Shown here piece after piece: positions 1 to 64,000 of a stretch of DNA of 64,000 nucleotides. The notes under the pieces were generated by a model that saw only the letters and a program-made list of their open reading frames with translations, ran no database searches and was not told the origin of the DNA. This DNA comes from an uncultured Flavobacteriia bacterium (lineage in GTDB: Bacteria > Bacteroidota > Bacteroidia > Flavobacteriales_D > Crocinitomicaceae). Within the stretch, counting starts at the first letter, position 1. Each line of letters starts with the position of its first letter. The translations under genes and the position numbers were made by a program. The stretch lies in assembly GCA_903873915.1 (NCBI GenBank), contig CAIQQH010000008.1:1-64000 (forward strand), in the 5' to 3' direction.

Positions 1-357
1 AGAATTTTCAGCCATTGCTTCTGCAAAGCGTTCATTGCCATTTACTCCATCGAGTGTTGTATCATCCTCAAAAAAATAGCGGTAAACGGGGTCGAGTCGT
101 TCGTAACGAAAATAATCTCTCGGATTCTTGCCTGAAAGTGTAAACAATTCATCGGCAAATTGAGGCATCGTAAAAACAGAAGGCCCCATATCGAACCTAT
201 ACCCTTGATTGCTTTCACTCGACAATTTTCCGCCTGGAAAAGAATTGGCTTCAAAAACGCTTACTCGATACCCCTTGTTTCGCATGCGAATCGAAGCCGC
301 TAAGCCAGAAACTCCTGAACCAATTACAGCACAACTTTTTCCATTTTCCTTTATCAT
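1..357 (-). CDS. crtI: Phytoene desaturase (CrtI family), N-terminal fragment cut by window edge
   Basis: This reading frame is missing from the ORF track. It starts at the ATG on 357-355 and runs off the left edge with no stop, giving 119 codons. The start of the protein has a dinucleotide-binding GSGVSGLAAS motif, then an acidic FEAN segment and PGGKLSS, as in FAD-dependent carotenoid desaturases. The following stretch (YRFDMGPSVFTMP, then a Tyr/Phe-rich segment) fits CrtI rather than a general amine oxidase. The family converts phytoene to lycopene at the membrane. Only the FAD-binding end is visible, so a related desaturase or isomerase (CrtD, CrtN type) is possible. Confidence 0.8.
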   Translation of the reverse strand, partial: MIKENGKSCAVIGSGVSGLAASIRMRNKGYRVSVFEANSFPGGKLSSESNQGYRFDMGPSVFTMPQFADELFTLSGKNPRDYFRYERLDPVYRYFFEDDTTLDGVNGNERFAEAMAENS

Positions 358-424
358 CTTTTACACTTTACACTTATCACTATAAAAAATGAATGTGAAA
401 AAAGTTCCTCAAAAGGACTAAATT

Positions 425-2476
425 CTATTTGGATTGATCTAATTTTCGCACCATAGTTAAGATGGTCGCTAGGGCCACAGTCTCCCCCGTCTCGTCGTAG
501 ACATCGACCAAGAACTTCACTATACCTTTGGCGATATCGTCTTCAGAGCGTTTTTCTTGGTCCACTTTTTCTTTCACGGTAAATCGAACACCAAGTGTTG
601 CTCCAGGATATACAGGCTTCGTAAAACGTGCTTCGTCTAGGCCATAGTTCAACAAAACGGGGCCTTTCTTCGGGTCAACAAACAATCCAGCCGCCTTAGA
701 CAAAACGAAATATCCATGTGCCACGCGGCGTTCAAAAATGGTTCCTTCCAAAGAGGTGGCATCCATGTGGGCATAGAAATTATCTCCGGAAACATTGGCG
801 AAATTGACAATGTCTGCATCTGTCACTGTATGTTTGTGAGTAAACACGGTCTCACCAATAAGCAACTCTTCGAAGTGCTTTCTAAACACATGAGGATTTG
901 CCTCAGGCATTTCTGCGCCCACTTGAAATTGCTGTGTAATCATTGTAATTGTTGTTGGATGTCCTTGAATTGCTGTACGTTGCAAGTAATGGAGAACACC
1001 ACGCTTTCCACCCATTTCTTCACCTCCGCCTGCACGACCTGGACCACCATGTGTTAACAATGGCATCGGCGAACCGTGTCCCGTACTTTCTTTGGCGCAA
1101 TCTTTATTGAGCACCAAAATGCGTCCATGCATACTAGCGGCGTTCACGACATATTCCATTGCTTCCTCATCACTTGGCGTCACGATAGATGATACCAAAG
1201 ACCCTTTCCCCATTTTTGCTAATAAAATCGCCTCATCCAAATTCTTATACGGCATTACCGTTGCCACAGGTCCGAATGCTTCTATTTCGTGCACATCCGT
1301 TTGATTGAATGGATCATTGTTTCGGAATAAAATTGGAGAGAAAAATGCACCTGCATTCGCATCTGCTCCAATGACTTCGCACTGATTGACATCACCATAA
1401 ACAATGGATTGCGATTTAGCTAAAAGCTCAACACTTGCACGTACACGTTCCACTTGAAGTTTAGAGATCAAGGCACCCATTCTCACACCTTCTACCGAAG
1501 GGTCGCCAATTTTCGTGCTTGCCAATCGCGCTGCAATCGCTTTTTCAACTTCATCGATTCGGTCTTCAGGGACAATGATTCTTCGAATAGCAGTACATTT
1601 CTGGCCTGCTTTGATTGTAATTTCTTTAACGGTTTCTTTAATGAACAAATCAAATTCCACTGTTCCAAGAACAGCTTTTTCACCTAAAATCGTAGCATTC
1701 AAAGAGTCTGCTTCTAAATTAAAGGAAACACTTTCCGCTGCTATTCTTGGATGAGCCTTCAGCATCTTTCCCGTTACCGCACTGCCCGTAAAGGTAACCA
1801 CATCCTCCGACGATACATGGTCGATAATTCCACGGCCAAGACCACAAATCAATTGCAAGGAACCTTCCGGCAAGATTTTAGAATCAATGATGTCGCGCAC
1901 AACAACCTCAGTCAAGAAGCAGGTAAATTCAGATGGCTTAACGATGGCTGGAACCCCAGCCATTAAGTTCACTGCAATTTTCTCCAACATCCCCCAAACA
2001 GGAAAATTGAAGGCATTTATGTGAATGGCTACACCCTCACGAGGGACCATGATGTGGTGACCGATAAAAGTTCCATTCTTCGACAAAGGTGCAGCAACAC
2101 CATCTACATAATAGGGAAGATCTGGAAATTGTCGACGCAAAGAAGCGTTTGAGAACAAGTTCCCTATTCCACCTTCAATATCAATCCATGAATCAACCCG
2201 AGTGGCGCCTGTCCAAGCACTAACCTGGTAGTATTTTTCCTTTTTTTCCATCAGGTACAGAGCAAGTGCTTTCAACATTCTTCCCCTTTCCTGAAATGTC
2301 ATTTTACGCAACGTAAAACCTCCTGTTCGCTTCGCATAGTCAGAAATGTCCGAAAAATCAAGCCCTGCGCTCGATACATCACCTATTTTCTGACCATTGA
2401 TTGCATTGAACAATTCAGTTTCTACTCCTGTCCCGTCAGTCCATTGACCTAAGACATAATTTTGATAGCGTTGCAT
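425..2476 (-). CDS. paaZ: Bifunctional aldehyde dehydrogenase / enoyl-CoA hydratase PaaZ
   Basis: The 683-residue length matches the PaaZ family. Roughly the first 520 residues are an aldehyde dehydrogenase: the NAD-site FTGS motif and the catalytic Cys in AGQKCTAIRR are visible. The last 140 residues are a MaoC-type hydratase with the Asp/His pair in GDNFYAHMD. In phenylacetate degradation PaaZ opens the oxepin-CoA ring and oxidises the resulting semialdehyde. No other paa gene is in the window, so this copy is solitary here; the rest of the pathway may lie elsewhere, or the enzyme may serve another ring-opening route. The start gives the expected N-terminus MQRYQNYVLGQW. Confidence 0.9.
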   Translation of the reverse strand: MQRYQNYVLGQWTDGTGVETELFNAINGQKIGDVSSAGLDFSDISDYAKRTGGFTLRKMTFQERGRMLKALALYLMEKKEKYYQVSAWTGATRVDSWIDIEGGIGNLFSNASLRRQFPDLPYYVDGVAAPLSKNGTFIGHHIMVPREGVAIHINAFNFPVWGMLEKIAVNLMAGVPAIVKPSEFTCFLTEVVVRDIIDSKILPEGSLQLICGLGRGIIDHVSSEDVVTFTGSAVTGKMLKAHPRIAAESVSFNLEADSLNATILGEKAVLGTVEFDLFIKETVKEITIKAGQKCTAIRRIIVPEDRIDEVEKAIAARLASTKIGDPSVEGVRMGALISKLQVERVRASVELLAKSQSIVYGDVNQCEVIGADANAGAFFSPILFRNNDPFNQTDVHEIEAFGPVATVMPYKNLDEAILLAKMGKGSLVSSIVTPSDEEAMEYVVNAASMHGRILVLNKDCAKESTGHGSPMPLLTHGGPGRAGGGEEMGGKRGVLHYLQRTAIQGHPTTITMITQQFQVGAEMPEANPHVFRKHFEELLIGETVFTHKHTVTDADIVNFANVSGDNFYAHMDATSLEGTIFERRVAHGYFVLSKAAGLFVDPKKGPVLLNYGLDEARFTKPVYPGATLGVRFTVKEKVDQEKRSEDDIAKGIVKFLVDVYDETGETVALATILTMVRKLDQSK

Positions 2477-2642
2477 GTTCTAAAATTTAAAGGTTAAAAA
2501 TAAAGAATGTAGGGGAATAAGAGCGCATAAAAGATAAGGAATAAACGCAGAATTAAACAATTCAACAAATCAACTTTCAGCAAAAATTAAATCCATTTAT
2601 CTCAAGTAAAGTGACTAATTTAAGGCCATTAATTAATTGATA

Positions 2643-4460
2643 ATGAATCGGATTGTCTTACTACTCCTGTGCTTGTTAAGCATGGTGGCCCAAAGTCAGG
2701 ATGACCTAGGACAATTGATTGATGATGGATCTAATGTTCGCCTTTCAACCAAAACAAGGATAAACGCCTTACACAGAGCGGCAGATTTGATGACAAACTC
2801 AAATCCAGACAGCTCTTACATTCTCTTAGACTCAGCATTATCATTAATTACTAGAGCTACAAGCAGTGAGTTTCGACAAGCCAACCATTTGATTCGAGCG
2901 AAAATCTTTCTCATCCAAGGTGTTTACCCCAAGGCATTGGATTACGCCCAAAAGTCATTGAAATTATCCGAAAAGTTGAAAAATAAACGACTTGTTTCGG
3001 ACTGCTACAGTGTAATTGGTCAAATTTTCGAACGTAAAGAAAACAATACAAAAGCCGCCGAATACCATAAAAAAGGCTTGCGAATTAATCGAGAACTTGG
3101 AGATTCAATACGCATTTCCAACTCTCTAAGTTTGCTTGGAAACATTTATGGCGCGACAAAACAATTTAAGGTCGCACTTCGGTTTTACCGCGAAAGTTTA
3201 AGCTACATCGATAGCAAAAAGAATGCTGAACAAGCTGGAATTGCTTATGGAAACATTGGATATGTCAATTATCAACAAGGTCTTGAAGCACTCAAGAAAA
3301 AAAAGGATGCATCGAATTATTTCGCACAAGCTCTAGACGCATCACATCAAGCCAAATCTATTTTTCAATCCATTCATAACCGTCGATTTCAAATTATTGC
3401 AGAACTAAATATAGGACTTATTTACAATGAACTTAAGGATTTCACTACGGCAAAAAAATGGTGCATTTCAGCGTACAACACAGCAGCTGAGTTAAAGATT
3501 CCACCGCTAGAAAGAGATGCATGTGATTGCCTTTACAAGAGCAATAAAGCACTTAACAAGTACAATGAGGCATTGAACTATTTCGAAATTTACAAAACCT
3601 TGAGCGACTCCATTGAGAATCTAGACAATGAGCGTTCAATGGTAGAAAAAGAGTTGAACTTCAATTATGAAAAGGAGCAATTGGCGGATAGTTTACAATA
3701 TGCTCAAAAGGAAATCGTCGCTGAATCGCGTATTCAAAGACAGCAAATTGGACTCATCTCATCAGCCGGGATATTGTTGCTTATTATCGTGCTGATGGTT
3801 GTTGTAATACGCGGAAAGAAAAGGTCTGACGAGTTATTGTTGAACATATTACCTTATGAAACAGCTCAAGAACTCAAGAAAAAAGGGCAGGCAGAAACAA
3901 AGAATTTCGAGAATGTAACGGTACTTTTTACTGACTTCAAAGGATTTACTACCATTTCTGAAATACTTACACCAAAGGAATTGATCACTGAAATAGATAC
4001 CTGTTTTAAAGGAATAGACCGCATCATGTCAAAATATGCTATTGAAAAAATTAAAACCATTGGAGATGCTTACATGGCTGCGGGTGGACTTCCAAAAGAA
4101 AATACGACTCACCCAATTGATGTCGTGATGGCTGCCGAGGAGATTCTACTATTAATGGCTGAACTCAAGCGAGAGCGCATTGAAAAGAACTTGCCCTATT
4201 TTGACATTCGCATTGGTATTCATTCAGGACCTGTAATTGCAGGTATTGTTGGCATCAAGAAATTCTCATATGACATATGGGGAGACACGGTGAACACTGC
4301 TTCGCGCATGGAGAGTAGCGGAGAAGTGAATCGAATCAATCTCTCGGGAGCCACACATGAATTGATAAAGGACCTTTATGAATGTGAATACCGCGGGAAA
4401 GTCGAAGCAAAAAACAAAGGGAAAATTGACATGTACTTTCTCAAAAAGAGAATCAGTTAG
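2643..4460 (+). CDS. TPR sensor / class III adenylate cyclase, membrane anchored
   Basis: The ORF track begins at a TTG (2637), but the ATG at 2643 gives a good signal peptide (MNRIVLLLLCLLSMVAQSQ) and 605 residues. After it come about 270 residues of TPR-like helical repeats, a short coiled coil, one TM helix near residue 370-390 (LLLIIVLMVVV), and a C-terminal class III cyclase domain. Both metal Asp residues (FTDFKGFT, IGDAYM), the adenine-selecting Lys/Asp pair (KIKTIGD, YDIWGD) and the transition-state Asn/Arg (TVNTASRM) are present, so it should make cAMP rather than cGMP. The TPR region would be periplasmic and the catalytic domain cytoplasmic, implying an envelope-sensing role (inference). 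Confidence 0.88.
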   Translation: MNRIVLLLLCLLSMVAQSQDDLGQLIDDGSNVRLSTKTRINALHRAADLMTNSNPDSSYILLDSALSLITRATSSEFRQANHLIRAKIFLIQGVYPKALDYAQKSLKLSEKLKNKRLVSDCYSVIGQIFERKENNTKAAEYHKKGLRINRELGDSIRISNSLSLLGNIYGATKQFKVALRFYRESLSYIDSKKNAEQAGIAYGNIGYVNYQQGLEALKKKKDASNYFAQALDASHQAKSIFQSIHNRRFQIIAELNIGLIYNELKDFTTAKKWCISAYNTAAELKIPPLERDACDCLYKSNKALNKYNEALNYFEIYKTLSDSIENLDNERSMVEKELNFNYEKEQLADSLQYAQKEIVAESRIQRQQIGLISSAGILLLIIVLMVVVIRGKKRSDELLLNILPYETAQELKKKGQAETKNFENVTVLFTDFKGFTTISEILTPKELITEIDTCFKGIDRIMSKYAIEKIKTIGDAYMAAGGLPKENTTHPIDVVMAAEEILLLMAELKRERIEKNLPYFDIRIGIHSGPVIAGIVGIKKFSYDIWGDTVNTASRMESSGEVNRINLSGATHELIKDLYECEYRGKVEAKNKGKIDMYFLKKRIS

Positions 4461-4469
4461 CTCCCTAAT

Positions 4470-5462
4470 CTACACAAAAACAAACTCCTCCTCATGCCTA
4501 CTGATGTAGTCGAGCAACTCCATTACTTCTTGAAAATCTGTTGAGGTAACCAACTTCATGCGGAAATCTTTAAAATGTGAGATCCCTTTAAAGTAATTGG
4601 TATAATGTCGCTTCATCTCAGCTATACCTAGCACCTCACCTTTCCAGTTCACTGACATTTGAAGGTGGTCACGTGCTGCATCTACACGTTCTTTCAGCCC
4701 TGGTGCGGCTAAGTGTGTGCCTGTGGCCATAAAATGTTTGATTTCATTGAAGACCCAAGGGTAACCGATGCTCGCGCGACCAATCATGATTCCGTCTACA
4801 CCATAGCGCTGTCTGTATTCAACTGCTTTTTCCGGAGTATCTATATCTCCATTTCCAAAAACAGGAATGCGCATACGCTGATTGTTCTTTACCTCTCCAA
4901 TCAAGGTCCAATCTGCATCGCCCTTATACATTTGTTTGCGCGTGCGTCCATGAATTGAAATTGCCTCAATACCAACATCTTGCAAGCGTTCAGCAGTTTC
5001 CAAAATGTATTTGGTGTCATCGTCCCAACCGAGTCGAGTTTTAACAGTGACGGGCAGATTGGTAGCGTTCACAATTTCTTGTGTCATCCTTACCATCTTT
5101 GGAATATCTTGTAAAATTCCAGCACCGGCACCTTTACATGCGACCTTCTTGACAGGACAGCCGTAGTTGATATCGATAATGTCAGGATTGACCTTTTCGA
5201 TAATCTCGGCCGCTTGCCTCATGCTTTCTATCTCTGATCCAAAAATTTGAATGCCAACAGGACGTTCATATTCAAAAATATCCAGCTTTTGCACACTCTT
5301 CACCGCATCTCGGATGAGACCCTCTGAAGAAATAAATTCCGTGTACATCAAATCCGCGCCATTCTTTTTGCACAAAGCACGAAATGGTGGATCACTCACA
5401 TCCTCCATCGGCGCAAGCAACAAAGGAAATTCTCCCAATTCTATGTTACGGATTTTTACCAC
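4470..5462 (-). CDS. dusB: tRNA-dihydrouridine synthase (DusB type)
   Basis: This FMN enzyme reduces uridine to dihydrouridine in the tRNA D-loop. The 330 residues begin with the TIM-barrel signature LLLAPMEDVSDPPFR. The active-site Cys sits in NYGCPVKKV, followed by KGAGAGIL and VKTRLGWDD, and HGRTRKQMYKG matches the tRNA-binding segment. The start is a GTG at 5462; the next ATG falls inside the conserved core, so GTG is the best choice. A TATCTTTG promoter box lies only 5 bp upstream, which would leave almost no 5' leader. The gene converges on the cyclase gene with a 9-bp gap. Confidence 0.93.
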   Translation of the reverse strand: MVKIRNIELGEFPLLLAPMEDVSDPPFRALCKKNGADLMYTEFISSEGLIRDAVKSVQKLDIFEYERPVGIQIFGSEIESMRQAAEIIEKVNPDIIDINYGCPVKKVACKGAGAGILQDIPKMVRMTQEIVNATNLPVTVKTRLGWDDDTKYILETAERLQDVGIEAISIHGRTRKQMYKGDADWTLIGEVKNNQRMRIPVFGNGDIDTPEKAVEYRQRYGVDGIMIGRASIGYPWVFNEIKHFMATGTHLAAPGLKERVDAARDHLQMSVNWKGEVLGIAEMKRHYTNYFKGISHFKDFRMKLVTSTDFQEVMELLDYISRHEEEFVFV

Positions 5463-5466
5463 GGTG

Positions 5467-5474
5467 CAAAGATA
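5467..5474 (-). promoter_or_regulatory. TAnnTTTG box immediately upstream of dusB
   Basis: The minus strand reads TATCTTTG, the Bacteroidota -7 consensus, ending 4 bp before the dusB GTG. Transcription starting about 7 nt downstream would begin at the start codon, so the mRNA would be leaderless or nearly so. No clear -33 TTTG is seen. Confidence 0.4.
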
Positions 5475-5497
5475 CGGTTTGGATTTCAGGACATCAA

Positions 5498-5723
5498 GAT
5501 TTTAAGACAAAAGACTCGTCAGCCGCAGCTGACTGAAAGACGAAGGACAAAAGACCTTAACCATACTTCGGTGGCTGAGGTTCCGAAGGAAGTCTCGAAG
5601 TCACCGGTTGGATTTTAAGACAAAAGACTCGTCAGCCGCAGCTGACTGAAAGACAAAGGACAAAAGACTCAATTATGTTTCGGTGACTAAAGCAAAAAAG
5701 GAGCACTCAATTGTACTCCTTCT
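5498..5723. repeat. Two tandem copies of a ~113-bp repeat
   Basis: A 58-bp block (5498-5555) returns at 5611-5668 with one mismatch, and the similarity continues more weakly to give a 113-bp period. Each block contains the inverted repeat GTCAGC-CGCA-GCTGAC flanked by purine-rich AAGACAAAAGAC strings. Between the blocks, CGGTGGCT...AAGTCACCG forms a long imperfect stem resembling common REP-like intergenic palindromes. It does not encode a protein. The second unit runs into the terminator of the small RNA at 5694. Confidence 0.75.
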
Positions 5724-5791
5724 CGTTACCTAACCTAAACCTAACTAAACTACTGCTGTCTATGAATTCCGGGAACCACCCCGGGTGTTTT
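5694..5791 (-). ncRNA. Candidate small RNA, copy 1 (two hairpins, own promoter and terminator)
   Basis: Read on the minus strand: a TATCTTTG box (5798-5805), then a 5-bp GC hairpin with loop GTGGTT (5769-5784), a UUAGG-rich unpaired linker, and a terminator hairpin followed by six T (5694-5722). A second copy at 8790-8882 has the same order of elements. The hairpin stems differ between copies by changes that keep or nearly keep pairing (CCGGG/CCCGG here, ACGGG/CCCGT there), while the GTGGTT loop and a 25-nt linker segment are identical. Length is about 98 nt. I do not recognise the family. It could also be read as a 3' leader or attenuator, but the promoter in front argues for an independent RNA. 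Confidence 0.6.
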
Positions 5792-5797
5792 ATGATT

Positions 5798-5805
5798 CAA
5801 AGATA
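5798..5805 (-). promoter_or_regulatory. Promoter -7 box of small RNA copy 1
   Basis: TATCTTTG on the minus strand. Farther upstream, at 5842-5863, an ACTGAAA...CTGCTTC block is shared with copy 2, suggesting a regulator site. The -33 position reads CTTT rather than TTTG. Confidence 0.5.
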
Positions 5806-5928
5806 TCGTCAGGTTTAGAGTGTGGGAAAGAAATAGTTGTGCGACTGAAGCAGTTTCAGTAAAAGCGCTTAGTTCTTCTACGTAGTTCTACTTATCAGAA
5901 GTCACCTTAAGTGGTTTCTTGGGATTGA

Positions 5929-6897
5929 TTAATGGTAGGAAACAAGATTTTTAGACTTTTCATCCCAAAGTTTTAGCGACAAACATCGGCGGATTTCTTT
6001 CCATTGGAGCGACGTTGTTTTGGGATTTTGAAGAATTGGAACATCACGCATCACTTCAGGTAAACGATAGAAGGGTATTCGCGCGTTGATGTGATGAATA
6101 TGATGGTAACCGATATTCCCCGTAAACCAATGCATGATGCGATTTGTCTTCATAAAACTTGACGATTCCATGGCTGCATCAATGTAGCTCCATTGCTCAT
6201 CGGACATATACCTTGCTGTTGGAAAATTGTGCTGGGCATAGAAAAGATATGCACCCAAGCCACCGGAGATAAAATGAGGAATCAAGGTAAAAAAGATACT
6301 TGTAGACCACCCGAAATGAATGAAAATAAATACATGAAGAGTGAAATAGAAACTCAAGGCAAAAATGGCTTCTTTGTTTTTAGAAAAACTTACAATCAAT
6401 GGGTGAATGCACATCCCGACGAGAAAAGAAAAGATGAACCCATTAACAATCACGAAAGGATGTCGGATAAACATATACTGACGCTGCTGTTGTGCATTGA
6501 GTTCTTGGAAACGACCTAAGGTAAACATCGGATAGGATCCAATTCCTGATTTAAACAACTTTGAATTGTGATCATGGTGATAATTGTGGGACCTGCGCCA
6601 AACAACTTTCGGACACAACACATAGTACCCAAAAATAGAAAATAGAACTGTCGCGATTCTATTTTCTTTTAAAATTGCGAGATGTAAATAATCGTGGTAA
6701 ATGACAAACATGCGAACGATCAGTAAACCACAGAGTATACTTAGTGGAAGTTTAATACTCCAATGTAAATGCATGGTTAATGCGACTAAATTCGCAATCA
6801 AGAGCAACAAGGTGGAGAGCGTTAGCCACCAACTTTTCAATCGATTTTCGTGCGCGTATGCTGCGGTTATAGCCAACAGGTCTTCGTTCGTTTTCAT
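5929..6897 (-). CDS. Membrane fatty acid desaturase family protein (second of the operon)
   Basis: An integral membrane di-iron protein of 322 residues. The three histidine boxes are visible: HDYLH (about residue 68), HNYHHDH (about 105) and HHIHH near residue 265. Several hydrophobic stretches (LLLLIANLVALTM, IFALSFYFTLHVFIFI) form the usual hairpin TM pairs. The family introduces double bonds or hydroxyl groups into acyl chains, sphingoid bases or carotenoids; the substrate cannot be read from the sequence. The start overlaps the stop of the upstream desaturase by 4 bp, so the two are translated together. It is the last gene of a three-gene operon. Confidence 0.82.
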   Translation of the reverse strand: MKTNEDLLAITAAYAHENRLKSWWLTLSTLLLLIANLVALTMHLHWSIKLPLSILCGLLIVRMFVIYHDYLHLAILKENRIATVLFSIFGYYVLCPKVVWRRSHNYHHDHNSKLFKSGIGSYPMFTLGRFQELNAQQQRQYMFIRHPFVIVNGFIFSFLVGMCIHPLIVSFSKNKEAIFALSFYFTLHVFIFIHFGWSTSIFFTLIPHFISGGLGAYLFYAQHNFPTARYMSDEQWSYIDAAMESSSFMKTNRIMHWFTGNIGYHHIHHINARIPFYRLPEVMRDVPILQNPKTTSLQWKEIRRCLSLKLWDEKSKNLVSYH

Positions 6898-7982
6898 TGT
6901 ACAGTAATTGCAGTTTTTGAATTTTTGCTGAGCAATCGAAAATGCGAAATGACAGCAGAGATTAAATACTTTTTACTTCGGTATGGGTAATTGTATTTTT
7001 GACAGGTTTCAACCAAGATCTTGGTTAGCTCGGGATAATGGATATGGCAAATATGTGGGCACAAATGATGGATTACATGAAAATTAAACCCACCAAAAAG
7101 AGTCAAAATAAAAGGATTTGATTTACCAAAATCTGAAGCAGTCAAGACCTGATGGTAAGACCAACTGTGCGGCAGTTCATTGTTTTCATTCGGTTCTGGA
7201 AACTGAGCATCTTCACCAACATGTGTGCTTAAGAGTACAAAAGTGATGACCAAACTTCCAAGCACGGTTAAAAGAAAAAATGCAGAGAGTGCAAAAAGCC
7301 AACTCAACTTTAATACTAGGACAGGTAAAACAATAAATTGAAACAAATAGAACAATTTAAAAAAGATCATTTGTACCAATTGTTTTTTGGGATAATTGCT
7401 ATTGTCGAATACGCCAATTCTTTTGGAAAAAGCATCTTTGAAATCCCGGTATAATACCCATCGGAAAATATAGAGCATATACACCACTGGCATGTATAGG
7501 TGCTGAAACCGATGGTATATACGATGCCTATCTTTGGGGAAAATTTTTACAACACTGGTCTGCTGAATATCAGAATCGTAATTCATAATGTTCGGATACA
7601 CATGGTGAGCACCCAAATGCCTATTGACCCAGTTGTATGAATTTGTTCCAAGGAGATCAAACACCATTAACAATGTTTGATTGTCTTTTCTTCGTTTGAA
7701 GATGGCATTGTGCGCGGCATCATGGCCTATGTTAAGACCTAAAAAGACAGACCATGCCCCAAGGAAGGCATAGAGTAAATAAATGAAAAAATGATTTCCA
7801 TCCACCCAAAAAATGGATAAATACCCTAAAATGTATAATAGCGTCATTAGCACTAGTTTCATTTTCATGGCATTGTTGGCGTAATGGGTGAGATTGTTTG
7901 ACTTGAAATAGTCGTCAATCCTTTCTTTTAGCTCATTCAGAAAATTCGAGTTCTCGCGAGAGAATGAAATGTTTTCTATCAT
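6894..7982 (-). CDS. Acyl-lipid / acyl-CoA desaturase (FADS-like)
   Basis: This 362-residue membrane desaturase has boxes GHDAAH, HLGAHH and HVIHHLCPHICHIHY, the spacing of front-end or linoleoyl-type desaturases. The protein starts with a hydrophilic helix (ENISFSRENSNFLNELKERI) that resembles the N-terminus of bacterial delta-desaturases in Flavobacteriales. Four or more TM helices lie between the boxes. The start overlaps the GNAT gene by 4 bp and its stop overlaps the next desaturase by 4 bp. Two unlike desaturases in one operon suggests consecutive steps on one lipid (inference). Confidence 0.87.
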   Translation of the reverse strand: MIENISFSRENSNFLNELKERIDDYFKSNNLTHYANNAMKMKLVLMTLLYILGYLSIFWVDGNHFFIYLLYAFLGAWSVFLGLNIGHDAAHNAIFKRRKDNQTLLMVFDLLGTNSYNWVNRHLGAHHVYPNIMNYDSDIQQTSVVKIFPKDRHRIYHRFQHLYMPVVYMLYIFRWVLYRDFKDAFSKRIGVFDNSNYPKKQLVQMIFFKLFYLFQFIVLPVLVLKLSWLFALSAFFLLTVLGSLVITFVLLSTHVGEDAQFPEPNENNELPHSWSYHQVLTASDFGKSNPFILTLFGGFNFHVIHHLCPHICHIHYPELTKILVETCQKYNYPYRSKKYLISAVISHFRLLSKNSKTAITVQ

Positions 7983-8578
7983 AGTAATGTGCTTTTTGAT
8001 GCCGGTTCCCGTTTAAAAAACCAAACCGTTAAATCTGTGAATGGATGTTTCATTTCCGCATATTCGACATAGCCACTGGACTGGTACAACTTTCGTACAC
8101 GAGGAACTGTTGTTTCAATAAAGATGCACAAATCGGACTCGTCACTTGAAGCAAACATTTTGTGTTTGATTTCAAAAGCCGTTTTTGACGTTCGACGTTC
8201 CTTATCCGTTGCTACCAAAAGACCTAACAACCCATTTTTATGTCGGACAGATGCAATAATTTTCTGGTATTGAATGGCCTTTAATCCATTTCTGACGCCC
8301 GTGATAAATAAAAGAACATAGAGACGAAGAAAGATTAATCGCAGTGAAGTAACTTTTTGATTGACTTGAAAAAATAAGACTGCCCCATTTTGGTCACTTG
8401 TAATAAATGCACCTTTCTTGGCTTGAGATTCATAAAACAACAAACGGATAATCCATTTTCGTTGCTTTAGATTTGTAGGATCCTTTACCATCCAATAAAC
8501 GCCAAGTGAATCGATGAAGGCATCTTCTAAGATCTCAATCGCCCTTTGTGCATCATCCCGTGTCTGAACTAATTTCAT
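7979..8578 (-). CDS. GNAT-like acetyltransferase, first gene of the desaturase operon
   Basis: A 199-residue protein with the layout of a GNAT fold. LLGLLVATDKERRTSKTA falls where the acetyl-CoA binding strand and helix lie, although the canonical Q/RxxGxG/A loop is degenerate. LCIFIETTVPRVRKLYQSSGYVEY matches the C-terminal GNAT segment ending in GF/Y. The middle contains two hydrophobic runs (LRLIFLRLYVLLFITGV), so it may touch the membrane. Translational coupling to two desaturases suggests N-acylation of a lipid or polyamine intermediate (inference). The family is broad, so the substrate is unknown. Confidence 0.6.
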   Translation of the reverse strand: MKLVQTRDDAQRAIEILEDAFIDSLGVYWMVKDPTNLKQRKWIIRLLFYESQAKKGAFITSDQNGAVLFFQVNQKVTSLRLIFLRLYVLLFITGVRNGLKAIQYQKIIASVRHKNGLLGLLVATDKERRTSKTAFEIKHKMFASSDESDLCIFIETTVPRVRKLYQSSGYVEYAEMKHPFTDLTVWFFKREPASKSTLL

Positions 8579-8656
8579 TTCAATGGTTTAAGTAATCAAT
8601 AGTACAGAGAATATAGTCCCCCGCATTACTGAATTGCGCCAACACAAAAATGACAC

Positions 8657-8671
8657 TTGCGAATTACGCAA
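8657..8671. promoter_or_regulatory. Inverted repeat upstream of the GNAT/desaturase operon
   Basis: TTGCGAATTACGCAA is a perfect 5-bp inverted repeat with a 5-bp spacer, 79 bp upstream of the operon start. A related imperfect palindrome (GCATTACTGAATTGC) lies about 35 bp closer. Both could be operator sites. No standard -7 box was found here. Confidence 0.3.
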
Positions 8672-8789
8672 CTAAATTTTCCAATGTTTTAATGATTTCA
8701 AAAAATTCAATCATGAAGGAAAAAACTACTTTCAACGAATTTGATTTTGAACCCATTGTCCTCAAGGCTGAATAAAATAGTTTAAAACT

Positions 8790-8882
8790 AAAAAAGGAGC
8801 ACTTGATGTACCCCTTTTTGTTACCTAACCTAAACCTAACTAAAACTACTGCTATGAAAAACGGGAACCACCCCGTTGTTCT
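8790..8882 (-). ncRNA. Candidate small RNA, copy 2 (two hairpins, own promoter and terminator)
   Basis: Same layout as the element at 5694-5791: a TATATTTG box (8889-8896), a 6-bp hairpin with loop GTGGTT (8860-8877), the UUAGG-rich linker, then a 12-bp terminator hairpin with a T run (8790-8819). Here the terminator stem has a G-T pair where copy 1 has A-T, and the first stem starts ACGGG instead of CCGGG with matching changes on the other arm. Those paired changes support an RNA structure. This copy ends about 210 bp upstream of the GNAT gene on the same strand, so it is not simply that operon's leader. Confidence 0.6.
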
Positions 8883-8888
8883 GTGTAT

Positions 8889-8920
8889 CAAATATAGGGT
8901 GTGGAATGACGACATGTCAA
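8889..8920 (-). promoter_or_regulatory. Promoter of small RNA copy 2
   Basis: The minus strand reads TTG, a 21-nt spacer, then TATATTTG. This is a good match to the Bacteroidota -33/-7 promoter. The ACTGAAA...CTGCTTC block shared with copy 1 lies at 8931-8953. Confidence 0.6.
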
Positions 8921-9002
8921 GGATTTGACGTCGAAGCAGCTCACTTTCAGTAATCCTGCGTAATAGAACTACTTAGAACTACTTAGCATGGTGGATAAAA
9001 AC

Positions 9003-9033
9003 AAAAAAAGCGATAAAATCAATTTTACCGCTT
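9003..9033 (-). terminator. Intrinsic terminator after the purL-phnA operon
   Basis: On the minus strand a 12-bp stem (AAGCGGTAAAAT / ATTTTATCGCTT) with a 2-nt loop is followed by seven T. It sits 60 bp after the phnA stop. Confidence 0.75.
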
Positions 9034-9093
9034 CACCATTCTTTTAGAAATTCTATTGTGGCATCTCGTTCAACAGTCTAAGGAATCACCGAA

Positions 9094-9663
9094 TTATTTT
9101 TTCACATATTGTGTCAAGATCACAATTCCTTGGCCATTGATTTTTCCTTCAATTTGCTCCGTATTGTCTTTCACCAAGCGAATATTGCGCACAGACGTCC
9201 CACGTTTTGCTGTAAAGCCAGCACCTTTCACTTCAAGATCTTTAATCAGTACGATTGTATCGCCATTCTCCAATACAGTTCCATTGCTATCCACATGCAG
9301 AGCTGCCGCTTCAACTTCGCGATGATCTCCAGATGCCTCTGCCCAAGTCAATGTTTCATCGTTCAAATACATCATGTCAATTAAATCTTGTGGCCAGTCT
9401 TCCGCTTTGAGACGGTGTAACATTCGCCACGAAAGCACCTGAACAGCTGGCACTTCGCTCCACATAGAATCTGTTAAACAGCGCCAATGGTTCGATTCCA
9501 TTGTATTTTTTGTCATCTGTTCAACACAAATCGAACAGGCGTTTACATGCTGATCTGGGTTTGTACTGTTTCCTGGTTCAACAAGAAATGCGGTCAATCC
9601 ATCAGCGCCTCCACACAATTCACAAATCCCCTTGCTGCGCGAACGCAATTGTCCTTCTACCAT
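9094..9663 (-). CDS. PhnA/YjdM family zinc-ribbon protein
   Basis: A 189-residue protein with an N-terminal zinc ribbon (CELCGG, then CSICVEQM) and a C-terminal PhnA/YjdM domain (DSNGTVLENGDTIVLIKDLEVKG, RGTSVRNIRLV). Despite the old name, this family has no proven role in phosphonate breakdown. It is the last gene of the operon and starts 2 bp after the tlpA-like gene's stop. Confidence 0.85.
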   Translation of the reverse strand: MVEGQLRSRSKGICELCGGADGLTAFLVEPGNSTNPDQHVNACSICVEQMTKNTMESNHWRCLTDSMWSEVPAVQVLSWRMLHRLKAEDWPQDLIDMMYLNDETLTWAEASGDHREVEAAALHVDSNGTVLENGDTIVLIKDLEVKGAGFTAKRGTSVRNIRLVKDNTEQIEGKINGQGIVILTQYVKK

Positions 9664-9665
9664 GT

Positions 9666-10184
9666 TTATTTTTTCAATTGATTGTCCAAAGCCATGTGGA
9701 GTCCAAGTCCACGAAGCTCTTGACCTTGAGCGATGATGGTTCCGTCACCATCGATTAAAAATGCCGAAGGAATGGAATATACCTTGTACAAGGTCGCGAC
9801 AACATTGTCTTTGTCCCAACCGTGGTATTTCCATGTTAACTTATCCTGAGCAATTGCTGCTTTCCACGCGTCTTCATTGCGGTCTAAAGAAATGCTGAAC
9901 ACCTCAAATCCTTTGGCATTTTTAAACTTTGCCGTTTTGTATTTGGCGTACGCTTCTACCACATTTGGATTTTCCTTGCGGCAGGGTCCACACCAAGAAG
10001 CCCAAAAATCAACCAAGACCATTTTCCCCTTCAACTTTGACAATTGAACAGTTTTTCCGGCTGGAGTAACTAAGGCAATATCTGGAGCTTTTTCTGTCGG
10101 CAAAGCTTTTTTTTCATCCTTTGACGGAGAAAAAAGCGAAAGTGAAAGTGCACCAATCGCAATAAAAATCAGTAAATATTTCAT
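9666..10184 (-). CDS. TlpA-like periplasmic thiol-disulfide oxidoreductase
   Basis: A 172-residue protein beginning with a hydrophobic signal/anchor (YLLIFIAIGALSLSLF) followed by a thioredoxin fold. The redox motif WCGPC lies in FWASWCGPCRKENP, and the cis-Pro segment is YSIPSAFLID. This TlpA/ResA group usually reduces or isomerises disulfides in the periplasm, often for cytochrome c or secreted proteins. The start ATG shares one base with the murA stop (TAATG), so translation is coupled. Confidence 0.88.
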   Translation of the reverse strand: MKYLLIFIAIGALSLSLFSPSKDEKKALPTEKAPDIALVTPAGKTVQLSKLKGKMVLVDFWASWCGPCRKENPNVVEAYAKYKTAKFKNAKGFEVFSISLDRNEDAWKAAIAQDKLTWKYHGWDKDNVVATLYKVYSIPSAFLIDGDGTIIAQGQELRGLGLHMALDNQLKK

Positions 10185-11491
10185 TATCCTATTCTTCTAA
10201 TGTCAGCGCCGATGTTATTCAATCGGAGCTCAATGTCTTGGTATCCTCGGTCGATTTGTTCAATGTTGTGAATTACACTTTTACCTTCTGCGGACAAAGC
10301 AGCAATTAGTAAGGAAACACCCGCACGAATATCCGGTGATGTCATTTGAATTCCTCTCAAATCGTAATTGCGGTCCAAACCGATTACCGTAGCACGATGT
10401 GGGTCACATAAAATGATTTGCGCACCCATATCAATCAACTTATCCACGAAGAACAGACGTGATTCAAACATTTTCTGATGAATGAGTACAGAACCTTTTG
10501 CTTGGGTTGCAACAACCAGAATGATCGACAATAAATCTGGAGTAAATCCTGGCCATGGTGCATCCGCGATGGTTAAAATTGAACCATCAATAAATGTATC
10601 AATTTCATAATGGTCTTGAGCTGGAATAAAAATATCATCGCCACGGCGCTCCAATTTTATCCCCAAGCGACGAAACACATTTGGAATTACTCCAAGGTTT
10701 TCATAGCTCACATCTTTGATCGTAATCTCCGATTTTGTCATTGCTGCCAAACCGATGAAGCTTCCGATTTCAATCATATCTGGGAGGATCCTGTGGAAAC
10801 AACCATTGAGTTCTTTCACTCCTTCAATCGTCAATAAATTCGATCCAATACCAGAAATTTTCGCCCCCATGGCATTTAACATTTTACACAGCTGCTGTAA
10901 ATACGGTTCGCATGCGGCATTGTAGAATGTTGTTGTTCCCTCCGCCATAACGGCAGCCATCAGAATATTTGCTGTACCAGTCACGGATGCTTCATCGAGA
11001 TGGATGTATGCTCCTTTCAGTTTTTTGGCTTCAACCGAATAGAAATGCTCACCCGCATCGTAATTGAATTTTGCTCCTAAAACGGCGAAACCTTCAAAAT
11101 GGGTGTCTAAGCGACGTCGACCAATTTTGTCCCCACCTGGTTTTGGAATAAATCCTTTGCCAAAGCGAGCGAGAAGTGGCCCAACAATCATGATTGACCC
11201 ACGCAGTGATCCTGCACGTTTTTTAAAATCTTCTGACTCTAAGTATTTTAAGTCGATGTCCTTCGCTTGAAAAATAAATGTTCCCTTTTCTACCTTTTCT
11301 ACACGCACACCCATGGTCTGCAAAAGGTTGATGAGTTTGTTGACATCGACAATGTCAGGGACATTTGAAATAGTCACTTTCTCTGCTGTCAAAAGCGGCG
11401 CACACAGCACTTGTAGTGCCTCATTTTTTGCGCCTTGAGGGATAATCTCTCCTTTCAAGGGCTTTCCACCGTAGATCTCAAAAGATGCCAT
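10184..11491 (-). CDS. murA: UDP-N-acetylglucosamine 1-carboxyvinyltransferase MurA
   Basis: Catalyses the first committed step of peptidoglycan synthesis, transferring enolpyruvate from PEP to UDP-GlcNAc in the cytoplasm. The 435 residues open with GGKPLKGEIIPQGAKNEAL, the substrate-binding Lys/Asn segment, and keep the EPSP-synthase-like repeats. In the active-site loop the usual Cys is replaced by Asp (GGDKIGRRRLDTH, Asp about residue 121). That substitution removes the residue modified by fosfomycin and is known from other MurA enzymes, so insensitivity is expected. It starts 6 bp after the DUF4290 gene. Confidence 0.95.
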   Translation of the reverse strand: MASFEIYGGKPLKGEIIPQGAKNEALQVLCAPLLTAEKVTISNVPDIVDVNKLINLLQTMGVRVEKVEKGTFIFQAKDIDLKYLESEDFKKRAGSLRGSIMIVGPLLARFGKGFIPKPGGDKIGRRRLDTHFEGFAVLGAKFNYDAGEHFYSVEAKKLKGAYIHLDEASVTGTANILMAAVMAEGTTTFYNAACEPYLQQLCKMLNAMGAKISGIGSNLLTIEGVKELNGCFHRILPDMIEIGSFIGLAAMTKSEITIKDVSYENLGVIPNVFRRLGIKLERRGDDIFIPAQDHYEIDTFIDGSILTIADAPWPGFTPDLLSIILVVATQAKGSVLIHQKMFESRLFFVDKLIDMGAQIILCDPHRATVIGLDRNYDLRGIQMTSPDIRAGVSLLIAALSAEGKSVIHNIEQIDRGYQDIELRLNNIGADIRRIG

Positions 11492-11497
11492 GGATAA

Positions 11498-12184
11498 TTA
11501 TTTTTTAATGAATTTCTTCTTGTTGTTGTTATTGTTGGCATTGTTGTTTTTCTTGAAATTCCCTTTTGGTCGTGGCTTTTGATTCAAGCCCATTTCGCGA
11601 AGAATTGTATTTGTATTTGTCAATTCATCCGGATTTTCAAGAATCAATCTCCCTTTCGAAAGTTCTTTCAATTGCTGTGCGATAACATGATTTTCCACCG
11701 CATCGTTGTTGTAGGCAAGAAACTGTTTTTTCATGAAATTCGCCATGGTATTTTTCAAGTACTCTGTTTCCTTTTCATCGGTAATTTCTTCCGATTTCTC
11801 AAGGATACGCTGCGTGTACTTCCCGTAATGCCCGTATCGAATAGAACCTTTCGGATAGTCCATGATCGCTGGCTTTTCATTCAACACCTCTTGTTTTGGG
11901 ATCTCATAAGGAGAATCTACATCGAGTGTAAAATCAGACATCACAAAAAGATGGGTCCATAATTTATGGCGAAAATCATCGACATCTCTCAAATGCGGGT
12001 TGAGCTGGCCCATAACCTCAATGATGGCTTGAGCGGCTCTATTTCGTTCGGTGCGGTCAGCGATTTCCATGGCATGAGCAATCATGTTTTGCACATTGCG
12101 TCCATACTCTGGCAATATCAACCTTCCACGTGTTGTATTGTATTCCATTGAATTATCTTCTTCACTAAGCAATTTGTCGCTCAT
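11498..12184 (-). CDS. DUF4290 family protein
   Basis: A 228-residue cytoplasmic protein specific to Bacteroidota. It shows the family start YNTTRGRLILPEYGRNVQNMI and ends in a low-complexity Asn/Lys tail (NNNANNNNNKKK). A shorter start at the internal Met before EYNTTRG is possible (12 residues fewer). Function is unknown. Its position directly before murA suggests a link to envelope growth (inference). It begins 6 bp after the purL stop. Confidence 0.85.
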   Translation of the reverse strand: MSDKLLSEEDNSMEYNTTRGRLILPEYGRNVQNMIAHAMEIADRTERNRAAQAIIEVMGQLNPHLRDVDDFRHKLWTHLFVMSDFTLDVDSPYEIPKQEVLNEKPAIMDYPKGSIRYGHYGKYTQRILEKSEEITDEKETEYLKNTMANFMKKQFLAYNNDAVENHVIAQQLKELSKGRLILENPDELTNTNTILREMGLNQKPRPKGNFKKNNNANNNNNKKKFIKK

Positions 12185-12190
12185 TTTTTT

Positions 12191-14446
12191 TTAGTTTTCT
12201 AACTGTTTTGCGAGGGCATTGTCATATACCTCTTTGGCCTCGGTGATAAATCCAAAATGTTCATCATCGACCATTAACTTCCCTTTGGTTACATGGCCAA
12301 GCAAGGTGCAAGTTACGCCAGAATCCATTATAAACTCAATAAATTGCTCTTCTTGTTCTTCTGTCACCGAAACAACTACTCTACCTTGACCTTCACCAAA
12401 CAAAAACGCATCTTCTCGGGAACCTGACTCATCGCGCACTTCAGAGTCCGTAACAACATCAAATCCCAACTCACGAGGCATGGCCATTTCTGTCAAAGCC
12501 ACAAACAATCCACCGTCGGAAACATCATGCGCCGAATTAATCAATTCACTCTGAATCAAACCTTTGATGGCCTGATGCATCTCGTATTCCTTTTCTAGGT
12601 CGAAATAAGGTGCTGGCGAAGCTTTTACCCCATGGTAAGTGGCCAAATACTCAGAGGATGCAATATCCGCATTGTACTCGCCAATCAAGAAAATCAAATC
12701 TCCTTTTTGTTTAAAATCCAAGGTCATGATGCGGTCTTTGTCTTCCACGATTCCAATCATACCGATTGTTGGCGTTGGAAACACAGGCACCTCTACTCCG
12801 TTGGACACTGTTTGATTATAAAAGGACACATTACCTCCCGTAACCGGTGTGTTAAACTTGAGGCAAGCCGCAGACATTCCTTTGATTGCACCAACAAATT
12901 GCCAGTATGATTCAGGATTGTATGGGTTTCCAAAATTCAAGCAGTTTGTAATCGCACTTGGCTCACCACCCGCGCACGTTATGTTTCTCGCCGCTTCTGC
13001 AACCGCAATCATGGTCCCAATTTCAGGGTCTGCATTTACATAACGTGAGTTGCAATCCACTGTCATCGCCAACGCTTTGTTTGTGCCTTTGATGTTTACC
13101 ACACCTGCATCCGATGGGCGATTCGTTGTCATGGTGCGCGTACCTACCATTGAATCATACTGCTCATAAATCCAACGCTTTGACGCAATGTTCGGCAGCC
13201 CTAAAAGCGCATAAGCCACGGCTTTTAAATCCGCTGGCTTCTCCACTTGATCGATTGAAAACTTTTTGTATTCAGCATAATATGCCGGTTCTTTGTATTC
13301 TCTTTTATACTGAGGAGCGCCGCCGCCAAGCACCAATGACTCAGCAGGCACATCGCCCACCAGCTCACCATGCATGTAGTAACGAACACGTCCACCTTCA
13401 GTTACCACACCGATTTCTTCAGCATGCAAATCCCACTTATCGAAGATTTGTTTGACCAAAGACTCTTGGCCTTTAGCCACAACAACGAGCATACGCTCCT
13501 GGGATTCAGAAAGAAGTATTTCGTAGGGCAACATATTTTCTTGACGGGTGGGAACGCGATCGAGATGGATGTCCATTCCTACACCACCCCCTGCAGACAT
13601 TTCACAAGTAGAACATGTAATTCCTGCAGCGCCCATATCCTGCATGCCACGAATCGCATCTGTTTTCGCCAATTCCATCGTCGCTTCAAGAAGTAATTTT
13701 TCCATAAAAGGATCACCCACTTGAACAGAGGGTAGGTCGTTTGCCGAATCTTCTGTGATATCTTTTGACGCAAAAGCAGCTCCTGCAATACCATCTTTAC
13801 CTGTGGAAGAACCAACAATAAAAACTGGATTTCCTGGGCCAGTCGCTTTCGCTGAAACGATGCGTTTCGTATCTATAATACCCGCAGAGAATGCATTTAC
13901 CAATGGGTTAGTATTGTAGGAATCATCAAAAAACACTTCACCACCGACAATTGGAATACCGAAAGCATTGCCATAATCACCAATTCCCTTGGTCACCCCT
14001 TTTACCAACCATTTCGTTCGCGCGTTTTCAATATTTCCAAAACGCAATGAATTCAACTGAGCAATTGGGCGCGCACCCATCGTGAAAATGTCGCGGTTAA
14101 TGCCACCAACACCCGTTGCTGCACCTTGATAAGGTTCTAGGGCACTTGGATGGTTGTGGGATTCTATTTTAAAAACGCAGCCCAATCCATCACCGATATC
14201 AACAAGACCTGCATTTTCTTCACCCGCCTTTACAAGCATGTGATGGCCATCCTTTGGCAATGTTTTTAACCAAAGAATTGAATTCTTGTACGAACAATGC
14301 TCAGACCACATTACCGAGTAAACGGCTGTTTCAGTAAAATTCGGTGTACGACCAAGAATTTCACATATCATTTCAAATTCATCCGAGCGTAAACCAAGAT
14401 CTATCGCCTGTTCTATCGTTGCTGCCTGTTGAAGGGTACTTTCCAT
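12191..14446 (-). CDS. purL: Phosphoribosylformylglycinamidine synthase subunit PurL
   Basis: The ATP-dependent large subunit of FGAM synthase in purine synthesis, in the short 751-residue form that works with separate PurQ and PurS. Visible family segments are [39 protein letters not shown] (catalytic His) and [16 protein letters not shown]. It is the first gene of the purL-DUF4290-murA-tlpA-phnA operon. A TATATTTG promoter box precedes it. Confidence 0.95.
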
Positions 14447-14462
14447 AAAATCTTTTGTTGTA

Positions 14463-14470
14463 CAAATATA
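14463..14470 (-). promoter_or_regulatory. Promoter -7 box of the purL operon
   Basis: The minus strand reads TATATTTG, 16 bp before the purL ATG. No obvious -33 element. Confidence 0.5.
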
Positions 14471-14544
14471 AATAAAATTTTGGGGCGAATCCCCTTAGTT
14501 GCAAGTGGTCAAAACTGAAATTATTTTTTTGAATGCTGTAAAAT

Positions 14545-14577
14545 TTGTTTGTTTTTGAAATTATTTTTTATCTTTCG
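14545..14577 (+). promoter_or_regulatory. Promoter of the collagen-like surface protein operon
   Basis: TTTG, a 21-nt spacer, then TATCTTTC: one base from the Bacteroidota consensus. It lies 31 bp before the start of the next gene. Confidence 0.5.
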
Positions 14578-14608
14578 AGCGCTTAACTACATTACTTAAC
14601 TAATTGCC

Positions 14609-15946
14609 ATGCTTAAATTATTTGATTTAAGGTTTTTAACGTTTCTCACGGTATTATCATTCTCCAATTGCAGAGCACAAATTATTGCTTCCAACAATGT
14701 TTTGATTCAAGTAAATTCAGGTGGTTTAATCCATTGTAATGGTGGTTTTGAATTAAATGGTGCAGCTCAACTCACAAACCAAGGAACAATTTACACCACC
14801 AAAAACTCAACCTTTACGCAGAACGGAAACTTTACCATAAACGGCACATCTATAAGTGATGGAAATGGCGAGTACTTCGTCGAACAAGATTGGAAAAACA
14901 ATTCGGTATTCGCAGGAGGATCAAGTACAGTTCACCTTTACGGCAACACAGAACAATTCATTACAAGCGACAATTCAACAGAGACCATTTTTAACAACCT
15001 TATTCTCACAGGTTCAGGCAGTGGGGTAGATAAAAGAAAAACCCTCTTAAACACCAATGCTTCGTGCGGAAATCTAGGTAATTTAACACTAAACAATCGT
15101 GAATTAGCGACCGAAGGGAACACCTTTAGCGTCTTGAATCCTTCTCTTTCTGCAATTGCCTTCGACAACACTTTTTTGGCTGAAGGTTTTGTAAGTAGCA
15201 TTCTTTCTGGTTCGCTCGTGCGTACTACAAATACTACACAGAACTATATTTTTCCTGTTGGATCAAGCAATGGAACTGAGCGTTTTAGAGCAGTAACTAT
15301 CCAACCAGAAGCGAATACTTCTCAAACCTATGCTGTCCGTCTCAATAACTACAGCGCGGACCTTGATTCGTATTTTTTGAGCCAACACGAAACCTTAATC
15401 GACAATGGAAATTCACTTTTCTATCACTCGATCGAACGCATTTCAGGAAATGCCAATGCCAACGTCAGCGTTCAATACCTTCCTACTTCCGATGGTGATT
15501 GGAAGGGGCTTGCACATTGGTTTCTGCCCATTCAACAATGGAACTCACTTGGCGACTTGCCGCAATTAATCAACGGGAATTACAGCGAGATTTTGCGCAG
15601 TGGATGGAATTTTCCTGATGCGTCGAATGCTTATGTACTTATGAATCCCGCTGATATCATTATTATTCCAACAGCATTTACGCCTGATGGAGATGGCACA
15701 AATGAACTTTGGGAAATTCCTAACTTAGATAAACAATATCCAAAAAATGTCGTGCGCATCTACAACCGTTGGGGAAGTTTATTGTATGAACATGACTCCT
15801 CTACCGATGGTTTATATTCTACAAAGCCTTGGGACGGTACTGTTAAAGGCGATTTAATGCCTGTAGGTTCTTATTACTACATCATCGACTTCAACAATTT
15901 AGACAATAAGTCTGTCAAAGGAATAGTGACCATTGTCAATCAATAA
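14609..15946 (+). CDS. Secreted type IX cargo protein, gliding-type C-terminal domain
   Basis: A 445-residue protein with an N-terminal signal peptide ([16 protein letters not shown]). The middle is rich in Asn, Thr and Gly and looks like beta-helix or beta-sandwich repeats. The last 90 residues are a type B sorting domain: [19 protein letters not shown], then [13 protein letters not shown] and [11 protein letters not shown]. It should cross the outer membrane through the type IX system and be attached or released. Its stop is 19 bp before the collagen-like gene on the same strand, and both probably share one promoter and one terminator. Confidence 0.8.
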
Positions 15947-15965
15947 AAACTACAGCTCAAAAACT

Positions 15966-18773
15966 ATGAAAATGAATTCATTTTACCACACCGTATTTAT
16001 TGCAACTTGTTTTGTTGTATCCCAATCAACTAGTGCACAGAACAATGTAGGGATCGGCACGAACACACCAGACCCAAGTGCTATTGTTGACATGTCAGCA
16101 TCTGACAAAGGGATGCTCGTGCCTCGCATGACAAGTGTCCAGCGAACAGCAATTGTTAGCCCTGCTGAAGCCTTGATGGTGTACGATACAGATGTCGAAT
16201 GCTACTTCTATTTTAAACTTTCCACCGGTTGGTTAAACCTCTGTGGAGCAATGACTGGTGCACAGGGACCTCAAGGAATCCAAGGGCCAATTGGATTAAC
16301 AGGTGCTGTTGGAGCCACAGGACCACAGGGACCTATTGGTTTGACAGGCGCTATAGGACCGCAGGGACCGATTGGTTTGACGGGTGCTGTTGGAGCTACA
16401 GGAGCAACAGGACCGCAAGGTCCGATTGGATTAACAGGTGCTGTTGGAGCCACAGGACCACAGGGACCTATTGGTTTGACAGGCGCTACAGGACCGCAAG
16501 GTCCGATTGGATTAACAGGTGCTGTTGGTGCTACTGGAGCTACAGGACCGCAAGGTCCGATTGGATTAACAGGTGCTACTGGTGCCGTTGGTGCTACGGG
16601 TCCTCAAGGTCCGATTGGATTAACAGGTGCTACTGGTGCCGTTGGTGCTACAGGTCCTCAAGGTCCGATTGGTTTAACAGGTGCTGTTGGACCGCAAGGG
16701 ATAGCCGGTGTTGATGGTGCTGTAGGTGCTACGGGACCTCAAGGTCCTACTGGTTTGACAGGACCGCAGGGTCCGATTGGTTTGACAGGTGCTACCGGCC
16801 TTCAAGGTCCGGCCGGCGTAGCAGGACCGCAAGGGATAGCTGGTGTTGATGGTGCTGTGGGTGCAACTGGGCCTCAAGGTCCGGCCGGCGTAGCAGGACC
16901 ACAAGGGCCTCAAGGTCCGGCTGGAGCAAATGGTCAAGGGGGAGTTTCCATTTCAGGAACTGGAGTCACTTTGACAGGAACAGGAACGGTTGCCGATCCT
17001 TATGTCATCAATGAGAATGACGACGATTGGAAAATACTTGGTAATGCAGGGACGGTTGCAGGCACAAATTTCATTGGAACGACCGATGCCCAAGCCTTTA
17101 TAACAAAAACAGGTGGGAACGGTGCAGCGAACGAGCGCATGCGTATTCTTGCAACAGGACCAGGAATATATAACGCAACTACTCCAGTTGTTGGGGATGT
17201 GTTCTCTGTGTATTCCACTGGAGCGACAGGTGCAATTAACCCACTGGGAACATTTGCCGTGAATGGCTATTCAGCCGGCAACGGAACGGGCGTATATGGC
17301 GAAACCAACGGCGGAGCTTCCACAAATGGAACAGCTGTTTGGGGTACTATTTATGGAACAGCCACTACCGCTTCATCAACGAGTGAAGGAATCTGGGGAT
17401 TGAATACAACTGCTCCTGCGGGAACAGGAGCTACGGCTGCCGTTGCAGTTGGAGTACGCGGAGAAGCTACAGGGACTGCAGGTACTGCCTTTACAATGGG
17501 TGTCTTAGGGATTTCGACAGCAACTGCTGGTGGAGCATATGGTGTTTACGGACAATCATCTTCACCCGCTGCTATGGGAGTTTTTGGAGTTAATCTTGAC
17601 GTGAGTGCTAACCCAGCACATGGTGTTCAAGGTCAAACTGGTGCCGTTGGAAGTGCCGCGGGAATACGCGGATTCAATACTGCGGCAGCGATTGGTGCTG
17701 GACAAAACGGTTTCGGTGTGAGAGGTAGTGCCAATGCGGCTCCAACGGGTACTGGTTTCGTGATGGGTGTTCGCGGTGATTGCAGTGGTGCAACTGGATC
17801 CACATATGGAGTTTATGGCCAATCAGCCTCTGCTACTGGGTTTGGAGTAGATGGAGTTAATACGAATGCATCTGGAACTGGCTTGTTCGCAATAGGAAAT
17901 AATGCTGCCGGAACCTATCTAACAGGTGGCTCAGGAGCAGCGATAAATGGTTCAGGCATTGGAACTTTTTCAATTGCAAGAACTGCAGCAAGTGGAAATG
18001 GTGTTGTCGGTATTGGGAACAACCTTACAGGATCAATTTATACTCCTGGTTCGGGTAGCGGTGTTACGGGAGTTGGAGCTCAATATGGAATTGTGGGATT
18101 TGCAACAACGACGGTAAATACAAACCCATTGAACAACTCTGTGTCGAATGGAGCTGGAGCAAGTGCTGGTGGGTACTTCGAAGTGTTAACTGCTGGTATT
18201 GCGCAAACATGGGCTTATGTTGGTGCACGAGACAATACGGGTACGCTTCGTAAAATCATCGGTTCAGGAACCGTAAACACAATTGTAAAAGACCTTGATG
18301 AAAAATATGTGGCACTTTCTTGTCCAGAAGCACCTGAAAACTTGTTCCAAGATTATGGTGTAGGACAGTTGGTCAATGGCAAAGTACACATCACGATTGA
18401 TCCAATTTTCGCTAAAAATATTGTGGTAAACGAAAACCATCCTTTGCGCGTATTTGTGCAACTGGAAGGCGATTGCAAGGGAGTTTATGTGACAAACAAG
18501 ACAAAGGATGGATTTGATGTCATCGAGTTGAATGCTGGATCTTCCAATACCTCATTCTCTTGGTCGATTGTTGCCAACCGTGCTGATGAAATATTGCCTG
18601 ATGGAACGATTTCTAAGTACTCTAATGAGCGTTTCGCTCCGGCTCCAGGACCACAAGAGAAATTAACACAAGAAATCAGTGAAGAAAATTCAGCAGTGCG
18701 CAACGTTCAGTCAGAGGAGCCTGTATCACCCGCTAAAGTTGGAACGAAGGAAAATCCACGAAAGAAATTATGA
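15966..18773 (+). CDS. Collagen-like surface protein with ~75 Gly-X-Y triplets
   Basis: The ORF track opens at a TTG, but the ATG at 15966 gives a signal peptide ending TSAQ and 935 residues. A short N-terminal segment ([26 protein letters not shown]) is common at the start of Bacteroidota fibre-like proteins. Then come about 75 unbroken Gly-X-Y triplets (16257-16937) built from units such as [15 protein letters not shown]. About 420 residues of Gly-rich repeats follow (GVYG, GVRG, GVFGVN patterns), resembling a beta-helical stalk. The C-terminal ~180 residues form a distinct domain ([24 protein letters not shown]). No typical type IX sorting domain was recognised, so export beyond the Sec step is uncertain. 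DNA of the triplet region is highly repetitive. Confidence 0.8.
16257..16937 (+). repeat. In-gene tandem repeats encoding Gly-X-Y triplets
   Basis: Units of 36-54 bp (for example GGTCCGATTGGATTAACAGG) repeat with small changes across 681 bp. Copy number is likely to vary between strains by slippage or recombination. Confidence 0.85.
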
Positions 18774-18795
18774 TAGGTGAGTTTTAATCTCATTT

Positions 18796-18832
18796 AAAAA
18801 AAAGCTTGCATGTCGAATGCAAGCTTTTTTTT
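18796..18832 (+). terminator. Strong intrinsic terminator after the collagen-like gene
   Basis: AAAAAGCTTGCAT / ATGCAAGCTTTTT forms a long stem with loop GTCGA and a T run. The A-rich left arm could also work for the opposite strand. Confidence 0.85.
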
Positions 18833-18956
18833 GTTCGCTCTAATCAATCGTGCGCATGCGTAGGGATAGACACTAGGTACAAATCATTGAAATGTAAAAC
18901 AATAAGGTGCTGCTGATTTTTTAGATTAAACCAACGGGGATTCCAAAGCTTAAAAA

Positions 18957-20033
18957 CTACTTCTGTGCGAAGCGGTACAAGATGTAAGCGATACCTCCAA
19001 ACAAGATATTCGGCACCCATACCGCTAATTCTGCAGGGAAACCAACCTTCATAGCGGCAACTGTTGTCACCTTCATGGCGAAGATGTAAATGAAAATAAT
19101 GCCCAATCCCAACGCTATACTAATCCCAATACCTCCGCGTTTTTTCCGCGAAGAAACAGAAACGCCAATGATTGTCAACACATAGGAGGCAAATGGGTAT
19201 GAGGTACGTTGGTTGAGCTCAATTTCGTACATCGGCACATTTCCTGAGCCCTTCTCCTTTTCCCTTTTGATGAATCCATTGAGTTCTGAATAGGTCATGG
19301 CTTCCGCAATATTATCTCGTTGCGCCATTTCCTCTATTCTAAACTTAAAAATTGTGTCTTTTTTCTGCCCTTCGTGGACCACATCATTTGGATAGCCAAC
19401 TCTTCGTTCAAAATAATCCGTCAACACCCATGTATCGGTGCCTTGCTTATTTTGTGCAGAACGCGCCTTGATAAAATACTTGAGCTTTTTGTCTTCACCC
19501 CATTGCTCGAGCACAAAGTCATTGACCATATTTTGTTCGGAGGAAAAACTCGAGAAATATACCACTTGGTTTCCAGGGTATTCTGCGTGGTAATCTTCCA
19601 CATACATGGCATCACGGTAATATTTCTCCTCAAATGCCAAGCGCACTTTATTCGCTTTAGGCAAGACGAAATGATTCATAAATAAGGAAATGATCATCAG
19701 TATTGTTGCGGAAATCATGTAAGGTCTCAAAAACCGGTGAAAGGGCCTACCACTGTTGAGCATCGGTATAATTTCAGAGTCTTGTGCCATTTTTGCGGTA
19801 AACCAAATCACTGAAACGAAAATAATCATCGAAGAAAACATATTCCCATAGAAGAGAATGAAGTTTAGGTAATACTCGAAAATGATTCCTGATAGTGGCG
19901 CCTGATTGTCGATAAATTCGCTCAAACGTTCCGCTAAATCAAAGACCATCGCTAGAAGCATGATGATCCCCAGCATGAAGAAGAAGGTCGTTAGGAACTT
20001 CCGAATGATATATTTATCGAGGATAGACAGCAC
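18957..20033 (-). CDS. LptF/LptG-type permease (YjgP/YjgQ family)
   Basis: A 358-residue inner membrane protein. Three TM helices at the N-terminus (FFFMLGIIMLLAMVFDL and two more) flank a periplasmic beta-jellyroll domain, with three more TM helices at the end. This is the layout of the LptF/LptG half of the lipopolysaccharide export ABC transporter. LDKYIIRKFLTTFF and the YPFASYVLTIIGVSVSSRKKRGG segment are family-typical. It starts 1 bp after tgt, a neighbourhood often seen in Bacteroidota. Which of the two (F or G) cannot be told. Confidence 0.88.
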   Translation of the reverse strand: MLSILDKYIIRKFLTTFFFMLGIIMLLAMVFDLAERLSEFIDNQAPLSGIIFEYYLNFILFYGNMFSSMIIFVSVIWFTAKMAQDSEIIPMLNSGRPFHRFLRPYMISATILMIISLFMNHFVLPKANKVRLAFEEKYYRDAMYVEDYHAEYPGNQVVYFSSFSSEQNMVNDFVLEQWGEDKKLKYFIKARSAQNKQGTDTWVLTDYFERRVGYPNDVVHEGQKKDTIFKFRIEEMAQRDNIAEAMTYSELNGFIKREKEKGSGNVPMYEIELNQRTSYPFASYVLTIIGVSVSSRKKRGGIGISIALGLGIIFIYIFAMKVTTVAAMKVGFPAELAVWVPNILFGGIAYILYRFAQK

Positions 20034-20034
20034 C

Positions 20035-21165
20035 TTATAATCGTTGTCCTAGTTTTGGCGTAATCGCATTTTTCCATTCCACAAACGAACCATTTAAGAT
20101 TCTCTGGCGTGCTTCTTTCATCAAATCAAGATAGAATGCCAAATTATGAATTGTCGCAATTTGAATCCCTAGATTTTCACCTGTTTTTATCAAATGACGC
20201 AAATAGGCCTTCGTATACACTTGATCCACAAATGCTTTTCCAGAAGCGTCAATAGGAGAAAAATCCATTTCCCATTTCTTATTTTTAATGTTGATTGTTC
20301 CTTCCCAGGTAAATAGCATACCGTGTCGTGCATTTCGCGAAGGCATCACGCAATCAAACATATCAATTCCCAAGGCAATGCATTCCAATAAATTTACTGG
20401 TGTACCTACCCCCATTAAATACCTTGGTTTTTCCTTAGGTAATATTTGGCAGACATGATCTGTCATTTCATACAACTCTTCATCTGGTTCACCAACTGAA
20501 AGTCCTCCGATGGCATTTCCTACGGCATCAAAGGATGCGATAGTCTCCGCCGATTCAGTCCTTAAATCCTTGTATACGCTTCCTTGTATGATTGGAAAAA
20601 GTGCTTGCTTGTAGCCGTATTTTGGTTCTGTTTGTTCCATTCGATCCATGCAGCGTTTCAACCAGCGGTGGGTCATGTGCATCGAACGTTTGGCATACTG
20701 ATAATCGCAGGGATAAGGTGTACATTCATCAAAAGCCATGATGATATCGGCACCTATAGAACGTTGAATGTCTATCGCTCGTTCGGGGGTGAAAAAATGA
20801 TAACTCCCATCGATGTGCGACTGGAACTTTACCCCCTCTTCATTTATTTTTCTTGAGCCGGACAACGAATACACCTGATATCCGCCACTGTCAGTAAGCA
20901 TAGGGCGTTCCCAGCCCATAAATTGATGAAGTCCACCAGCTGCTTCCAACACCTCAATGCCTGGTCGTAAAAACAAATGATAGGTGTTTCCAAGGATGAT
21001 TTGCGCATTGATGTCATCGCGCAATTCCTGCTGATGAACACCTTTTACCGAGCCAACTGTTCCTACAGGCATGAATATCGGAGTTTCAATTGTGCCGTGA
21101 TCGGTGTGCAATAATCCTACCCTTGCGCGGGATTTTGTATCGGTATGAAGAAGGTCAAAGTGCAT
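20035..21165 (-). CDS. tgt: tRNA-guanine (queuine) transglycosylase
   Basis: Exchanges guanine 34 for the queuosine precursor in GUN-anticodon tRNAs. At 376 residues it matches bacterial Tgt. Landmarks are PIFMPVGTVGSVKGV, LTDSGGYQVYSL with the catalytic Asp, and MGVGTPVNLLE. The zinc site is partly altered: the usual CxCxxC stretch is not present near residue 300 (VDQVYTKAYLRHL instead). Start chosen at the ATG giving MHFDLLHTDTKSRARVG. A TATCTTTG box lies 24 bp upstream. Confidence 0.93.
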   Translation of the reverse strand: MHFDLLHTDTKSRARVGLLHTDHGTIETPIFMPVGTVGSVKGVHQQELRDDINAQIILGNTYHLFLRPGIEVLEAAGGLHQFMGWERPMLTDSGGYQVYSLSGSRKINEEGVKFQSHIDGSYHFFTPERAIDIQRSIGADIIMAFDECTPYPCDYQYAKRSMHMTHRWLKRCMDRMEQTEPKYGYKQALFPIIQGSVYKDLRTESAETIASFDAVGNAIGGLSVGEPDEELYEMTDHVCQILPKEKPRYLMGVGTPVNLLECIALGIDMFDCVMPSRNARHGMLFTWEGTINIKNKKWEMDFSPIDASGKAFVDQVYTKAYLRHLIKTGENLGIQIATIHNLAFYLDLMKEARQRILNGSFVEWKNAITPKLGQRL

Positions 21166-21188
21166 AAAATGTTGAAAACTAAACGGCG

Positions 21189-21196
21189 CAAAGATA
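21189..21196 (-). promoter_or_regulatory. Promoter -7 box of tgt
   Basis: TATCTTTG on the minus strand. It should serve tgt and the permease gene. Confidence 0.5.
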
Positions 21197-21227
21197 AAGC
21201 TATTTCATTAGTCCCCCCATCTTTGCA

Positions 21228-22385
21228 ATGAAGCTTTACGACGACATGCATTTTATACCATCTTTCGAGCCATCTGCATTTTTTTATGTCTTCCTAACGT
21301 TTGGGATTACTGCGCTCGTTCATCTTACATATGTGCTTGTTATTCAGGGTAGATTCGCGTTTTACACGCAAAAAAAATCAGTGAGTCCAGACTCAACTCT
21401 TCCCCCTATTTCGCTCATCATTGCCGCACGAAACGAGTCGGACAATCTGTATGAAAACCTTCCTTTTATACTAGACCAAGACTACCCCTTGTTTGAGGTC
21501 ATTGTCATTAACAACCAATCTGTAGATGATTCGAGTCAACTGTTGCGATCATTTCAGCATGAATATCCAAACCTACATGTGATCGAAGTTGAGCGCAACC
21601 CACACCTTCGGCCTGGAAAGAAACTCTCGATAACCATAGGCATTAAAGGGGCGCAGTATGACCATTTCATATTGACGGATGCAGATTGTCGTCCGGCTTC
21701 GCGCTTATGGCTTCAGTTGATGGCAACATCGTTCTCCGAAGAGAAAGAATTGGTAATCGGCTATGGGCCCTATACAAAGTCTGAGGGATTTTTAAACAGT
21801 CTTATTCGCTTCGACACCGCCTCTATAGGCATCAGCTATTTTTCGATGGCACTATCCGGATTGACGTATATGGGGGTTGGCAGAAACATTGGCTATACCA
21901 AAAACCTATTTGAATCAGTCAAGGGATTTCGATCACACTATGAGCTGGCCTCTGGGGACGATGATCTTTTTGTTCAGGAAGCAGCAACTAAGAAGAATGT
22001 TAGGATCAATGTCGATAAAAACACCTTCTGCTATTCTGCCCCTTGCGCTGACTGGGATTCATGGATTAGACAAAAAACAAGACACTACACGACTACAGAT
22101 CGCTATGAGGTTATTAAAAAATGGATGTTAGGAATATATCCATTGACCATGTTGATCTTGCTTATATCCTTTGTTATTTTGATGCTGAGTAATGATTTTC
22201 GATGGTTAAGTGCCTCGGTCTTCATTTTCGTTACAGGTGTTAAATGGTGGATACAAGGCCGTTGTTTCAATAAATTGAACGAGGGCAGCTTAGTAAAGTA
22301 CCTGCCATTGTGGGATATCATGTATACGATTTTGATGCCGATCATTTATTATTCATCTGAAAAAAAGGCAGCAAACAAATGGTAG
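21228..22385 (+). CDS. Family 2 glycosyltransferase, membrane bound
   Basis: A 385-residue protein with one TM helix at the start (FYVFLTFGITALVHLTYVLVI), a GT-A catalytic domain, and two or three TM helices at the end. Catalytic markers are SLIIAARNESDNLYENL, LTDADCRP (metal DxD-type), GDDDLFVQEA and a W-x-R-Q-K motif (WIRQKTRHY) as in processive or lipid-linked GT2 enzymes. The acceptor is unknown. Its end overlaps the sigma factor gene by 7 bp. Confidence 0.85.
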   Translation: MKLYDDMHFIPSFEPSAFFYVFLTFGITALVHLTYVLVIQGRFAFYTQKKSVSPDSTLPPISLIIAARNESDNLYENLPFILDQDYPLFEVIVINNQSVDDSSQLLRSFQHEYPNLHVIEVERNPHLRPGKKLSITIGIKGAQYDHFILTDADCRPASRLWLQLMATSFSEEKELVIGYGPYTKSEGFLNSLIRFDTASIGISYFSMALSGLTYMGVGRNIGYTKNLFESVKGFRSHYELASGDDDLFVQEAATKKNVRINVDKNTFCYSAPCADWDSWIRQKTRHYTTTDRYEVIKKWMLGIYPLTMLILLISFVILMLSNDFRWLSASVFIFVTGVKWWIQGRCFNKLNEGSLVKYLPLWDIMYTILMPIIYYSSEKKAANKW

Positions 22386-22984
22386 AAGGCGAACACTTAT
22401 CCGACAAAGCACGACATGATCTCATTCTTGTAGAAGCGGCGAAGGCAGGCAATCAAGCGGCATATGCTGAATTGATGGACAGGTATAGAGAATCGATTTA
22501 TTACATGATGCTGAAAATGGTGAAAAACCAAGATGATGCCGACGATTTAACGATTGAGGCATTTGGAAAAGCATTTAATCGCCTAGAACAATACTCTCCA
22601 AGTTATGCCTTTAGCACATGGCTTTTTAAAATAGCTTCCAACAATTGCATTGACTTTATTCGCAAGAAACGCATCAGATTCACTTCAATGGATACCGGAT
22701 TCACCTCGAGCGATGGTGAAGTAGTCTATATTGAAGCAAAAGCTTCGGTTATGAATCCAGAGGAAACGATCATTCATGGGCAAAAAGTATCGCACATGCG
22801 CGTCCTTGTGAGCAAATTAAAGCCGCGATATCGCGAGCTTGTTGAAAAGCGCTATTTTGAAGAATTGAGTTATGAGGAAATTGCGGATGAATTGAATCTT
22901 CCTTTAGGCACAGTTAAGGCACAGTTGTTCCGCGCGCGTGACTTCTTGGCAGGAATGATGGAAAAAACAAAAGACACGATTTAA
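22379..22984 (+). CDS. ECF-type RNA polymerase sigma factor
   Basis: A 201-residue protein with region 2 (YMMLKMVKNQDDADDLTIEAF, then FSTWLFKIASNNCIDFIRKK) and region 4 (SYEEIADELNLPLGTVKAQLFRAR). No anti-sigma gene lies beside it; the next gene is rsmG. It overlaps the preceding glycosyltransferase gene by 7 bp, implying coupled translation. Confidence 0.92.
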   Translation: MVEGEHLSDKARHDLILVEAAKAGNQAAYAELMDRYRESIYYMMLKMVKNQDDADDLTIEAFGKAFNRLEQYSPSYAFSTWLFKIASNNCIDFIRKKRIRFTSMDTGFTSSDGEVVYIEAKASVMNPEETIIHGQKVSHMRVLVSKLKPRYRELVEKRYFEELSYEEIADELNLPLGTVKAQLFRARDFLAGMMEKTKDTI

Positions 22985-23034
22985 TCTGCGCATTCGATCA
23001 CCTCAATTTCATCGGCAAACCGTGCCTTTTCATC

Positions 23035-23655
23035 ATGAAGCAAATTGAACATTATTTCCCCAATCTTACTGAAATTCAAAAGCATCAATTTGATCAATTG
23101 GGAAATCTTTACGCGCAATGGAACGAACAGATCAATGTGATTTCCCGTAAAGACACTGAAAATTTTTATGAGCGGCATGTGCTACATTCACTCGGCATTG
23201 CCAAGGTGATCGAATTTTCAGAAGGATCTAAAATTCTTGATATAGGCACTGGTGGAGGATTTCCTGGAGTCCCACTGGCCATCCTCTTTCCTGATTGCCA
23301 ATTCACCTTGGTAGATTCCATTGGAAAGAAGATTCGGGTAGTCAACGAAGTGAAAAATGAGTTGGGACTGATGAATGTCGTTGCTATACATGAACGAGCG
23401 GAAAACATTGTAGACAAATTTGACTTTATTGTAAGTCGAGCAGTAACAGCTATGCCAGATTTTATCCTATGGACAAAGGGTAAAATATCGAAAAACAACC
23501 GAAACACATTGAAAAATGGGATTTTGTACCTGAAAGGTGGCGACTTAAGCGAAGAACTTTCAACCGTTCAACAAAAATTGAAAATTTTCAACTTGAGTGA
23601 AATTTACTCAGAAGAGTTTTTCGAGACAAAAAAGATCGTTCACGTCAGTCTCTAA
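23035..23655 (+). CDS. rsmG: 16S rRNA (guanine-527 N7) methyltransferase RsmG
   Basis: 206 residues with the SAM-binding motif ILDIGTGGGFPGVPLAI, then TLVDSIGKK and VSRAV, all family-typical. Methylates G527 in the decoding region. It sits 50 bp after the sigma gene and converges on the next gene. Confidence 0.93.
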   Translation: MKQIEHYFPNLTEIQKHQFDQLGNLYAQWNEQINVISRKDTENFYERHVLHSLGIAKVIEFSEGSKILDIGTGGGFPGVPLAILFPDCQFTLVDSIGKKIRVVNEVKNELGLMNVVAIHERAENIVDKFDFIVSRAVTAMPDFILWTKGKISKNNRNTLKNGILYLKGGDLSEELSTVQQKLKIFNLSEIYSEEFFETKKIVHVSL

Positions 23656-23667
23656 CTGACAAAAGAA

Positions 23668-24207
23668 TTAGGACAGTTTATATTTTTTGAAGAACACATC
23701 CCAGTCCCAGATAAAATTCGCCATTACCTCATCCAGTCGCTTTAAAAATAATGGGTTTGGAGCCTGCATGCGTTTGAAGTAATCATCCTGAAATTCATTC
23801 AAGCCATATTTATGAAACATTGCTTTAGACATGCCATAAATCATGTTTTTTGAAGGATGATTTACACGTGTGATAAACGACTGATAATCGCGAACAAGCT
23901 TTTCAAAATCAGCTTCTTTCATGTCATAAATACGCGCTAATTTTTCAAAAATCAACTTTTCAACACGACCTGCTTGTTCCGCTTCAAAAGTGCTTTCCAA
24001 AAAAGATAAATTACCCACGATAACGATCATTCCAAACTCACCGCTTTCTGTACTCGACATTTCGGGAGATTTCATAAAAGCAGCATCTTCATTAATGAGA
24101 GATGCTACCTCTTTAAAACCATTATCCACCGAATCAAAAATCGCGTTTATGAACAGGTTTGCAACTTGGTTGTCCGAAAGTCTGCGCTTAATCAATGTTC
24201 CCAGCAT
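23668..24207 (-). CDS. Conserved hypothetical protein
   Basis: A 179-residue soluble, helical protein without signal peptide or TM segment. I do not recognise a named domain. The Lys/Arg-rich start (LIKRRLSDNQVANLF) and the aromatic end (NFIWDWDVFFKKYKL) look like a conserved Bacteroidota orphan. Promoter box TAAATTTG lies at 24239-24246. It is convergent with rsmG, with a 12-bp gap. Confidence 0.65.
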   Translation of the reverse strand: MLGTLIKRRLSDNQVANLFINAIFDSVDNGFKEVASLINEDAAFMKSPEMSSTESGEFGMIVIVGNLSFLESTFEAEQAGRVEKLIFEKLARIYDMKEADFEKLVRDYQSFITRVNHPSKNMIYGMSKAMFHKYGLNEFQDDYFKRMQAPNPLFLKRLDEVMANFIWDWDVFFKKYKLS

Positions 24208-24238
24208 AATGTCCTGTGTTGATAATACTTACTACTTA

Positions 24239-24246
24239 CAAATTTA
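24239..24246 (-). promoter_or_regulatory. Promoter -7 box of the hypothetical gene
   Basis: TAAATTTG on the minus strand, 31 bp before the start codon. Confidence 0.4.
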
Positions 24247-24421
24247 ACGATGTAGTGAAGGGCATGACGGCTGTGTCCCTTAAGGTTTTCAACCAAGTTT
24301 TCAACACTATTCAACAGATTTCACCACTTTTCGTGAAAGTATCAGTCAAAAAACCATTCTTGTCTTACCATTTCGCCAAAAAGACAGCAACGCAAAGTCC
24401 CCCTGTTAAGTGCAAAAAGAG

Positions 24422-26077
24422 TCATTTATCCCCACTTAAAACCTCTAAGATGGGCGAGCCAGTCATAGCGCCACTGCGCTGAAGCTGAAGGATATGAGAC
24501 AATGTCGCCGCGATATCTGTAATTTCAATGGTACGAAACACATCCTGAGCGGGAATTGATGCGCCGTACCAAAGCAGTGGGACATGCGTATCATAGTTGA
24601 AGGCTGAACCATGACTAGTCCCTTTATGTGCTGCCGCATTATCAATTTCTTTCATTAAATAGCCAGGCTCAAGGATAAACACCACATCACCACTTTCTTT
24701 CGGATGAACCCCTTTCAAGACCATTGCTTGCCATTCATCTCTTGCAGCAGTGCTCAAATCTGTTGGTGTGTAAACAGCTTTAACCTCTGACCACCTGCGA
24801 ATTTGATCCGCTACGAATTCAGCCACTTGATCAATGGTCAAATGAAGTTCTGCTATTTTTTTGTGGTCCAAATAAATGTTTTGATTCTCTTCACACAAAA
24901 CCAATGGAGCACCAAATTTTTCAGCACTCGCCTTTTTCAACAATTCAAGTGGCTCTTTGACGAACATGTAACCGCCAGGCAACTTTTTATCGACCAAATA
25001 TTGAGGCACAGGAACCACCGCATGGTCAGCCGTTAAGAACAATACAAATCCATCTTTGCCATATTGTTTTTCTAAGCTACAAATCAATCGTGCAATCTCA
25101 ATGTCCAATCGCAAGTACATATCTTCCAATTCAACTGAGCGCAAACCAAACGAATGTCCGGCAATGTCGGGGGTAGAATAGGAAATACAGAGCATGTCGG
25201 TTTGGTTATCCGCACCAAGATTCTCTGAAGACATGGCTTGTAAGGCGAAATTTGTTAGGTAAGTATTGGCAAAAGGTGTTGCCGTAAAAAGGGAGAAGTT
25301 GTTTTTTCCAGCAGCGAGTGAAGAAGCATTCATTTGCCCTAAATCATAGGGAAATGTAGGGGTTGTCTTCCCTGAAAGAACTTGTTCGTAGGGAGAATCA
25401 TCGGGCCCTGACGCCGTGTAACTTGAGATATCGTAGAGTGTATTCCACGACTGTTTCATGTACTTTTCCGCGTTGTCACTGGCATTAAAGTCCTGCACCC
25501 ATTTGGGCAATTCACTTTTAAAAAACGTACTTGTGATGAATTTCCCTGTCGCATAATCAAACCAATACGAGCCATCGCTCAAATGTCCACCTGGCAAAAT
25601 GGCACTGCGGTCCTTGATGGAAATGGAAACCACTTTTGCACTTGGATACGTCATTTTGAGTTGATCCGTTATGGTGTAAGTTTTTAAATTTTTTGGTGAA
25701 CACATGCCGCCAGAAGCACTTGTTCCTACAGACTTCTCTGTTGAGTCATAGACACAATTCAATACTTTTCCTGAGTTGCGGTCATACCATTCATTCCCAA
25801 CAATCCCATGATTCGCTGGTGTAGTACCTGTGTAAATACTGGCATGCCCAGGTCCAGTAAATGTTGGAACATAATTGTATAGCGTTGTGCGGCAGTTGGT
25901 GCCATTTTTCATAATTTTCCTGAACCCATTTTCTCCAAAGCGCTCTTGATAGCGATAGAGGTATTCGTAACACATTTGGTCCACTACGATTCCAACAACA
26001 AGTTTGGGTTGTTCTGATTTTTGATTGAAGGCAAAAAGTGGTAAACTAAGTGCTATATAAACGAGCAGATTTTTCAT
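24422..26077 (-). CDS. pafA: PafA-like alkaline phosphatase
   Basis: A 551-residue secreted phosphomonoesterase of the phosphate-irrepressible type known from flavobacteria. Signal peptide is LLVYIALSLPLFAF. The nucleophile Thr lies in PTFTGPGHASIYTG, the phosphate-binding Asn in IVGNEWYDR, and the Lys/Arg pair that marks PafA in SIKDRSAILPGG. The zinc ligands include VDQM, PDIAGHSFG and TADHA. It should release phosphate in the periplasm. A close relative acting on phosphodiesters (NPP) lacks the Lys/Arg pair, so PafA is preferred. Confidence 0.88.
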   Translation of the reverse strand: MKNLLVYIALSLPLFAFNQKSEQPKLVVGIVVDQMCYEYLYRYQERFGENGFRKIMKNGTNCRTTLYNYVPTFTGPGHASIYTGTTPANHGIVGNEWYDRNSGKVLNCVYDSTEKSVGTSASGGMCSPKNLKTYTITDQLKMTYPSAKVVSISIKDRSAILPGGHLSDGSYWFDYATGKFITSTFFKSELPKWVQDFNASDNAEKYMKQSWNTLYDISSYTASGPDDSPYEQVLSGKTTPTFPYDLGQMNASSLAAGKNNFSLFTATPFANTYLTNFALQAMSSENLGADNQTDMLCISYSTPDIAGHSFGLRSVELEDMYLRLDIEIARLICSLEKQYGKDGFVLFLTADHAVVPVPQYLVDKKLPGGYMFVKEPLELLKKASAEKFGAPLVLCEENQNIYLDHKKIAELHLTIDQVAEFVADQIRRWSEVKAVYTPTDLSTAARDEWQAMVLKGVHPKESGDVVFILEPGYLMKEIDNAAAHKGTSHGSAFNYDTHVPLLWYGASIPAQDVFRTIEITDIAATLSHILQLQRSGAMTGSPILEVLSGDK

Positions 26078-26136
26078 GCGATAAAATTTGATGTTTAAAA
26101 TTAGTCAAAGCAATACATTCGCGTTCAATTCACCAT

Positions 26137-26144
26137 TAACTTTG
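26137..26144 (+). promoter_or_regulatory. Promoter -7 box of miaE
   Basis: TAACTTTG, 12 bp before the miaE ATG. This predicts a very short leader. Confidence 0.45.
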
Positions 26145-26156
26145 CAATAAAAAAAG

Positions 26157-26747
26157 ATGCTCGGATTGAAAATGGCAACTGATCCTCGATGGGTAAATCT
26201 CGTCGAAAAGAACATTCAAGAAATTCTCATTGACCATGCGTTTTGTGAGCAAAAGGCTGCAAGCAATGCTATTTCGATGATTGTGCAATACCCGCAATAC
26301 CCAGATTTAGTAGATGCCATGACGGCCATTTGCCAAGAAGAGATGGAGCATTTCCACATGGTACATCAAAAACTTCAAGAACGAGGATTCACCCTAGGGT
26401 TTGAGCGCAAAGACCCCTATGTACATGATTTATCTGATTATTTAAAAAAGTCCAAAAATACGGGGTCACGCGCCAGCCATTTTGTCAATCAGATGTTGTT
26501 TGCTGCAATGATTGAGGCGCGCAGCTGCGAGCGGTTTAAAATACTCTCAGAAGAAATAAACGATGAGGACTTGCGAGCATTCTATCGATCACTGATGGAA
26601 AGTGAAGCAAGGCATTATACAACCTTCTTGGGGTTTGCACGAAAATATGGCGAAGGAATTCCTGTGGAAGAGCGTTGGAACGACTTCTTAGAATTTGAAT
26701 CTTCTCTGATGGAGAAGTATGGTAAAAATGAAACGATGCACGGATAA
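26157..26747 (+). CDS. miaE: tRNA 2-methylthio-N6-isopentenyladenosine-37 hydroxylase MiaE
   Basis: 196 residues forming a ferritin-like four-helix bundle. The di-iron ligands appear as EEMEHFHMVH and SEARHYTTF, with a further Glu in MIEARSCERF. The enzyme hydroxylates the isopentenyl side chain at tRNA A37. Monocistronic here. Confidence 0.9.
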   Translation: MLGLKMATDPRWVNLVEKNIQEILIDHAFCEQKAASNAISMIVQYPQYPDLVDAMTAICQEEMEHFHMVHQKLQERGFTLGFERKDPYVHDLSDYLKKSKNTGSRASHFVNQMLFAAMIEARSCERFKILSEEINDEDLRAFYRSLMESEARHYTTFLGFARKYGEGIPVEERWNDFLEFESSLMEKYGKNETMHG

Positions 26748-26775
26748 AAAAAGGGCGAATGTATATCCGCCCTTC
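26746..26775 (-). terminator. Intrinsic terminator of the M14 carboxypeptidase gene
   Basis: AAGGGCG / CGCCCTT stem with a T run on the minus strand, 23 bp past the stop. It may also stop miaE transcripts. Confidence 0.65.
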
Positions 26776-26797
26776 CAATATTATTTGTTGTATTTCC

Positions 26798-29635
26798 TTA
26801 GAGCACTGCAAATTTGAGTTGTCCTACTTTTCCGTTTTTCACCGTTTGAAGGTAGAATACTCCGCTACTTACATGCTCGAGTTCAATCAAATGAGTGCTT
26901 GTCACAATATTCTGCGACAAAACAACCTTCCCATTCATATCGTATACTTTTAATTCTTGTCCAATTTCTAAACCTGAAACAATAAACTGACCATTGTTCG
27001 GGTTAGGCATCATTTTCACTCCATTGTAAATCAAATTGTCGATCGACGCACAATCTTGAACAGAAAGCACCAATGTAGATGTTCCGACACAACCGTTAGC
27101 ATCAGTGAATGTCGCTGTTAATGTTTGATTGCCCAATCCCGAAATTATTGGATCAAATGATGCACCTGAAACACCTACCCCAGTAACGATCGTGTTCGCA
27201 GGCGATACTGTCAATTGAATTGTTCCATCATTGATACAAACAATGTTGTTTGCTGCAGAACTTACAATTGTCACAACAGGTAAGGCATTCACTGTGATGT
27301 AGTTCGTCAATGTTGACGTGTTTGATCCTGCAGCATTCGTTACAGTCAATGTTACAGTATATGTACCTGGAGTGGCGTAAACATGCGAGGGTGACTGATT
27401 GGTAGCAGTAGTACCGTCACCAAAATCCCAAGCCCATGTTGTTGGTTGATTCGCTGAAAGGTCATTGAATAATACTGTGCTATTGATACAAACAGAAGCA
27501 GACGACGTATTGAACGATGCCGTTGGTGCTACGACTTGTCCCGCATCATTAAACATAATTTTGAAGTCGTCGAAATAGAAGCCATCCCCAGTTGTACCAT
27601 TGTCAGACCCCAATTTGAATCGCACTTTAATCACCTGTCCGATGTAATCGCTTAAGCTAATCTCCTCAAGCACCCAATTCGACTGCACACCTTCGTAGAC
27701 AGGTTGATTGTTGGGTTGAACGCTTCCGTTTGCGTTTGTGCCAGGCACTGTATAGTTTCCACATTGACCAATCCATGTTGTTCCACCGTCTGTCGATACT
27801 TGAAATTGCACGTAATCGTAATCTGCTTCAATGTTCCATTTTGCGAAATACGAAATCCCTGCAGAAATGGCATTGGTCAAATCGATATTGGGAACATACG
27901 AATATGTTTTTGATGCGACGTTATTCGCATAGTTACCTGTTGGGCTGTCTGTGTAAGATGTTGAGGCAGAAACGAAGGTGGAAGTCGTTGTTCCCCATGT
28001 TCCCGTCCAGTTGGCATTCGAACCGTCTTCAATCACCTGAACAGTAAGTGCACCATAGGTTTTAACAATGGTATCTTTCTTTACCCACATTCCATTGTCG
28101 GTTTTCAAAATGTACTTGATTTGATCGCCATATTGTATTGCCGGATTCAACACGTAAGATATTGCACCTGAAGTATTCGTCATCAAAGGAACATTGTACA
28201 CCATTGGCGCACCGACAGACTGGACGTTCAACAAGGGTTGAATGGATACCGTAATTGCACCATTTTCACGCCCTAAGCGTTGTGCAGTGTGAGAAAAATT
28301 ACCTGTTAATGTTGCCACCGTTGAAGGATCGGCATCTTTCACAACCAAGTACTTTCGGCTGATGTGTGCAAGCACTAAATTCGGGAACATCATGTCTTTG
28401 CAGGTAGCATCGATTTCAGATGAAGGTTGCCAAAACGCAGTTCCCACCTCTGGGGTATGCACAAACATGGTGTCTTTTACACCGACACCAATGTCCAATT
28501 TGTACATGTAATCGTCTGAATCACCCGATGCTGGGTAGAGCGCTGAACTTTTCATTGCCGTATATCCGTTGTACTGCACCATGTGGTTTGTTTCCGCTTG
28601 GAAATAGTTGTGGTGTGGTGCAAATTCGGCAGTTGTTGTTCCGATTGGGAACAAGATGTCTTTGGCATAAGTGTGAGCATTGAAGGCAGAAATAAAGTGG
28701 TTGTTTTGTACCAACCATCTGATTGCTTGTACTTCAGGCTCAGAATAAGCCGCAGTTCCGCAATAGGTATCATTGCTTGTGGTTGTGCTCGTCCCTGTTG
28801 TCCCCCAGCCATAGCCGTAATTACGATTTAAGTCAACTCCATAAACTCCACCACCATTGTTGCGGCGATTCTTTCGCCACATACCTCCTCCGTTCGCATT
28901 GGTTGATTCATTGTAGAGGTATCCATCCACGTTTATGCATGGCACAAAGTACAACTGCATGTTGTCAACGATGTATTTCACCTCATCATTGGTGTTGTAG
29001 TTTTCGAGCATGTACCACATGAAGAAAACCGTTTCCATCAAACTCATTGGTTCACGTGCATGGTGAATTGCCGTGTAAAGCACCTTGGTCTCTGTACTTT
29101 CGTCAGTGTTTGGATTGTCAGAAATTCGCACATAATAAATTGGGCGATTCTCACGGGAGAGAAACGTTGAGATAGGCGCTTTTGTGGTAATTAAATTTGG
29201 ATAAAGCGTTGCCATTTGATCCAATTCGGCAAGCATCTCGTTGTATTTGAGATAGCCTCCCATTGTTCCTTGGTTGAAGTTTGTTGGGGTCGCAGGATTA
29301 AATCCAGTGCTTCCACCATTTCCTCCTGCACAAGTTGCATTTTTGGGTACATACCCACTTGGGTCTGACATGTGTTCAATGTAATAGGCTTGAACATCCT
29401 CAATCAACACTTCATAATCGAAGTTGTTTTCATTCATAATTGCTATTTCCAGATTGGAGAAATCGGAAATAAAGAATACACCTTCCTTGTAGGTGCCATG
29501 GTCTACTGTAACACCAAGATCACCCAAGCGCTTCAATTCTAGCGCATCGGCAAAAACTTTGATGCGTGAATAAGAAGATTGAGAAAAGCTGATTGTACTT
29601 AAAACAGTAAAAAGGAGAGTTATTAGTTTTTTCAT
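26798..29635 (-). CDS. Secreted M14 zinc carboxypeptidase with PKD domain and type IX sorting signal
   Basis: The ORF track opens at a TTG (29644); the ATG at 29635 gives a clean signal peptide (KKLITLLFTVLSTISFSQ) and 945 residues. The peptidase domain has the zinc motif HHAREP, the third ligand and substrate Asn/Arg in VDLNRNYGYGWG, and the catalytic Glu in TPEVGTAFW. Two beta domains follow, the first jelly-roll-like (YDYVQFQVSTDGG, KVRFKLGSDNG). A PKD domain (WAWDFGDGTTATNQSPSHVY) and a type A sorting domain (MMPNPNNGQFIV) end the protein. It should be exported by the type IX system and trim C-terminal residues of extracellular peptides. Confidence 0.9.
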   Translation of the reverse strand: MKKLITLLFTVLSTISFSQSSYSRIKVFADALELKRLGDLGVTVDHGTYKEGVFFISDFSNLEIAIMNENNFDYEVLIEDVQAYYIEHMSDPSGYVPKNATCAGGNGGSTGFNPATPTNFNQGTMGGYLKYNEMLAELDQMATLYPNLITTKAPISTFLSRENRPIYYVRISDNPNTDESTETKVLYTAIHHAREPMSLMETVFFMWYMLENYNTNDEVKYIVDNMQLYFVPCINVDGYLYNESTNANGGGMWRKNRRNNGGGVYGVDLNRNYGYGWGTTGTSTTTSNDTYCGTAAYSEPEVQAIRWLVQNNHFISAFNAHTYAKDILFPIGTTTAEFAPHHNYFQAETNHMVQYNGYTAMKSSALYPASGDSDDYMYKLDIGVGVKDTMFVHTPEVGTAFWQPSSEIDATCKDMMFPNLVLAHISRKYLVVKDADPSTVATLTGNFSHTAQRLGRENGAITVSIQPLLNVQSVGAPMVYNVPLMTNTSGAISYVLNPAIQYGDQIKYILKTDNGMWVKKDTIVKTYGALTVQVIEDGSNANWTGTWGTTTSTFVSASTSYTDSPTGNYANNVASKTYSYVPNIDLTNAISAGISYFAKWNIEADYDYVQFQVSTDGGTTWIGQCGNYTVPGTNANGSVQPNNQPVYEGVQSNWVLEEISLSDYIGQVIKVRFKLGSDNGTTGDGFYFDDFKIMFNDAGQVVAPTASFNTSSASVCINSTVLFNDLSANQPTTWAWDFGDGTTATNQSPSHVYATPGTYTVTLTVTNAAGSNTSTLTNYITVNALPVVTIVSSAANNIVCINDGTIQLTVSPANTIVTGVGVSGASFDPIISGLGNQTLTATFTDANGCVGTSTLVLSVQDCASIDNLIYNGVKMMPNPNNGQFIVSGLEIGQELKVYDMNGKVVLSQNIVTSTHLIELEHVSSGVFYLQTVKNGKVGQLKFAVL

Positions 29636-29848
29636 TTCTGGCAAAGTTTGCAGCCAATTTACTGCTTTTTTTATCCATACAGCACTAGTTTTTTATTTAC
29701 TTACCAAGCCATTTAAAAGCCTTTAAACTAAACACCTAATAAACAGGAATTAAAACACTTAAATTGATGCCGACATGATCAATAAATTACTTTTCAATGA
29801 TACATTTCACAATGACTGAGAAGACAAGATTATGTCAACATAAAAGTC

Positions 29849-29856
29849 TATTTTTG
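29849..29856 (+). promoter_or_regulatory. Possible promoter -7 box of sppA
   Basis: TATTTTTG, 16 bp before the ATG; no clear -33 element. Confidence 0.35.
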
Positions 29857-29872
29857 ATAAAAATTCTAAGCT

Positions 29873-31669
29873 ATGACTGAAAATAAAATCACCTTCGGAA
29901 AAATCTTTTGGCCGAGTTTATTGGCCATATTCATCATGTCCATCATTGGGTTGTTCATTTTTGTATTGATCATCGGCGGAATCATTGGGAGTTTTGGTGA
30001 ATTCGGTCCAAAACCATTGTCCATTAAAAACAACACCGTATTGCACATGACCTTAAACGGTGAGATTGCAGAAAAGTCAAGTAGTACGTTTGATCCAACT
30101 TCATTTAACTTGAACCGTACGATTGGCTTGAGCGACCTGCTTTTTGGCATTGAAACAGCAAAAAACGACGAGAAGGTAAAGGGAATTTTCCTTGAAGTAG
30201 GTGATTTAAATTGCGGGTATTCCAGCACGCGCGAGATTCGTCAAGCACTCATTGATTTTAAATCATCTGGAAAATTTATCGTTGCCTATAATGCGGGGGA
30301 GGTCATTACGCAAAAAGAGTATTATTTAAGTTCTGTTGCCAACGAAGTGTATGCGTTTCCATCCTCAGCAATGGAGTTTTTTGGACTCGGTGCTGAGCTC
30401 ATGTATTTCAAAAACACCTTGGATAAATTGGATGTTGAAGTGGAAATTATCCGCGGAAGCAACAATGATTTTAAAAGTGCAGTGGAGCCGTTTTTTCGCA
30501 CGGACATGAGTGATTCTAGTCGTGTTCAAATTGAGCGTTATCTGACATCTATGTGGGAAGATATTCGACAGGACATTTCAACGGAGCGACAAGTATCCAT
30601 TCTAAAGTTGAACGATATTGCAGAAAATGCTAGCATAAGAAGAGCCAACGATGCTGTTAAACTCAAGCTCATTGATGGTGTAATGTACAGAGATGAGGTC
30701 ATCGATTTGATATCGAAGAAAATTGGCTTAGACCAAGGTGAGGAACCAGAATTTCAAGCATTTGAAAAGTATGCGCGCAAAAAATTCTATTCGGAGCAAA
30801 CATTGACCAAAAAAGATGACCCCAATATTGCTGTCATTTTAGCAGAAGGTGAAATCTCTACCGATGGTGATGGCTTAAGCTCCAAAGAAATCTGTAAGTT
30901 ATTTCAAGCGGTACGTAAAAACAGTTCAATTAAAACCGTTGTTTTCCGTGTCAATAGTCCAGGTGGAAGCGCATTGGCAAGTGATGAAATTTGGCGGGAA
31001 GTGGTCTTGACAAATAAAACAAAGAAAGTCATTGTATCCATGGGTGATGTCGCTGCTTCTGGCGGGTATTACGTTTCGGCTCCAGGAACATTGATCTTTG
31101 CTGAACCGACGACAATCACGGGATCCATCGGTGTTTTTGGAATGATTCCCTACGTTGGGAAAATGCTTGAAAACAAATTGGGCATCACCTTCGATCGAGC
31201 TGGAACAAACGCCCATTCGATCATGTCACTCATGAAGAAACTGACACCTGAAGAGTTGAAAATGATTCAAAAAGAAGTTGACTACACCTATATGGAATTC
31301 CTAAATCGTGTTTCTGTCGGGCGAAATTTATCTGTTGAACAAGTGAACATGATTGCGCGAGGACGTGTGTGGACAGGCAGAGATGCACTTGAAATAGGCC
31401 TTGTCGACCGCTTAGGAGGTCTTTATGATGCGATTCAATTTGCCTCTAAAAAAGCGGGTATCAAAGACAAAAAAGTATTGTATTATCCCTTGAAAGAAGA
31501 AGACATGTGGCAAGAATTACTTGAGGACTATGAAGAAGACAATGGAAATCTGGTGATGACACGAAGCAAGCTACCGGAGGTTCTTAGCTCTTCGTACGAA
31601 TCATTGTTGCGTATGAGCAATCGATTTGGAATTCAAATGCGTTTACCTTACGAAATTACTATCCATTAA
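29873..31669 (+). CDS. sppA: Signal peptide peptidase SppA, long (67K) form
   Basis: A 598-residue membrane-anchored serine protease. One TM helix near the N-terminus (LLAIFIMSIIGLFIFVLII) is followed by two tandem ClpP-like domains. The catalytic Lys is expected in the first (VITQKEYYLSS) and the Ser in the second (GDVAASGGYYVSAPG). It degrades remnant signal peptides in the inner membrane. Its stop overlaps by 3 bp the stop of the convergent outer membrane protein gene. Confidence 0.92.
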   Translation: MTENKITFGKIFWPSLLAIFIMSIIGLFIFVLIIGGIIGSFGEFGPKPLSIKNNTVLHMTLNGEIAEKSSSTFDPTSFNLNRTIGLSDLLFGIETAKNDEKVKGIFLEVGDLNCGYSSTREIRQALIDFKSSGKFIVAYNAGEVITQKEYYLSSVANEVYAFPSSAMEFFGLGAELMYFKNTLDKLDVEVEIIRGSNNDFKSAVEPFFRTDMSDSSRVQIERYLTSMWEDIRQDISTERQVSILKLNDIAENASIRRANDAVKLKLIDGVMYRDEVIDLISKKIGLDQGEEPEFQAFEKYARKKFYSEQTLTKKDDPNIAVILAEGEISTDGDGLSSKEICKLFQAVRKNSSIKTVVFRVNSPGGSALASDEIWREVVLTNKTKKVIVSMGDVAASGGYYVSAPGTLIFAEPTTITGSIGVFGMIPYVGKMLENKLGITFDRAGTNAHSIMSLMKKLTPEELKMIQKEVDYTYMEFLNRVSVGRNLSVEQVNMIARGRVWTGRDALEIGLVDRLGGLYDAIQFASKKAGIKDKKVLYYPLKEEDMWQELLEDYEEDNGNLVMTRSKLPEVLSSSYESLLRMSNRFGIQMRLPYEITIH

Positions 31670-32376
31670 CCATTGTTTCTACGGCGATAATTCCGTTTTT
31701 TACTGGTCCAATTGTACTGACGTTTTTTGCTAAAATTACTCTTGTAAACGGGTTTTATTCGATAAACCAATCCTACCGTATGTTGTACATAATCCGTTTT
31801 GGATGTCCAAATGTTACTTACCAAACCAAGTTTCCCTGCTGTTTGAAAGCGCAAGCCCCAACTTTTGGAAAACCATAAATTTACACCCAAGCTTAGACTG
31901 ACCATTGGTGTCAGTGGTGCTGACATTGTTTGTCGGTAGGTCATTCCAGCTCCAAAAGCAAAATACAGATCCAACCATTGGGCATAATAAGCCATACGCG
32001 GCAAAAAACTGTATTTAAACGAAGCATCTGCAGCGGCAAAAACTCCTTTTACCCCAGTTGAGTCATTGATCAACTTTGAAGTCGAGTAGCGGTTGTAGGA
32101 AAGAGCTCCATCAAAACTCCACCCTTTCTTTAAGTACTTATCCATTGACAAGGTCGTTGGATAATAAAGATAATTCCACGAGTTTTTATAATCGAGCAGT
32201 TTAGAAAATGCCAGTCCATCATCATCGACGACGTTCCATCCAAGGCCAATCATCCATCGATATGGATCATTTTTTCGACGAAGATATTGCGATTGAGCAT
32301 TTGCAGGAGCCATCCACCCACACAGACAAAGTGTGACAAGAAGGAAAGCAAATTTTCTTGTGTTCAATCTCGACAT
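31666..32376 (-). CDS. Outer membrane beta-barrel protein, hypothetical
   Basis: The ATG at 32376 gives a signal peptide (FAFLLVTLCLCGWMAPANAQ) and 236 residues; the longer TTG start in the track would hide it. The body alternates polar and hydrophobic residues with many Tyr/Trp/Phe (YYAQWLDLYFAFGAG, YVQHTVGLVYRI), as in small 8-stranded barrels. The very basic C-terminus (KKRQYNWTSKKRNYRRRNNG) is unusual for a barrel end. No named family recognised. Confidence 0.7.
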   Translation of the reverse strand: MSRLNTRKFAFLLVTLCLCGWMAPANAQSQYLRRKNDPYRWMIGLGWNVVDDDGLAFSKLLDYKNSWNYLYYPTTLSMDKYLKKGWSFDGALSYNRYSTSKLINDSTGVKGVFAAADASFKYSFLPRMAYYAQWLDLYFAFGAGMTYRQTMSAPLTPMVSLSLGVNLWFSKSWGLRFQTAGKLGLVSNIWTSKTDYVQHTVGLVYRIKPVYKSNFSKKRQYNWTSKKRNYRRRNNG

Positions 32377-32425
32377 AAATTCTTGTTCTCGATGATTTAA
32401 TGATTGCAAAGGTAAGGAAGTCCAT

Positions 32426-32458
32426 GAAAAAAAGAAGCCCCCGAAAATTCGAGGGCTT
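32426..32458 (-). terminator. Intrinsic terminator of tig
   Basis: 11-bp stem AAGCCCTCGAA / TTCGGGGGCTT followed by a T-rich run on the minus strand. Confidence 0.75.
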
Positions 32459-32474
32459 GCACTACATATTTTAA

Positions 32475-33827
32475 TTATTTCGAAGCGAGCTCAACGAAGT
32501 CATCGTAAGAAATTTCTTTCTCCGACAATTTCACGGTGCTTTTAAAATAATCTGTTAATTTTTGCTCTGCGAGCATGTCGTAAATTCGAGTTGCTTCCTC
32601 TTTGTTTCCAAGAACTTGAAGAGCTGATTGCGTCAATTCGTTATCGTCAGGCGCAGGAATTCCGTACTGCGCATAATTGCTCACCAACAATCCTTTTGTG
32701 AACTGGATTACCTCTTGATTATCCAACTTGATTTCGTTGTTTTTGAAGATACTTGTTTGTATCAATTGCCATTTTAAGCTTTTCGCATAGCCCTCGTATT
32801 CTGCAGTCAATTGTTCGTCAGAAATTGGTTTATCATTGGACAATTTAATCCAGCGCTTCAAGAATGCATCCGGCAATTGAATGGCCGTTTTCTCCAACAA
32901 CTCATCATAAATCGTGCGTGTCAACAAGCGATCTGAATCATTTGCAAACATATTCCGAAGATCAGCAGCAATGCGTTCTTTCAATTCTTTTTCAGACGAA
33001 ATAGCACCTTCACCAAACAAACGGTCAAAAAGTTCTTGATTGAGTTCAGCCGCTTCCATGTGTTTGATCTCATTGATGGTCATTTGGAATTGATCAGAGA
33101 TAGTATCCAATGCAGATTCTTGGATACCAAGCATTGATGCCGTATCGCTTCCACCGCGAGAAACATGCGCTGGATTTACACGAACTTTGTCTCCAATTGC
33201 TTTGCCCTCTAATCCTTTTTTCGTCTCAGCATCCTTCACAAATTCCATGGAGATGGTTGAAGAATGAAGAATTCCTCCTTCTTTAATTTCTCCCTCTGCA
33301 TTTAGTTCAACGAATTGTGCCAAGATCATGTCTTTTTCCCCAACAGTATCTGATGAGATTAGCTTACCATAGCGACGCGAAAGATCTTCGATTTGTTTTG
33401 AAATGAGCGCATCATCAATTTTCACTTTCACATGGTCGAATTTGCTTTTCGAAGACAAGGGAAGTTCAAATTTCGGGCTCAAGCCAATTTCAAACTGAAA
33501 AGTGAAATTTTCTGGTTTTTCAAAATTACCATCCACATCAGCTCCAGCTTTTGGAATAGGATTACCAAGAATATCGATTTTGTTCTCTGCGATAAACTTG
33601 TATAGACCATCGTTGACAATTTTATTCAACTCATCTGCAAGGACGCCTTTTCCGTATTGCTTTTGCACAATTCCGAAAGGCACATGACCCGGACGGAAAC
33701 CAGGAATCTTTGCCGTTTTTCGGTGTTTTTCCAATGTTGATTTCACCTTGTCCTGATAATCTCCAGGCACGATTTCAACTTTCAACAATGCATTCAATGC
33801 ATCGACATCTTGACGAGTTACATTCAT
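32475..33827 (-). CDS. tig: Trigger factor, ribosome-associated chaperone
   Basis: 450 residues, matching the family. The N-terminal ribosome-binding domain carries the signature PGFRPGHVPFGIVQKQYG. A PPIase-like middle domain and helical C-terminal arms follow. The middle domain is diverged from the FKBP consensus, as in other Bacteroidota. It binds nascent chains at the ribosome exit. The tRNA-Leu gene lies 61 bp upstream on the same strand, with a terminator between. Confidence 0.92.
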   Translation of the reverse strand: MNVTRQDVDALNALLKVEIVPGDYQDKVKSTLEKHRKTAKIPGFRPGHVPFGIVQKQYGKGVLADELNKIVNDGLYKFIAENKIDILGNPIPKAGADVDGNFEKPENFTFQFEIGLSPKFELPLSSKSKFDHVKVKIDDALISKQIEDLSRRYGKLISSDTVGEKDMILAQFVELNAEGEIKEGGILHSSTISMEFVKDAETKKGLEGKAIGDKVRVNPAHVSRGGSDTASMLGIQESALDTISDQFQMTINEIKHMEAAELNQELFDRLFGEGAISSEKELKERIAADLRNMFANDSDRLLTRTIYDELLEKTAIQLPDAFLKRWIKLSNDKPISDEQLTAEYEGYAKSLKWQLIQTSIFKNNEIKLDNQEVIQFTKGLLVSNYAQYGIPAPDDNELTQSALQVLGNKEEATRIYDMLAEQKLTDYFKSTVKLSEKEISYDDFVELASK

Positions 33828-33849
33828 TTTAATCTCATTTATAGCTTAA

Positions 33850-33886
33850 ACAAAAATGGTCTCGCTTTTCAACGAGACCATTTTCA
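33850..33886 (-). terminator. Intrinsic terminator of tRNA-Leu
   Basis: AATGGTCTCG / CGAGACCATT stem, 8-nt loop and T run on the minus strand, right after the tRNA. Confidence 0.7.
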
Positions 33887-33888
33887 GT

Positions 33889-33969
33889 GCGGATGGAGGG
33901 ACTCGAACCCGCATACCTCTCGGCACCAGATCCTAAGTCTGGCGTGTCTACCAATTTCACCACATCCGC
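33889..33969 (-). tRNA. tRNA-Leu (anticodon UAG)
   Basis: The minus strand folds into a cloverleaf: acceptor GCGGATG / CATCCGC, anticodon arm CCAGA-CTTAGGA-TCTGG with anticodon TAG, a class II variable arm (TGCCGAGAGGTA) and T loop GGTTCGAGTCC. No CCA is encoded. The long variable arm and UAG anticodon identify leucine. Confidence 0.95.
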
Positions 33970-34152
33970 AAATTTATTTCAAATTAGGAGGTCCGACTGA
34001 CGCTACCTACCCTTTCGGGATTGCAAAGATAATGGTTTTATTTAGAGAATGAAAAATCAACGCTGGAAAAAATGAATTTTGCCGTGAACACTTCTTTGTT
34101 TTTTTGTGGAAAAGTCGTGATAACTGAATTCACAGCGCATCGGTGTTCGATG

Positions 34153-34160
34153 TAAATTTG
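34153..34160 (+). promoter_or_regulatory. Promoter -7 box of the flavin reductase gene
   Basis: TAAATTTG, 18 bp before the ATG. Confidence 0.4.
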
Positions 34161-34178
34161 TAGAATTCAATTTTATCA

Positions 34179-35075
34179 ATGATTACATTAGACCCTAAAA
34201 CGCTTCCTGTACCCAAATTCCACCAGTATCTATTAGGTGCTATTGGACCACGACCAATTGCGTTTGCCTCTACTGTAGATGCAGAAGGGAATCAGAACCT
34301 TGCGCCATTCAGCTTTTTCAATGTGTTTAGTGCCAATCCACCTATACTGATTTTCTCTCCTGCACGGGCGGGACGAAGTAATACCACCAAAGACACCTAC
34401 AACAATGTGAAAGTTGTTTCTGAAGTGGTCATCAATGTGGTAAATTTTGACATGGTGCATCAGATGAGTTTGGCCAGTTCACCTTATCCATCCGGAACAA
34501 GTGAATTTACGAAGGCAGGATTTACAGCTTTAGCCTCCGAGACGATTAAACCAATGCGCGTAGCAGAAGCACCTGTTCAATTTGAATGCAAGGTCAATCA
34601 AGTGATTGAGCTTGGTACAGAAGGTGGCGCTGGAAATTTGATTATTTGCGAAGTAACGCGCATACACATTCGTGAAGAAGTGTTGGATGAAAACGGCATG
34701 ATTGACCAGAAAAAAATAGATTTGGTGGCCCGCATGGGCGGCAATTGGTATTGTCGCGCCGATGAACAATCCATGTTTGAAATCACAAAGCCGATAACAA
34801 CATGTGGGATTGGATTCGACCATTTGCCTTCAGATCTTCTCGCAAGTAGTGTTTTAAGCCGAAATGACCTTGGTCAGCTTGCCGGCATCGAAGCACTTCC
34901 AGATGAGACCGATGTAAATGAATACAAATTGTTAGAACTAAGCGAATTGTTCGTATCTTTAGAAGACGACGCAACGGCCTTGGAAAACGCCCTTCATGAG
35001 CGTGCGAAAGGTTTGCTTAAGGAAAATAAATTGAATGAAGCGTGGATGACGCTTTTGGCTTTTAATAATGGATGA
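34179..35075 (+). CDS. Flavin reductase-like (FMN-binding split barrel) protein
   Basis: 298 residues. The first 200 form the FMN-binding flavoredoxin-type domain: GPRPIAFASTVDAEGNQNLAPFSFFNVFSANPP is the hallmark. The C-terminal ~100 residues are helical and not part of the core fold. These proteins use FMN to reduce small substrates or supply reduced flavin. It is followed 26 bp later by the DUF3127 gene, probably as an operon. Confidence 0.85.
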   Translation: MITLDPKTLPVPKFHQYLLGAIGPRPIAFASTVDAEGNQNLAPFSFFNVFSANPPILIFSPARAGRSNTTKDTYNNVKVVSEVVINVVNFDMVHQMSLASSPYPSGTSEFTKAGFTALASETIKPMRVAEAPVQFECKVNQVIELGTEGGAGNLIICEVTRIHIREEVLDENGMIDQKKIDLVARMGGNWYCRADEQSMFEITKPITTCGIGFDHLPSDLLASSVLSRNDLGQLAGIEALPDETDVNEYKLLELSELFVSLEDDATALENALHERAKGLLKENKLNEAWMTLLAFNNG

Positions 35076-35101
35076 AACAATAACAATTAAAATAAATCAA
35101 C

Positions 35102-35518
35102 ATGTTTAAACTCACGGGATCCGTAAAAATGGTGGGCAATACCGTTCAAGTATCGGAAAAATTTTCAAAGCGCGAATTTGTGGTAACAGATGCTTCTGGC
35201 ATGTATCCGCAGGACATTATGTTTCAAGCAACACAAGATAAATGTGTTTTGCTAGAAGGGTTTCAAGCCGGCGATCAAGTAGATGTTTCGTTTAACTTGC
35301 GTGGACGCGAATGGACGAGCCCAACAGGTGAAGTGAAATATTTCAACACACTTGAGGCATGGCGAATTGAACGTTCCAACCAAGGAGCTACTGCTGGTCA
35401 AATGGGTGGACAAATGGGTGGAATGGCACCAGTAAATTTGAATCCTATTGCCGCTCCAGCAGCATCAGCCCCTGCCGCAATTTCTGAAAGCGTTGCAGAT
35501 GATGATCTTCCTTTCTAA
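35102..35518 (+). CDS. DUF3127 OB-fold-like protein with SSB-type acidic tail
   Basis: 138 residues. The first ~95 form the DUF3127 domain (KFSKREFVVTD, FQATQDKCVLLEGFQAGDQVDVSFNLRGREW), which looks like a single-strand DNA-binding OB fold. A flexible Ala/Pro/Gly/Met linker follows, and the protein ends in DDDLPF, the same kind of acidic tip as SSB. The true SSB in this window ends DEVLPF. The tail suggests it contacts the same repair enzymes that bind the SSB tip (inference). Confidence 0.85.
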   Translation: MFKLTGSVKMVGNTVQVSEKFSKREFVVTDASGMYPQDIMFQATQDKCVLLEGFQAGDQVDVSFNLRGREWTSPTGEVKYFNTLEAWRIERSNQGATAGQMGGQMGGMAPVNLNPIAAPAASAPAAISESVADDDLPF

Positions 35519-35539
35519 GGAATAGTAAATAGATAATTT

Positions 35540-35567
35540 AAAAGCCGGTGCTCCCGGCTTTTTTTTG
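35540..35567 (+). terminator. Intrinsic terminator after DUF3127
   Basis: AAGCCGG / CCGGCTT stem with eight T. Confidence 0.8.
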
Positions 35568-35595
35568 TGCTTAAAAATGATTGTATTATACGGGC

Positions 35596-35955
35596 CTAAA
35601 GAATAGTGATATACCCTGTCACGTCGATGTATTCCTGTGAATTGTATTTGCGGTAGCGAATTTTGTACACATAAGTACCTTCACCAAACACCTGAACTTC
35701 CTGGTTTTTCTTTCCCGTTCGTGCATTCAAATCCAAATCAAAGGGTGTTATGAATGTTTTTGCTTCGTAGACCAACTGTCCCCAACGGGAGTAGATTTGA
35801 ATTGAAAATTCAGCCAAATCACACGAACAAGCAATTACCAATTTGTCCGCATTCACTTTTGAAAGGGATGAGGGCAGTGTCATGCAAGTGTCCTTTTGCT
35901 GCGCAGAAGCAGAAAATCCAAGGAAGAACAAGCAAGCGAAAAGAAAAAGTCTCAT
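35596..35955 (-). CDS. Small secreted protein made of little more than a gliding-type C-terminal domain
   Basis: 119 residues with a signal peptide (LFLFACLFFLGFSASAQ). The remainder resembles the type B sorting/gliding C-terminal domain (FSIQIYSRWGQLVYEAK, GEGTYVYKIRY) without a visible cargo domain. Two Cys (IACSCD) precede it. It may be a stand-alone envelope protein rather than a type IX cargo. It is divergent from the ABC-F gene, 78 bp away. Confidence 0.7.
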   Translation of the reverse strand: MRLFLFACLFFLGFSASAQQKDTCMTLPSSLSKVNADKLVIACSCDLAEFSIQIYSRWGQLVYEAKTFITPFDLDLNARTGKKNQEVQVFGEGTYVYKIRYRKYNSQEYIDVTGYITIL

Positions 35956-36006
35956 CTTTTTTTTCTCAAAAATAACTATAAACCAACTTCACACGCACCA
36001 AGGGAC

Positions 36007-36014
36007 TATCTTTG
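36007..36014 (+). promoter_or_regulatory. Promoter -7 box of the ABC-F gene
   Basis: TATCTTTG, 19 bp before the ATG. Confidence 0.45.
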
Positions 36015-36033
36015 CGCCCTTAAATAATAAGTT

Positions 36034-37665
36034 ATGGTTTCAGTTGATGGTCTTTCCGTAGAGTTCAGTGGAAAAATCCTGTTTAGTGATGTAAACTTTG
36101 TCATCAATGACAATGATAAGATTGCACTAATGGGAAAAAATGGTGCAGGAAAATCTACCCTACTGAAAATTCTTGCAGGTCAAAGCAAGCCAACAAAAGG
36201 AGGAGTTTCTTCACCAAAAGGTACCGTCATCGCATACTTACCGCAGCATTTGCTTACCGCAGACGATTGTACCGTATTCGAAGAAACCTCAAAGGCTTTT
36301 CAAGAAATTTTTGCCATGAAAGCAGAAATGGATGAAATTAATCATCAGCTAACTGTTCGCACTGACTACGATTCTGATGATTACATGAAGTTGATAGAGC
36401 AGGTTTCAGAACTCAGCGAAAAATACTATTCAATAGAAGAAATCAATTACGACGGTGAAGTCGAAAAAACACTCAAAGGCCTTGGATTTGAACGTGAAGA
36501 TTTTGACCGCTCGACCTCAGAATTTAGTGGCGGATGGAGAATGCGTATAGAATTGGCGAAAATCCTACTGCGCCAACCCGACCTCATCCTGTTGGATGAG
36601 CCAACCAATCACCTAGATATTGAATCCATTCAGTGGTTGGAAAACTTCCTCACCGAACAAGCCAAAGCAGTGGTTGTGATTTCCCACGACCGCGCCTTTG
36701 TGGACAACATTACGACCCGTACGATTGAAGTGACAATGGGGCGAATTTACGACTACAAAGCAAAATACTCCCATTACCTCGAATTGCGCAAAGAACGGCG
36801 CGAGCAACAACAAAAGCAATACGACGAGCAGCAAAAATTCATCGCTGAGACAACAGAATTTATTGAACGTTTCAAGGGTACCTATTCAAAAACATTGCAA
36901 GTGCAATCGCGCGTAAAAATGATTGAGAAACTCGACATCATTGAAGTCGACGAGGTCGATACATCTGCATTACGTCTTCGCTTTCCCCCTGCCCCACGTT
37001 CGGGGAATTATCCCGTAATTGTTGAAGATTTAGGTAAAAAATACGGCAATCATGTGGTCTTCAACAATGCCTCAATGAGCATCGAACGTGGTCAGAAATT
37101 GGCGTTTGTTGGCAAGAACGGTGAAGGAAAATCGACCATGATCAAAGCCATCATGAACGAAATCGACTTCACGGGAACACTTCAACTTGGACACAACATT
37201 AAAATTGGATATTTCGCTCAAAACCAGGCCGCACTGCTTGATGAGGAACTGTCTATTTTTGAAACCATAGACTACATTGCCGTTGGCGATATTCGCACCA
37301 AAATCAAGGATATCTTGGGTGCATTTATGTTCGGTGGAGAAACGAGCGCAAAGAAAGTAAAGGTTCTTTCTGGTGGAGAACGCACACGGTTGGCGATGAT
37401 CAAACTCCTTTTAGAGCCAGTGAACCTGTTGATTCTCGATGAGCCCACCAATCACCTCGACATGAAAACCAAAGACATCATCAAAGATGCTTTGCGCAAT
37501 TTCGATGGTACACTGATCATCGTTTCACACGACCGCGATTTCTTGGATGGTTTAGTCACGAAAGTGTTTGAATTTGGTCAAAAGCGCGTGAAAGAGCATT
37601 TCGAAGACATCAAAGGATTCTTGGAAAAGAAAAAGATGGAGTCGCTTCGAGAAATTGAAAAGTAA
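36034..37665 (+). CDS. ABC-F family ribosome-associated ATPase
   Basis: 543 residues with two ATPase cassettes and no TM segment. Walker A motifs are GKNGAGKST and GKNGEGKST; Walker B segments end LILLDEPTNHLD and LLILDEPTNHLD; signatures are FSGGWRMR and LSGGERTR. The ~80-residue linker between cassettes is charged (YLELRKERREQQQKQYDEQQ) and is the part that reaches toward the peptidyl-transferase centre. These proteins relieve stalled ribosomes, and some protect from antibiotics; the Uup/EttA-like group is the nearest match. Confidence 0.92.
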   Translation: MVSVDGLSVEFSGKILFSDVNFVINDNDKIALMGKNGAGKSTLLKILAGQSKPTKGGVSSPKGTVIAYLPQHLLTADDCTVFEETSKAFQEIFAMKAEMDEINHQLTVRTDYDSDDYMKLIEQVSELSEKYYSIEEINYDGEVEKTLKGLGFEREDFDRSTSEFSGGWRMRIELAKILLRQPDLILLDEPTNHLDIESIQWLENFLTEQAKAVVVISHDRAFVDNITTRTIEVTMGRIYDYKAKYSHYLELRKERREQQQKQYDEQQKFIAETTEFIERFKGTYSKTLQVQSRVKMIEKLDIIEVDEVDTSALRLRFPPAPRSGNYPVIVEDLGKKYGNHVVFNNASMSIERGQKLAFVGKNGEGKSTMIKAIMNEIDFTGTLQLGHNIKIGYFAQNQAALLDEELSIFETIDYIAVGDIRTKIKDILGAFMFGGETSAKKVKVLSGGERTRLAMIKLLLEPVNLLILDEPTNHLDMKTKDIIKDALRNFDGTLIIVSHDRDFLDGLVTKVFEFGQKRVKEHFEDIKGFLEKKKMESLREIEK

Positions 37666-37671
37666 GGCCTC

Positions 37672-38781
37672 TTAGAAATTTCGGTTCAATTTTCTACCCT
37701 TCCATTTCGGTTTAAACCAGTACATCATACTCAAAATAAGCAGGGTGTAAAACGGAAACAGAAACTCATAAATAGGAATAAAACACCAGGAAGTCAATCG
37801 TTTAATGCGATGGAAATAGGGATAGAAGAGGAGCATATCAATGGCCGTCTTGACTGCGAAAATTGAACAAAAAGATCGCCATTCTCTGGCCATTCCTTTT
37901 GAAACGAGGAGTGCCACAAATGCGAAAGTCAATACTGCTTGAATGATGGCCAAGGAAGTGCTCAAATGATCTTTTACATCACCTGTCTTTGCCAACCATC
38001 TTAAGCGTTGATGAATGAATTCCGAAAATGACTGAGGCGTTTCAGTGTGAATGGCCAGCGCTGGATCCGTCATTAATCGCACGTCTGCCGCACCTTCCCG
38101 AAAGTCCCTTAACAGATAAATATCATCCCCACTTGGCATGTGCTTGTGACGTTCAATGCGATCAAGACGTACAAATGTCTCTCTGCTGTATAAGAGATTC
38201 GCACCACTCGCCATGATTGGACGTTTCCACCCTGCCAATCCACAATTTGCGGCGTTGACCAAAATCAAATCCACTTCATACAGATGCTCGTACCAACGTT
38301 GGGCAACCATAACGGCTGGAAGAATGTACATATCTGTGTGTTCCAAGGTTGAAAGTGTCGAGAAATAGTCATTGGAAAAAGACACATCGGCATCCATCGA
38401 CAAAATCCATTGGCCTTCACTTTCTTGAATGCCGCGACGGATGGCCACCTTCTTCCCTTGTTCATTCGCCTCCAATACAATTGCCTTCCAATTTGAGCCT
38501 GAAAGATTTTTTCGAAGAATAGCCATCGAATCGTCTTCGGAATGATCATCCACAAAAACATAACTCTTCGCTTGGATTTTAGCTCCACGAATGGAATCTA
38601 ACAATTGAAATAGGCGCTGCGCTTCATTTCGAAATGGAATAATAACTGAGAGTTCTTCGCTCGAAACCAGTTGCTTTCCGCTCGTGTACGACCTTTCCTT
38701 TTTGCGCTGCTTGAAGTATCCTATTCCTACAATACCGGCCATGATGGCGCCATAAACGATGAAAAATAGGCACTCCATCAT
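37672..38781 (-). CDS. Family 2 glycosyltransferase
   Basis: The start at the first ATG of MMECLFF overlaps the stop of the upstream gene by 4 bp (ATGATG over TGA), so the long ORF-track start is rejected; 369 residues. N-terminal TM helix (ECLFFIVYGAIMAGIVGIGY), GT-A domain with SVIIPFRNEAQRLFQL, VDDHSEDDS, DADVSF and SGDDIYLL, a processive-type QRLRW motif, and two to three TM helices at the end. It works together with the flippase-like gene before it, probably in building an envelope glycan or glycolipid. Confidence 0.88.
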   Translation of the reverse strand: MMECLFFIVYGAIMAGIVGIGYFKQRKKERSYTSGKQLVSSEELSVIIPFRNEAQRLFQLLDSIRGAKIQAKSYVFVDDHSEDDSMAILRKNLSGSNWKAIVLEANEQGKKVAIRRGIQESEGQWILSMDADVSFSNDYFSTLSTLEHTDMYILPAVMVAQRWYEHLYEVDLILVNAANCGLAGWKRPIMASGANLLYSRETFVRLDRIERHKHMPSGDDIYLLRDFREGAADVRLMTDPALAIHTETPQSFSEFIHQRLRWLAKTGDVKDHLSTSLAIIQAVLTFAFVALLVSKGMAREWRSFCSIFAVKTAIDMLLFYPYFHRIKRLTSWCFIPIYEFLFPFYTLLILSMMYWFKPKWKGRKLNRNF

Positions 38782-39701
38782 GCTTTCGCCCGTTTTAAAA
38801 TGAACAAAGAAACAAGTGTTGGAAGAAACAAATTCATCACCCAAATTGAAAATGCAGCGAGAACGACGCTGATTTCAGCCATTCCTGCAGCAGCAAAAAC
38901 CCATACCGCAATAGATTCCCGAACGCCCAATTTCCCTAAAAATAAAGATGGCGCCAAAGTAATCCAGAAGTAGAATTGCCAAATCCACAAGATGCTCGTT
39001 GCATTTATTTCACTGCCAAAAGCATAAAGTACACAGCCGAATTGAAGCGTAAACACGACATGCCTGAAAAAGGCCAAAGTCAACATCCGAAGTCGTATGA
39101 ATTTATGGGCAATTAGAATTGCGAGCAAGCCATTCGCGAAAGTGCGTTTCTTAAGAAATTTGAGCAGCCATTCCAAACGAAAATAAAAGACCAAGGACAG
39201 CAAAGAGATCAAAGAGATCATGATGTAGGTAAGAAGCCCAAGATCGTTCGCGAAAGGCATTTTTTGGAGTAGTGTAATTCCAATTGCACCTACAAGCATG
39301 GTAATAACAAACTGCGACATGCTTCCGACGAACGTCAATAAGGTGAGTTGGACTCGGTATCTCCGCTCGAAATAAAGCACTCTGCCGATAAAATTTCCGA
39401 GCATATTTGGTGTCAGCATACCAGTGACCATTCCAGCCAAAAAACTATGAAAGGTGGTTGATTTTTCACTCTTAACATCTGCACAATGCAGAGACAAGGT
39501 CCATTTTCTCCATTCCGCCCACCAATTAAGCGGCATCAATAGTAAGCCAAGGAATAAAAATGCCGGATGCTTTAGATTCAAAATCTGATGATCCAAATCC
39601 TGATTTTTAAAGCGTTGAATCAAGAAAAAAAGGAGCGTGACAAGCGCAAGCAATTTGAGGAAATTGAAGATTGTCTGCCTATTTTTTATAGCTTTAGCCA
39701 A
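38778..39701 (-). CDS. Flippase-like membrane protein (lysylphosphatidylglycerol synthase TM family)
   Basis: 307 residues with about eight TM helices. The NWWAEWRKWTLSL segment and LTPNMLGNFIGRV are typical of the UPF0104 / LPG-synthase TM domain family. There is no catalytic aminoacyl-transferase domain. The only workable start is a TTG at 39701, since the next ATG is 55 residues in. That puts it 14 bp from the ruvC ATG on the other strand. Confidence 0.75.
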   Translation of the reverse strand: MAKAIKNRQTIFNFLKLLALVTLLFFLIQRFKNQDLDHQILNLKHPAFLFLGLLLMPLNWWAEWRKWTLSLHCADVKSEKSTTFHSFLAGMVTGMLTPNMLGNFIGRVLYFERRYRVQLTLLTFVGSMSQFVITMLVGAIGITLLQKMPFANDLGLLTYIMISLISLLSLVFYFRLEWLLKFLKKRTFANGLLAILIAHKFIRLRMLTLAFFRHVVFTLQFGCVLYAFGSEINATSILWIWQFYFWITLAPSLFLGKLGVRESIAVWVFAAAGMAEISVVLAAFSIWVMNLFLPTLVSLFILKRAKA

Positions 39702-39715
39702 CGAAGAAATTTTGA

Positions 39716-40273
39716 ATGGTTGAAGATAAGATTATTCTCGGAATTGACCCCGGAACCACGATTATGGGATATGGACTTGTTCATGTAAAAAAAAATGAAT
39801 TGACCATGCTCAACTTCGGCATTGTGCGACTCAACAAGTTGCCCACGCACCCCGACAAGCTCAAACGGATCTTCGACCGAGTGTCGGAAATCATTCTAGA
39901 ATATCATCCCGATGAATTGGCCATTGAAGCACCATTCTTTGGGAAAAATGTACAATCCATGTTAAAGCTTGGACGGGCTCAAGGAGTAGCAATCGCTGCA
40001 GGACTGAGTCACAACATTCCTTTCGAAGAGTATTCGCCAAAGCGCGTAAAGCAGGCCATTACAGGCAGCGGTAGCGCTTCAAAGGAACAAGTAGCGGCCA
40101 TGTTGCAAAAGTTGCTCAAATTTGAAGAGATGCCCAAGTACCTCGATGCAACGGACGGATTGGCCGTAGCTGTATGTCACCATTTCTCGAAAGGCATTGG
40201 TGAACACAATAAGTCGAAGGGTGGTGGATGGGATTCATTCATTCGCCAAAATCCCGACCGTAAAAAGGAATAG
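39716..40273 (+). CDS. ruvC: Holliday junction resolvase RuvC
   Basis: 185 residues. Acidic catalytic residues lie in LGIDPGTTIMGYG, LAIEAPFFGKN and the C-terminal DATDGLAVAVCHH. It cuts four-way junctions with RuvAB during recombination. It begins 14 bp from the divergent flippase start and is followed after 1 bp by a membrane protein gene. Confidence 0.95.
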   Translation: MVEDKIILGIDPGTTIMGYGLVHVKKNELTMLNFGIVRLNKLPTHPDKLKRIFDRVSEIILEYHPDELAIEAPFFGKNVQSMLKLGRAQGVAIAAGLSHNIPFEEYSPKRVKQAITGSGSASKEQVAAMLQKLLKFEEMPKYLDATDGLAVAVCHHFSKGIGEHNKSKGGGWDSFIRQNPDRKKE

Positions 40274-40274
40274 C

Positions 40275-40919
40275 ATGAGCGGGGAACAGCAATCCAAATT
40301 TATGCTTTGGTCCCTTTTCTCAATCGGAGGGATCTTTTTATTTGTGGTGTTCTTTCTATTGGCAGCATTTCATTATCCAGGTGGTTCAAATGCACACGTG
40401 CAAGAAGTTGGATTCAGTTGGGCTAACAATTATTGGTGCGAATTATTGGGTGAAAACGCGAAAAATGGCCTTAAAAATCTTGCGCGTCCATACGCTATGG
40501 CCGGTATGATCATACTATCTCTTTCGGTTTCCATCTTTTGGTGGAACATTCCTGCAATGGTCTATGAAAAAAGCCAAAATATCCGCGGTATGACGCGTTA
40601 TTGTGGCCTATTATCTATGCTTTTCTCTGCATTAATTTTTACAGATTGGCATGATGGAATCATCTACGTCGCAGTCATTACAGGCGCTGTTTCTTTCACA
40701 CTTTTATTCTATGAACTATTCCGCAACAAGCGCGACTTCCTCTCCTACTTTGGTATTGTTTGCTTGGCCTTTATTTTCGCGAATTGCATCATCTATGTGA
40801 GTAATTTCGGCATTGACTACCTACCAATTCTTCAAAAAATCACCTTCGGAATTACTTTAATTTGGATCGTCCTTGTCATTTTACAATTCAAAAAACACCC
40901 CTATTTGCAAAAGCCATGA
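40275..40919 (+). CDS. Integral membrane protein, hypothetical
   Basis: The ATG at 40275, one base after the ruvC stop, replaces the ORF-track start inside ruvC and gives 214 residues. Six TM helices are visible (FSIGGIFLFVVFFLLAAFHYP, ITFGITLIWIVLVILQF and others). A loop with the sequence HYPGGSNAHVQEVGFSWANNYWCEL after the first helix recalls DUF998-like proteins, but no family is certain. Its stop overlaps the next start by 4 bp. Confidence 0.7.
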   Translation: MSGEQQSKFMLWSLFSIGGIFLFVVFFLLAAFHYPGGSNAHVQEVGFSWANNYWCELLGENAKNGLKNLARPYAMAGMIILSLSVSIFWWNIPAMVYEKSQNIRGMTRYCGLLSMLFSALIFTDWHDGIIYVAVITGAVSFTLLFYELFRNKRDFLSYFGIVCLAFIFANCIIYVSNFGIDYLPILQKITFGITLIWIVLVILQFKKHPYLQKP

Positions 40920-41281
40920 TAAAAAAGCGCAAACCCAACAAGAATATTCTTTCTCCGAAAGACTTTACAATAAGACTGATCAAATTCTTTTTGATTTCCA
41001 TGATTTTCATGGGTATTTCTTTATTCATTGGAGTTATTGGCTACCGGCATTATGCCAATCTTTCATGGATTGACAGTTTCTACAATGCATCAATGATCCT
41101 TACGGGTATGGGGCCTGGGAATGTGCTAACGACGACAGGGGGCAAAGTGTTTTCATCCCTCTATGCCCTATTCAGTGGTATTGTTTTCTTAACGACGGCA
41201 GCTATTTTCATTTCGCCAATTGCGCATCGACTGCTGCATTTGATGCACGTAGATGATGAAGATGCAACAGTAGAAAATTAG
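40916..41281 (+). CDS. Two-TM protein with potassium-channel-like pore region
   Basis: The ATG at 40916 overlaps the previous stop (ATGA); 121 residues. TM1 (FFLISMIFMGISLFIGVIGY), a re-entrant helix and TM2 (LYALFSGIVFLTTAAIF) reproduce the order of a two-TM ion channel. The pore segment WIDSFYNASMILTGMGPGN lines up with W-x-D-A-x-Y...TTVGYGD, but the filter TVGYG is replaced by TGMGP. It may be a non-selective or non-conducting relative. Function is unproven. Confidence 0.6.
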   Translation: MIKKRKPNKNILSPKDFTIRLIKFFLISMIFMGISLFIGVIGYRHYANLSWIDSFYNASMILTGMGPGNVLTTTGGKVFSSLYALFSGIVFLTTAAIFISPIAHRLLHLMHVDDEDATVEN

Positions 41282-41319
41282 AGGAAATGCATTTGATTTT
41301 TCAAGCCAAAACAACCTTT

Positions 41320-44300
41320 TTATTTAAAGGAAAAAGCTGATTTGACATTGTTTTTCACTTCCAACACTTCCTTTTCGATCCATTCAGGAAAGTCGAGAAG
41401 CACTTGATCATTTAAAGGTAGCCATTTCGATGCACTTATTGAATAGTCGGGTGCATCACCATAAAGCACATCTGCGCGCATGCTAATCCACTGGTGCCAA
41501 GATGTCGGTTGAAAACGAACGAAACGCGTTAATTGAGGTGCGTCGAAAAGGAATTCTGACAAGCCATCTCGGTCAAAATTGGCAACTATATTTTCTCCGA
41601 CACAATCCCAGTTTTTACCATCACTCGAAATCAAAAGACCGTATGACTTCACCCATTGATCACTATTGTAACTGCCTTGCGTACAAACGCCCCAAATTGT
41701 TTTAACTTCACCTAAATCAATTTGAACCCATTGATTTTCATCACATTTCTTACTTGACCAATTTGCGTACTTCGGCTCACTGTTCAAACGCGCTAATTTC
41801 GCGGAATGATTTTTATTGAACTCACTAGAAGCTGAAAAAGCATCATCACTCAACACTCCTCTTCCCCATTGTGCATCAGCGAGCTCAGGTTTATTTCCGT
41901 TTTCAGTCAACTCCCAACCCTCGTACTCGGATACAAACCGTTGAAAATCGTTGGCCAATTCAGGTCCCTTTTTTACACTTACCATTTTCATGATTAAGCC
42001 TAGTGAAAGGGCAGTTGGTTCGGTTGCATTTACCCCCCAACCTATCCAATGATATCCTTGTTTTTTATTCGAAGCGGCAACATAATCGAGGTAATAAAGT
42101 CCTTTTGCATTCTCCCGTTCTACTTTTATGGCGTTAGAAAACGTATTTTTCAATTCAGAATTTAACACGTTATCCATGACCTCATCCACCCTAGCCTGAA
42201 TGTTATTGAAGTTATCCAAAACAGGCGATAAACCTAAATAATCGAGATAATTCCTTGAAGTGACTATTGAAAATTCAGCGATGAAAAGCTGAGCGATTTG
42301 CGCCAAATTTGTTTCTATTTCTTCCGAACTGACTGCTTTTCTAAACACCAGATGTCCTGGACGATGGTTTCGTTCAAAATCGGTATTGGAAAAATGAAAT
42401 TGTTGGAGGACATCATCAATAGACGAGTGATAGTCATTCGTTCGTCCAGCACTGCTTAAAGTCAAGTGCAAATAGACCTCATTGGTGATGTAATCCGAAA
42501 TAAAATCAAAAGAAAGCCGAACAATGTAACCATCCACAGTAGAAACTATCCTGTAACACATTTTTCCACCTTGAGGGGTACCTGCAATATCTTTCGTTAC
42601 CTTACCGGATTGTTTAAAATAGCGCTCTACACCTGTTTCAATTTCCTTGAGACATGAACGAATTGCCTCCTCGTTGTTTGCAAGCGGATCAATGATGTCA
42701 ATTAAGCTATTTTCATAATCCTGAATAATTTCAGGGATTAGCACGTTGAATAAATTGAACGTAATATCGAAGGATTCAACGATTAATTCTGGATTATGAA
42801 TGGTTTGTTGCACGTCAAAAATGAACTGAATTTGCTCAAATTCATAGTCAAAATGAAAGGTCCATGGGTATTTTTCCATCACCTCACTTATTGTCCCGTA
42901 ACTGGCGTTTCCATTGCTATTCCAAAGCACAAGATTTTTATATTTTTTGAACTCTTTTTCATATTTCAACAAGAACTGAAATAGATTTCTTCGGGTGATC
43001 GCGAGCAATAAACCGAAGTGTTCAATCGATTTTTGGTCCTTCCAATCAGGTAAAAAGCCTACTGCCATCGATCCTGAGCCATACAAGGAAAGATGCAATG
43101 ACAGCGCTGCTTTTGTAACTGCATTTTTCGGAAAAATACTGCACCATGCATAGCTTGCCATGTTTCCAATTTGCCATTGATTTTGCTTTGTTCCCCACTC
43201 TAAGCCACCTTCTGTTTGAAGTGTTTGAAGTCGCAACTTTACAAATTGTTCCAAACTGGTAAAGGCGAATTTGTGCCAATATTCTTTCGACCCCGCATTC
43301 GATGAATCACCAACAATTTTGTAATTGCTCGTTCCTCCTCCACTGTTCAAGCGCTCCATACTCATGATCCAAGTACGTGCAATCGTTAAAGAATGAAAGG
43401 CTGATAATTCTTCTTTCGAAAAGGAGACCGTTTCAGATTTTCTGGCTTCCATAGAATCCACTCCTAGAGCATAAGCCCTTGAATCCACTATTTTATCGAA
43501 TTCATTTGGATGAACGCCGTATTGTTCTCCCATTAATTTTAGCACCAACTCATTGAATGTCTTGTTTCGAATTGCACTATCGATTGCCTCAACAAACCGT
43601 GTATCTATCTCAGGAAAAGGATCTTCTATCCCTAGTTCATTAGCAGTTTCGAGAATAATTTCTTTCACCTGCGCTGAGTTCAATCCCAACTTTGTCCTAG
43701 AGACAGACTCCAAAAAACGAAATTCCTCCATACTGATCTGCTTATCCTCCAAAGCAACAATGACATGCTCTTTAAATTCAGATAGTGACGTCATTTTTCT
43801 CAGTTCCTCTTGCTCCAACTTGATGCGTTCAACAGCCATTGGGTCGGGTTGAAGCAAGACCTTCCAATCAGCAGGCAATAAATGCTCGTTGGAATTCAAT
43901 AAAACACGCACACCTTCGGGCAGTTCAAGATTTATATTGATCCGCTTTAATTGGTCACCATCTTCAATGTTGAGCACAATGACATTCATTTCGTTCTCAG
44001 AAACGATGTACTGATCGTAATCCCAGAGTGGATTTAATTGATCGAGAACGCCCTGTATAGCCAACTCTAATGGCTCCAAAATGAAACGGTAACAATCGTC
44101 AGTAAATGGCCAATTGATGGTTTTTCCTTTGACTTCATAAATGGGATGAGCAATTTTATTTCGAAGTTCCACGAACTTGCTAAAAAACTGATTTAAATTA
44201 CACTTCTTTAAGCTTACGCCCTTCCTTGCCTGAATACATCTGTCATAAAGATTGTCTTTGTCATCAGACTCAACAACCTTCTTCAGGATATCCATGCAGG

Positions 44301-44631
44301 CGATGAAGTTGGCCAAGACCTCATTTTGTTGCTCTTTGCGAATTAAATCATCCAGCAAAGAAGGCTTTTGACTATCCGCGAGGTATTGACTGGTATTTCT
44401 GACCCAACCCACATAGGTTCCGACGGAAAGCGACTTTTTGCTGTTGATGATCTCTTTTTCAAGCGACATAAGATGCGTACCTGTCTCTTTATATTCCGCC
44501 AAGACGAAGGAGCACACATGCATGATTAAACTCTCACCTAGATGCAAAAGGTAACGCTGACGTGCTTCGTAAAACTTTGCTTTGGCAATGTCATCCAAGG
44601 ATTTGATGAATGATTGAGGGAGTCTAGACAT
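41320..44631 (-). CDS. Large HEPN-discoidin protein of the accessory island
   Basis: The ATG giving MSRLPQSF (44631) is preferred to the GTG at 44679; 1103 residues, no signal peptide. The N-terminal ~200 residues are helical and contain RNKIAH (157-162), the R-x4-H motif of HEPN ribonuclease domains. A segment around residues 285-340 (ALEDKQISMEEFRFLESVS) resembles a TerB-type helical domain. The large middle has no recognised family. A discoidin (F5/8 type C) domain (QWVQIDLGEVKTIWGVCTQG, then LISSDGKNWDCVGENI, TRFVRFQPTSWH) lies at about 920-1060. Discoidin domains are normally extracellular; here one is apparently cytoplasmic. The role in defence is an inference from the HEPN motif and neighbours. 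Confidence 0.7.
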   Translation of the reverse strand: MSRLPQSFIKSLDDIAKAKFYEARQRYLLHLGESLIMHVCSFVLAEYKETGTHLMSLEKEIINSKKSLSVGTYVGWVRNTSQYLADSQKPSLLDDLIRKEQQNEVLANFIACMDILKKVVESDDKDNLYDRCIQARKGVSLKKCNLNQFFSKFVELRNKIAHPIYEVKGKTINWPFTDDCYRFILEPLELAIQGVLDQLNPLWDYDQYIVSENEMNVIVLNIEDGDQLKRININLELPEGVRVLLNSNEHLLPADWKVLLQPDPMAVERIKLEQEELRKMTSLSEFKEHVIVALEDKQISMEEFRFLESVSRTKLGLNSAQVKEIILETANELGIEDPFPEIDTRFVEAIDSAIRNKTFNELVLKLMGEQYGVHPNEFDKIVDSRAYALGVDSMEARKSETVSFSKEELSAFHSLTIARTWIMSMERLNSGGGTSNYKIVGDSSNAGSKEYWHKFAFTSLEQFVKLRLQTLQTEGGLEWGTKQNQWQIGNMASYAWCSIFPKNAVTKAALSLHLSLYGSGSMAVGFLPDWKDQKSIEHFGLLLAITRRNLFQFLLKYEKEFKKYKNLVLWNSNGNASYGTISEVMEKYPWTFHFDYEFEQIQFIFDVQQTIHNPELIVESFDITFNLFNVLIPEIIQDYENSLIDIIDPLANNEEAIRSCLKEIETGVERYFKQSGKVTKDIAGTPQGGKMCYRIVSTVDGYIVRLSFDFISDYITNEVYLHLTLSSAGRTNDYHSSIDDVLQQFHFSNTDFERNHRPGHLVFRKAVSSEEIETNLAQIAQLFIAEFSIVTSRNYLDYLGLSPVLDNFNNIQARVDEVMDNVLNSELKNTFSNAIKVERENAKGLYYLDYVAASNKKQGYHWIGWGVNATEPTALSLGLIMKMVSVKKGPELANDFQRFVSEYEGWELTENGNKPELADAQWGRGVLSDDAFSASSEFNKNHSAKLARLNSEPKYANWSSKKCDENQWVQIDLGEVKTIWGVCTQGSYNSDQWVKSYGLLISSDGKNWDCVGENIVANFDRDGLSEFLFDAPQLTRFVRFQPTSWHQWISMRADVLYGDAPDYSISASKWLPLNDQVLLDFPEWIEKEVLEVKNNVKSAFSFK

Positions 44632-44685
44632 GTATTGTAAATTGAAAGGTATTTTGAAAATTCCTTTAAAAATAAGCACATTAAA

Positions 44686-44940
44686 TCAATCTAGCACTTC
44701 AGTCACGAACTGCGCACTCACTTCTGTTTTCAGCAAGGCCCAAATGGCAAAGCGGCGTAAGAGCTTTTGTCTATCTACTGCTGAGCTGCGGTCATAGAAA
44801 GCATCTTCGTACAATCCAATTAAACCTTGAGGAAGTTCTGATATATTTTCGGGCTGTTTGCTTCCCTTGAATAAGTCAATCGTAGATGTAACGCAGGTAG
44901 GTGAGATCGAGGTGGGGCATGGTTTATTTGTCAATTGCAC
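44686..44940 (-). pseudogene. Broken small gene upstream of the HEPN-discoidin gene
   Basis: The ORF track shows 84 codons from a GTG. The better start, ATG at 44920, reads MPHLDLTYLRYIYD then meets a stop; skipping one base restores the frame into LFKGSKQPENISELPQGLIGLYEDAF. A single frameshift is therefore likely. The upstream 14 bases (44927-44940) match the phosphatase gene's GTGCAATTGACAAA, so the ORF-track start may be a rearrangement seam. The remaining part is soluble and helical (LLRRFAIWALLKTEVSAQFVTEVLD). Confidence 0.45.
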
Positions 44941-45053
44941 ATTACTTATTTCAATAATAACTTAGTGGATAGCTAAGTTTTTATCGACGGCAAAATAGCA
45001 TTAAAACAGGAAGATCATCGACTAATCCACATACAAGATTTCGGCTCAACCTT

Positions 45054-45263
45054 TTAGATCATTGGGTAACCACAAAAATACAATCCAATTAAAAAGACAA
45101 TGACTTTCGTTAATTCCGTCATGAATGTTGGAAATTCCTCTATGCCTTTCATTTGTCGTTCTATGCCAGTTCCCACTGAAAGGTGGTGCAAACAACGAAA
45201 AAACTTTTCTTCATGATTGCCAAGAATTAAGGTAACTATGTATTCCTTTTTCAATTGCACGTA
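45054..45263 (-). pseudogene. Truncated copy of the PPP phosphatase gene
   Basis: 45104-45263 matches 49346-49505, inside the intact phosphatase gene, at 154 of 160 positions with no gaps. The fragment keeps LILGNHEEKFFR and MKGIEEFPTFMTEL, but lacks the GDVHG and GDLIDKG motifs before it and the HGG and GHQP motifs after it, so it cannot be active. Beyond the match the sequence is unrelated. Nothing else is seen between 44941 and 45369. Confidence 0.85.
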
Positions 45264-45369
45264 GTGCCTTACTAATCTCTACATTCAAAATCAAGTAAAA
45301 TCACAATTTGAATATTTCAGTTTAATCTTTTGTTAGCATTTTAACAAAATGATAAATTGAATGTTGTCA

Positions 45370-46239
45370 CTACACATCCCTAGGGTCTTCATTCTTGTTC
45401 AATAATAATTTTGATGTTTTAGAAATCACTGTTTTTTTGTCATTTCGAAGTGCAAATCCTTGTTTTATTTCATCGGCTGAAACCCATATTATTCGCTCAT
45501 CATTTGTTGTTTTTAAAATTTGAATCGCTTCTAAATGGATTTTGTTTGACCAATTCATCTCATAAACATGAAAAACTTTTAATGATTCTTGACCATCTCT
45601 ATATTGATCTTTATAAATACCCGTATTACAAATCCACTTTTTTGAATAGTCTATATAATAGAATTGATTTCCATCCAATATTCCTGAAGATACTAATTCT
45701 TCATGAAATTCTCTCCATGGATCAGACTCTCTATCTTCATCCATATCAAACCAAGACAAAAACTTTCGTAACTTAAATCGATCATAAATAAAAAGTCTAA
45801 GGTCATACAAACCATTTTCTACTTTTGTATTTGTATCTCGCTCAATTGACCAAGTTGCAAACCGATCAGACATTTTTTGCTGGTCATACTTAAAAACACC
45901 ACCCACTGGTTGATATTGGTTTCGCAGACTATTATAAATTAATAAATAGTTTTCATCATGAATTTTAAGTAAATATGAAAATGACAGCCTCAATTTTTGA
46001 CGTCTCTTATGAGGAAGGTAAGAAACAACAATCGTAATGAAACGTTTTCGATTATCAATGAAGAAAATAACAAAATCTAACAACAAAAGTAAACCAGAGG
46101 TTATTCCGGTAAACTTCAATTCATTGTCCAAACCATCTAAAAAAGTCAAATCAAAATTCTTGAACCAAATAAGTCCGAAACATCCAGTTAATGTAACTAA
46201 CTTTATATAAACACCTACAGATTGTTTAGAATTTTCCAT
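45370..46239 (-). CDS. Two-TM NUDIX-like protein (SMODS-associated NUDIX type)
   Basis: The ATG at 46239 (MENSKQSVG) gives 289 residues. Two TM helices sit at the start (IKLVTLTGCFGLIWF; GLLLLLDFVIFFI). Then comes a NUDIX-like domain: YLLIYNSLRNQYQPVGGVFK is the substrate-side beta segment, and REFHEELVSSGIL keeps the REx-EE part of the NUDIX helix although the leading Gly and Glu are not in register. This layout matches the family described next to nucleotide-activated immunity (CBASS-like) genes, where it is predicted to sense or cleave a nucleotide signal at the membrane. No cyclase gene is in the window. The assignment is from memory of the family, not a search. Confidence 0.6.
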   Translation of the reverse strand: MENSKQSVGVYIKLVTLTGCFGLIWFKNFDLTFLDGLDNELKFTGITSGLLLLLDFVIFFIDNRKRFITIVVSYLPHKRRQKLRLSFSYLLKIHDENYLLIYNSLRNQYQPVGGVFKYDQQKMSDRFATWSIERDTNTKVENGLYDLRLFIYDRFKLRKFLSWFDMDEDRESDPWREFHEELVSSGILDGNQFYYIDYSKKWICNTGIYKDQYRDGQESLKVFHVYEMNWSNKIHLEAIQILKTTNDERIIWVSADEIKQGFALRNDKKTVISKTSKLLLNKNEDPRDV

Positions 46240-46259
46240 GTTCAAATTTAATTAATTCC

Positions 46260-46646
46260 ATGTATACAAAAAAAATATGTCGCACTTATGTTCTTTTAGA
46301 CGAGCAATCAAAAAAAGCAGTTTATTCGCTCATAACAGAATTTGATTTGGAAGAATGGAAGTTCTATGGTGAACACATGACAGTTGTTTATGGTAGACAA
46401 TATAATACGTTAAATCTTGATTACCAATTAGGAGATGAAGTACAACTTACTGGGACACATTTAGGCAAAAGTGAAAATTGTGTGGCGCTCAAAGTAAATG
46501 GGTTTTATTCCTTTAATGAAATTCCCCATGTTACACTTCTCGTCAATCAAACGAACAATAGTACCCCTGTAATGTCGAATAAAATTAAAAATTGGGACGA
46601 GCTAAAAAACCAAATTATTTTAACGGGTAAATTGATTGAATTGTAG
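46260..46646 (+). CDS. Small protein with two H-x-T motifs, 2H phosphoesterase-like
   Basis: 128 residues, no TM segment. EHMTVVYG near residue 40 and PHVTLLV near residue 96 are the paired H-x-T motifs of the 2H phosphoesterase fold. The second is followed by TPVMSNKI, as in tRNA-ligase-type phosphodiesterases. These enzymes open cyclic phosphates or cut 2'-5' and cyclic oligonucleotides. The start lies 20 bp from the divergent NUDIX-protein start, so the two genes must share an overlapping control region. Pairing with a nucleotide-sensing protein suggests control of a nucleotide signal (inference). Confidence 0.55.
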   Translation: MYTKKICRTYVLLDEQSKKAVYSLITEFDLEEWKFYGEHMTVVYGRQYNTLNLDYQLGDEVQLTGTHLGKSENCVALKVNGFYSFNEIPHVTLLVNQTNNSTPVMSNKIKNWDELKNQIILTGKLIEL

Positions 46647-46761
46647 TTGTTTAATTCGTATTCATTATTACTTGAATCACTGTCATTTGTTAATTGAAAT
46701 CATTGTTGTCCGACTACATCCACCTTCATGTTTTATCTAATCGCTACTAGTCTGGTTTATG

Positions 46762-46832
46762 TACCCCATCGGGGTCAAACCTCTGTAACCATAAGCCCTC
46801 CCGAAAGACCAATGACCCCATCGGGGTCAAAC
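46762..46832. repeat. Two copies of a ACCCCATCGGGGT palindrome
   Basis: ACCCCATCGGGGTCAAAC occurs at 46763-46780 and 46815-46832; each copy is a short hairpin. The 46647-46976 gap contains no credible gene and is otherwise low-complexity. Such short palindromes are common in Bacteroidota intergenic DNA. Confidence 0.6.
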
Positions 46833-46976
46833 AGTTTAAATACTAAATGACTAAATCACATAAAATAAAAACCACCCCCTTACTTTAAAATCACTTCTTA
46901 AAACCAATGATTTCAATGGCTTCAAGAAGTGTAGTTAATTTTTATCGGACAACAGTAAATTAAAGTTCTGACCTAA

Positions 46977-48890
46977 TCAAATATCTGTTTTTTTCTTAAG
47001 ATAATTCAATATTTTCTGTAAAAGGCTCTTTTCATTAAACAAAGCATCTAGCGAAAGAATCAAAACGAGTGTCACTAAACTCAAGAACACGATTTTAAAG
47101 TCATCAACAATTGCAAAATATATCGCGATCACCTGAGCAAAAGTCAGGAGAATAACAGCATTATCAATTCTCTCGCTGCGCAGTTTTTCCCTGTCCTCTG
47201 ACTCTAATTTTTCCTTTTTTTCTTTTTTCTCAGCCTCCAAGGACGCCAATTTTTCCAAGCCATTGATGCTGTCCAAGTATTCTTCTTTCAATTCTTTGAT
47301 ATTGAATTTTGCTCTTAAATTTTGAAAGAAAGAATCGATTTCATTGTAATTACTTATTAGTGTAAACACTTGATAAAATTCACCTTTGATCATCATTGCT
47401 TTCATTGATTTTAGCGATTCTGCTTCAAAATCTTCTCCGTTCACCTTTAGATCTCCGATTTTTCCTTGAAAATGATGAAATAAGTATTTTTGATTTAGCG
47501 CGAACAATACCGCTGGATAATATTTATTAATTAACTCTTTACTTCGACTTTTTGGGTTTTCGTCGTTCTTGCCTTCTAAAATAAAAGCACCTTCGTTCAA
47601 AGTATACATAGAAACGTAAGCATCCGGGGTATCAGGTATAAATTCCCAATTATTGATGACTTCATTTTTTAAGTCTGGAATGCGCAAAACATCAAAAATA
47701 AGTTGTTTATCCAACTTATTTTCTAATGAATTTTTCTGTTGAATTGAAAGATGAAGAAAATGCGGTTTTACATATCCAGCATCATGAGAAAAATTCAAAA
47801 ATGATTTCGGATCTTTTTGTTTAAAGAGTGTTCGCAAAAGCTCTTCGATGAGTGTATTAAACCTCAGTCCAAAAATTTCCTTTATAGATTTTGTGGAATT
47901 CGTCAAATCATCATGCCCTTCTAATCCCTTATCCGTCCGCAACGGTTTGAAATCCAGCTTTAAATTTCCCATTGATTCAACCCTTAATAATTTATCACTT
48001 TCGGAAAGTTTAAAATACTTCTCTTCGTCACCGGGATAAAAAGGACTAGTTGTTAAAAGCTCTGAATTTAATTGAAGTTTGTTTTCGTTCGATCTGTAAA
48101 ATTCAAATGTACTTCCTTTTAATTGATTCTTAATAGTGACATTTTTCTTAGAAATCGTGCAGTTGAATGACTCGCACTTATCCTCCATTTCAATGGGCGT
48201 ATCGACCAAAGAGAAAGCGTATCGTTTCAAATGATCATTAAACAAATCATTGGTGCTTAAGTAAAAATTAAAACTCGACTCTTTTTTGTTGGCAAAATAT
48301 CTTAAATTATTTTTGACTTTTGATAAAGTCTTGAGCATGTCATAGGCATTGTCCGCATCCCATTCTAAAACAATAGACGCGAAACCAAAGCCCACCTGAG
48401 GATTGAACGCTGAGCGATTGAAAAAAAGTTTAATTGAATCAATTTTAAACATATCCGCGACAGCCTCATCGTCAGGTCTATCAAACGAAAACTTAATTTT
48501 TCTACTCAATAACCTGCCGGCAATAGACCCAACACTATCCGTCTTGTCGGGTTGGGTTTTCTGATCTTTCAGAACAAGACTATCCGTAAAATCAATAATA
48601 TGGTCCAAATACTTTTGATCCCTAAAAGAGCTATCTTTAAAAACAACCTTATGGTTATCGTTTATAAAATCAGGTGTTTGCGTAAGGTCAAGTGCATTCG
48701 GTTTTGCAATATTTTTTAAAAAAACACACACTAAAGCCCTAGCTATTTCCGTTGTATCAAATTCCCCATGATGAAGAAAAGCGCTGCTTTTGGACTTCTG
48801 GCTCTTCTCAAAATCAAAAAACTCATCTATTGCAAATTTCCCATTTGTTTCCTCAAGATTAAAGGGAATCGTCAAAATCGTATAACTCAT
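46977..48890 (-). CDS. Unknown 637-residue protein with C-terminal coiled coil and two TM helices
   Basis: No family recognised. The first ~500 residues are soluble and rich in Lys, Asp and Phe. Near the end a Lys/Glu coiled coil (LASLEAEKKEKKEKLESEDREK) leads into two TM helices (AVILLTFAQVIAIYFAIV; IVFLSLVTLVLILSL) and a short basic tail. The order coiled coil then two TM recalls CorA-type membrane proteins, but the GMN pore motif is absent. It starts 12 bp after the phosphatase gene, so the two are probably one operon. Confidence 0.75.
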   Translation of the reverse strand: MSYTILTIPFNLEETNGKFAIDEFFDFEKSQKSKSSAFLHHGEFDTTEIARALVCVFLKNIAKPNALDLTQTPDFINDNHKVVFKDSSFRDQKYLDHIIDFTDSLVLKDQKTQPDKTDSVGSIAGRLLSRKIKFSFDRPDDEAVADMFKIDSIKLFFNRSAFNPQVGFGFASIVLEWDADNAYDMLKTLSKVKNNLRYFANKKESSFNFYLSTNDLFNDHLKRYAFSLVDTPIEMEDKCESFNCTISKKNVTIKNQLKGSTFEFYRSNENKLQLNSELLTTSPFYPGDEEKYFKLSESDKLLRVESMGNLKLDFKPLRTDKGLEGHDDLTNSTKSIKEIFGLRFNTLIEELLRTLFKQKDPKSFLNFSHDAGYVKPHFLHLSIQQKNSLENKLDKQLIFDVLRIPDLKNEVINNWEFIPDTPDAYVSMYTLNEGAFILEGKNDENPKSRSKELINKYYPAVLFALNQKYLFHHFQGKIGDLKVNGEDFEAESLKSMKAMMIKGEFYQVFTLISNYNEIDSFFQNLRAKFNIKELKEEYLDSINGLEKLASLEAEKKEKKEKLESEDREKLRSERIDNAVILLTFAQVIAIYFAIVDDFKIVFLSLVTLVLILSLDALFNEKSLLQKILNYLKKKTDI

Positions 48891-48902
48891 AAATCTTTGT
48901 AT

Positions 48903-49658
48903 TTAATGCACAGAGGCATATGTTTTCAATGCTTTGATGCTGCAAAAAGAGTCTTTTCCATTTTCCAAAACGACTGCTGTTAACCATCCACCGAAAACAC
49001 AGCCTGTATCGAGTCCTGTGGCAAATGGGAATCTTTTCGGCTCTGGCTGTATAAACGGTTGGTGACCAAAATACACATGTCCAAATTTTCCAGTGTAGCG
49101 CTCTGCCCAATAGGTGTCCTCGGGGCCCTCCTCTCCTAGCCCAACAAATTTATCATTGGGGTTCAAAAACCTGATTTTGGTGATCAATTCCAATCCTTTA
49201 AATTGTTTGGCCGCTTTTTCATTGTACGGATAATTTTCTGGGAAAGGAAATTTAACCACATTTGAAATTCCACCATGCAAAAGTACAATCCCCAAATTTT
49301 CAACCTTGAACGTATAAAAGGCTTCCTTTAATTTATCAATTTCCTCTTTCGTTAATTCCGTCATGAATGTTGGAAATTCCTCTATGCCTTTCATTTGTCG
49401 TTCTATGCCAGTTCCCGCTGAAACGTGGTGCAGATAACGAAAAAACTTTTCTTCATGATTGCCAAGAATTAAGGTAACGATGTATTCCTTTGTCAATTGC
49501 ACGTATCGCCTTACAACATCAACGGAATGAGGTCCCTTGTCAATGAGATCTCCAATAAAACAAATGTGATCATCAGATCGAAGAATGAGCTTTTCGAGTA
49601 ACAAATCGAGTTCCTCAATGCATCCATGCACATCACCAATAATGATTACTCTCCCCAT
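48903..49658 (-). CDS. PPP-family metallophosphatase
   Basis: 251 residues with the full motif set: GDVHG (8-12), GDLIDKG (36-42), GNHEE (about 66), LLHGGI and FGHQP. These bind two metals and identify the calcineurin-like PPP group. Substrates range from phospho-Ser/Thr proteins to nucleotides (ApaH, PNKP-type). It is the first gene of an operon with the 637-residue protein, and a piece of it is duplicated 4.2 kb downstream. Confidence 0.85.
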   Translation of the reverse strand: MGRVIIIGDVHGCIEELDLLLEKLILRSDDHICFIGDLIDKGPHSVDVVRRYVQLTKEYIVTLILGNHEEKFFRYLHHVSAGTGIERQMKGIEEFPTFMTELTKEEIDKLKEAFYTFKVENLGIVLLHGGISNVVKFPFPENYPYNEKAAKQFKGLELITKIRFLNPNDKFVGLGEEGPEDTYWAERYTGKFGHVYFGHQPFIQPEPKRFPFATGLDTGCVFGGWLTAVVLENGKDSFCSIKALKTYASVH

Positions 49659-49783
49659 GCTTCTTCAGAAATTTTAAGAGTCTTTAAGTACTTGAAATTA
49701 AAGCGTAAATAGTTGTAAATATAAATCTTCATGAGCATATATTTATTTCCTATGATTACATTTATCCAACTAAACTGAACAGT

Positions 49784-50833
49784 ATGATGTTTTTATGGAA
49801 TGTTTTGGCGTGGTTGGGAATAATCTTTTTAATTGTCATCGCACTGGCTACAATTGGAATTGTGCTAAACAAACAGTCGAAAAGTAAAAAAGCCAATTTA
49901 AATGGAATAGAATCAGATGATCAAGACAATCCAAATAATCAGCTAAATTTAGATACGAATCGCTTTAATCAAGAAATCCTAGACGAAGCCCTTTCAAAAT
50001 TGAATGCTCTAGAAGGACTTGTTATTCTCAAAAATGAAGTGAATGAATTGGTCAAATTGGTCAAATACGAAATGGAAGAAGGTGAATTTGACCATAAAAC
50101 CAATGCATTTCACATGGTTTTTCTAGGAAACCCCGGTACTGGAAAAACCACTGTTGCTCGTTTACTAGCAGACATATTGAAAGGGCTTGGCCTACTAGGT
50201 AGTGGTCATCTTGTAGAAGTTGACCGCACTGCGCTCGTTGCGGGTTATATTGGACAAACCGCAGATAAAACAAAAAGTAAAGTGAATGAGGCAATGGGAG
50301 GCGTCCTATTTATTGATGAAGCGTATTCATTGGCAGGAAGAGGATCTCAAGATTTTGGAAATGAAGCTATTGAAGCCTTACTCACCGAAATGGAAAATCA
50401 ACGCGGAAAATTTATTGTCATCGTCGCGGGATATGAAAAACCAATGCAACAATTTTTAAAATCCAATATTGGTTTAAAATCGCGCTTTGATAAGTTTTTC
50501 ACCTTTGAAGATTACAACGCCAAAGAACTTTGGACTATTTTCAACAATCTAATCGATCAAAACAAGAAAGAACTCGCGCCAAAAGCGAAAGACATCCTTG
50601 AATCTTATATTAAAAACATTTCTGAAAATAGATATGAAGGATTTGGTAATGCGCGTGAAATCCGAAAGGTCATCGCTGAAACCTTGAAAAATCAGAAACT
50701 GCGACTTGCTGATGTGGAAAAATCAGAACGTTCCGAAGACATGAAACGTCTCATTATTGAGAAAGATGTTGAGGAATTTAAAGACTTTGAAAAGAAATAT
50801 AAGCCAATGTTGGGTTACGTTCAAGTTGATTGA
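49784..50833 (+). CDS. Membrane-anchored CbbX/CfxQ-like AAA+ ATPase
   Basis: 349 residues. A single TM helix at the start (LAWLGIIFLIVIALATIGIVL) and a charged linker precede an AAA+ domain of the CbxX/CfxQ/SpoVK type. Walker A is GNPGTGKTT, Walker B is VLFIDEAYSLAG, and an Arg finger lies in LKSRFDKFFTF; GYIGQTADKT is the family pore loop. Relatives remodel rubisco or work in spore and secretion systems. It is divergent from the phosphatase gene, 125 bp away. The membrane anchor is uncommon for the family. Confidence 0.85.
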   Translation: MMFLWNVLAWLGIIFLIVIALATIGIVLNKQSKSKKANLNGIESDDQDNPNNQLNLDTNRFNQEILDEALSKLNALEGLVILKNEVNELVKLVKYEMEEGEFDHKTNAFHMVFLGNPGTGKTTVARLLADILKGLGLLGSGHLVEVDRTALVAGYIGQTADKTKSKVNEAMGGVLFIDEAYSLAGRGSQDFGNEAIEALLTEMENQRGKFIVIVAGYEKPMQQFLKSNIGLKSRFDKFFTFEDYNAKELWTIFNNLIDQNKKELAPKAKDILESYIKNISENRYEGFGNAREIRKVIAETLKNQKLRLADVEKSERSEDMKRLIIEKDVEEFKDFEKKYKPMLGYVQVD

Positions 50834-51107
50834 TCGAATTTGACAAACATTAGCTTTGGTAGACTATTGAATCTAGGGAAATTATACTATTCTTCTCTGA
50901 GTCTTTGCAGTAAAAAGGGTTGAGCATTGCACCGTTTAAGTCATTTAACCTCAGAGCCACAGAGGACAAAAAACTTATTCGTTCCTATTATTGTCGGGTA
51001 GAATATTGAATGAAGGGGGTTTATTCTTTACCATTCTGCTGCTCTGCTGCAAAAAAAGAGGGGTGCCAATTTCAACAATTAACCACAGATCCACGAAGGA
51101 CATGGTG

Positions 51108-51509
51108 TTACCTTACATTCAACACAACAGGCAGAGCTGTATCTTGTTGTACGACAGCTGCACTACCGTCGAGTTTGCCTGATTCCTGATTGAGTAGCTC
51201 GAGTACCTCCGCATAGATTTCTTGCATTTGCGTTTGATGAGAGGCATAGTAATCCATGCTCATTTCAAATTGCTTTGGCGTTACCTTGTACTTCTTGAAA
51301 ATCGCCTTCCCAGACAGGATCATTGTTTCTTGAAAACGTGAAACATGACCATACTTGAGCTGAACATGCGATTCGACCAAGCTCAACTCTTTGATGATGT
51401 TTACAAATTTGTCTTTTTCAATCAGATTATTCGGTACAGGTTTTGAACCGATTTGATCCGTGCAAGAAAATAGCACAACCCACAAAAATATCCCTAGGTA
51501 CTTTTTCAT
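51108..51509 (-). CDS. DUF4296 lipoprotein
   Basis: 133 residues with a lipobox (FLWVVLFSC) and a DUF4296 domain (FVNIIKELSLVESHVQ, FKKYKVTPKQFEMSMDYY). Found only in Bacteroidota; function unknown. Overlaps pyrC by 4 bp, so it is the last gene of the dpm-like/pyrC operon. The 274 bp between it and the AAA+ gene hold no gene, only short AACCACAGA-type strings. Confidence 0.85.
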   Translation of the reverse strand: MKKYLGIFLWVVLFSCTDQIGSKPVPNNLIEKDKFVNIIKELSLVESHVQLKYGHVSRFQETMILSGKAIFKKYKVTPKQFEMSMDYYASHQTQMQEIYAEVLELLNQESGKLDGSAAVVQQDTALPVVLNVR

Positions 51510-52852
51510 CCTGGATACTCAAACATAAGTCGATCACCCAATGAGTGTTCAATGAGCTTTCCATTGCTGTAGACCAAGTTTCCATTGACAAAGGTTTTAC
51601 TTATTCGATAAGGAAAAGTATGTCCTTCAAATGGTGACCAGCCACATTGGTACAAAATATTTTCTTTGGTAACTGTGAAAGCACTGTTCTCGACAACCAC
51701 TAAATCCGCGAAATATCCTTCACGAATATAGCCACGCTCTTTGATTCGGAATAATTCGGCTGGCGAATGGGCCATTTTCTCTACTATTTTCTCGATCGAA
51801 ATCTTTCCTTGCTCCATTTTATCGAGCATGGCCATCAGTGCATGCTGAACCAAAGGCCCGCCGGATGGAGCATCAAGGTATTTACGCGATTTTTCTTCGA
51901 GCGTATGCGGTGCATGGTCTGTAGCAATGACGTCAATTCGGTTGTCCAATACCGCTTGAAAAATGGCCTCTCGGTCAATTGCTGTTTTTACCGCTGGATT
52001 CCACTTTATGGAGTTTCCTTTTTCAGCATAGTCTGCATCGGAAAACCACAAGTGGTGAATACATGCTTCCGCTGTAATTTTCTTTTGAGCAAGTGGGATC
52101 GTGTTATCAAAAAGCGACAATTCCTTCGCTGTAGAAATGTGTAGGACATGCAAGCGTGCACCGTGTTTTTTCGCCAAGCGCACCGCCAATTCCGACGAAC
52201 GGTAACACGCCTCTTCACTGCGAATCAAGGGATGCATTTCTATAGGAATATCTTCACCGTATTTTTCTTTAGAGGCTGCCAAATTTGCACGCACTGTCGC
52301 TTCGTCTTCGCAATGCGTTGCAATCAAAATGGGCGGAACGCGTTCGAACAAACCGCGCAAAGTGTCTTCATTGTCGACGAGCATGTTTCCAGTTGATGAC
52401 CCCATAAACACCTTTACCCCGCATACTTTTGTTCCATCCGTTTTAAGTACTTCCTCCAGGTTGTCGTTGGACGCACCCATGAAGAACGAAAAATTCGCAA
52501 TGGACGATCGTGCTGCAATTTGATATTTATCTTCAAGCAATCCCTGTGTCAAGGCATTCGGAACAGTATTCGGCATCTCCATAAAGGAAGTGATTCCGCC
52601 TGCAACTGCAGCGCGAGCTTCAGAAGCAATTGTTGCTTTGTGGGTTAAGCCAGGCTCACGGAAATGCACCTGATCATCGATACATCCTGGCAATAAGTAG
52701 TTTCCATTTAACTCAATATCGATAGCTCTGCCATCGTAAGAAATTTGGGGAGAGATACGCTCTATCCGACCATTTTTGACCAATACATCAGCAATTGTAT
52801 CTGTACCTTCGTTAATTATGCGTGCGTTTCGTAGAATGGTTGTAGTGCTCAT
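51506..52852 (-). CDS. pyrC: Dihydroorotase
   Basis: 448 residues, class I (long) form, closing the pyrimidine ring from carbamoyl-aspartate. Metal ligands appear in DDQVHFREPG, HCEDE, HISTA and ATDHAPHTLEEK; the Lys that is carboxylated lies in GVKVFMGSS. Allantoinase and hydantoinase are related, but DQVHFREPGLTHK and context favour dihydroorotase. Overlaps both neighbours by 4 bp. Confidence 0.9.
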   Translation of the reverse strand: MSTTTILRNARIINEGTDTIADVLVKNGRIERISPQISYDGRAIDIELNGNYLLPGCIDDQVHFREPGLTHKATIASEARAAVAGGITSFMEMPNTVPNALTQGLLEDKYQIAARSSIANFSFFMGASNDNLEEVLKTDGTKVCGVKVFMGSSTGNMLVDNEDTLRGLFERVPPILIATHCEDEATVRANLAASKEKYGEDIPIEMHPLIRSEEACYRSSELAVRLAKKHGARLHVLHISTAKELSLFDNTIPLAQKKITAEACIHHLWFSDADYAEKGNSIKWNPAVKTAIDREAIFQAVLDNRIDVIATDHAPHTLEEKSRKYLDAPSGGPLVQHALMAMLDKMEQGKISIEKIVEKMAHSPAELFRIKERGYIREGYFADLVVVENSAFTVTKENILYQCGWSPFEGHTFPYRISKTFVNGNLVYSNGKLIEHSLGDRLMFEYPG

Positions 52853-53559
52853 ATTTTCATTTTGCGCATTTTCCAGACACCAAAAAATGCTTCTTTAAAG
52901 ATCCCTGAACTCATTTTCGATTCACCGTATTGGCGATCGATAAAGGTAATTGGAACCTCTTTGACTTTGAATCCATGTTTTACCGCAGCGTATTTCATGC
53001 AAATTTGAAATGCATAACCTACAAATGGAATGGAGTCAAGGTGAATCGTTTCCAATACTTTTCTTCTGTAGCATTTAAATCCGGCAGTGGTATCACGAAT
53101 ACCAATCCACAAGATCAATCGGACGTAAACACTGGCGAAGTAAGACATCAAGATGCGCTTTAAAGGCCAATTCGACACTTTTCCACCCTTACAGTAACGC
53201 GATCCGATACTCACATCTGCACCATCCACACAGGCCTGATATAAGCGAATCAAATCTTCGGGGTTGTGCGAAAAATCACAATCCATCTCAAACAAGAAAT
53301 CGTATCCCTTGGAGATGCCCCATTTGAATCCATGAATATACGCTGTCCCAAGACCTAGTTTTCCTTGACGTTCCTCGATGAACACACGACCTGGAAATTC
53401 TTCTTGGAGCGATTTAATTTTTTGAGCCGTACCATCCGGTGAATTGTCATCTACGTATAAAATATGGAAGTCTTTTTCAAAAGCCATAACTACACGTGTC
53501 ATTCGTTCGACATTATCGATTTCGTTGTATGTTGGAATTATAACGAGTGCGTCAGACAT
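52849..53559 (-). CDS. Polyprenol monophosphomannose synthase-like GT2
   Basis: 236 residues. IIPTYNEIDNVERM, YVDDNSPDGTA, EMDCDFSHNPEDL, GSRYCKGG and DTTAGFKCYRRKVL are the marks of dolichol-phosphate mannosyltransferase-type enzymes. It lacks the extra C-terminal TM domain, as in the soluble DPM1 class. It should move a sugar from GDP- or UDP-sugar to polyprenyl phosphate on the inner face of the membrane. Confidence 0.9.
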   Translation of the reverse strand: MSDALVIIPTYNEIDNVERMTRVVMAFEKDFHILYVDDNSPDGTAQKIKSLQEEFPGRVFIEERQGKLGLGTAYIHGFKWGISKGYDFLFEMDCDFSHNPEDLIRLYQACVDGADVSIGSRYCKGGKVSNWPLKRILMSYFASVYVRLILWIGIRDTTAGFKCYRRKVLETIHLDSIPFVGYAFQICMKYAAVKHGFKVKEVPITFIDRQYGESKMSSGIFKEAFFGVWKMRKMKI

Positions 53560-53661
53560 GGTAAATTAAATGCGCAACTAAAATACGGATTATTGACTGA
53601 ATCAATGTTAATTTATGTCAAATGCCGTGAGATTTGTACTTTTACAAGAACGGCAAACCAC

Positions 53662-55050
53662 ATGAAATCTATCCTGACGGTCCTACTTTCTTTTTATACC
53701 CTCGTTGCCATCACGCAGGAGCAAAAGAACATTGAATTACTGGATCATTGGTTCACGGATACCCTGGTCACCTCATCCACTTCCGTTAGGTATAGTGGCT
53801 GTTGGGGGTTCACACGAAATGGGATCGAATATGCCATAATTGGTTCTACGGAAGGTACTCATTTCTTTCGATTAAGTTCCTCAAACACCTTGGTTCCTTG
53901 TGGTTTTATCGAAGGGAGATTTTCTTCGCCACAAGTTATCCACCGCGAATTTAAAACCTATGGCAACTATGCCTATTCCGTTTGTGATGAAGGCAATAGC
54001 TCTCTGCAAATCATCGACTTGAATTATTTACCTGATTCTGTTGTGAAGGTTGCTGACCTGCAAGATGCTCGTTTTGGAAAAACACACAACCTCACTATGG
54101 ATACCGCAAATGCGCTTCTTTATGCCTGTCTTGTTACGCCGATCAGCAGCGGAATAAATTTATCACTGGTTCCCTTGCGCGTATTTTCTCTTCAAGACCC
54201 TTTGAATCCGGTTTTACTATGGGAAGGTCCTGGAGACATCCCAGAAGTGCACGACTGTTACGTGCGCAATAATATGGCCATATTGAATTGCGGAATGGAT
54301 GGGCTTCGCGTATATGATTTTGCCAATCCTAGTGCACCCATCTACAAAAGCAATCTCACCTTCTATCAAGACCAAGGTTACAATCACCAAGGGTGCTTAA
54401 GTCCTGATGGTTTAACGTATGTTTTTGCCGATGAAACCAATGGCAAACGCATAAAGAAATGTAGCGTATCTGCTAACTTTGACATAGAAGTCAATGGCTA
54501 TTTCGGAACAAAATGGCAAGAAGGAAGCGTGCCTCACAACTTAATGATTACAAATGAATTTGCCTTTGTTGCTCACTACAATGAAGGGCTTCGTATTTAC
54601 GACATTCGCGCTACGTTTCCGCGTGAAATAGGTTCTTACGACACCTATACGACGGAGTCAACATTCAAAATGAATGGCGCTTGGGGTGTTTACTCGGACT
54701 ATCCATCTCAACGTATTGTGGTATCAGACCGTCAAAATGGATTGTTTCTATTTCAATTCAATCGTGCACTCTTTGAAGTACCCTCTGACACCACATTCAT
54801 CCTCTACCCCAATCCAATTCGAACAGGAGAGAGTTTTACCGTGCGAACGCCGGGAGACCAACTGTCAGAATTTAGTGTTCAGGTATATGATCAATTGGGG
54901 CAGATTCTTGCGGAACAAGCGGTGAGCAAGGCCAGTTTTTTAGCCTTCGATGCTCCAGCTACAGCGGGGATTTATTGCATTAAAATTGCCTACACCAATT
55001 ACCTAGGAGAAGCTGATTGTGCCGTTCGATGGCTTACCGTAACGAATTAA
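53662..55050 (+). CDS. Choice-of-anchor B family protein with type IX sorting domain
   Basis: The real start is the ATG at 53662, giving a signal peptide (KSILTVLLSFYTLVAITQ) and 462 residues. The body is a beta propeller of LVIVD-type repeats (SLQIIDLNYLPDSV, GLRVYDFANPSAPI, GLRIYDIRATFPREI). The end is a type A sorting domain (ILYPNPIRTGESFTV, VQVYDQLGQILAE). Exported to the cell surface; ligand unknown. Converges with recX, overlapping by 17 bp. Confidence 0.85.
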   Translation: MKSILTVLLSFYTLVAITQEQKNIELLDHWFTDTLVTSSTSVRYSGCWGFTRNGIEYAIIGSTEGTHFFRLSSSNTLVPCGFIEGRFSSPQVIHREFKTYGNYAYSVCDEGNSSLQIIDLNYLPDSVVKVADLQDARFGKTHNLTMDTANALLYACLVTPISSGINLSLVPLRVFSLQDPLNPVLLWEGPGDIPEVHDCYVRNNMAILNCGMDGLRVYDFANPSAPIYKSNLTFYQDQGYNHQGCLSPDGLTYVFADETNGKRIKKCSVSANFDIEVNGYFGTKWQEGSVPHNLMITNEFAFVAHYNEGLRIYDIRATFPREIGSYDTYTTESTFKMNGAWGVYSDYPSQRIVVSDRQNGLFLFQFNRALFEVPSDTTFILYPNPIRTGESFTVRTPGDQLSEFSVQVYDQLGQILAEQAVSKASFLAFDAPATAGIYCIKIAYTNYLGEADCAVRWLTVTN

Positions 55051-55540
55051 ATGCGGAGTTAACAGCATCCATGATTAAATCCTGCTCAAATCCACGTGAG
55101 CTCAAAAAGCGAATAATCTTTGCTTTGCGTTTCCACACATCGTTTTCACGTTCTGTTTCTCGAAATTTTCTCTCGGCCAAGGCAATGATGGTCTGTCCAT
55201 AAACATCCAAATCAATCGATTGAATGGCATCTTTGATTAACTCATCATTGATTCTTCGCAGACGCAGCTCCATTCGTATGCGGATGCGTCCCCACTGATT
55301 GAAACGAAATTTACCCGATACAAAGGAATGTGCGAAGCGAACATCATCCAAGAATTGGCTGCTGCGCAACTCCTCAATAATTTCCGACGACTGAACATCC
55401 GTAAGTACATATTCACGGAGTTTGGCTTCGACCTCGGAGGTACAACGATCTCTGTAGGCGCAATACACTTCCATTCGGACCTTGATTTCCGGGACAGTAA
55501 AAGTTGATTTATCCTTTGGTTCAGATCGAGATTTCCTCAT
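55034..55540 (-). CDS. recX: Regulatory protein RecX
   Basis: The ATG giving MRKSRSEPKDK (55540) yields 168 residues and a 20-bp overlap with rng. Helical triplet repeats (YCAYRDRCTSEVEAKLRE, FLDDVRFAHSFVSGKFRFNQWGRIRIRMEL) match RecX, which binds inside the RecA filament and limits its extension. Confidence 0.88.
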   Translation of the reverse strand: MRKSRSEPKDKSTFTVPEIKVRMEVYCAYRDRCTSEVEAKLREYVLTDVQSSEIIEELRSSQFLDDVRFAHSFVSGKFRFNQWGRIRIRMELRLRRINDELIKDAIQSIDLDVYGQTIIALAERKFRETERENDVWKRKAKIIRFLSSRGFEQDLIMDAVNSAFNSLR

Positions 55541-57068
55541 TCTGCTTATCCACAAAAGTGTATTGGAGCAAGTGATTGTTGGTTACTCCGCGCACAGGAA
55601 TCCACTTCTTGTAGGCAAAGAACCATTTCAATTGACGTGAGAACAATCCCTTTTTGAAATATGCTTCCAAGTAGGGGTGCACATGAAGGGTCAAATGAGG
55701 TACTTTTCGGTCTGAAATCAAGTACTTCAAGTTCGACTCAATTTCTTCGGCGAACAAAATACTTGCTTGAACCTCACCCGTTCCGTTGCATGTTGGACAT
55801 TTTTCAGACGTTTTGATGTCAGTTTCTGGACGAACACGTTGACGCGTAATTTCAATCACCCCGAATTTTGATGGAGGAAGGATGTTGTGTTTCGCTCGAT
55901 CAGAAAGCATCAATGACTTAAGTTTGTCAAACAAGGCCTTGTTGTTTTCACGGTCGTGCATATCGATAAAGTCGATGCAGATGATGCCGCCCATATCCCG
56001 CAATTGCAGTACGCGAGCGATTTCTTCCGCAGCTTCCAAATTCGTTAGTACGGCATTGTTTTCCTGACCTTCAGCACCTTTTCTGTTCCCACTATTGACA
56101 TCGATTACATGCATTGCCTCCGTGTGCTCAATAATGAGGTAACCTCCACTTGGAAGTGGCACCTTCTTGCCGAACAAGGCTTTGATTTGCTTGTTGATTC
56201 CGAAACGCTCAAAAATCTTTATTTTGCTGTCGTAAAAGCGAATAATATTCTCCCTTCCCGGAGCAATTCCAGCCACATAATCCTTTAAGTCGGCAAACAG
56301 CTTCTCATCGTTGACATGAATGTTGGAGAAATCGGCATTCAACAAGTCCCTAAGGATAGATGACGTTTTATTGATTTCGCCCAATACTCTGCGAGGAGGA
56401 GTCGCATCTTTTAGCGTTGCATGCATGGTTTTCCACTTCTCGAGCAAGTTTTTTAAATCTTGATCGAGTTGTTCAACCTTTTTATTCTCTGCCACCGTGC
56501 GAATAATCACCCCAAAGTTTTTTGGTTTGATCGATTCCATCAAATCTTTTAAGCGATCTTTTTCATCTGCTTCTTTGATTTTCTGTGACACAGAAATTTT
56601 ATCCGAAAATGGCACAAGTACAAGGTACCTTCCTGCAAGAGTTATTTCCGCACAGAGGCGCGGGCCTTTGCTGGAGATAGGCTCCTTAGCGATTTGTACA
56701 AGAATAGGTTGTGAAGATGAAATAATTTGATCAATTTTTCCATCTTTAGGAATGTCCTTTTCACCTTTAAAATAAAGGAGATCAGAGACATTCTGCTTGC
56801 CATGCAAGGTGTCTTTTGTAAATTTATTGAGCGAGCTGAATTGAGGACCTAAATCGAGGTAATGCAAGAATGCATCCTTTTCGTATCCGACATCAACAAA
56901 CGCCGCGTTGAGACTGGGAACAACCTTTCTTACCTTACCTAGGTATATATCGCCAACGGCGAAATCGGTATTTCCCTGTTCTTCGTGTAATTCAATAAGC
57001 TTACCGTCCCGTAACAAAGCAAGCCAAATACCTCCAGGTCGGGCATCGACTACCAGTTCTAAACTCAC
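55521..57068 (-). CDS. rng: Ribonuclease G/E family endoribonuclease
   Basis: 515 residues, the short RNase G form. S1 domain near the start (GDIYLGKVRKVVPSLNAAFVDVG), catalytic metal Asp residues in VIDVNSGNRKG and CIDFIDMHD, and the zinc-link CPTCNGTG that holds the dimer. It processes rRNA and mRNA 5' ends. recX follows as an overlapping gene. Confidence 0.93.
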   Translation of the reverse strand: MSLELVVDARPGGIWLALLRDGKLIELHEEQGNTDFAVGDIYLGKVRKVVPSLNAAFVDVGYEKDAFLHYLDLGPQFSSLNKFTKDTLHGKQNVSDLLYFKGEKDIPKDGKIDQIISSSQPILVQIAKEPISSKGPRLCAEITLAGRYLVLVPFSDKISVSQKIKEADEKDRLKDLMESIKPKNFGVIIRTVAENKKVEQLDQDLKNLLEKWKTMHATLKDATPPRRVLGEINKTSSILRDLLNADFSNIHVNDEKLFADLKDYVAGIAPGRENIIRFYDSKIKIFERFGINKQIKALFGKKVPLPSGGYLIIEHTEAMHVIDVNSGNRKGAEGQENNAVLTNLEAAEEIARVLQLRDMGGIICIDFIDMHDRENNKALFDKLKSLMLSDRAKHNILPPSKFGVIEITRQRVRPETDIKTSEKCPTCNGTGEVQASILFAEEIESNLKYLISDRKVPHLTLHVHPYLEAYFKKGLFSRQLKWFFAYKKWIPVRGVTNNHLLQYTFVDKQNEEISI

Positions 57069-57095
57069 GAAAGCTGTTTTAAGTTAATGAAATAG

Positions 57096-57124
57096 GAAAA
57101 ACTTAGCGGGCACCTCCCGCTAAG
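57096..57124 (-). terminator. Intrinsic terminator of the mS38-like gene
   Basis: CTTAGCGGG / CCCGCTAAG stem with five T on the minus strand. Confidence 0.75.
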
Positions 57125-57156
57125 CTCCTAAAAAAATATGAATGTCGTAACAGGTG

Positions 57157-57246
57157 TTACTTCTTCTTGTGACGATTCTTCCGCAATCTTTTCTTGCGTT
57201 TGTGCGTCGCCATCTTATGTCTTTTTCTCTTTTTACCGCTTGGCAT
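57157..57246 (-). CDS. 29-residue AURKAIP1/COX24-like (mS38-type) ribosomal protein
   Basis: Too short for the ORF track. It reads MPSGKKRKRHKMATHKRKKR, then LRKNRHKKK and a stop. The basic K-R-H-K-M-x-T-H-K-R-K-K motif is that of the AURKAIP1/COX24 family, a tiny small-subunit protein found on Bacteroidota ribosomes and in mitochondria (mS38). It has its own terminator just after. No clear TAnnTTTG promoter, though a TACATTCG lies upstream. Confidence 0.88.
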   Translation of the reverse strand: MPSGKKRKRHKMATHKRKKRLRKNRHKKK

Positions 57247-57295
57247 AATCTTATATTTAAGTTATTATATTCGAATGTATTCGGTGCTTTTCACT

Positions 57296-57330
57296 TAAAA
57301 AAAACACTCCCGCTAGTTAAAACGGGAGTG
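57296..57330 (-). terminator. Intrinsic terminator of the HU gene
   Basis: CACTCCCG / CGGGAGTG stem with eight T on the minus strand. Confidence 0.8.
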
Positions 57331-57381
57331 CAAAGATAAGGATTTCATCCGAATTTCAAACAACTCGAACAAAGAACATTT

Positions 57382-57672
57382 TTATTTCACAACAACTTTA
57401 CTTTTCACTTCCTCAACAAAAGTTTTTGCTGGCTTGAATGATGGGATGTTGTGTGCGGGAATAATGATGGTCGTGTTTTTCGAAATGTTACGGCCAGTTT
57501 TTTCAGCACGCTCTTTCACGATAAAACTACCGAAACCTCTCAAGTACACATTTTGACCATCTGCTAAAGATGATTTGATGGATGTCATAAACGCTTCCAC
57601 AGCCTTTAAGGCCTCTGCTCTTTCAAGCCCAGTAGTGTCAGCAATATCCGCTACGATGTCTGCTTTAGTCAT
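57382..57672 (-). CDS. HU/IHF family DNA-binding protein
   Basis: 96 residues: MTKADIVADIADTTGL, the beta-arm start GFGSFIVKERAEKTGRN and the conserved PAHNIPSFKPAK. A histone-like protein that bends DNA as a dimer. Confidence 0.93.
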   Translation of the reverse strand: MTKADIVADIADTTGLERAEALKAVEAFMTSIKSSLADGQNVYLRGFGSFIVKERAEKTGRNISKNTTIIIPAHNIPSFKPAKTFVEEVKSKVVVK

Positions 57673-57744
57673 GTTGTTTTAATTTTAGTTTTTATTTTTT
57701 TGTTTATTGCAGTTATGCTACAAATGTAACTTACTTAAAGATTA

Positions 57745-57752
57745 TACCTTTG
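57745..57752 (+). promoter_or_regulatory. Promoter -7 box of mutY
   Basis: TACCTTTG, 33 bp before the ATG. Confidence 0.45.
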
Positions 57753-57785
57753 TTATGACTCGTTTAAATTTAGATTTTTCCCCTA

Positions 57786-58808
57786 ATGACTGATTTTCAT
57801 CTACTAATAGCCGATTGGTATAGACAAACAAAACGAGACTTGCCTTGGAGAGAGACAAATGACCCCTATTTCATCTGGTTATCGGAGGTTATTTTACAGC
57901 AAACACGTGTTGATCAAGGTATTTCCTATTACTACCGCTTCATTGAACGCTTTCCCACCTTAAAAGATTTGGCAGATGCGGATTTACAAACCATTCTGAA
58001 TCATTGGCAAGGCTTGGGCTATTACAGTAGAGCGCGAAACTTGCATCAAACGGCAAAATTTATTTCCTCCGAACTCAATGGTGTTTTCCCGGAATCTTAC
58101 GCCGAACTCATCAAGCTTAAAGGAATAGGTCCGTATACAGCAGCAGCGGTTGCCTCATTTGCCTTTAATGAAAATGTGCCTGTTGTCGATGGCAATGTGT
58201 ACCGCGTCCTTTCTAGACATTTTGACATTGAGGCAGCTATAAATTCTACAACAGGCGTAAAACTGTTTAAATCATTGGCGGAAACCTTGATTGACCCAAA
58301 GCGGCCTGCACTGCACAACCAAGCCATTATGGAGTTTGGTGCACTCCATTGCACCCCGAAAAAACCAAAATGCTCCACGTGCGTATTGCAAGGAAGCTGC
58401 CTCACCTTTGCCAACAAAACCATCAACGAACGTCCAGTGAAAACAAAGAAACAAGCCGTAAGAAATCGCTTTTTTCACTACCTAATTTTCAACATAGAAG
58501 GAAATACATACCTTCAGCAACGCAAAGGACGCGATATCTGGGAGGAACTTTATCAATTTCCATTGGTTGAAACGGAAAGCGACGGCCCTTTAGACGTTTC
58601 GCACAGTGCGCACCTCGACCATATTGTTGAGATTTCATCCCCCCTCACCCACTTGCTCTCACACCAACGCATTACTGCCCGGTTTTACCACATCGTTCCT
58701 TCCGAAGTCAAACCCGAAACCGACTGGATATTGATTCAAAATTCTGCCATTCAAGATTTTCCAATTCCTCGTCTCATCGACAAATACCTCGAAGCACATC
58801 CGCTGTGA
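57786..58808 (+). CDS. mutY: A/G-specific adenine DNA glycosylase MutY
   Basis: 340 residues. Helix-hairpin-helix LKGIGPYTAAAVASFAF, catalytic Asp in VDGNVYRVLSR, and the 4Fe-4S ligands C-x6-C-x2-C-x5-C (HCTPKKPKCSTCVLQGSC). The C-terminal NUDIX-like domain recognises 8-oxoG. It removes adenine opposite 8-oxoG. First gene of the mutY-ssb-gldE-gldD-folK stretch. Confidence 0.94.
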   Translation: MTDFHLLIADWYRQTKRDLPWRETNDPYFIWLSEVILQQTRVDQGISYYYRFIERFPTLKDLADADLQTILNHWQGLGYYSRARNLHQTAKFISSELNGVFPESYAELIKLKGIGPYTAAAVASFAFNENVPVVDGNVYRVLSRHFDIEAAINSTTGVKLFKSLAETLIDPKRPALHNQAIMEFGALHCTPKKPKCSTCVLQGSCLTFANKTINERPVKTKKQAVRNRFFHYLIFNIEGNTYLQQRKGRDIWEELYQFPLVETESDGPLDVSHSAHLDHIVEISSPLTHLLSHQRITARFYHIVPSEVKPETDWILIQNSAIQDFPIPRLIDKYLEAHPL

Positions 58809-58870
58809 TCACCAACAAATCTGTGTGTTGAATTATTCATGATACGCCAAAAAACTCTCAGTGATTAATG

Positions 58871-58878
58871 TATATTTG
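58871..58878 (+). promoter_or_regulatory. Promoter -7 box of ssb
   Basis: TATATTTG, 18 bp before the ssb ATG. Confidence 0.5.
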
Positions 58879-58896
58879 TGATTCAAAGCAAATCTT

Positions 58897-59352
58897 ATGG
58901 CAGGAAGTGTAAATAAAGTGATTTTAATTGGCAACGTTGGAAAGGATCCTGAGGTTCACCGCTTACAAAACGGAACCGTGAAGGCCACTTTTTCCATGGC
59001 CACATCTGAAACCTACACCGATAAAGAAACGGGCGAGAAAAAGGAAATCACTGATTGGCATGACATCGTATTGTGGCGTCGTCTGGCAGAAATCACAGAA
59101 AAATATGTAAAAAAGGGATATAAAATTTATGTTGAGGGCAAATTAAAAAAGAGGACGTATCAGGACAAAGAAGGAAATACAAGGTATGCCTTAGATATTG
59201 TTGCCGATGAGATGACCATACTCTCAAAGCCGGACAATGTACATACTCAAACAAGTCAAGCTCCATATTCAAATGAAGGAACACCTCCTGCACTCCCTCC
59301 AATGAGCGACAATTCGCAAAGTGAAGGTCCAGATGAGGTACTTCCTTTTTAA
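58897..59352 (+). CDS. ssb: Single-stranded DNA-binding protein
   Basis: 151 residues with the OB-fold start SVNKVILIGNVGKDPEV, WHDIVLWRRLAE and GKLKKRTYQDKEG. A flexible linker leads to the acidic tip DEVLPF. Coats single-stranded DNA and recruits repair proteins through the tip. Confidence 0.95.
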   Translation: MAGSVNKVILIGNVGKDPEVHRLQNGTVKATFSMATSETYTDKETGEKKEITDWHDIVLWRRLAEITEKYVKKGYKIYVEGKLKKRTYQDKEGNTRYALDIVADEMTILSKPDNVHTQTSQAPYSNEGTPPALPPMSDNSQSEGPDEVLPF

Positions 59353-59413
59353 TTCTTTTACTGCACACATTGAATACCACAACACATTGGCAACCTTTCA
59401 TTTTTAACGTACA

Positions 59414-60682
59414 ATGATTTACTTAATTGTCATCATCATTGTATTGCTTTGTATGTCGGCACTGGCATCCGGATCCGAAAGCGCATTCTTTTCGCTTAGT
59501 CCAACAGAGAAAGAGGCATTGAGGCAAGATGAAAGCAAATCTGCAAAAATTGCATTGGAACTGCTGGATGACCCAAAAGAGATTTTGGCGACTTTATTAA
59601 TTGCCAACAACTTCGTCAATATTGGAATTGTCATCATCTCAACAGCGCTGTTAAATGACTTCTTTCCGAACACCAGCACAAATCCTTCGATTCGTTTTCT
59701 GATCGAAGTGGTCGGGATCACCTTGACGATCTTGTTGTTTGGCGAAGTGGTGCCAAAAATTTACTCAACGAAGAACGCCTTGTTCATGGCGCGAACCATG
59801 GCGCAACCAATCAACTTTATTCGCAGATTACCCCCCATCTCATGGTTGAAATGGCTTTTGGTGAATGGAACGAAAATCATTCAGAAACGTGCGCGCAAAC
59901 ATGGTATCAACATCTCATCCGATGAACTCGAACAGGCCATTGCCTTGACAAAAGAAGAGCATACAAGTGAGGAAGAACATAAGATCTTGGAAGGCATCAT
60001 TCGTTTTGGAAGTACCGAATGTTGTCAGATCATGTGTCCGCGTCTCGATATCATTGCATTAAAGGAAACACAACCCTTCTCGGAAGTACTCAAGGTGATC
60101 CAAGAAAATGGGTATTCTAGGGTTCCAGTTTATAAAGATTCTGTGGACAATGTGATTGGAATCCTATATATAAAAGATCTGCTTCCACATTTAGATAAAT
60201 CTGAAGAATTTGAATGGAATACGCTTTTGCGCAAACCTATGTTTGTTCCGGAAAATAAAAAAATTGACGACTTGCTAAAAGATTTTCAGGAAGTGAAAAT
60301 GCACATGGCGGTGGTTGTCGATGAATATGGGGGTGCAAGTGGTATTATTACCTTGGATGACATCTTAGAGGAAATTGTTGGAGACATCACCGACGAATAC
60401 GATGTGGCAGATGTCGTTTACACAAAAATAGATGAACAAACTTACCTGTTTGAAGGAAGGACCTCTTTGGTTGATTTCTATAAGGTAATGGACATCGACG
60501 GACGAGAATTCGATGCGCTGAAAGGCGAATCTGAAACCTTGGGAGGATTTATCGTTGAAAACGCTGAACGCATTTTGCGGAACAATGAATTCATTACGGT
60601 CGGACCAATTAAACTTATTGTTGACTCCTCCGACAAACGTCGCATAAAACTGGTTAAAGCAATCGTTCCTAAAGAAGATTAA
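59414..60682 (+). CDS. gldE: Gliding-motility protein GldE (CNNM/CBS/CorC family)
   Basis: 422 residues. N-terminal DUF21 domain with TM helices (IVIIIVLLCMSALASGSESAFFSL), two CBS domains (CPRLDIIALKETQPF; RKPMFVPENKKIDDLL) and a CorC_HlyC tail (ETLGGFIVENAERIL). Homologs are called GldE when adjacent to gldD; the fold is shared with metal-efflux proteins. It starts 61 bp after ssb, and gldD follows after 1 bp. Confidence 0.9.
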   Translation: MIYLIVIIIVLLCMSALASGSESAFFSLSPTEKEALRQDESKSAKIALELLDDPKEILATLLIANNFVNIGIVIISTALLNDFFPNTSTNPSIRFLIEVVGITLTILLFGEVVPKIYSTKNALFMARTMAQPINFIRRLPPISWLKWLLVNGTKIIQKRARKHGINISSDELEQAIALTKEEHTSEEEHKILEGIIRFGSTECCQIMCPRLDIIALKETQPFSEVLKVIQENGYSRVPVYKDSVDNVIGILYIKDLLPHLDKSEEFEWNTLLRKPMFVPENKKIDDLLKDFQEVKMHMAVVVDEYGGASGIITLDDILEEIVGDITDEYDVADVVYTKIDEQTYLFEGRTSLVDFYKVMDIDGREFDALKGESETLGGFIVENAERILRNNEFITVGPIKLIVDSSDKRRIKLVKAIVPKED

Positions 60683-60683
60683 C

Positions 60684-61262
60684 ATGAAAGTATTTGCATT
60701 AATGATGGTCATCTTGCTTTTTATTACCTCATGTGGAGACGAGTTGCTGATTCCAAAGCCCCCTACCTACTTAAGGTCAGAGCTACCTTCACATGAATAT
60801 GTACATTATACGAGTGGCTGTGGATATCACTTTGACATTTCAAAACAATATGAAGTGAAAGATGTTGCAGCGCAGCCAGGCCAAACCAACTTCACGTGCC
60901 ATAAAGACATTGATTTGGGTCCCTTAAATGGAATGATCCATTTTTCCTACATAAGCATGCAAGAACCACTTGCGAAGTATGTGAATTATGCCAATGACAA
61001 GGTAGAAGAACACAAACTCAAAGCAACGGCAATCAACGATTCGAATATCATCCGTTCAGATGCACGCGTCTTTGGGACCATTTTTGAGCTGCAGGGAGAT
61101 GTCGCATCACCCTTTCAATTTTACCTGACAGACTCAACGACAACCTTTGTGAGTGGTGTTGTCTATTTCAACACACCCCCAAACTACGATTCACTGCGGC
61201 CAAGTTTAAACTATTTAAAGACAGACTTGCTTCGCATGATCAATACCTTTGAATGGAAATGA
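60684..61262 (+). CDS. gldD: Gliding-motility lipoprotein GldD
   Basis: 192 residues with a lipobox (LLFITSCGDE). The segment PKPPTYLRSELPSHEYV and the Gln/Tyr-rich core are GldD-typical. It is required for gliding and type IX secretion in flavobacteria and sits in the envelope. Overlaps folK by 4 bp. Confidence 0.92.
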   Translation: MKVFALMMVILLFITSCGDELLIPKPPTYLRSELPSHEYVHYTSGCGYHFDISKQYEVKDVAAQPGQTNFTCHKDIDLGPLNGMIHFSYISMQEPLAKYVNYANDKVEEHKLKATAINDSNIIRSDARVFGTIFELQGDVASPFQFYLTDSTTTFVSGVVYFNTPPNYDSLRPSLNYLKTDLLRMINTFEWK

Positions 61263-61753
61263 ATAACGTAACCATTGCATTGGGTAGCAATCAAGGTAAT
61301 CGCGAACATTTTATAAAAGAAGCAATTCAAGGCATTACTGAAAAAATTGGGCAGCTCCAATTGTGTTCGCCTTTCTACGAAAACAAAGCACAAGGATTTG
61401 AATCAAAAAACCTGTTTCTAAATGGGTGCATCGTTGTTCAAACGACAATGGAACCAAAGGACATTTTGATTGCGCTTAAAGAGATTGAAAGTCATCTTGG
61501 TCGAGTAAAAAACCCAAGCCGTGCTTACGTCTCACGCCCAATAGATTTGGACATCATCCTATTTGAAAATAAAATTTTGCAGCATAGCGATTTGTGCATT
61601 CCGCATCCTCGATTTCGCGAGAGAATCTTCGTGTTAAGGCCGCTTTGCGACATTCAACCCAATGCAATTGACCCGGTTAGTTGTAAATCAGTCATGGAAC
61701 TGACCTTAGAGTGCTCAGACAAAAGCGAATTAACTATTTATGAATTAAAATAG
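61259..61753 (+). CDS. folK: 6-hydroxymethyldihydropterin pyrophosphokinase FolK
   Basis: 164 residues from the ATG overlapping the gldD stop (ATGA); an ATG 6 bp upstream is also possible. ALGSNQGNREHFIKEAI, RAYVSRPIDLDIILF and LCIPHPRFRERIFVLRPL are the ATP- and pterin-binding signatures. Second-last step before dihydropteroate in folate synthesis. Confidence 0.94.
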   Translation: MNNVTIALGSNQGNREHFIKEAIQGITEKIGQLQLCSPFYENKAQGFESKNLFLNGCIVVQTTMEPKDILIALKEIESHLGRVKNPSRAYVSRPIDLDIILFENKILQHSDLCIPHPRFRERIFVLRPLCDIQPNAIDPVSCKSVMELTLECSDKSELTIYELK

Positions 61754-61844
61754 AACAATTAATAAATATGCTCTACAAATTATACAACATCAATTTTATT
61801 GCGTAATATTGTCCCGAAATTTAGTAAAGAACAAATAAAACACT

Positions 61845-63545
61845 ATGAAAAATCAAAGCATTAAAGTCTTGGCTTTCGCGGTGGTTGCAGGTAGCCTTCT
61901 ATCGAGCTGTGACCTTTTGAAAGACCTTCAATACAAAGTAACGCCAAGCCCACTTGAAATGCACGGAGATTCTGTCCGTGTGAGAGTTGAAGTAACTTTC
62001 CCGGAGAAAGGGATTAAGAAAAAAGCGAGTGCTGAAATCACTCCAATGTTAGGAAGTACAGCGTTAAAAACTGTTACTGTACTTGGAGAAAAAGCGACTG
62101 GTAACGGATCGGTTATTCAGTATAAGCCAGGAGGAAAAATGGTTTACGAAGATGTTACCGTTTACAAAGCAGACATGGAAAATGCTGATTTGAAAGTAAC
62201 TGGAAAAGTATATAAAGGAGGTAAAGAAAAAGAAGGTGCATTTACAGACACTAAAATTGCTGATGCAACGATTATCACTCCATACCTTGTAAACAAAGAT
62301 TTCAAAGTGATTTTCGCTAAAGACGAATTCAAGCGAGTAACTCCAGAAATTTTTGTTTCTCAATTGAACTTTGACAAAGGGAAATCTTTGGTGAAAGCGA
62401 CTGAGTTGAAAGAGAAAGACATCACTGATTACGCTGCTTGGTTGGTTGCTGCACAAGCGAATGCCCGTATTGCAATCAAAACAATTGACGTCGTGGGTTA
62501 TGCTTCACCTGAAGGAGAAGAAGATAAAAACAATTCATTGTCTACAGAGCGTGCTGAGGCAGGAAAGAAAGCAATGATTGATCTTGCGAAAAAAGCAAAG
62601 AACACAATTGCACAAGGTGAAGTATACGTATTGAATGGTAAAGGAGAAGACTTCATTGGTTTCAAAAAAGAGTTGAGTACTTCTACAATGAACGAAGACG
62701 AGAAGAACTTGGTGATCCGCGTTCTTGAAAAAGTGGCGGATCCAGCTCAACGTGAGATTGAAATGCGCAACATGGCGGTAACATTTACTTACCTAGACAA
62801 AAACATCTTCCCGAAATTGAGAAGAAGTGAAGTGATCGTAAACTACGATCTTACTGGTTATACTGACGAAGAATTGAAAGCACTTGCTGCTTCAACTCCA
62901 GATTCATTGGATCTTGAAGAATTGTTGTTCACTGCTACATTGGTGAAAGACATGAACCAGAAGTTGGCGATCTACAACGTAGCTTGTAAAAACTATCCAA
63001 ATGACAACCGCGCATACAACAATGCAGGAGCTGTATTGTACATGCAAAACAAAATGGATGAAGCAAAAGCGAAGTTTGAGAAAGCAAACAGCATCAAAGA
63101 CAATGCGATTTCTAAAAACAACTTGGCCGCAATCGCTGGAGTTAAAGGTGACCGAGCTAAAGCAAAACAATTGCTTGGACAAGCGAAAGGTGCTGGATCA
63201 GAAGTGAACTACAATATGGGGATTATTCACATCCAAAACGGAAGCTATGCTGATGCGGTTTCAAGCTTTGGTTCTGAAAAATCATTCAACTCATCACTTG
63301 CTCAACTCTTGAACGGGAACGCAGAAGGAGCAATGAAATCAATCGATGCTTCATCTGACAAAGATTCAGCTCAAGGGTACTACTTGAAAGCTGTTGCTGC
63401 TGCACGTTCTAACAATGCAGACGCAGCTGCAAGCAACTTGAAAAATGCCATCGCGAAAGACGGTTCAATGAAAGGCAAAGCAGCAAACGATCGTGAATTC
63501 TTGAAATTCGCTGACAACGCAGCATTTATGGCAGTGGTGAAATAA
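61845..63545 (+). CDS. OmpA-like/TPR lipoprotein, probably highly expressed
   Basis: 566 residues with a lipobox (VVAGSLLSSCDLL). An N-terminal beta domain is followed by an OmpA-like segment (DVVGYASPEGEEDKNNSLSTERAEAG) and a C-terminal run of TPR/Sel1-type repeats (NNAGAVLYMQNKMDEAKAKFEKA). The codon choice looks more restricted than in its neighbours, as in abundant proteins. An envelope scaffold in contact with peptidoglycan is likely (inference). Confidence 0.8.
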   Translation: MKNQSIKVLAFAVVAGSLLSSCDLLKDLQYKVTPSPLEMHGDSVRVRVEVTFPEKGIKKKASAEITPMLGSTALKTVTVLGEKATGNGSVIQYKPGGKMVYEDVTVYKADMENADLKVTGKVYKGGKEKEGAFTDTKIADATIITPYLVNKDFKVIFAKDEFKRVTPEIFVSQLNFDKGKSLVKATELKEKDITDYAAWLVAAQANARIAIKTIDVVGYASPEGEEDKNNSLSTERAEAGKKAMIDLAKKAKNTIAQGEVYVLNGKGEDFIGFKKELSTSTMNEDEKNLVIRVLEKVADPAQREIEMRNMAVTFTYLDKNIFPKLRRSEVIVNYDLTGYTDEELKALAASTPDSLDLEELLFTATLVKDMNQKLAIYNVACKNYPNDNRAYNNAGAVLYMQNKMDEAKAKFEKANSIKDNAISKNNLAAIAGVKGDRAKAKQLLGQAKGAGSEVNYNMGIIHIQNGSYADAVSSFGSEKSFNSSLAQLLNGNAEGAMKSIDASSDKDSAQGYYLKAVAAARSNNADAAASNLKNAIAKDGSMKGKAANDREFLKFADNAAFMAVVK

Positions 63546-63567
63546 TCCACTCCTCACAATACAAAAG

Positions 63568-63598
63568 AATCCCGCTGGAATAGCGGGATTTTTTTTTG
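63568..63598 (+). terminator. Intrinsic terminator of the lipoprotein gene
   Basis: AATCCCGCT / AGCGGGATT stem with a nine-T tail. Confidence 0.85.
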
Positions 63599-63612
63599 TG
63601 TTCATTTTTGAA

Positions 63613-64000
63613 TTAGCGACTCACAACGTGAAGGCAGGTTTGCCAGACCTCATAGGTTACCCAACATTTTTTCTCTTTTCGAAGTTCAAACAAGGAGTGC
63701 ATGAGCATTTGTCCTAAATAATGTACTTCCCCTTCCGATAGTGGATGTTCGGCGAAAAATGTCTTATAGGACAGGTCAAATGTTGTTCCGTGAAGGTGCG
63801 GGCTATTGCGCACCGAGTTTCTATTTCTGCGTTGTAAACGACGAATGGATTCCTCTGTTCGCAGCACTGAAGTAACAGTAAAACGGGTGCATTCCAATCC
63901 CGTATTTTCCAATTTCCGCTGAAAGCGTTCCCCAATTTCTATCAACAGCTCATGAGCATCCTGAACCAAATAGGGGTATGAGTAATACATGGTATCAAGA
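63613..64000 (-). CDS. DUF5715-like protein, C-terminal part, cut by window edge
   Basis: The frame is open to the right edge, so the ATG at 63990 may be internal. The visible 125+ residues contain FTVTSVLRTEESIRRLQRRNRNSV and HGTTFDLSYKTF, which resemble the His/Asp zinc site of DUF5715 / D,D-carboxypeptidase-like (M15-related) proteins; SPHLHGTTFDLSY fits the HxxxxxxD pattern. It probably acts on peptidoglycan. The start and any signal peptide lie outside the window. Confidence 0.6.
   Translation of the reverse strand, partial: LDTMYYSYPYLVQDAHELLIEIGERFQRKLENTGLECTRFTVTSVLRTEESIRRLQRRNRNSVRNSPHLHGTTFDLSYKTFFAEHPLSEGEVHYLGQMLMHSLFELRKEKKCWVTYEVWQTCLHVVSR

Follow-up and report, generated by a model that had tools for sequence, protein, structure and literature searches.

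The window analysed here, 64,000 nt of contig CAIQQH010000008.1 (GCA_903873915.1) from an uncultured Flavobacteriia bacterium of the Crocinitomicaceae, carries two elements that are well supported, on the strength of promoter, terminator and conserved pairing, as genes for a small non-coding RNA (sRNA). The family to which they belong is real, is absent from Rfam and was not found in the limited literature searched; its members, on equally well-supported motif evidence, appear to share a promoter signal with genes for SprB-repeat proteins and SprB-linked subtilases. The two copies, A (8790-8897) and B (5694-5806), are 82% identical across 112 nt, a match with an E-value of 6.3e-22 at the DNA level and thus far beyond chance. 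The first-pass annotation had described a duplicated sRNA made of two minus-strand elements with a common order of parts; direct reading and alignment bear out that order, and A and B are real, but the genome itself (G000) holds three copies rather than two, the third, C, being found on another contig by nucleotide search (G000:C88:27313-27415). The same search across 60 relatives gave strong matches in four genomes of the same genus (G004, G008, G011 and G016), and three positions recur in sister species: A upstream of an operon of one GNAT-like and two desaturase genes, B downstream of it, and C elsewhere, after a conserved gene. When named genomes were scanned for exact matches to the hairpin core plus TTCATA, only MAG records matching the sister genomes came up. 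Between copy B and the dus gene, direct repeats of the GACTGAAAGAC(G/A)AAGGACAAAAGAC type can be seen by eye at positions 5500-5680.

Table 1. Features of the sRNA copies, their neighbourhood and a related own-genome sRNA (window positions unless a contig is named).
Feature	Position	Strand	Remarks
sRNA copy A, predicted transcript	8790-8884	minus	about 95 nt; cmsearch 116.4 bits at 8790-8897; promoter to terminator kept in sister genomes; 5' end placed from the -7 box
Copy A upstream repeat CTAAGTAGTTCTAAGTAG	8969-8986	minus	CTACGTAG-NN-CTACGTAG motif
Copy A TACTGAAAGT block	8943-8952	minus	between repeats and promoter; kept in promoter alignment
Copy A -7 box TATATTTG	8889-8896	minus	TAnnTTTG type
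Copy A hairpin 1	8861-8876	minus	loop GTGGTT; core CGGGGTGGTTCCCG; outer pair A-U
Copy A candidate seed TTTTTCATAGCAGTAGTTTTAG	8840-8861	minus	antisense to start region (..CTACTGCTATGAAAAA); putative start-codon pairing; block kept in distant relatives
Copy A UUAGG-rich linker	8820-8844	minus	25 nt, identical to B
Copy A Rho-independent terminator	8790-8819	minus	with T run
sRNA copy B, predicted transcript	5694-5794	minus	about 100 nt; cmsearch 117.9 bits at 5694-5806
Copy B upstream repeat ATAAGTAGAACTACGTAG	5878-5895	minus	CTACGTAG type
Copy B ACTGAAA..TTCAGT block	5844-5861	minus	between repeats and promoter
Copy B -7 box TATCTTTG	5798-5805	minus	TAnnTTTG type
Copy B hairpin 1	5769-5784	minus	loop GTGGTT; outer pair C-G, a compensatory change relative to copies A (A-U) and C (U-A)
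Copy B candidate seed GAATTCATAGACAGCAGTAG	5750-5769	minus	diverged from A
Copy B UUAGG-rich linker	5725-5749	minus	25 nt, identical to A
Copy B Rho-independent terminator	5694-5724	minus	with T run
Operon between A and B	5929-8578	minus	GNAT-like protein and two fatty acid desaturases; neighbourhood kept in sister genomes
GNAT-like protein	7979-8578	minus	recognised by eye; no Pfam or NCBIfam match
Fatty acid desaturases	6894-7982 and 5929-6897	minus	PF00487 in both
D-type sRNA, own genome	G000:C85:5264-5358 (L069:1265-1359)	minus	related seed behind sigma-54-type promoter TGGCAC..TTTGA

A covariance model, a check suggested in the first-pass annotation, was built from 13 full copies (A and B included), which also make up the structure alignment, with one partial copy bringing the core comparison to 14. 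The pairing evidence rests on these 13, since A and B alone would be thin. RNAalifold and pair counts give two helices in which all counted cells pair and 17 cells have changed on both sides; the covariation score comes to 0.285, compared with 0.185 ± 0.017 for shuffles, none of 500 of which attains the observed value, and no slid register approaches it; single copies fold 3.0-4.2 standard deviations below shuffles. The core of hairpin 1 is invariant in 14 of 14 copies, the partial one included, its outer pair is A-U, C-G or U-A depending on the copy (with one mismatch, in copy B of G008), and the terminator shows four compensatory pairs among the 13 copies. The initial observation that the stem differences between A and B keep pairing therefore holds in the wider alignment. 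Every variable wobble in the paired columns, read on the minus strand, is G-U or U-G and none is A-C, which identifies the minus strand as the RNA. The elements combine an independent promoter and terminator with conserved structure and no long ORF, and the transcript of copy A lacks an ATG. Compensatory changes, G-U wobbles and a kept -7 box likewise sustain the earlier description of an sRNA with its own promoter and terminator, and an Rfam search gave no family at cutoff for the A and B elements, in keeping with the statement that no known family was recognised. One may argue that the plus strand is the functional one and encodes a short peptide that begins M-(K/N)-x-G-N-H-P, behind a conserved leader, as the invariant core reads GNHP on that strand in all three own-genome copies (by eye). 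This is hardly credible, given that the reading frames end at differing lengths, that the helix changes allow G-U and never A-C on the minus strand, and that the conserved -7 box points the opposite way.

Copy A lies some 210 nt before the GNAT gene and copy B some 230 nt before dus, each on the strand of the gene that follows, and these positions would also suit cis-acting leaders or attenuators, with A governing read-through into the GNAT-desaturase operon, B into dus, and the hairpin sensing a signal. Such a role is distinctly unlikely, as in the sister genomes examined copy C, with the same promoter and structure, has no gene downstream on its own strand, a tRNA-Leu and an opposite-strand gene coming next; moreover, every full copy keeps its terminator, and the consensus yields no predicted alternative antiterminator helix. 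For the sRNAs, the desaturase operon is a neighbour and the link is positional only, because copy C, also conserved, sits at a locus unrelated to it, and the start regions of the operon are unremarkable as predicted targets.

The promoter region ties the sRNAs to other genes. The TAT and TTT columns of the -7 box are invariant across all copies, and the ACTGAAA block noted in the first-pass annotation is present upstream (a GCTGAAA-type block occurs in SprB-gene promoters too), but the conserved region extends further than that block, to CTACGTAG-type repeats about 89 nt upstream of the -7 region. The spacing from this motif to the start of the model is 89-90 nt in A, B and C; the candidate in G017 and one of those in G009 likewise have 89. 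If two mismatches at most are allowed, the repeat pattern has five sites in the own genome, namely A, B, C and two before SprB-repeat genes. Across six genomes, 22 of 22 distinct motif sites (two overlapping G008 matches taken as one) precede an A/B/C-type sRNA or a SprB-repeat or SprB-linked subtilase gene, compared with about five matches for a reversed control pattern; SprB and Peptidase_S8 were confirmed by Pfam, one SprB match lying just below cutoff. The sRNAs and a secreted-protein regulon thus have a cis signal in common. Elsewhere in the genus, SprB-like and subtilase-like genes (by eye from protein starts) also have the motif upstream, as do the more diverged sRNA candidates of G009, G013 and G017; several further sites there lie beside other neighbours or lack a clear one. 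No such repeats turned up upstream of copies A and B in G016, and a literature search for the CTACGTAG motif with Bacteroidetes returned none.

On balance we favour the reading that A, B and C are paralogous, start-codon-directed trans-acting sRNAs of about 90-100 nt that form the RNA arm of the SprB/subtilase regulon. A regulator binding the CTACGTAG-type repeats upstream of the housekeeping-type TAnnTTTG promoter would switch on the sRNAs and the SprB-repeat and SprB-linked subtilase genes together. The RNA carries a GC hairpin near its 5' end, followed by a single-stranded seed (UUUUUCAUAGCAGUAGUUUUAG) with the UUAGG repeats and the terminator, and the seed would pair across the start codon of its target and block initiation, as FopS does in Bacteroides. 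In UUUUUCAUAGCAGUAGUUUUAG, the unpaired stretch, the sequence is antisense to a start region of the AUGAAAA kind and covers AUG, the A-rich codons after it and leader bases before it, so start-codon pairing is the likely, if still hypothetical, action. The 25-nt linker, identical in both elements as first described, is itself a plausible seed, and the core seed is more likely the conserved block immediately 5' of it, which is antisense to the start codon. The seed beside the hairpin reads GAATTCATAGACAGCAGTAG in B versus TTTTTCATAGCAGTAG in A, and the B version is identical in three of five B copies and slightly different in G011 and G016. Candidate partners, by putative binding, are RRM proteins of the RbpB kind, which have two matches each in the own genome, G004, G008 and G001 and one each in G011 and G016. 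That RRM proteins are encoded in these genomes, that the UUAGG-type repeats vary in number among copies and are always kept, and that GGTTAGGTA has four intergenic occurrences and none inside genes in 1.38 Mb of the own genome would also fit an RNA that mainly titrates a protein (RRM or other) through the repeats, as CsrB does CsrA, instead of base pairing. We consider titration unlikely, since it leaves unexplained an antisense-to-start block that is conserved at least as well as the repeats across the family.

This block, as UUUUCAUA-GUAGUAG, is common together with the linker and terminator to diverged sRNAs across the family. Model R1, whose E-values are rough and some of whose weaker matches are chance, gives weaker matches in many family genomes, and many of its best matches share GTTTTCATAAGTAGTAGTAGTTTAGG..TTAGGTA and a terminator. 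Of these sRNAs, here called D-type, many have a sigma-54-type promoter, TGGCAC-N4/5-TTTGA, at a fixed distance, some stand in tandem arrays and several lie beside lepA (gene recognised by eye). Besides the own-genome member (Table 1), they occur at L049, L055, L060, L062 and L074-L076, in tandem at L060 and L074-L076 and followed in several cases by lepA. Qrr sRNAs of Vibrio are likewise multicopy and sigma-54-driven, a likeness of description that concerns the D-type relatives only, as A-C use the TAnnTTTG promoter and not sigma-54. Genomes with the 17-nt seed pattern cluster in this taxonomic family: it is present in 68 of 299 genomes of the order sample, nearly all of them Crocinitomicaceae, and in 18 of 297 of the phylum sample, about the control level. 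Rfam AsrC matches below threshold at L055, L053, L059, L069 and L070 may reflect protein-coding sequence and not RNA, since several of the loci are near lepA. A GTTAGG linker and terminator, with other seeds, also mark two more sRNA candidates of the own genome, L188:2519-2634 on the minus strand and L179:14201-14302 on the plus strand, and the former carries TTTTCATAG in a hairpin loop.

The targets of the sRNAs can be inferred only weakly. Prediction covered about 1.38 Mb, about half of the own genome, and pairing at start windows (-14 kcal/mol or lower) is moderately enriched for three seeds relative to dinucleotide shuffles: seed A reaches 335 genes versus 218 ± 31, seed C 227 versus 144 ± 30, and seed D 148 versus 103 ± 22. 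Seed B shows no start-window enrichment over such shuffles, windows inside genes are nearly equal to start windows for seed A (288 versus 335), and the in-register pairing test is not significant. The best candidate is L133:8073-8840, which encodes a probable membrane protein of 255 aa with no assigned Pfam family and is the top-ranked target of A and B and the third-ranked of C and D; its energy is reached by 11 of 60 shuffled seeds and is not significant alone, and the pairing is not comparable with sRNA-less genomes, since full-length matches to the protein occur only in G000, G004, G011 and G016. For a leader reading CTAAAC(C/T)TAAAAACTACTGTACTTATGGAAAAG, the predicted pairing with the sRNAs runs through its start codon, and from TAAAAACTACTG onward this leader stays the same in four genomes that differ in the part upstream. 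SprB genes are unsupported as targets of A-C (ranks 458-1016 of 1028), and the desaturase operon and dus are not outstanding (ranks 35-769 of 1028). A genome-wide leader consensus matching the seed was also discarded, an exact own-genome pattern search having picked up mainly coding sequence along with the D-type sRNA, with the register test as above.

In layout and proposed action, the nearest described family is FopS (BTncRNA_FopS, RF04319). In Bacteroides thetaiotaomicron, FopS and GibS are multicopy paralogous sRNAs with a housekeeping-type promoter, and FopS blocks translation by pairing by the start codon of susC-type genes, a repression countered by RbpB (PMC11697453). Like FopS, A-C are paralogous and multicopy and have a single-stranded seed of similar sequence (FopS consensus GUGUUUUUCAUgGUAUUAGAUUUAAGGUUA) followed by a Rho-independent terminator, but they differ in an extra 5' GC hairpin with an invariant core, a longer UUAGG linker, a different regulon and a Flavobacteriales lineage. 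Membership of RF04319 was rejected, copy A scoring 24.9 bits against a gathering cutoff of 56; over 60 genomes that model found no relative above cutoff, its best match being A in the own genome and the A copy of G008 in G008. Among Flavobacteria, Rfp18 of Flavobacterium psychrophilum is tied to secreted proteases and pairs through its third stem-loop, and Rfp36 of the same species is listed among alternative sigma factor promoters (PMC9723704). Compared by description only, both resemble the present sRNAs in their tie to secreted proteases or an alternative sigma factor, and Rfp18 differs in pairing via that third stem-loop. A broader and more tentative possibility is a family-wide class of start-codon-directed sRNAs, in which one seed module stands behind interchangeable promoters, either sigma-54-type (often in arrays, and in several genomes beside lepA) or under the CTACGTAG control of SprB/subtilase genes; A-C would then be the post-transcriptional arm of a secreted-protein regulon, and FopS a distant relative or a parallel invention.

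To our knowledge, most of what is known about base-pairing sRNAs in Bacteroidota comes from gut Bacteroides. The family described here is conserved and multicopy, belongs to an environmental lineage of Flavobacteriales and offers a defined promoter motif that is shared, named genes with the same motif and a testable seed, and it raises the question of whether FopS-like start-codon seeds are an old trait of the phylum or have arisen more than once.
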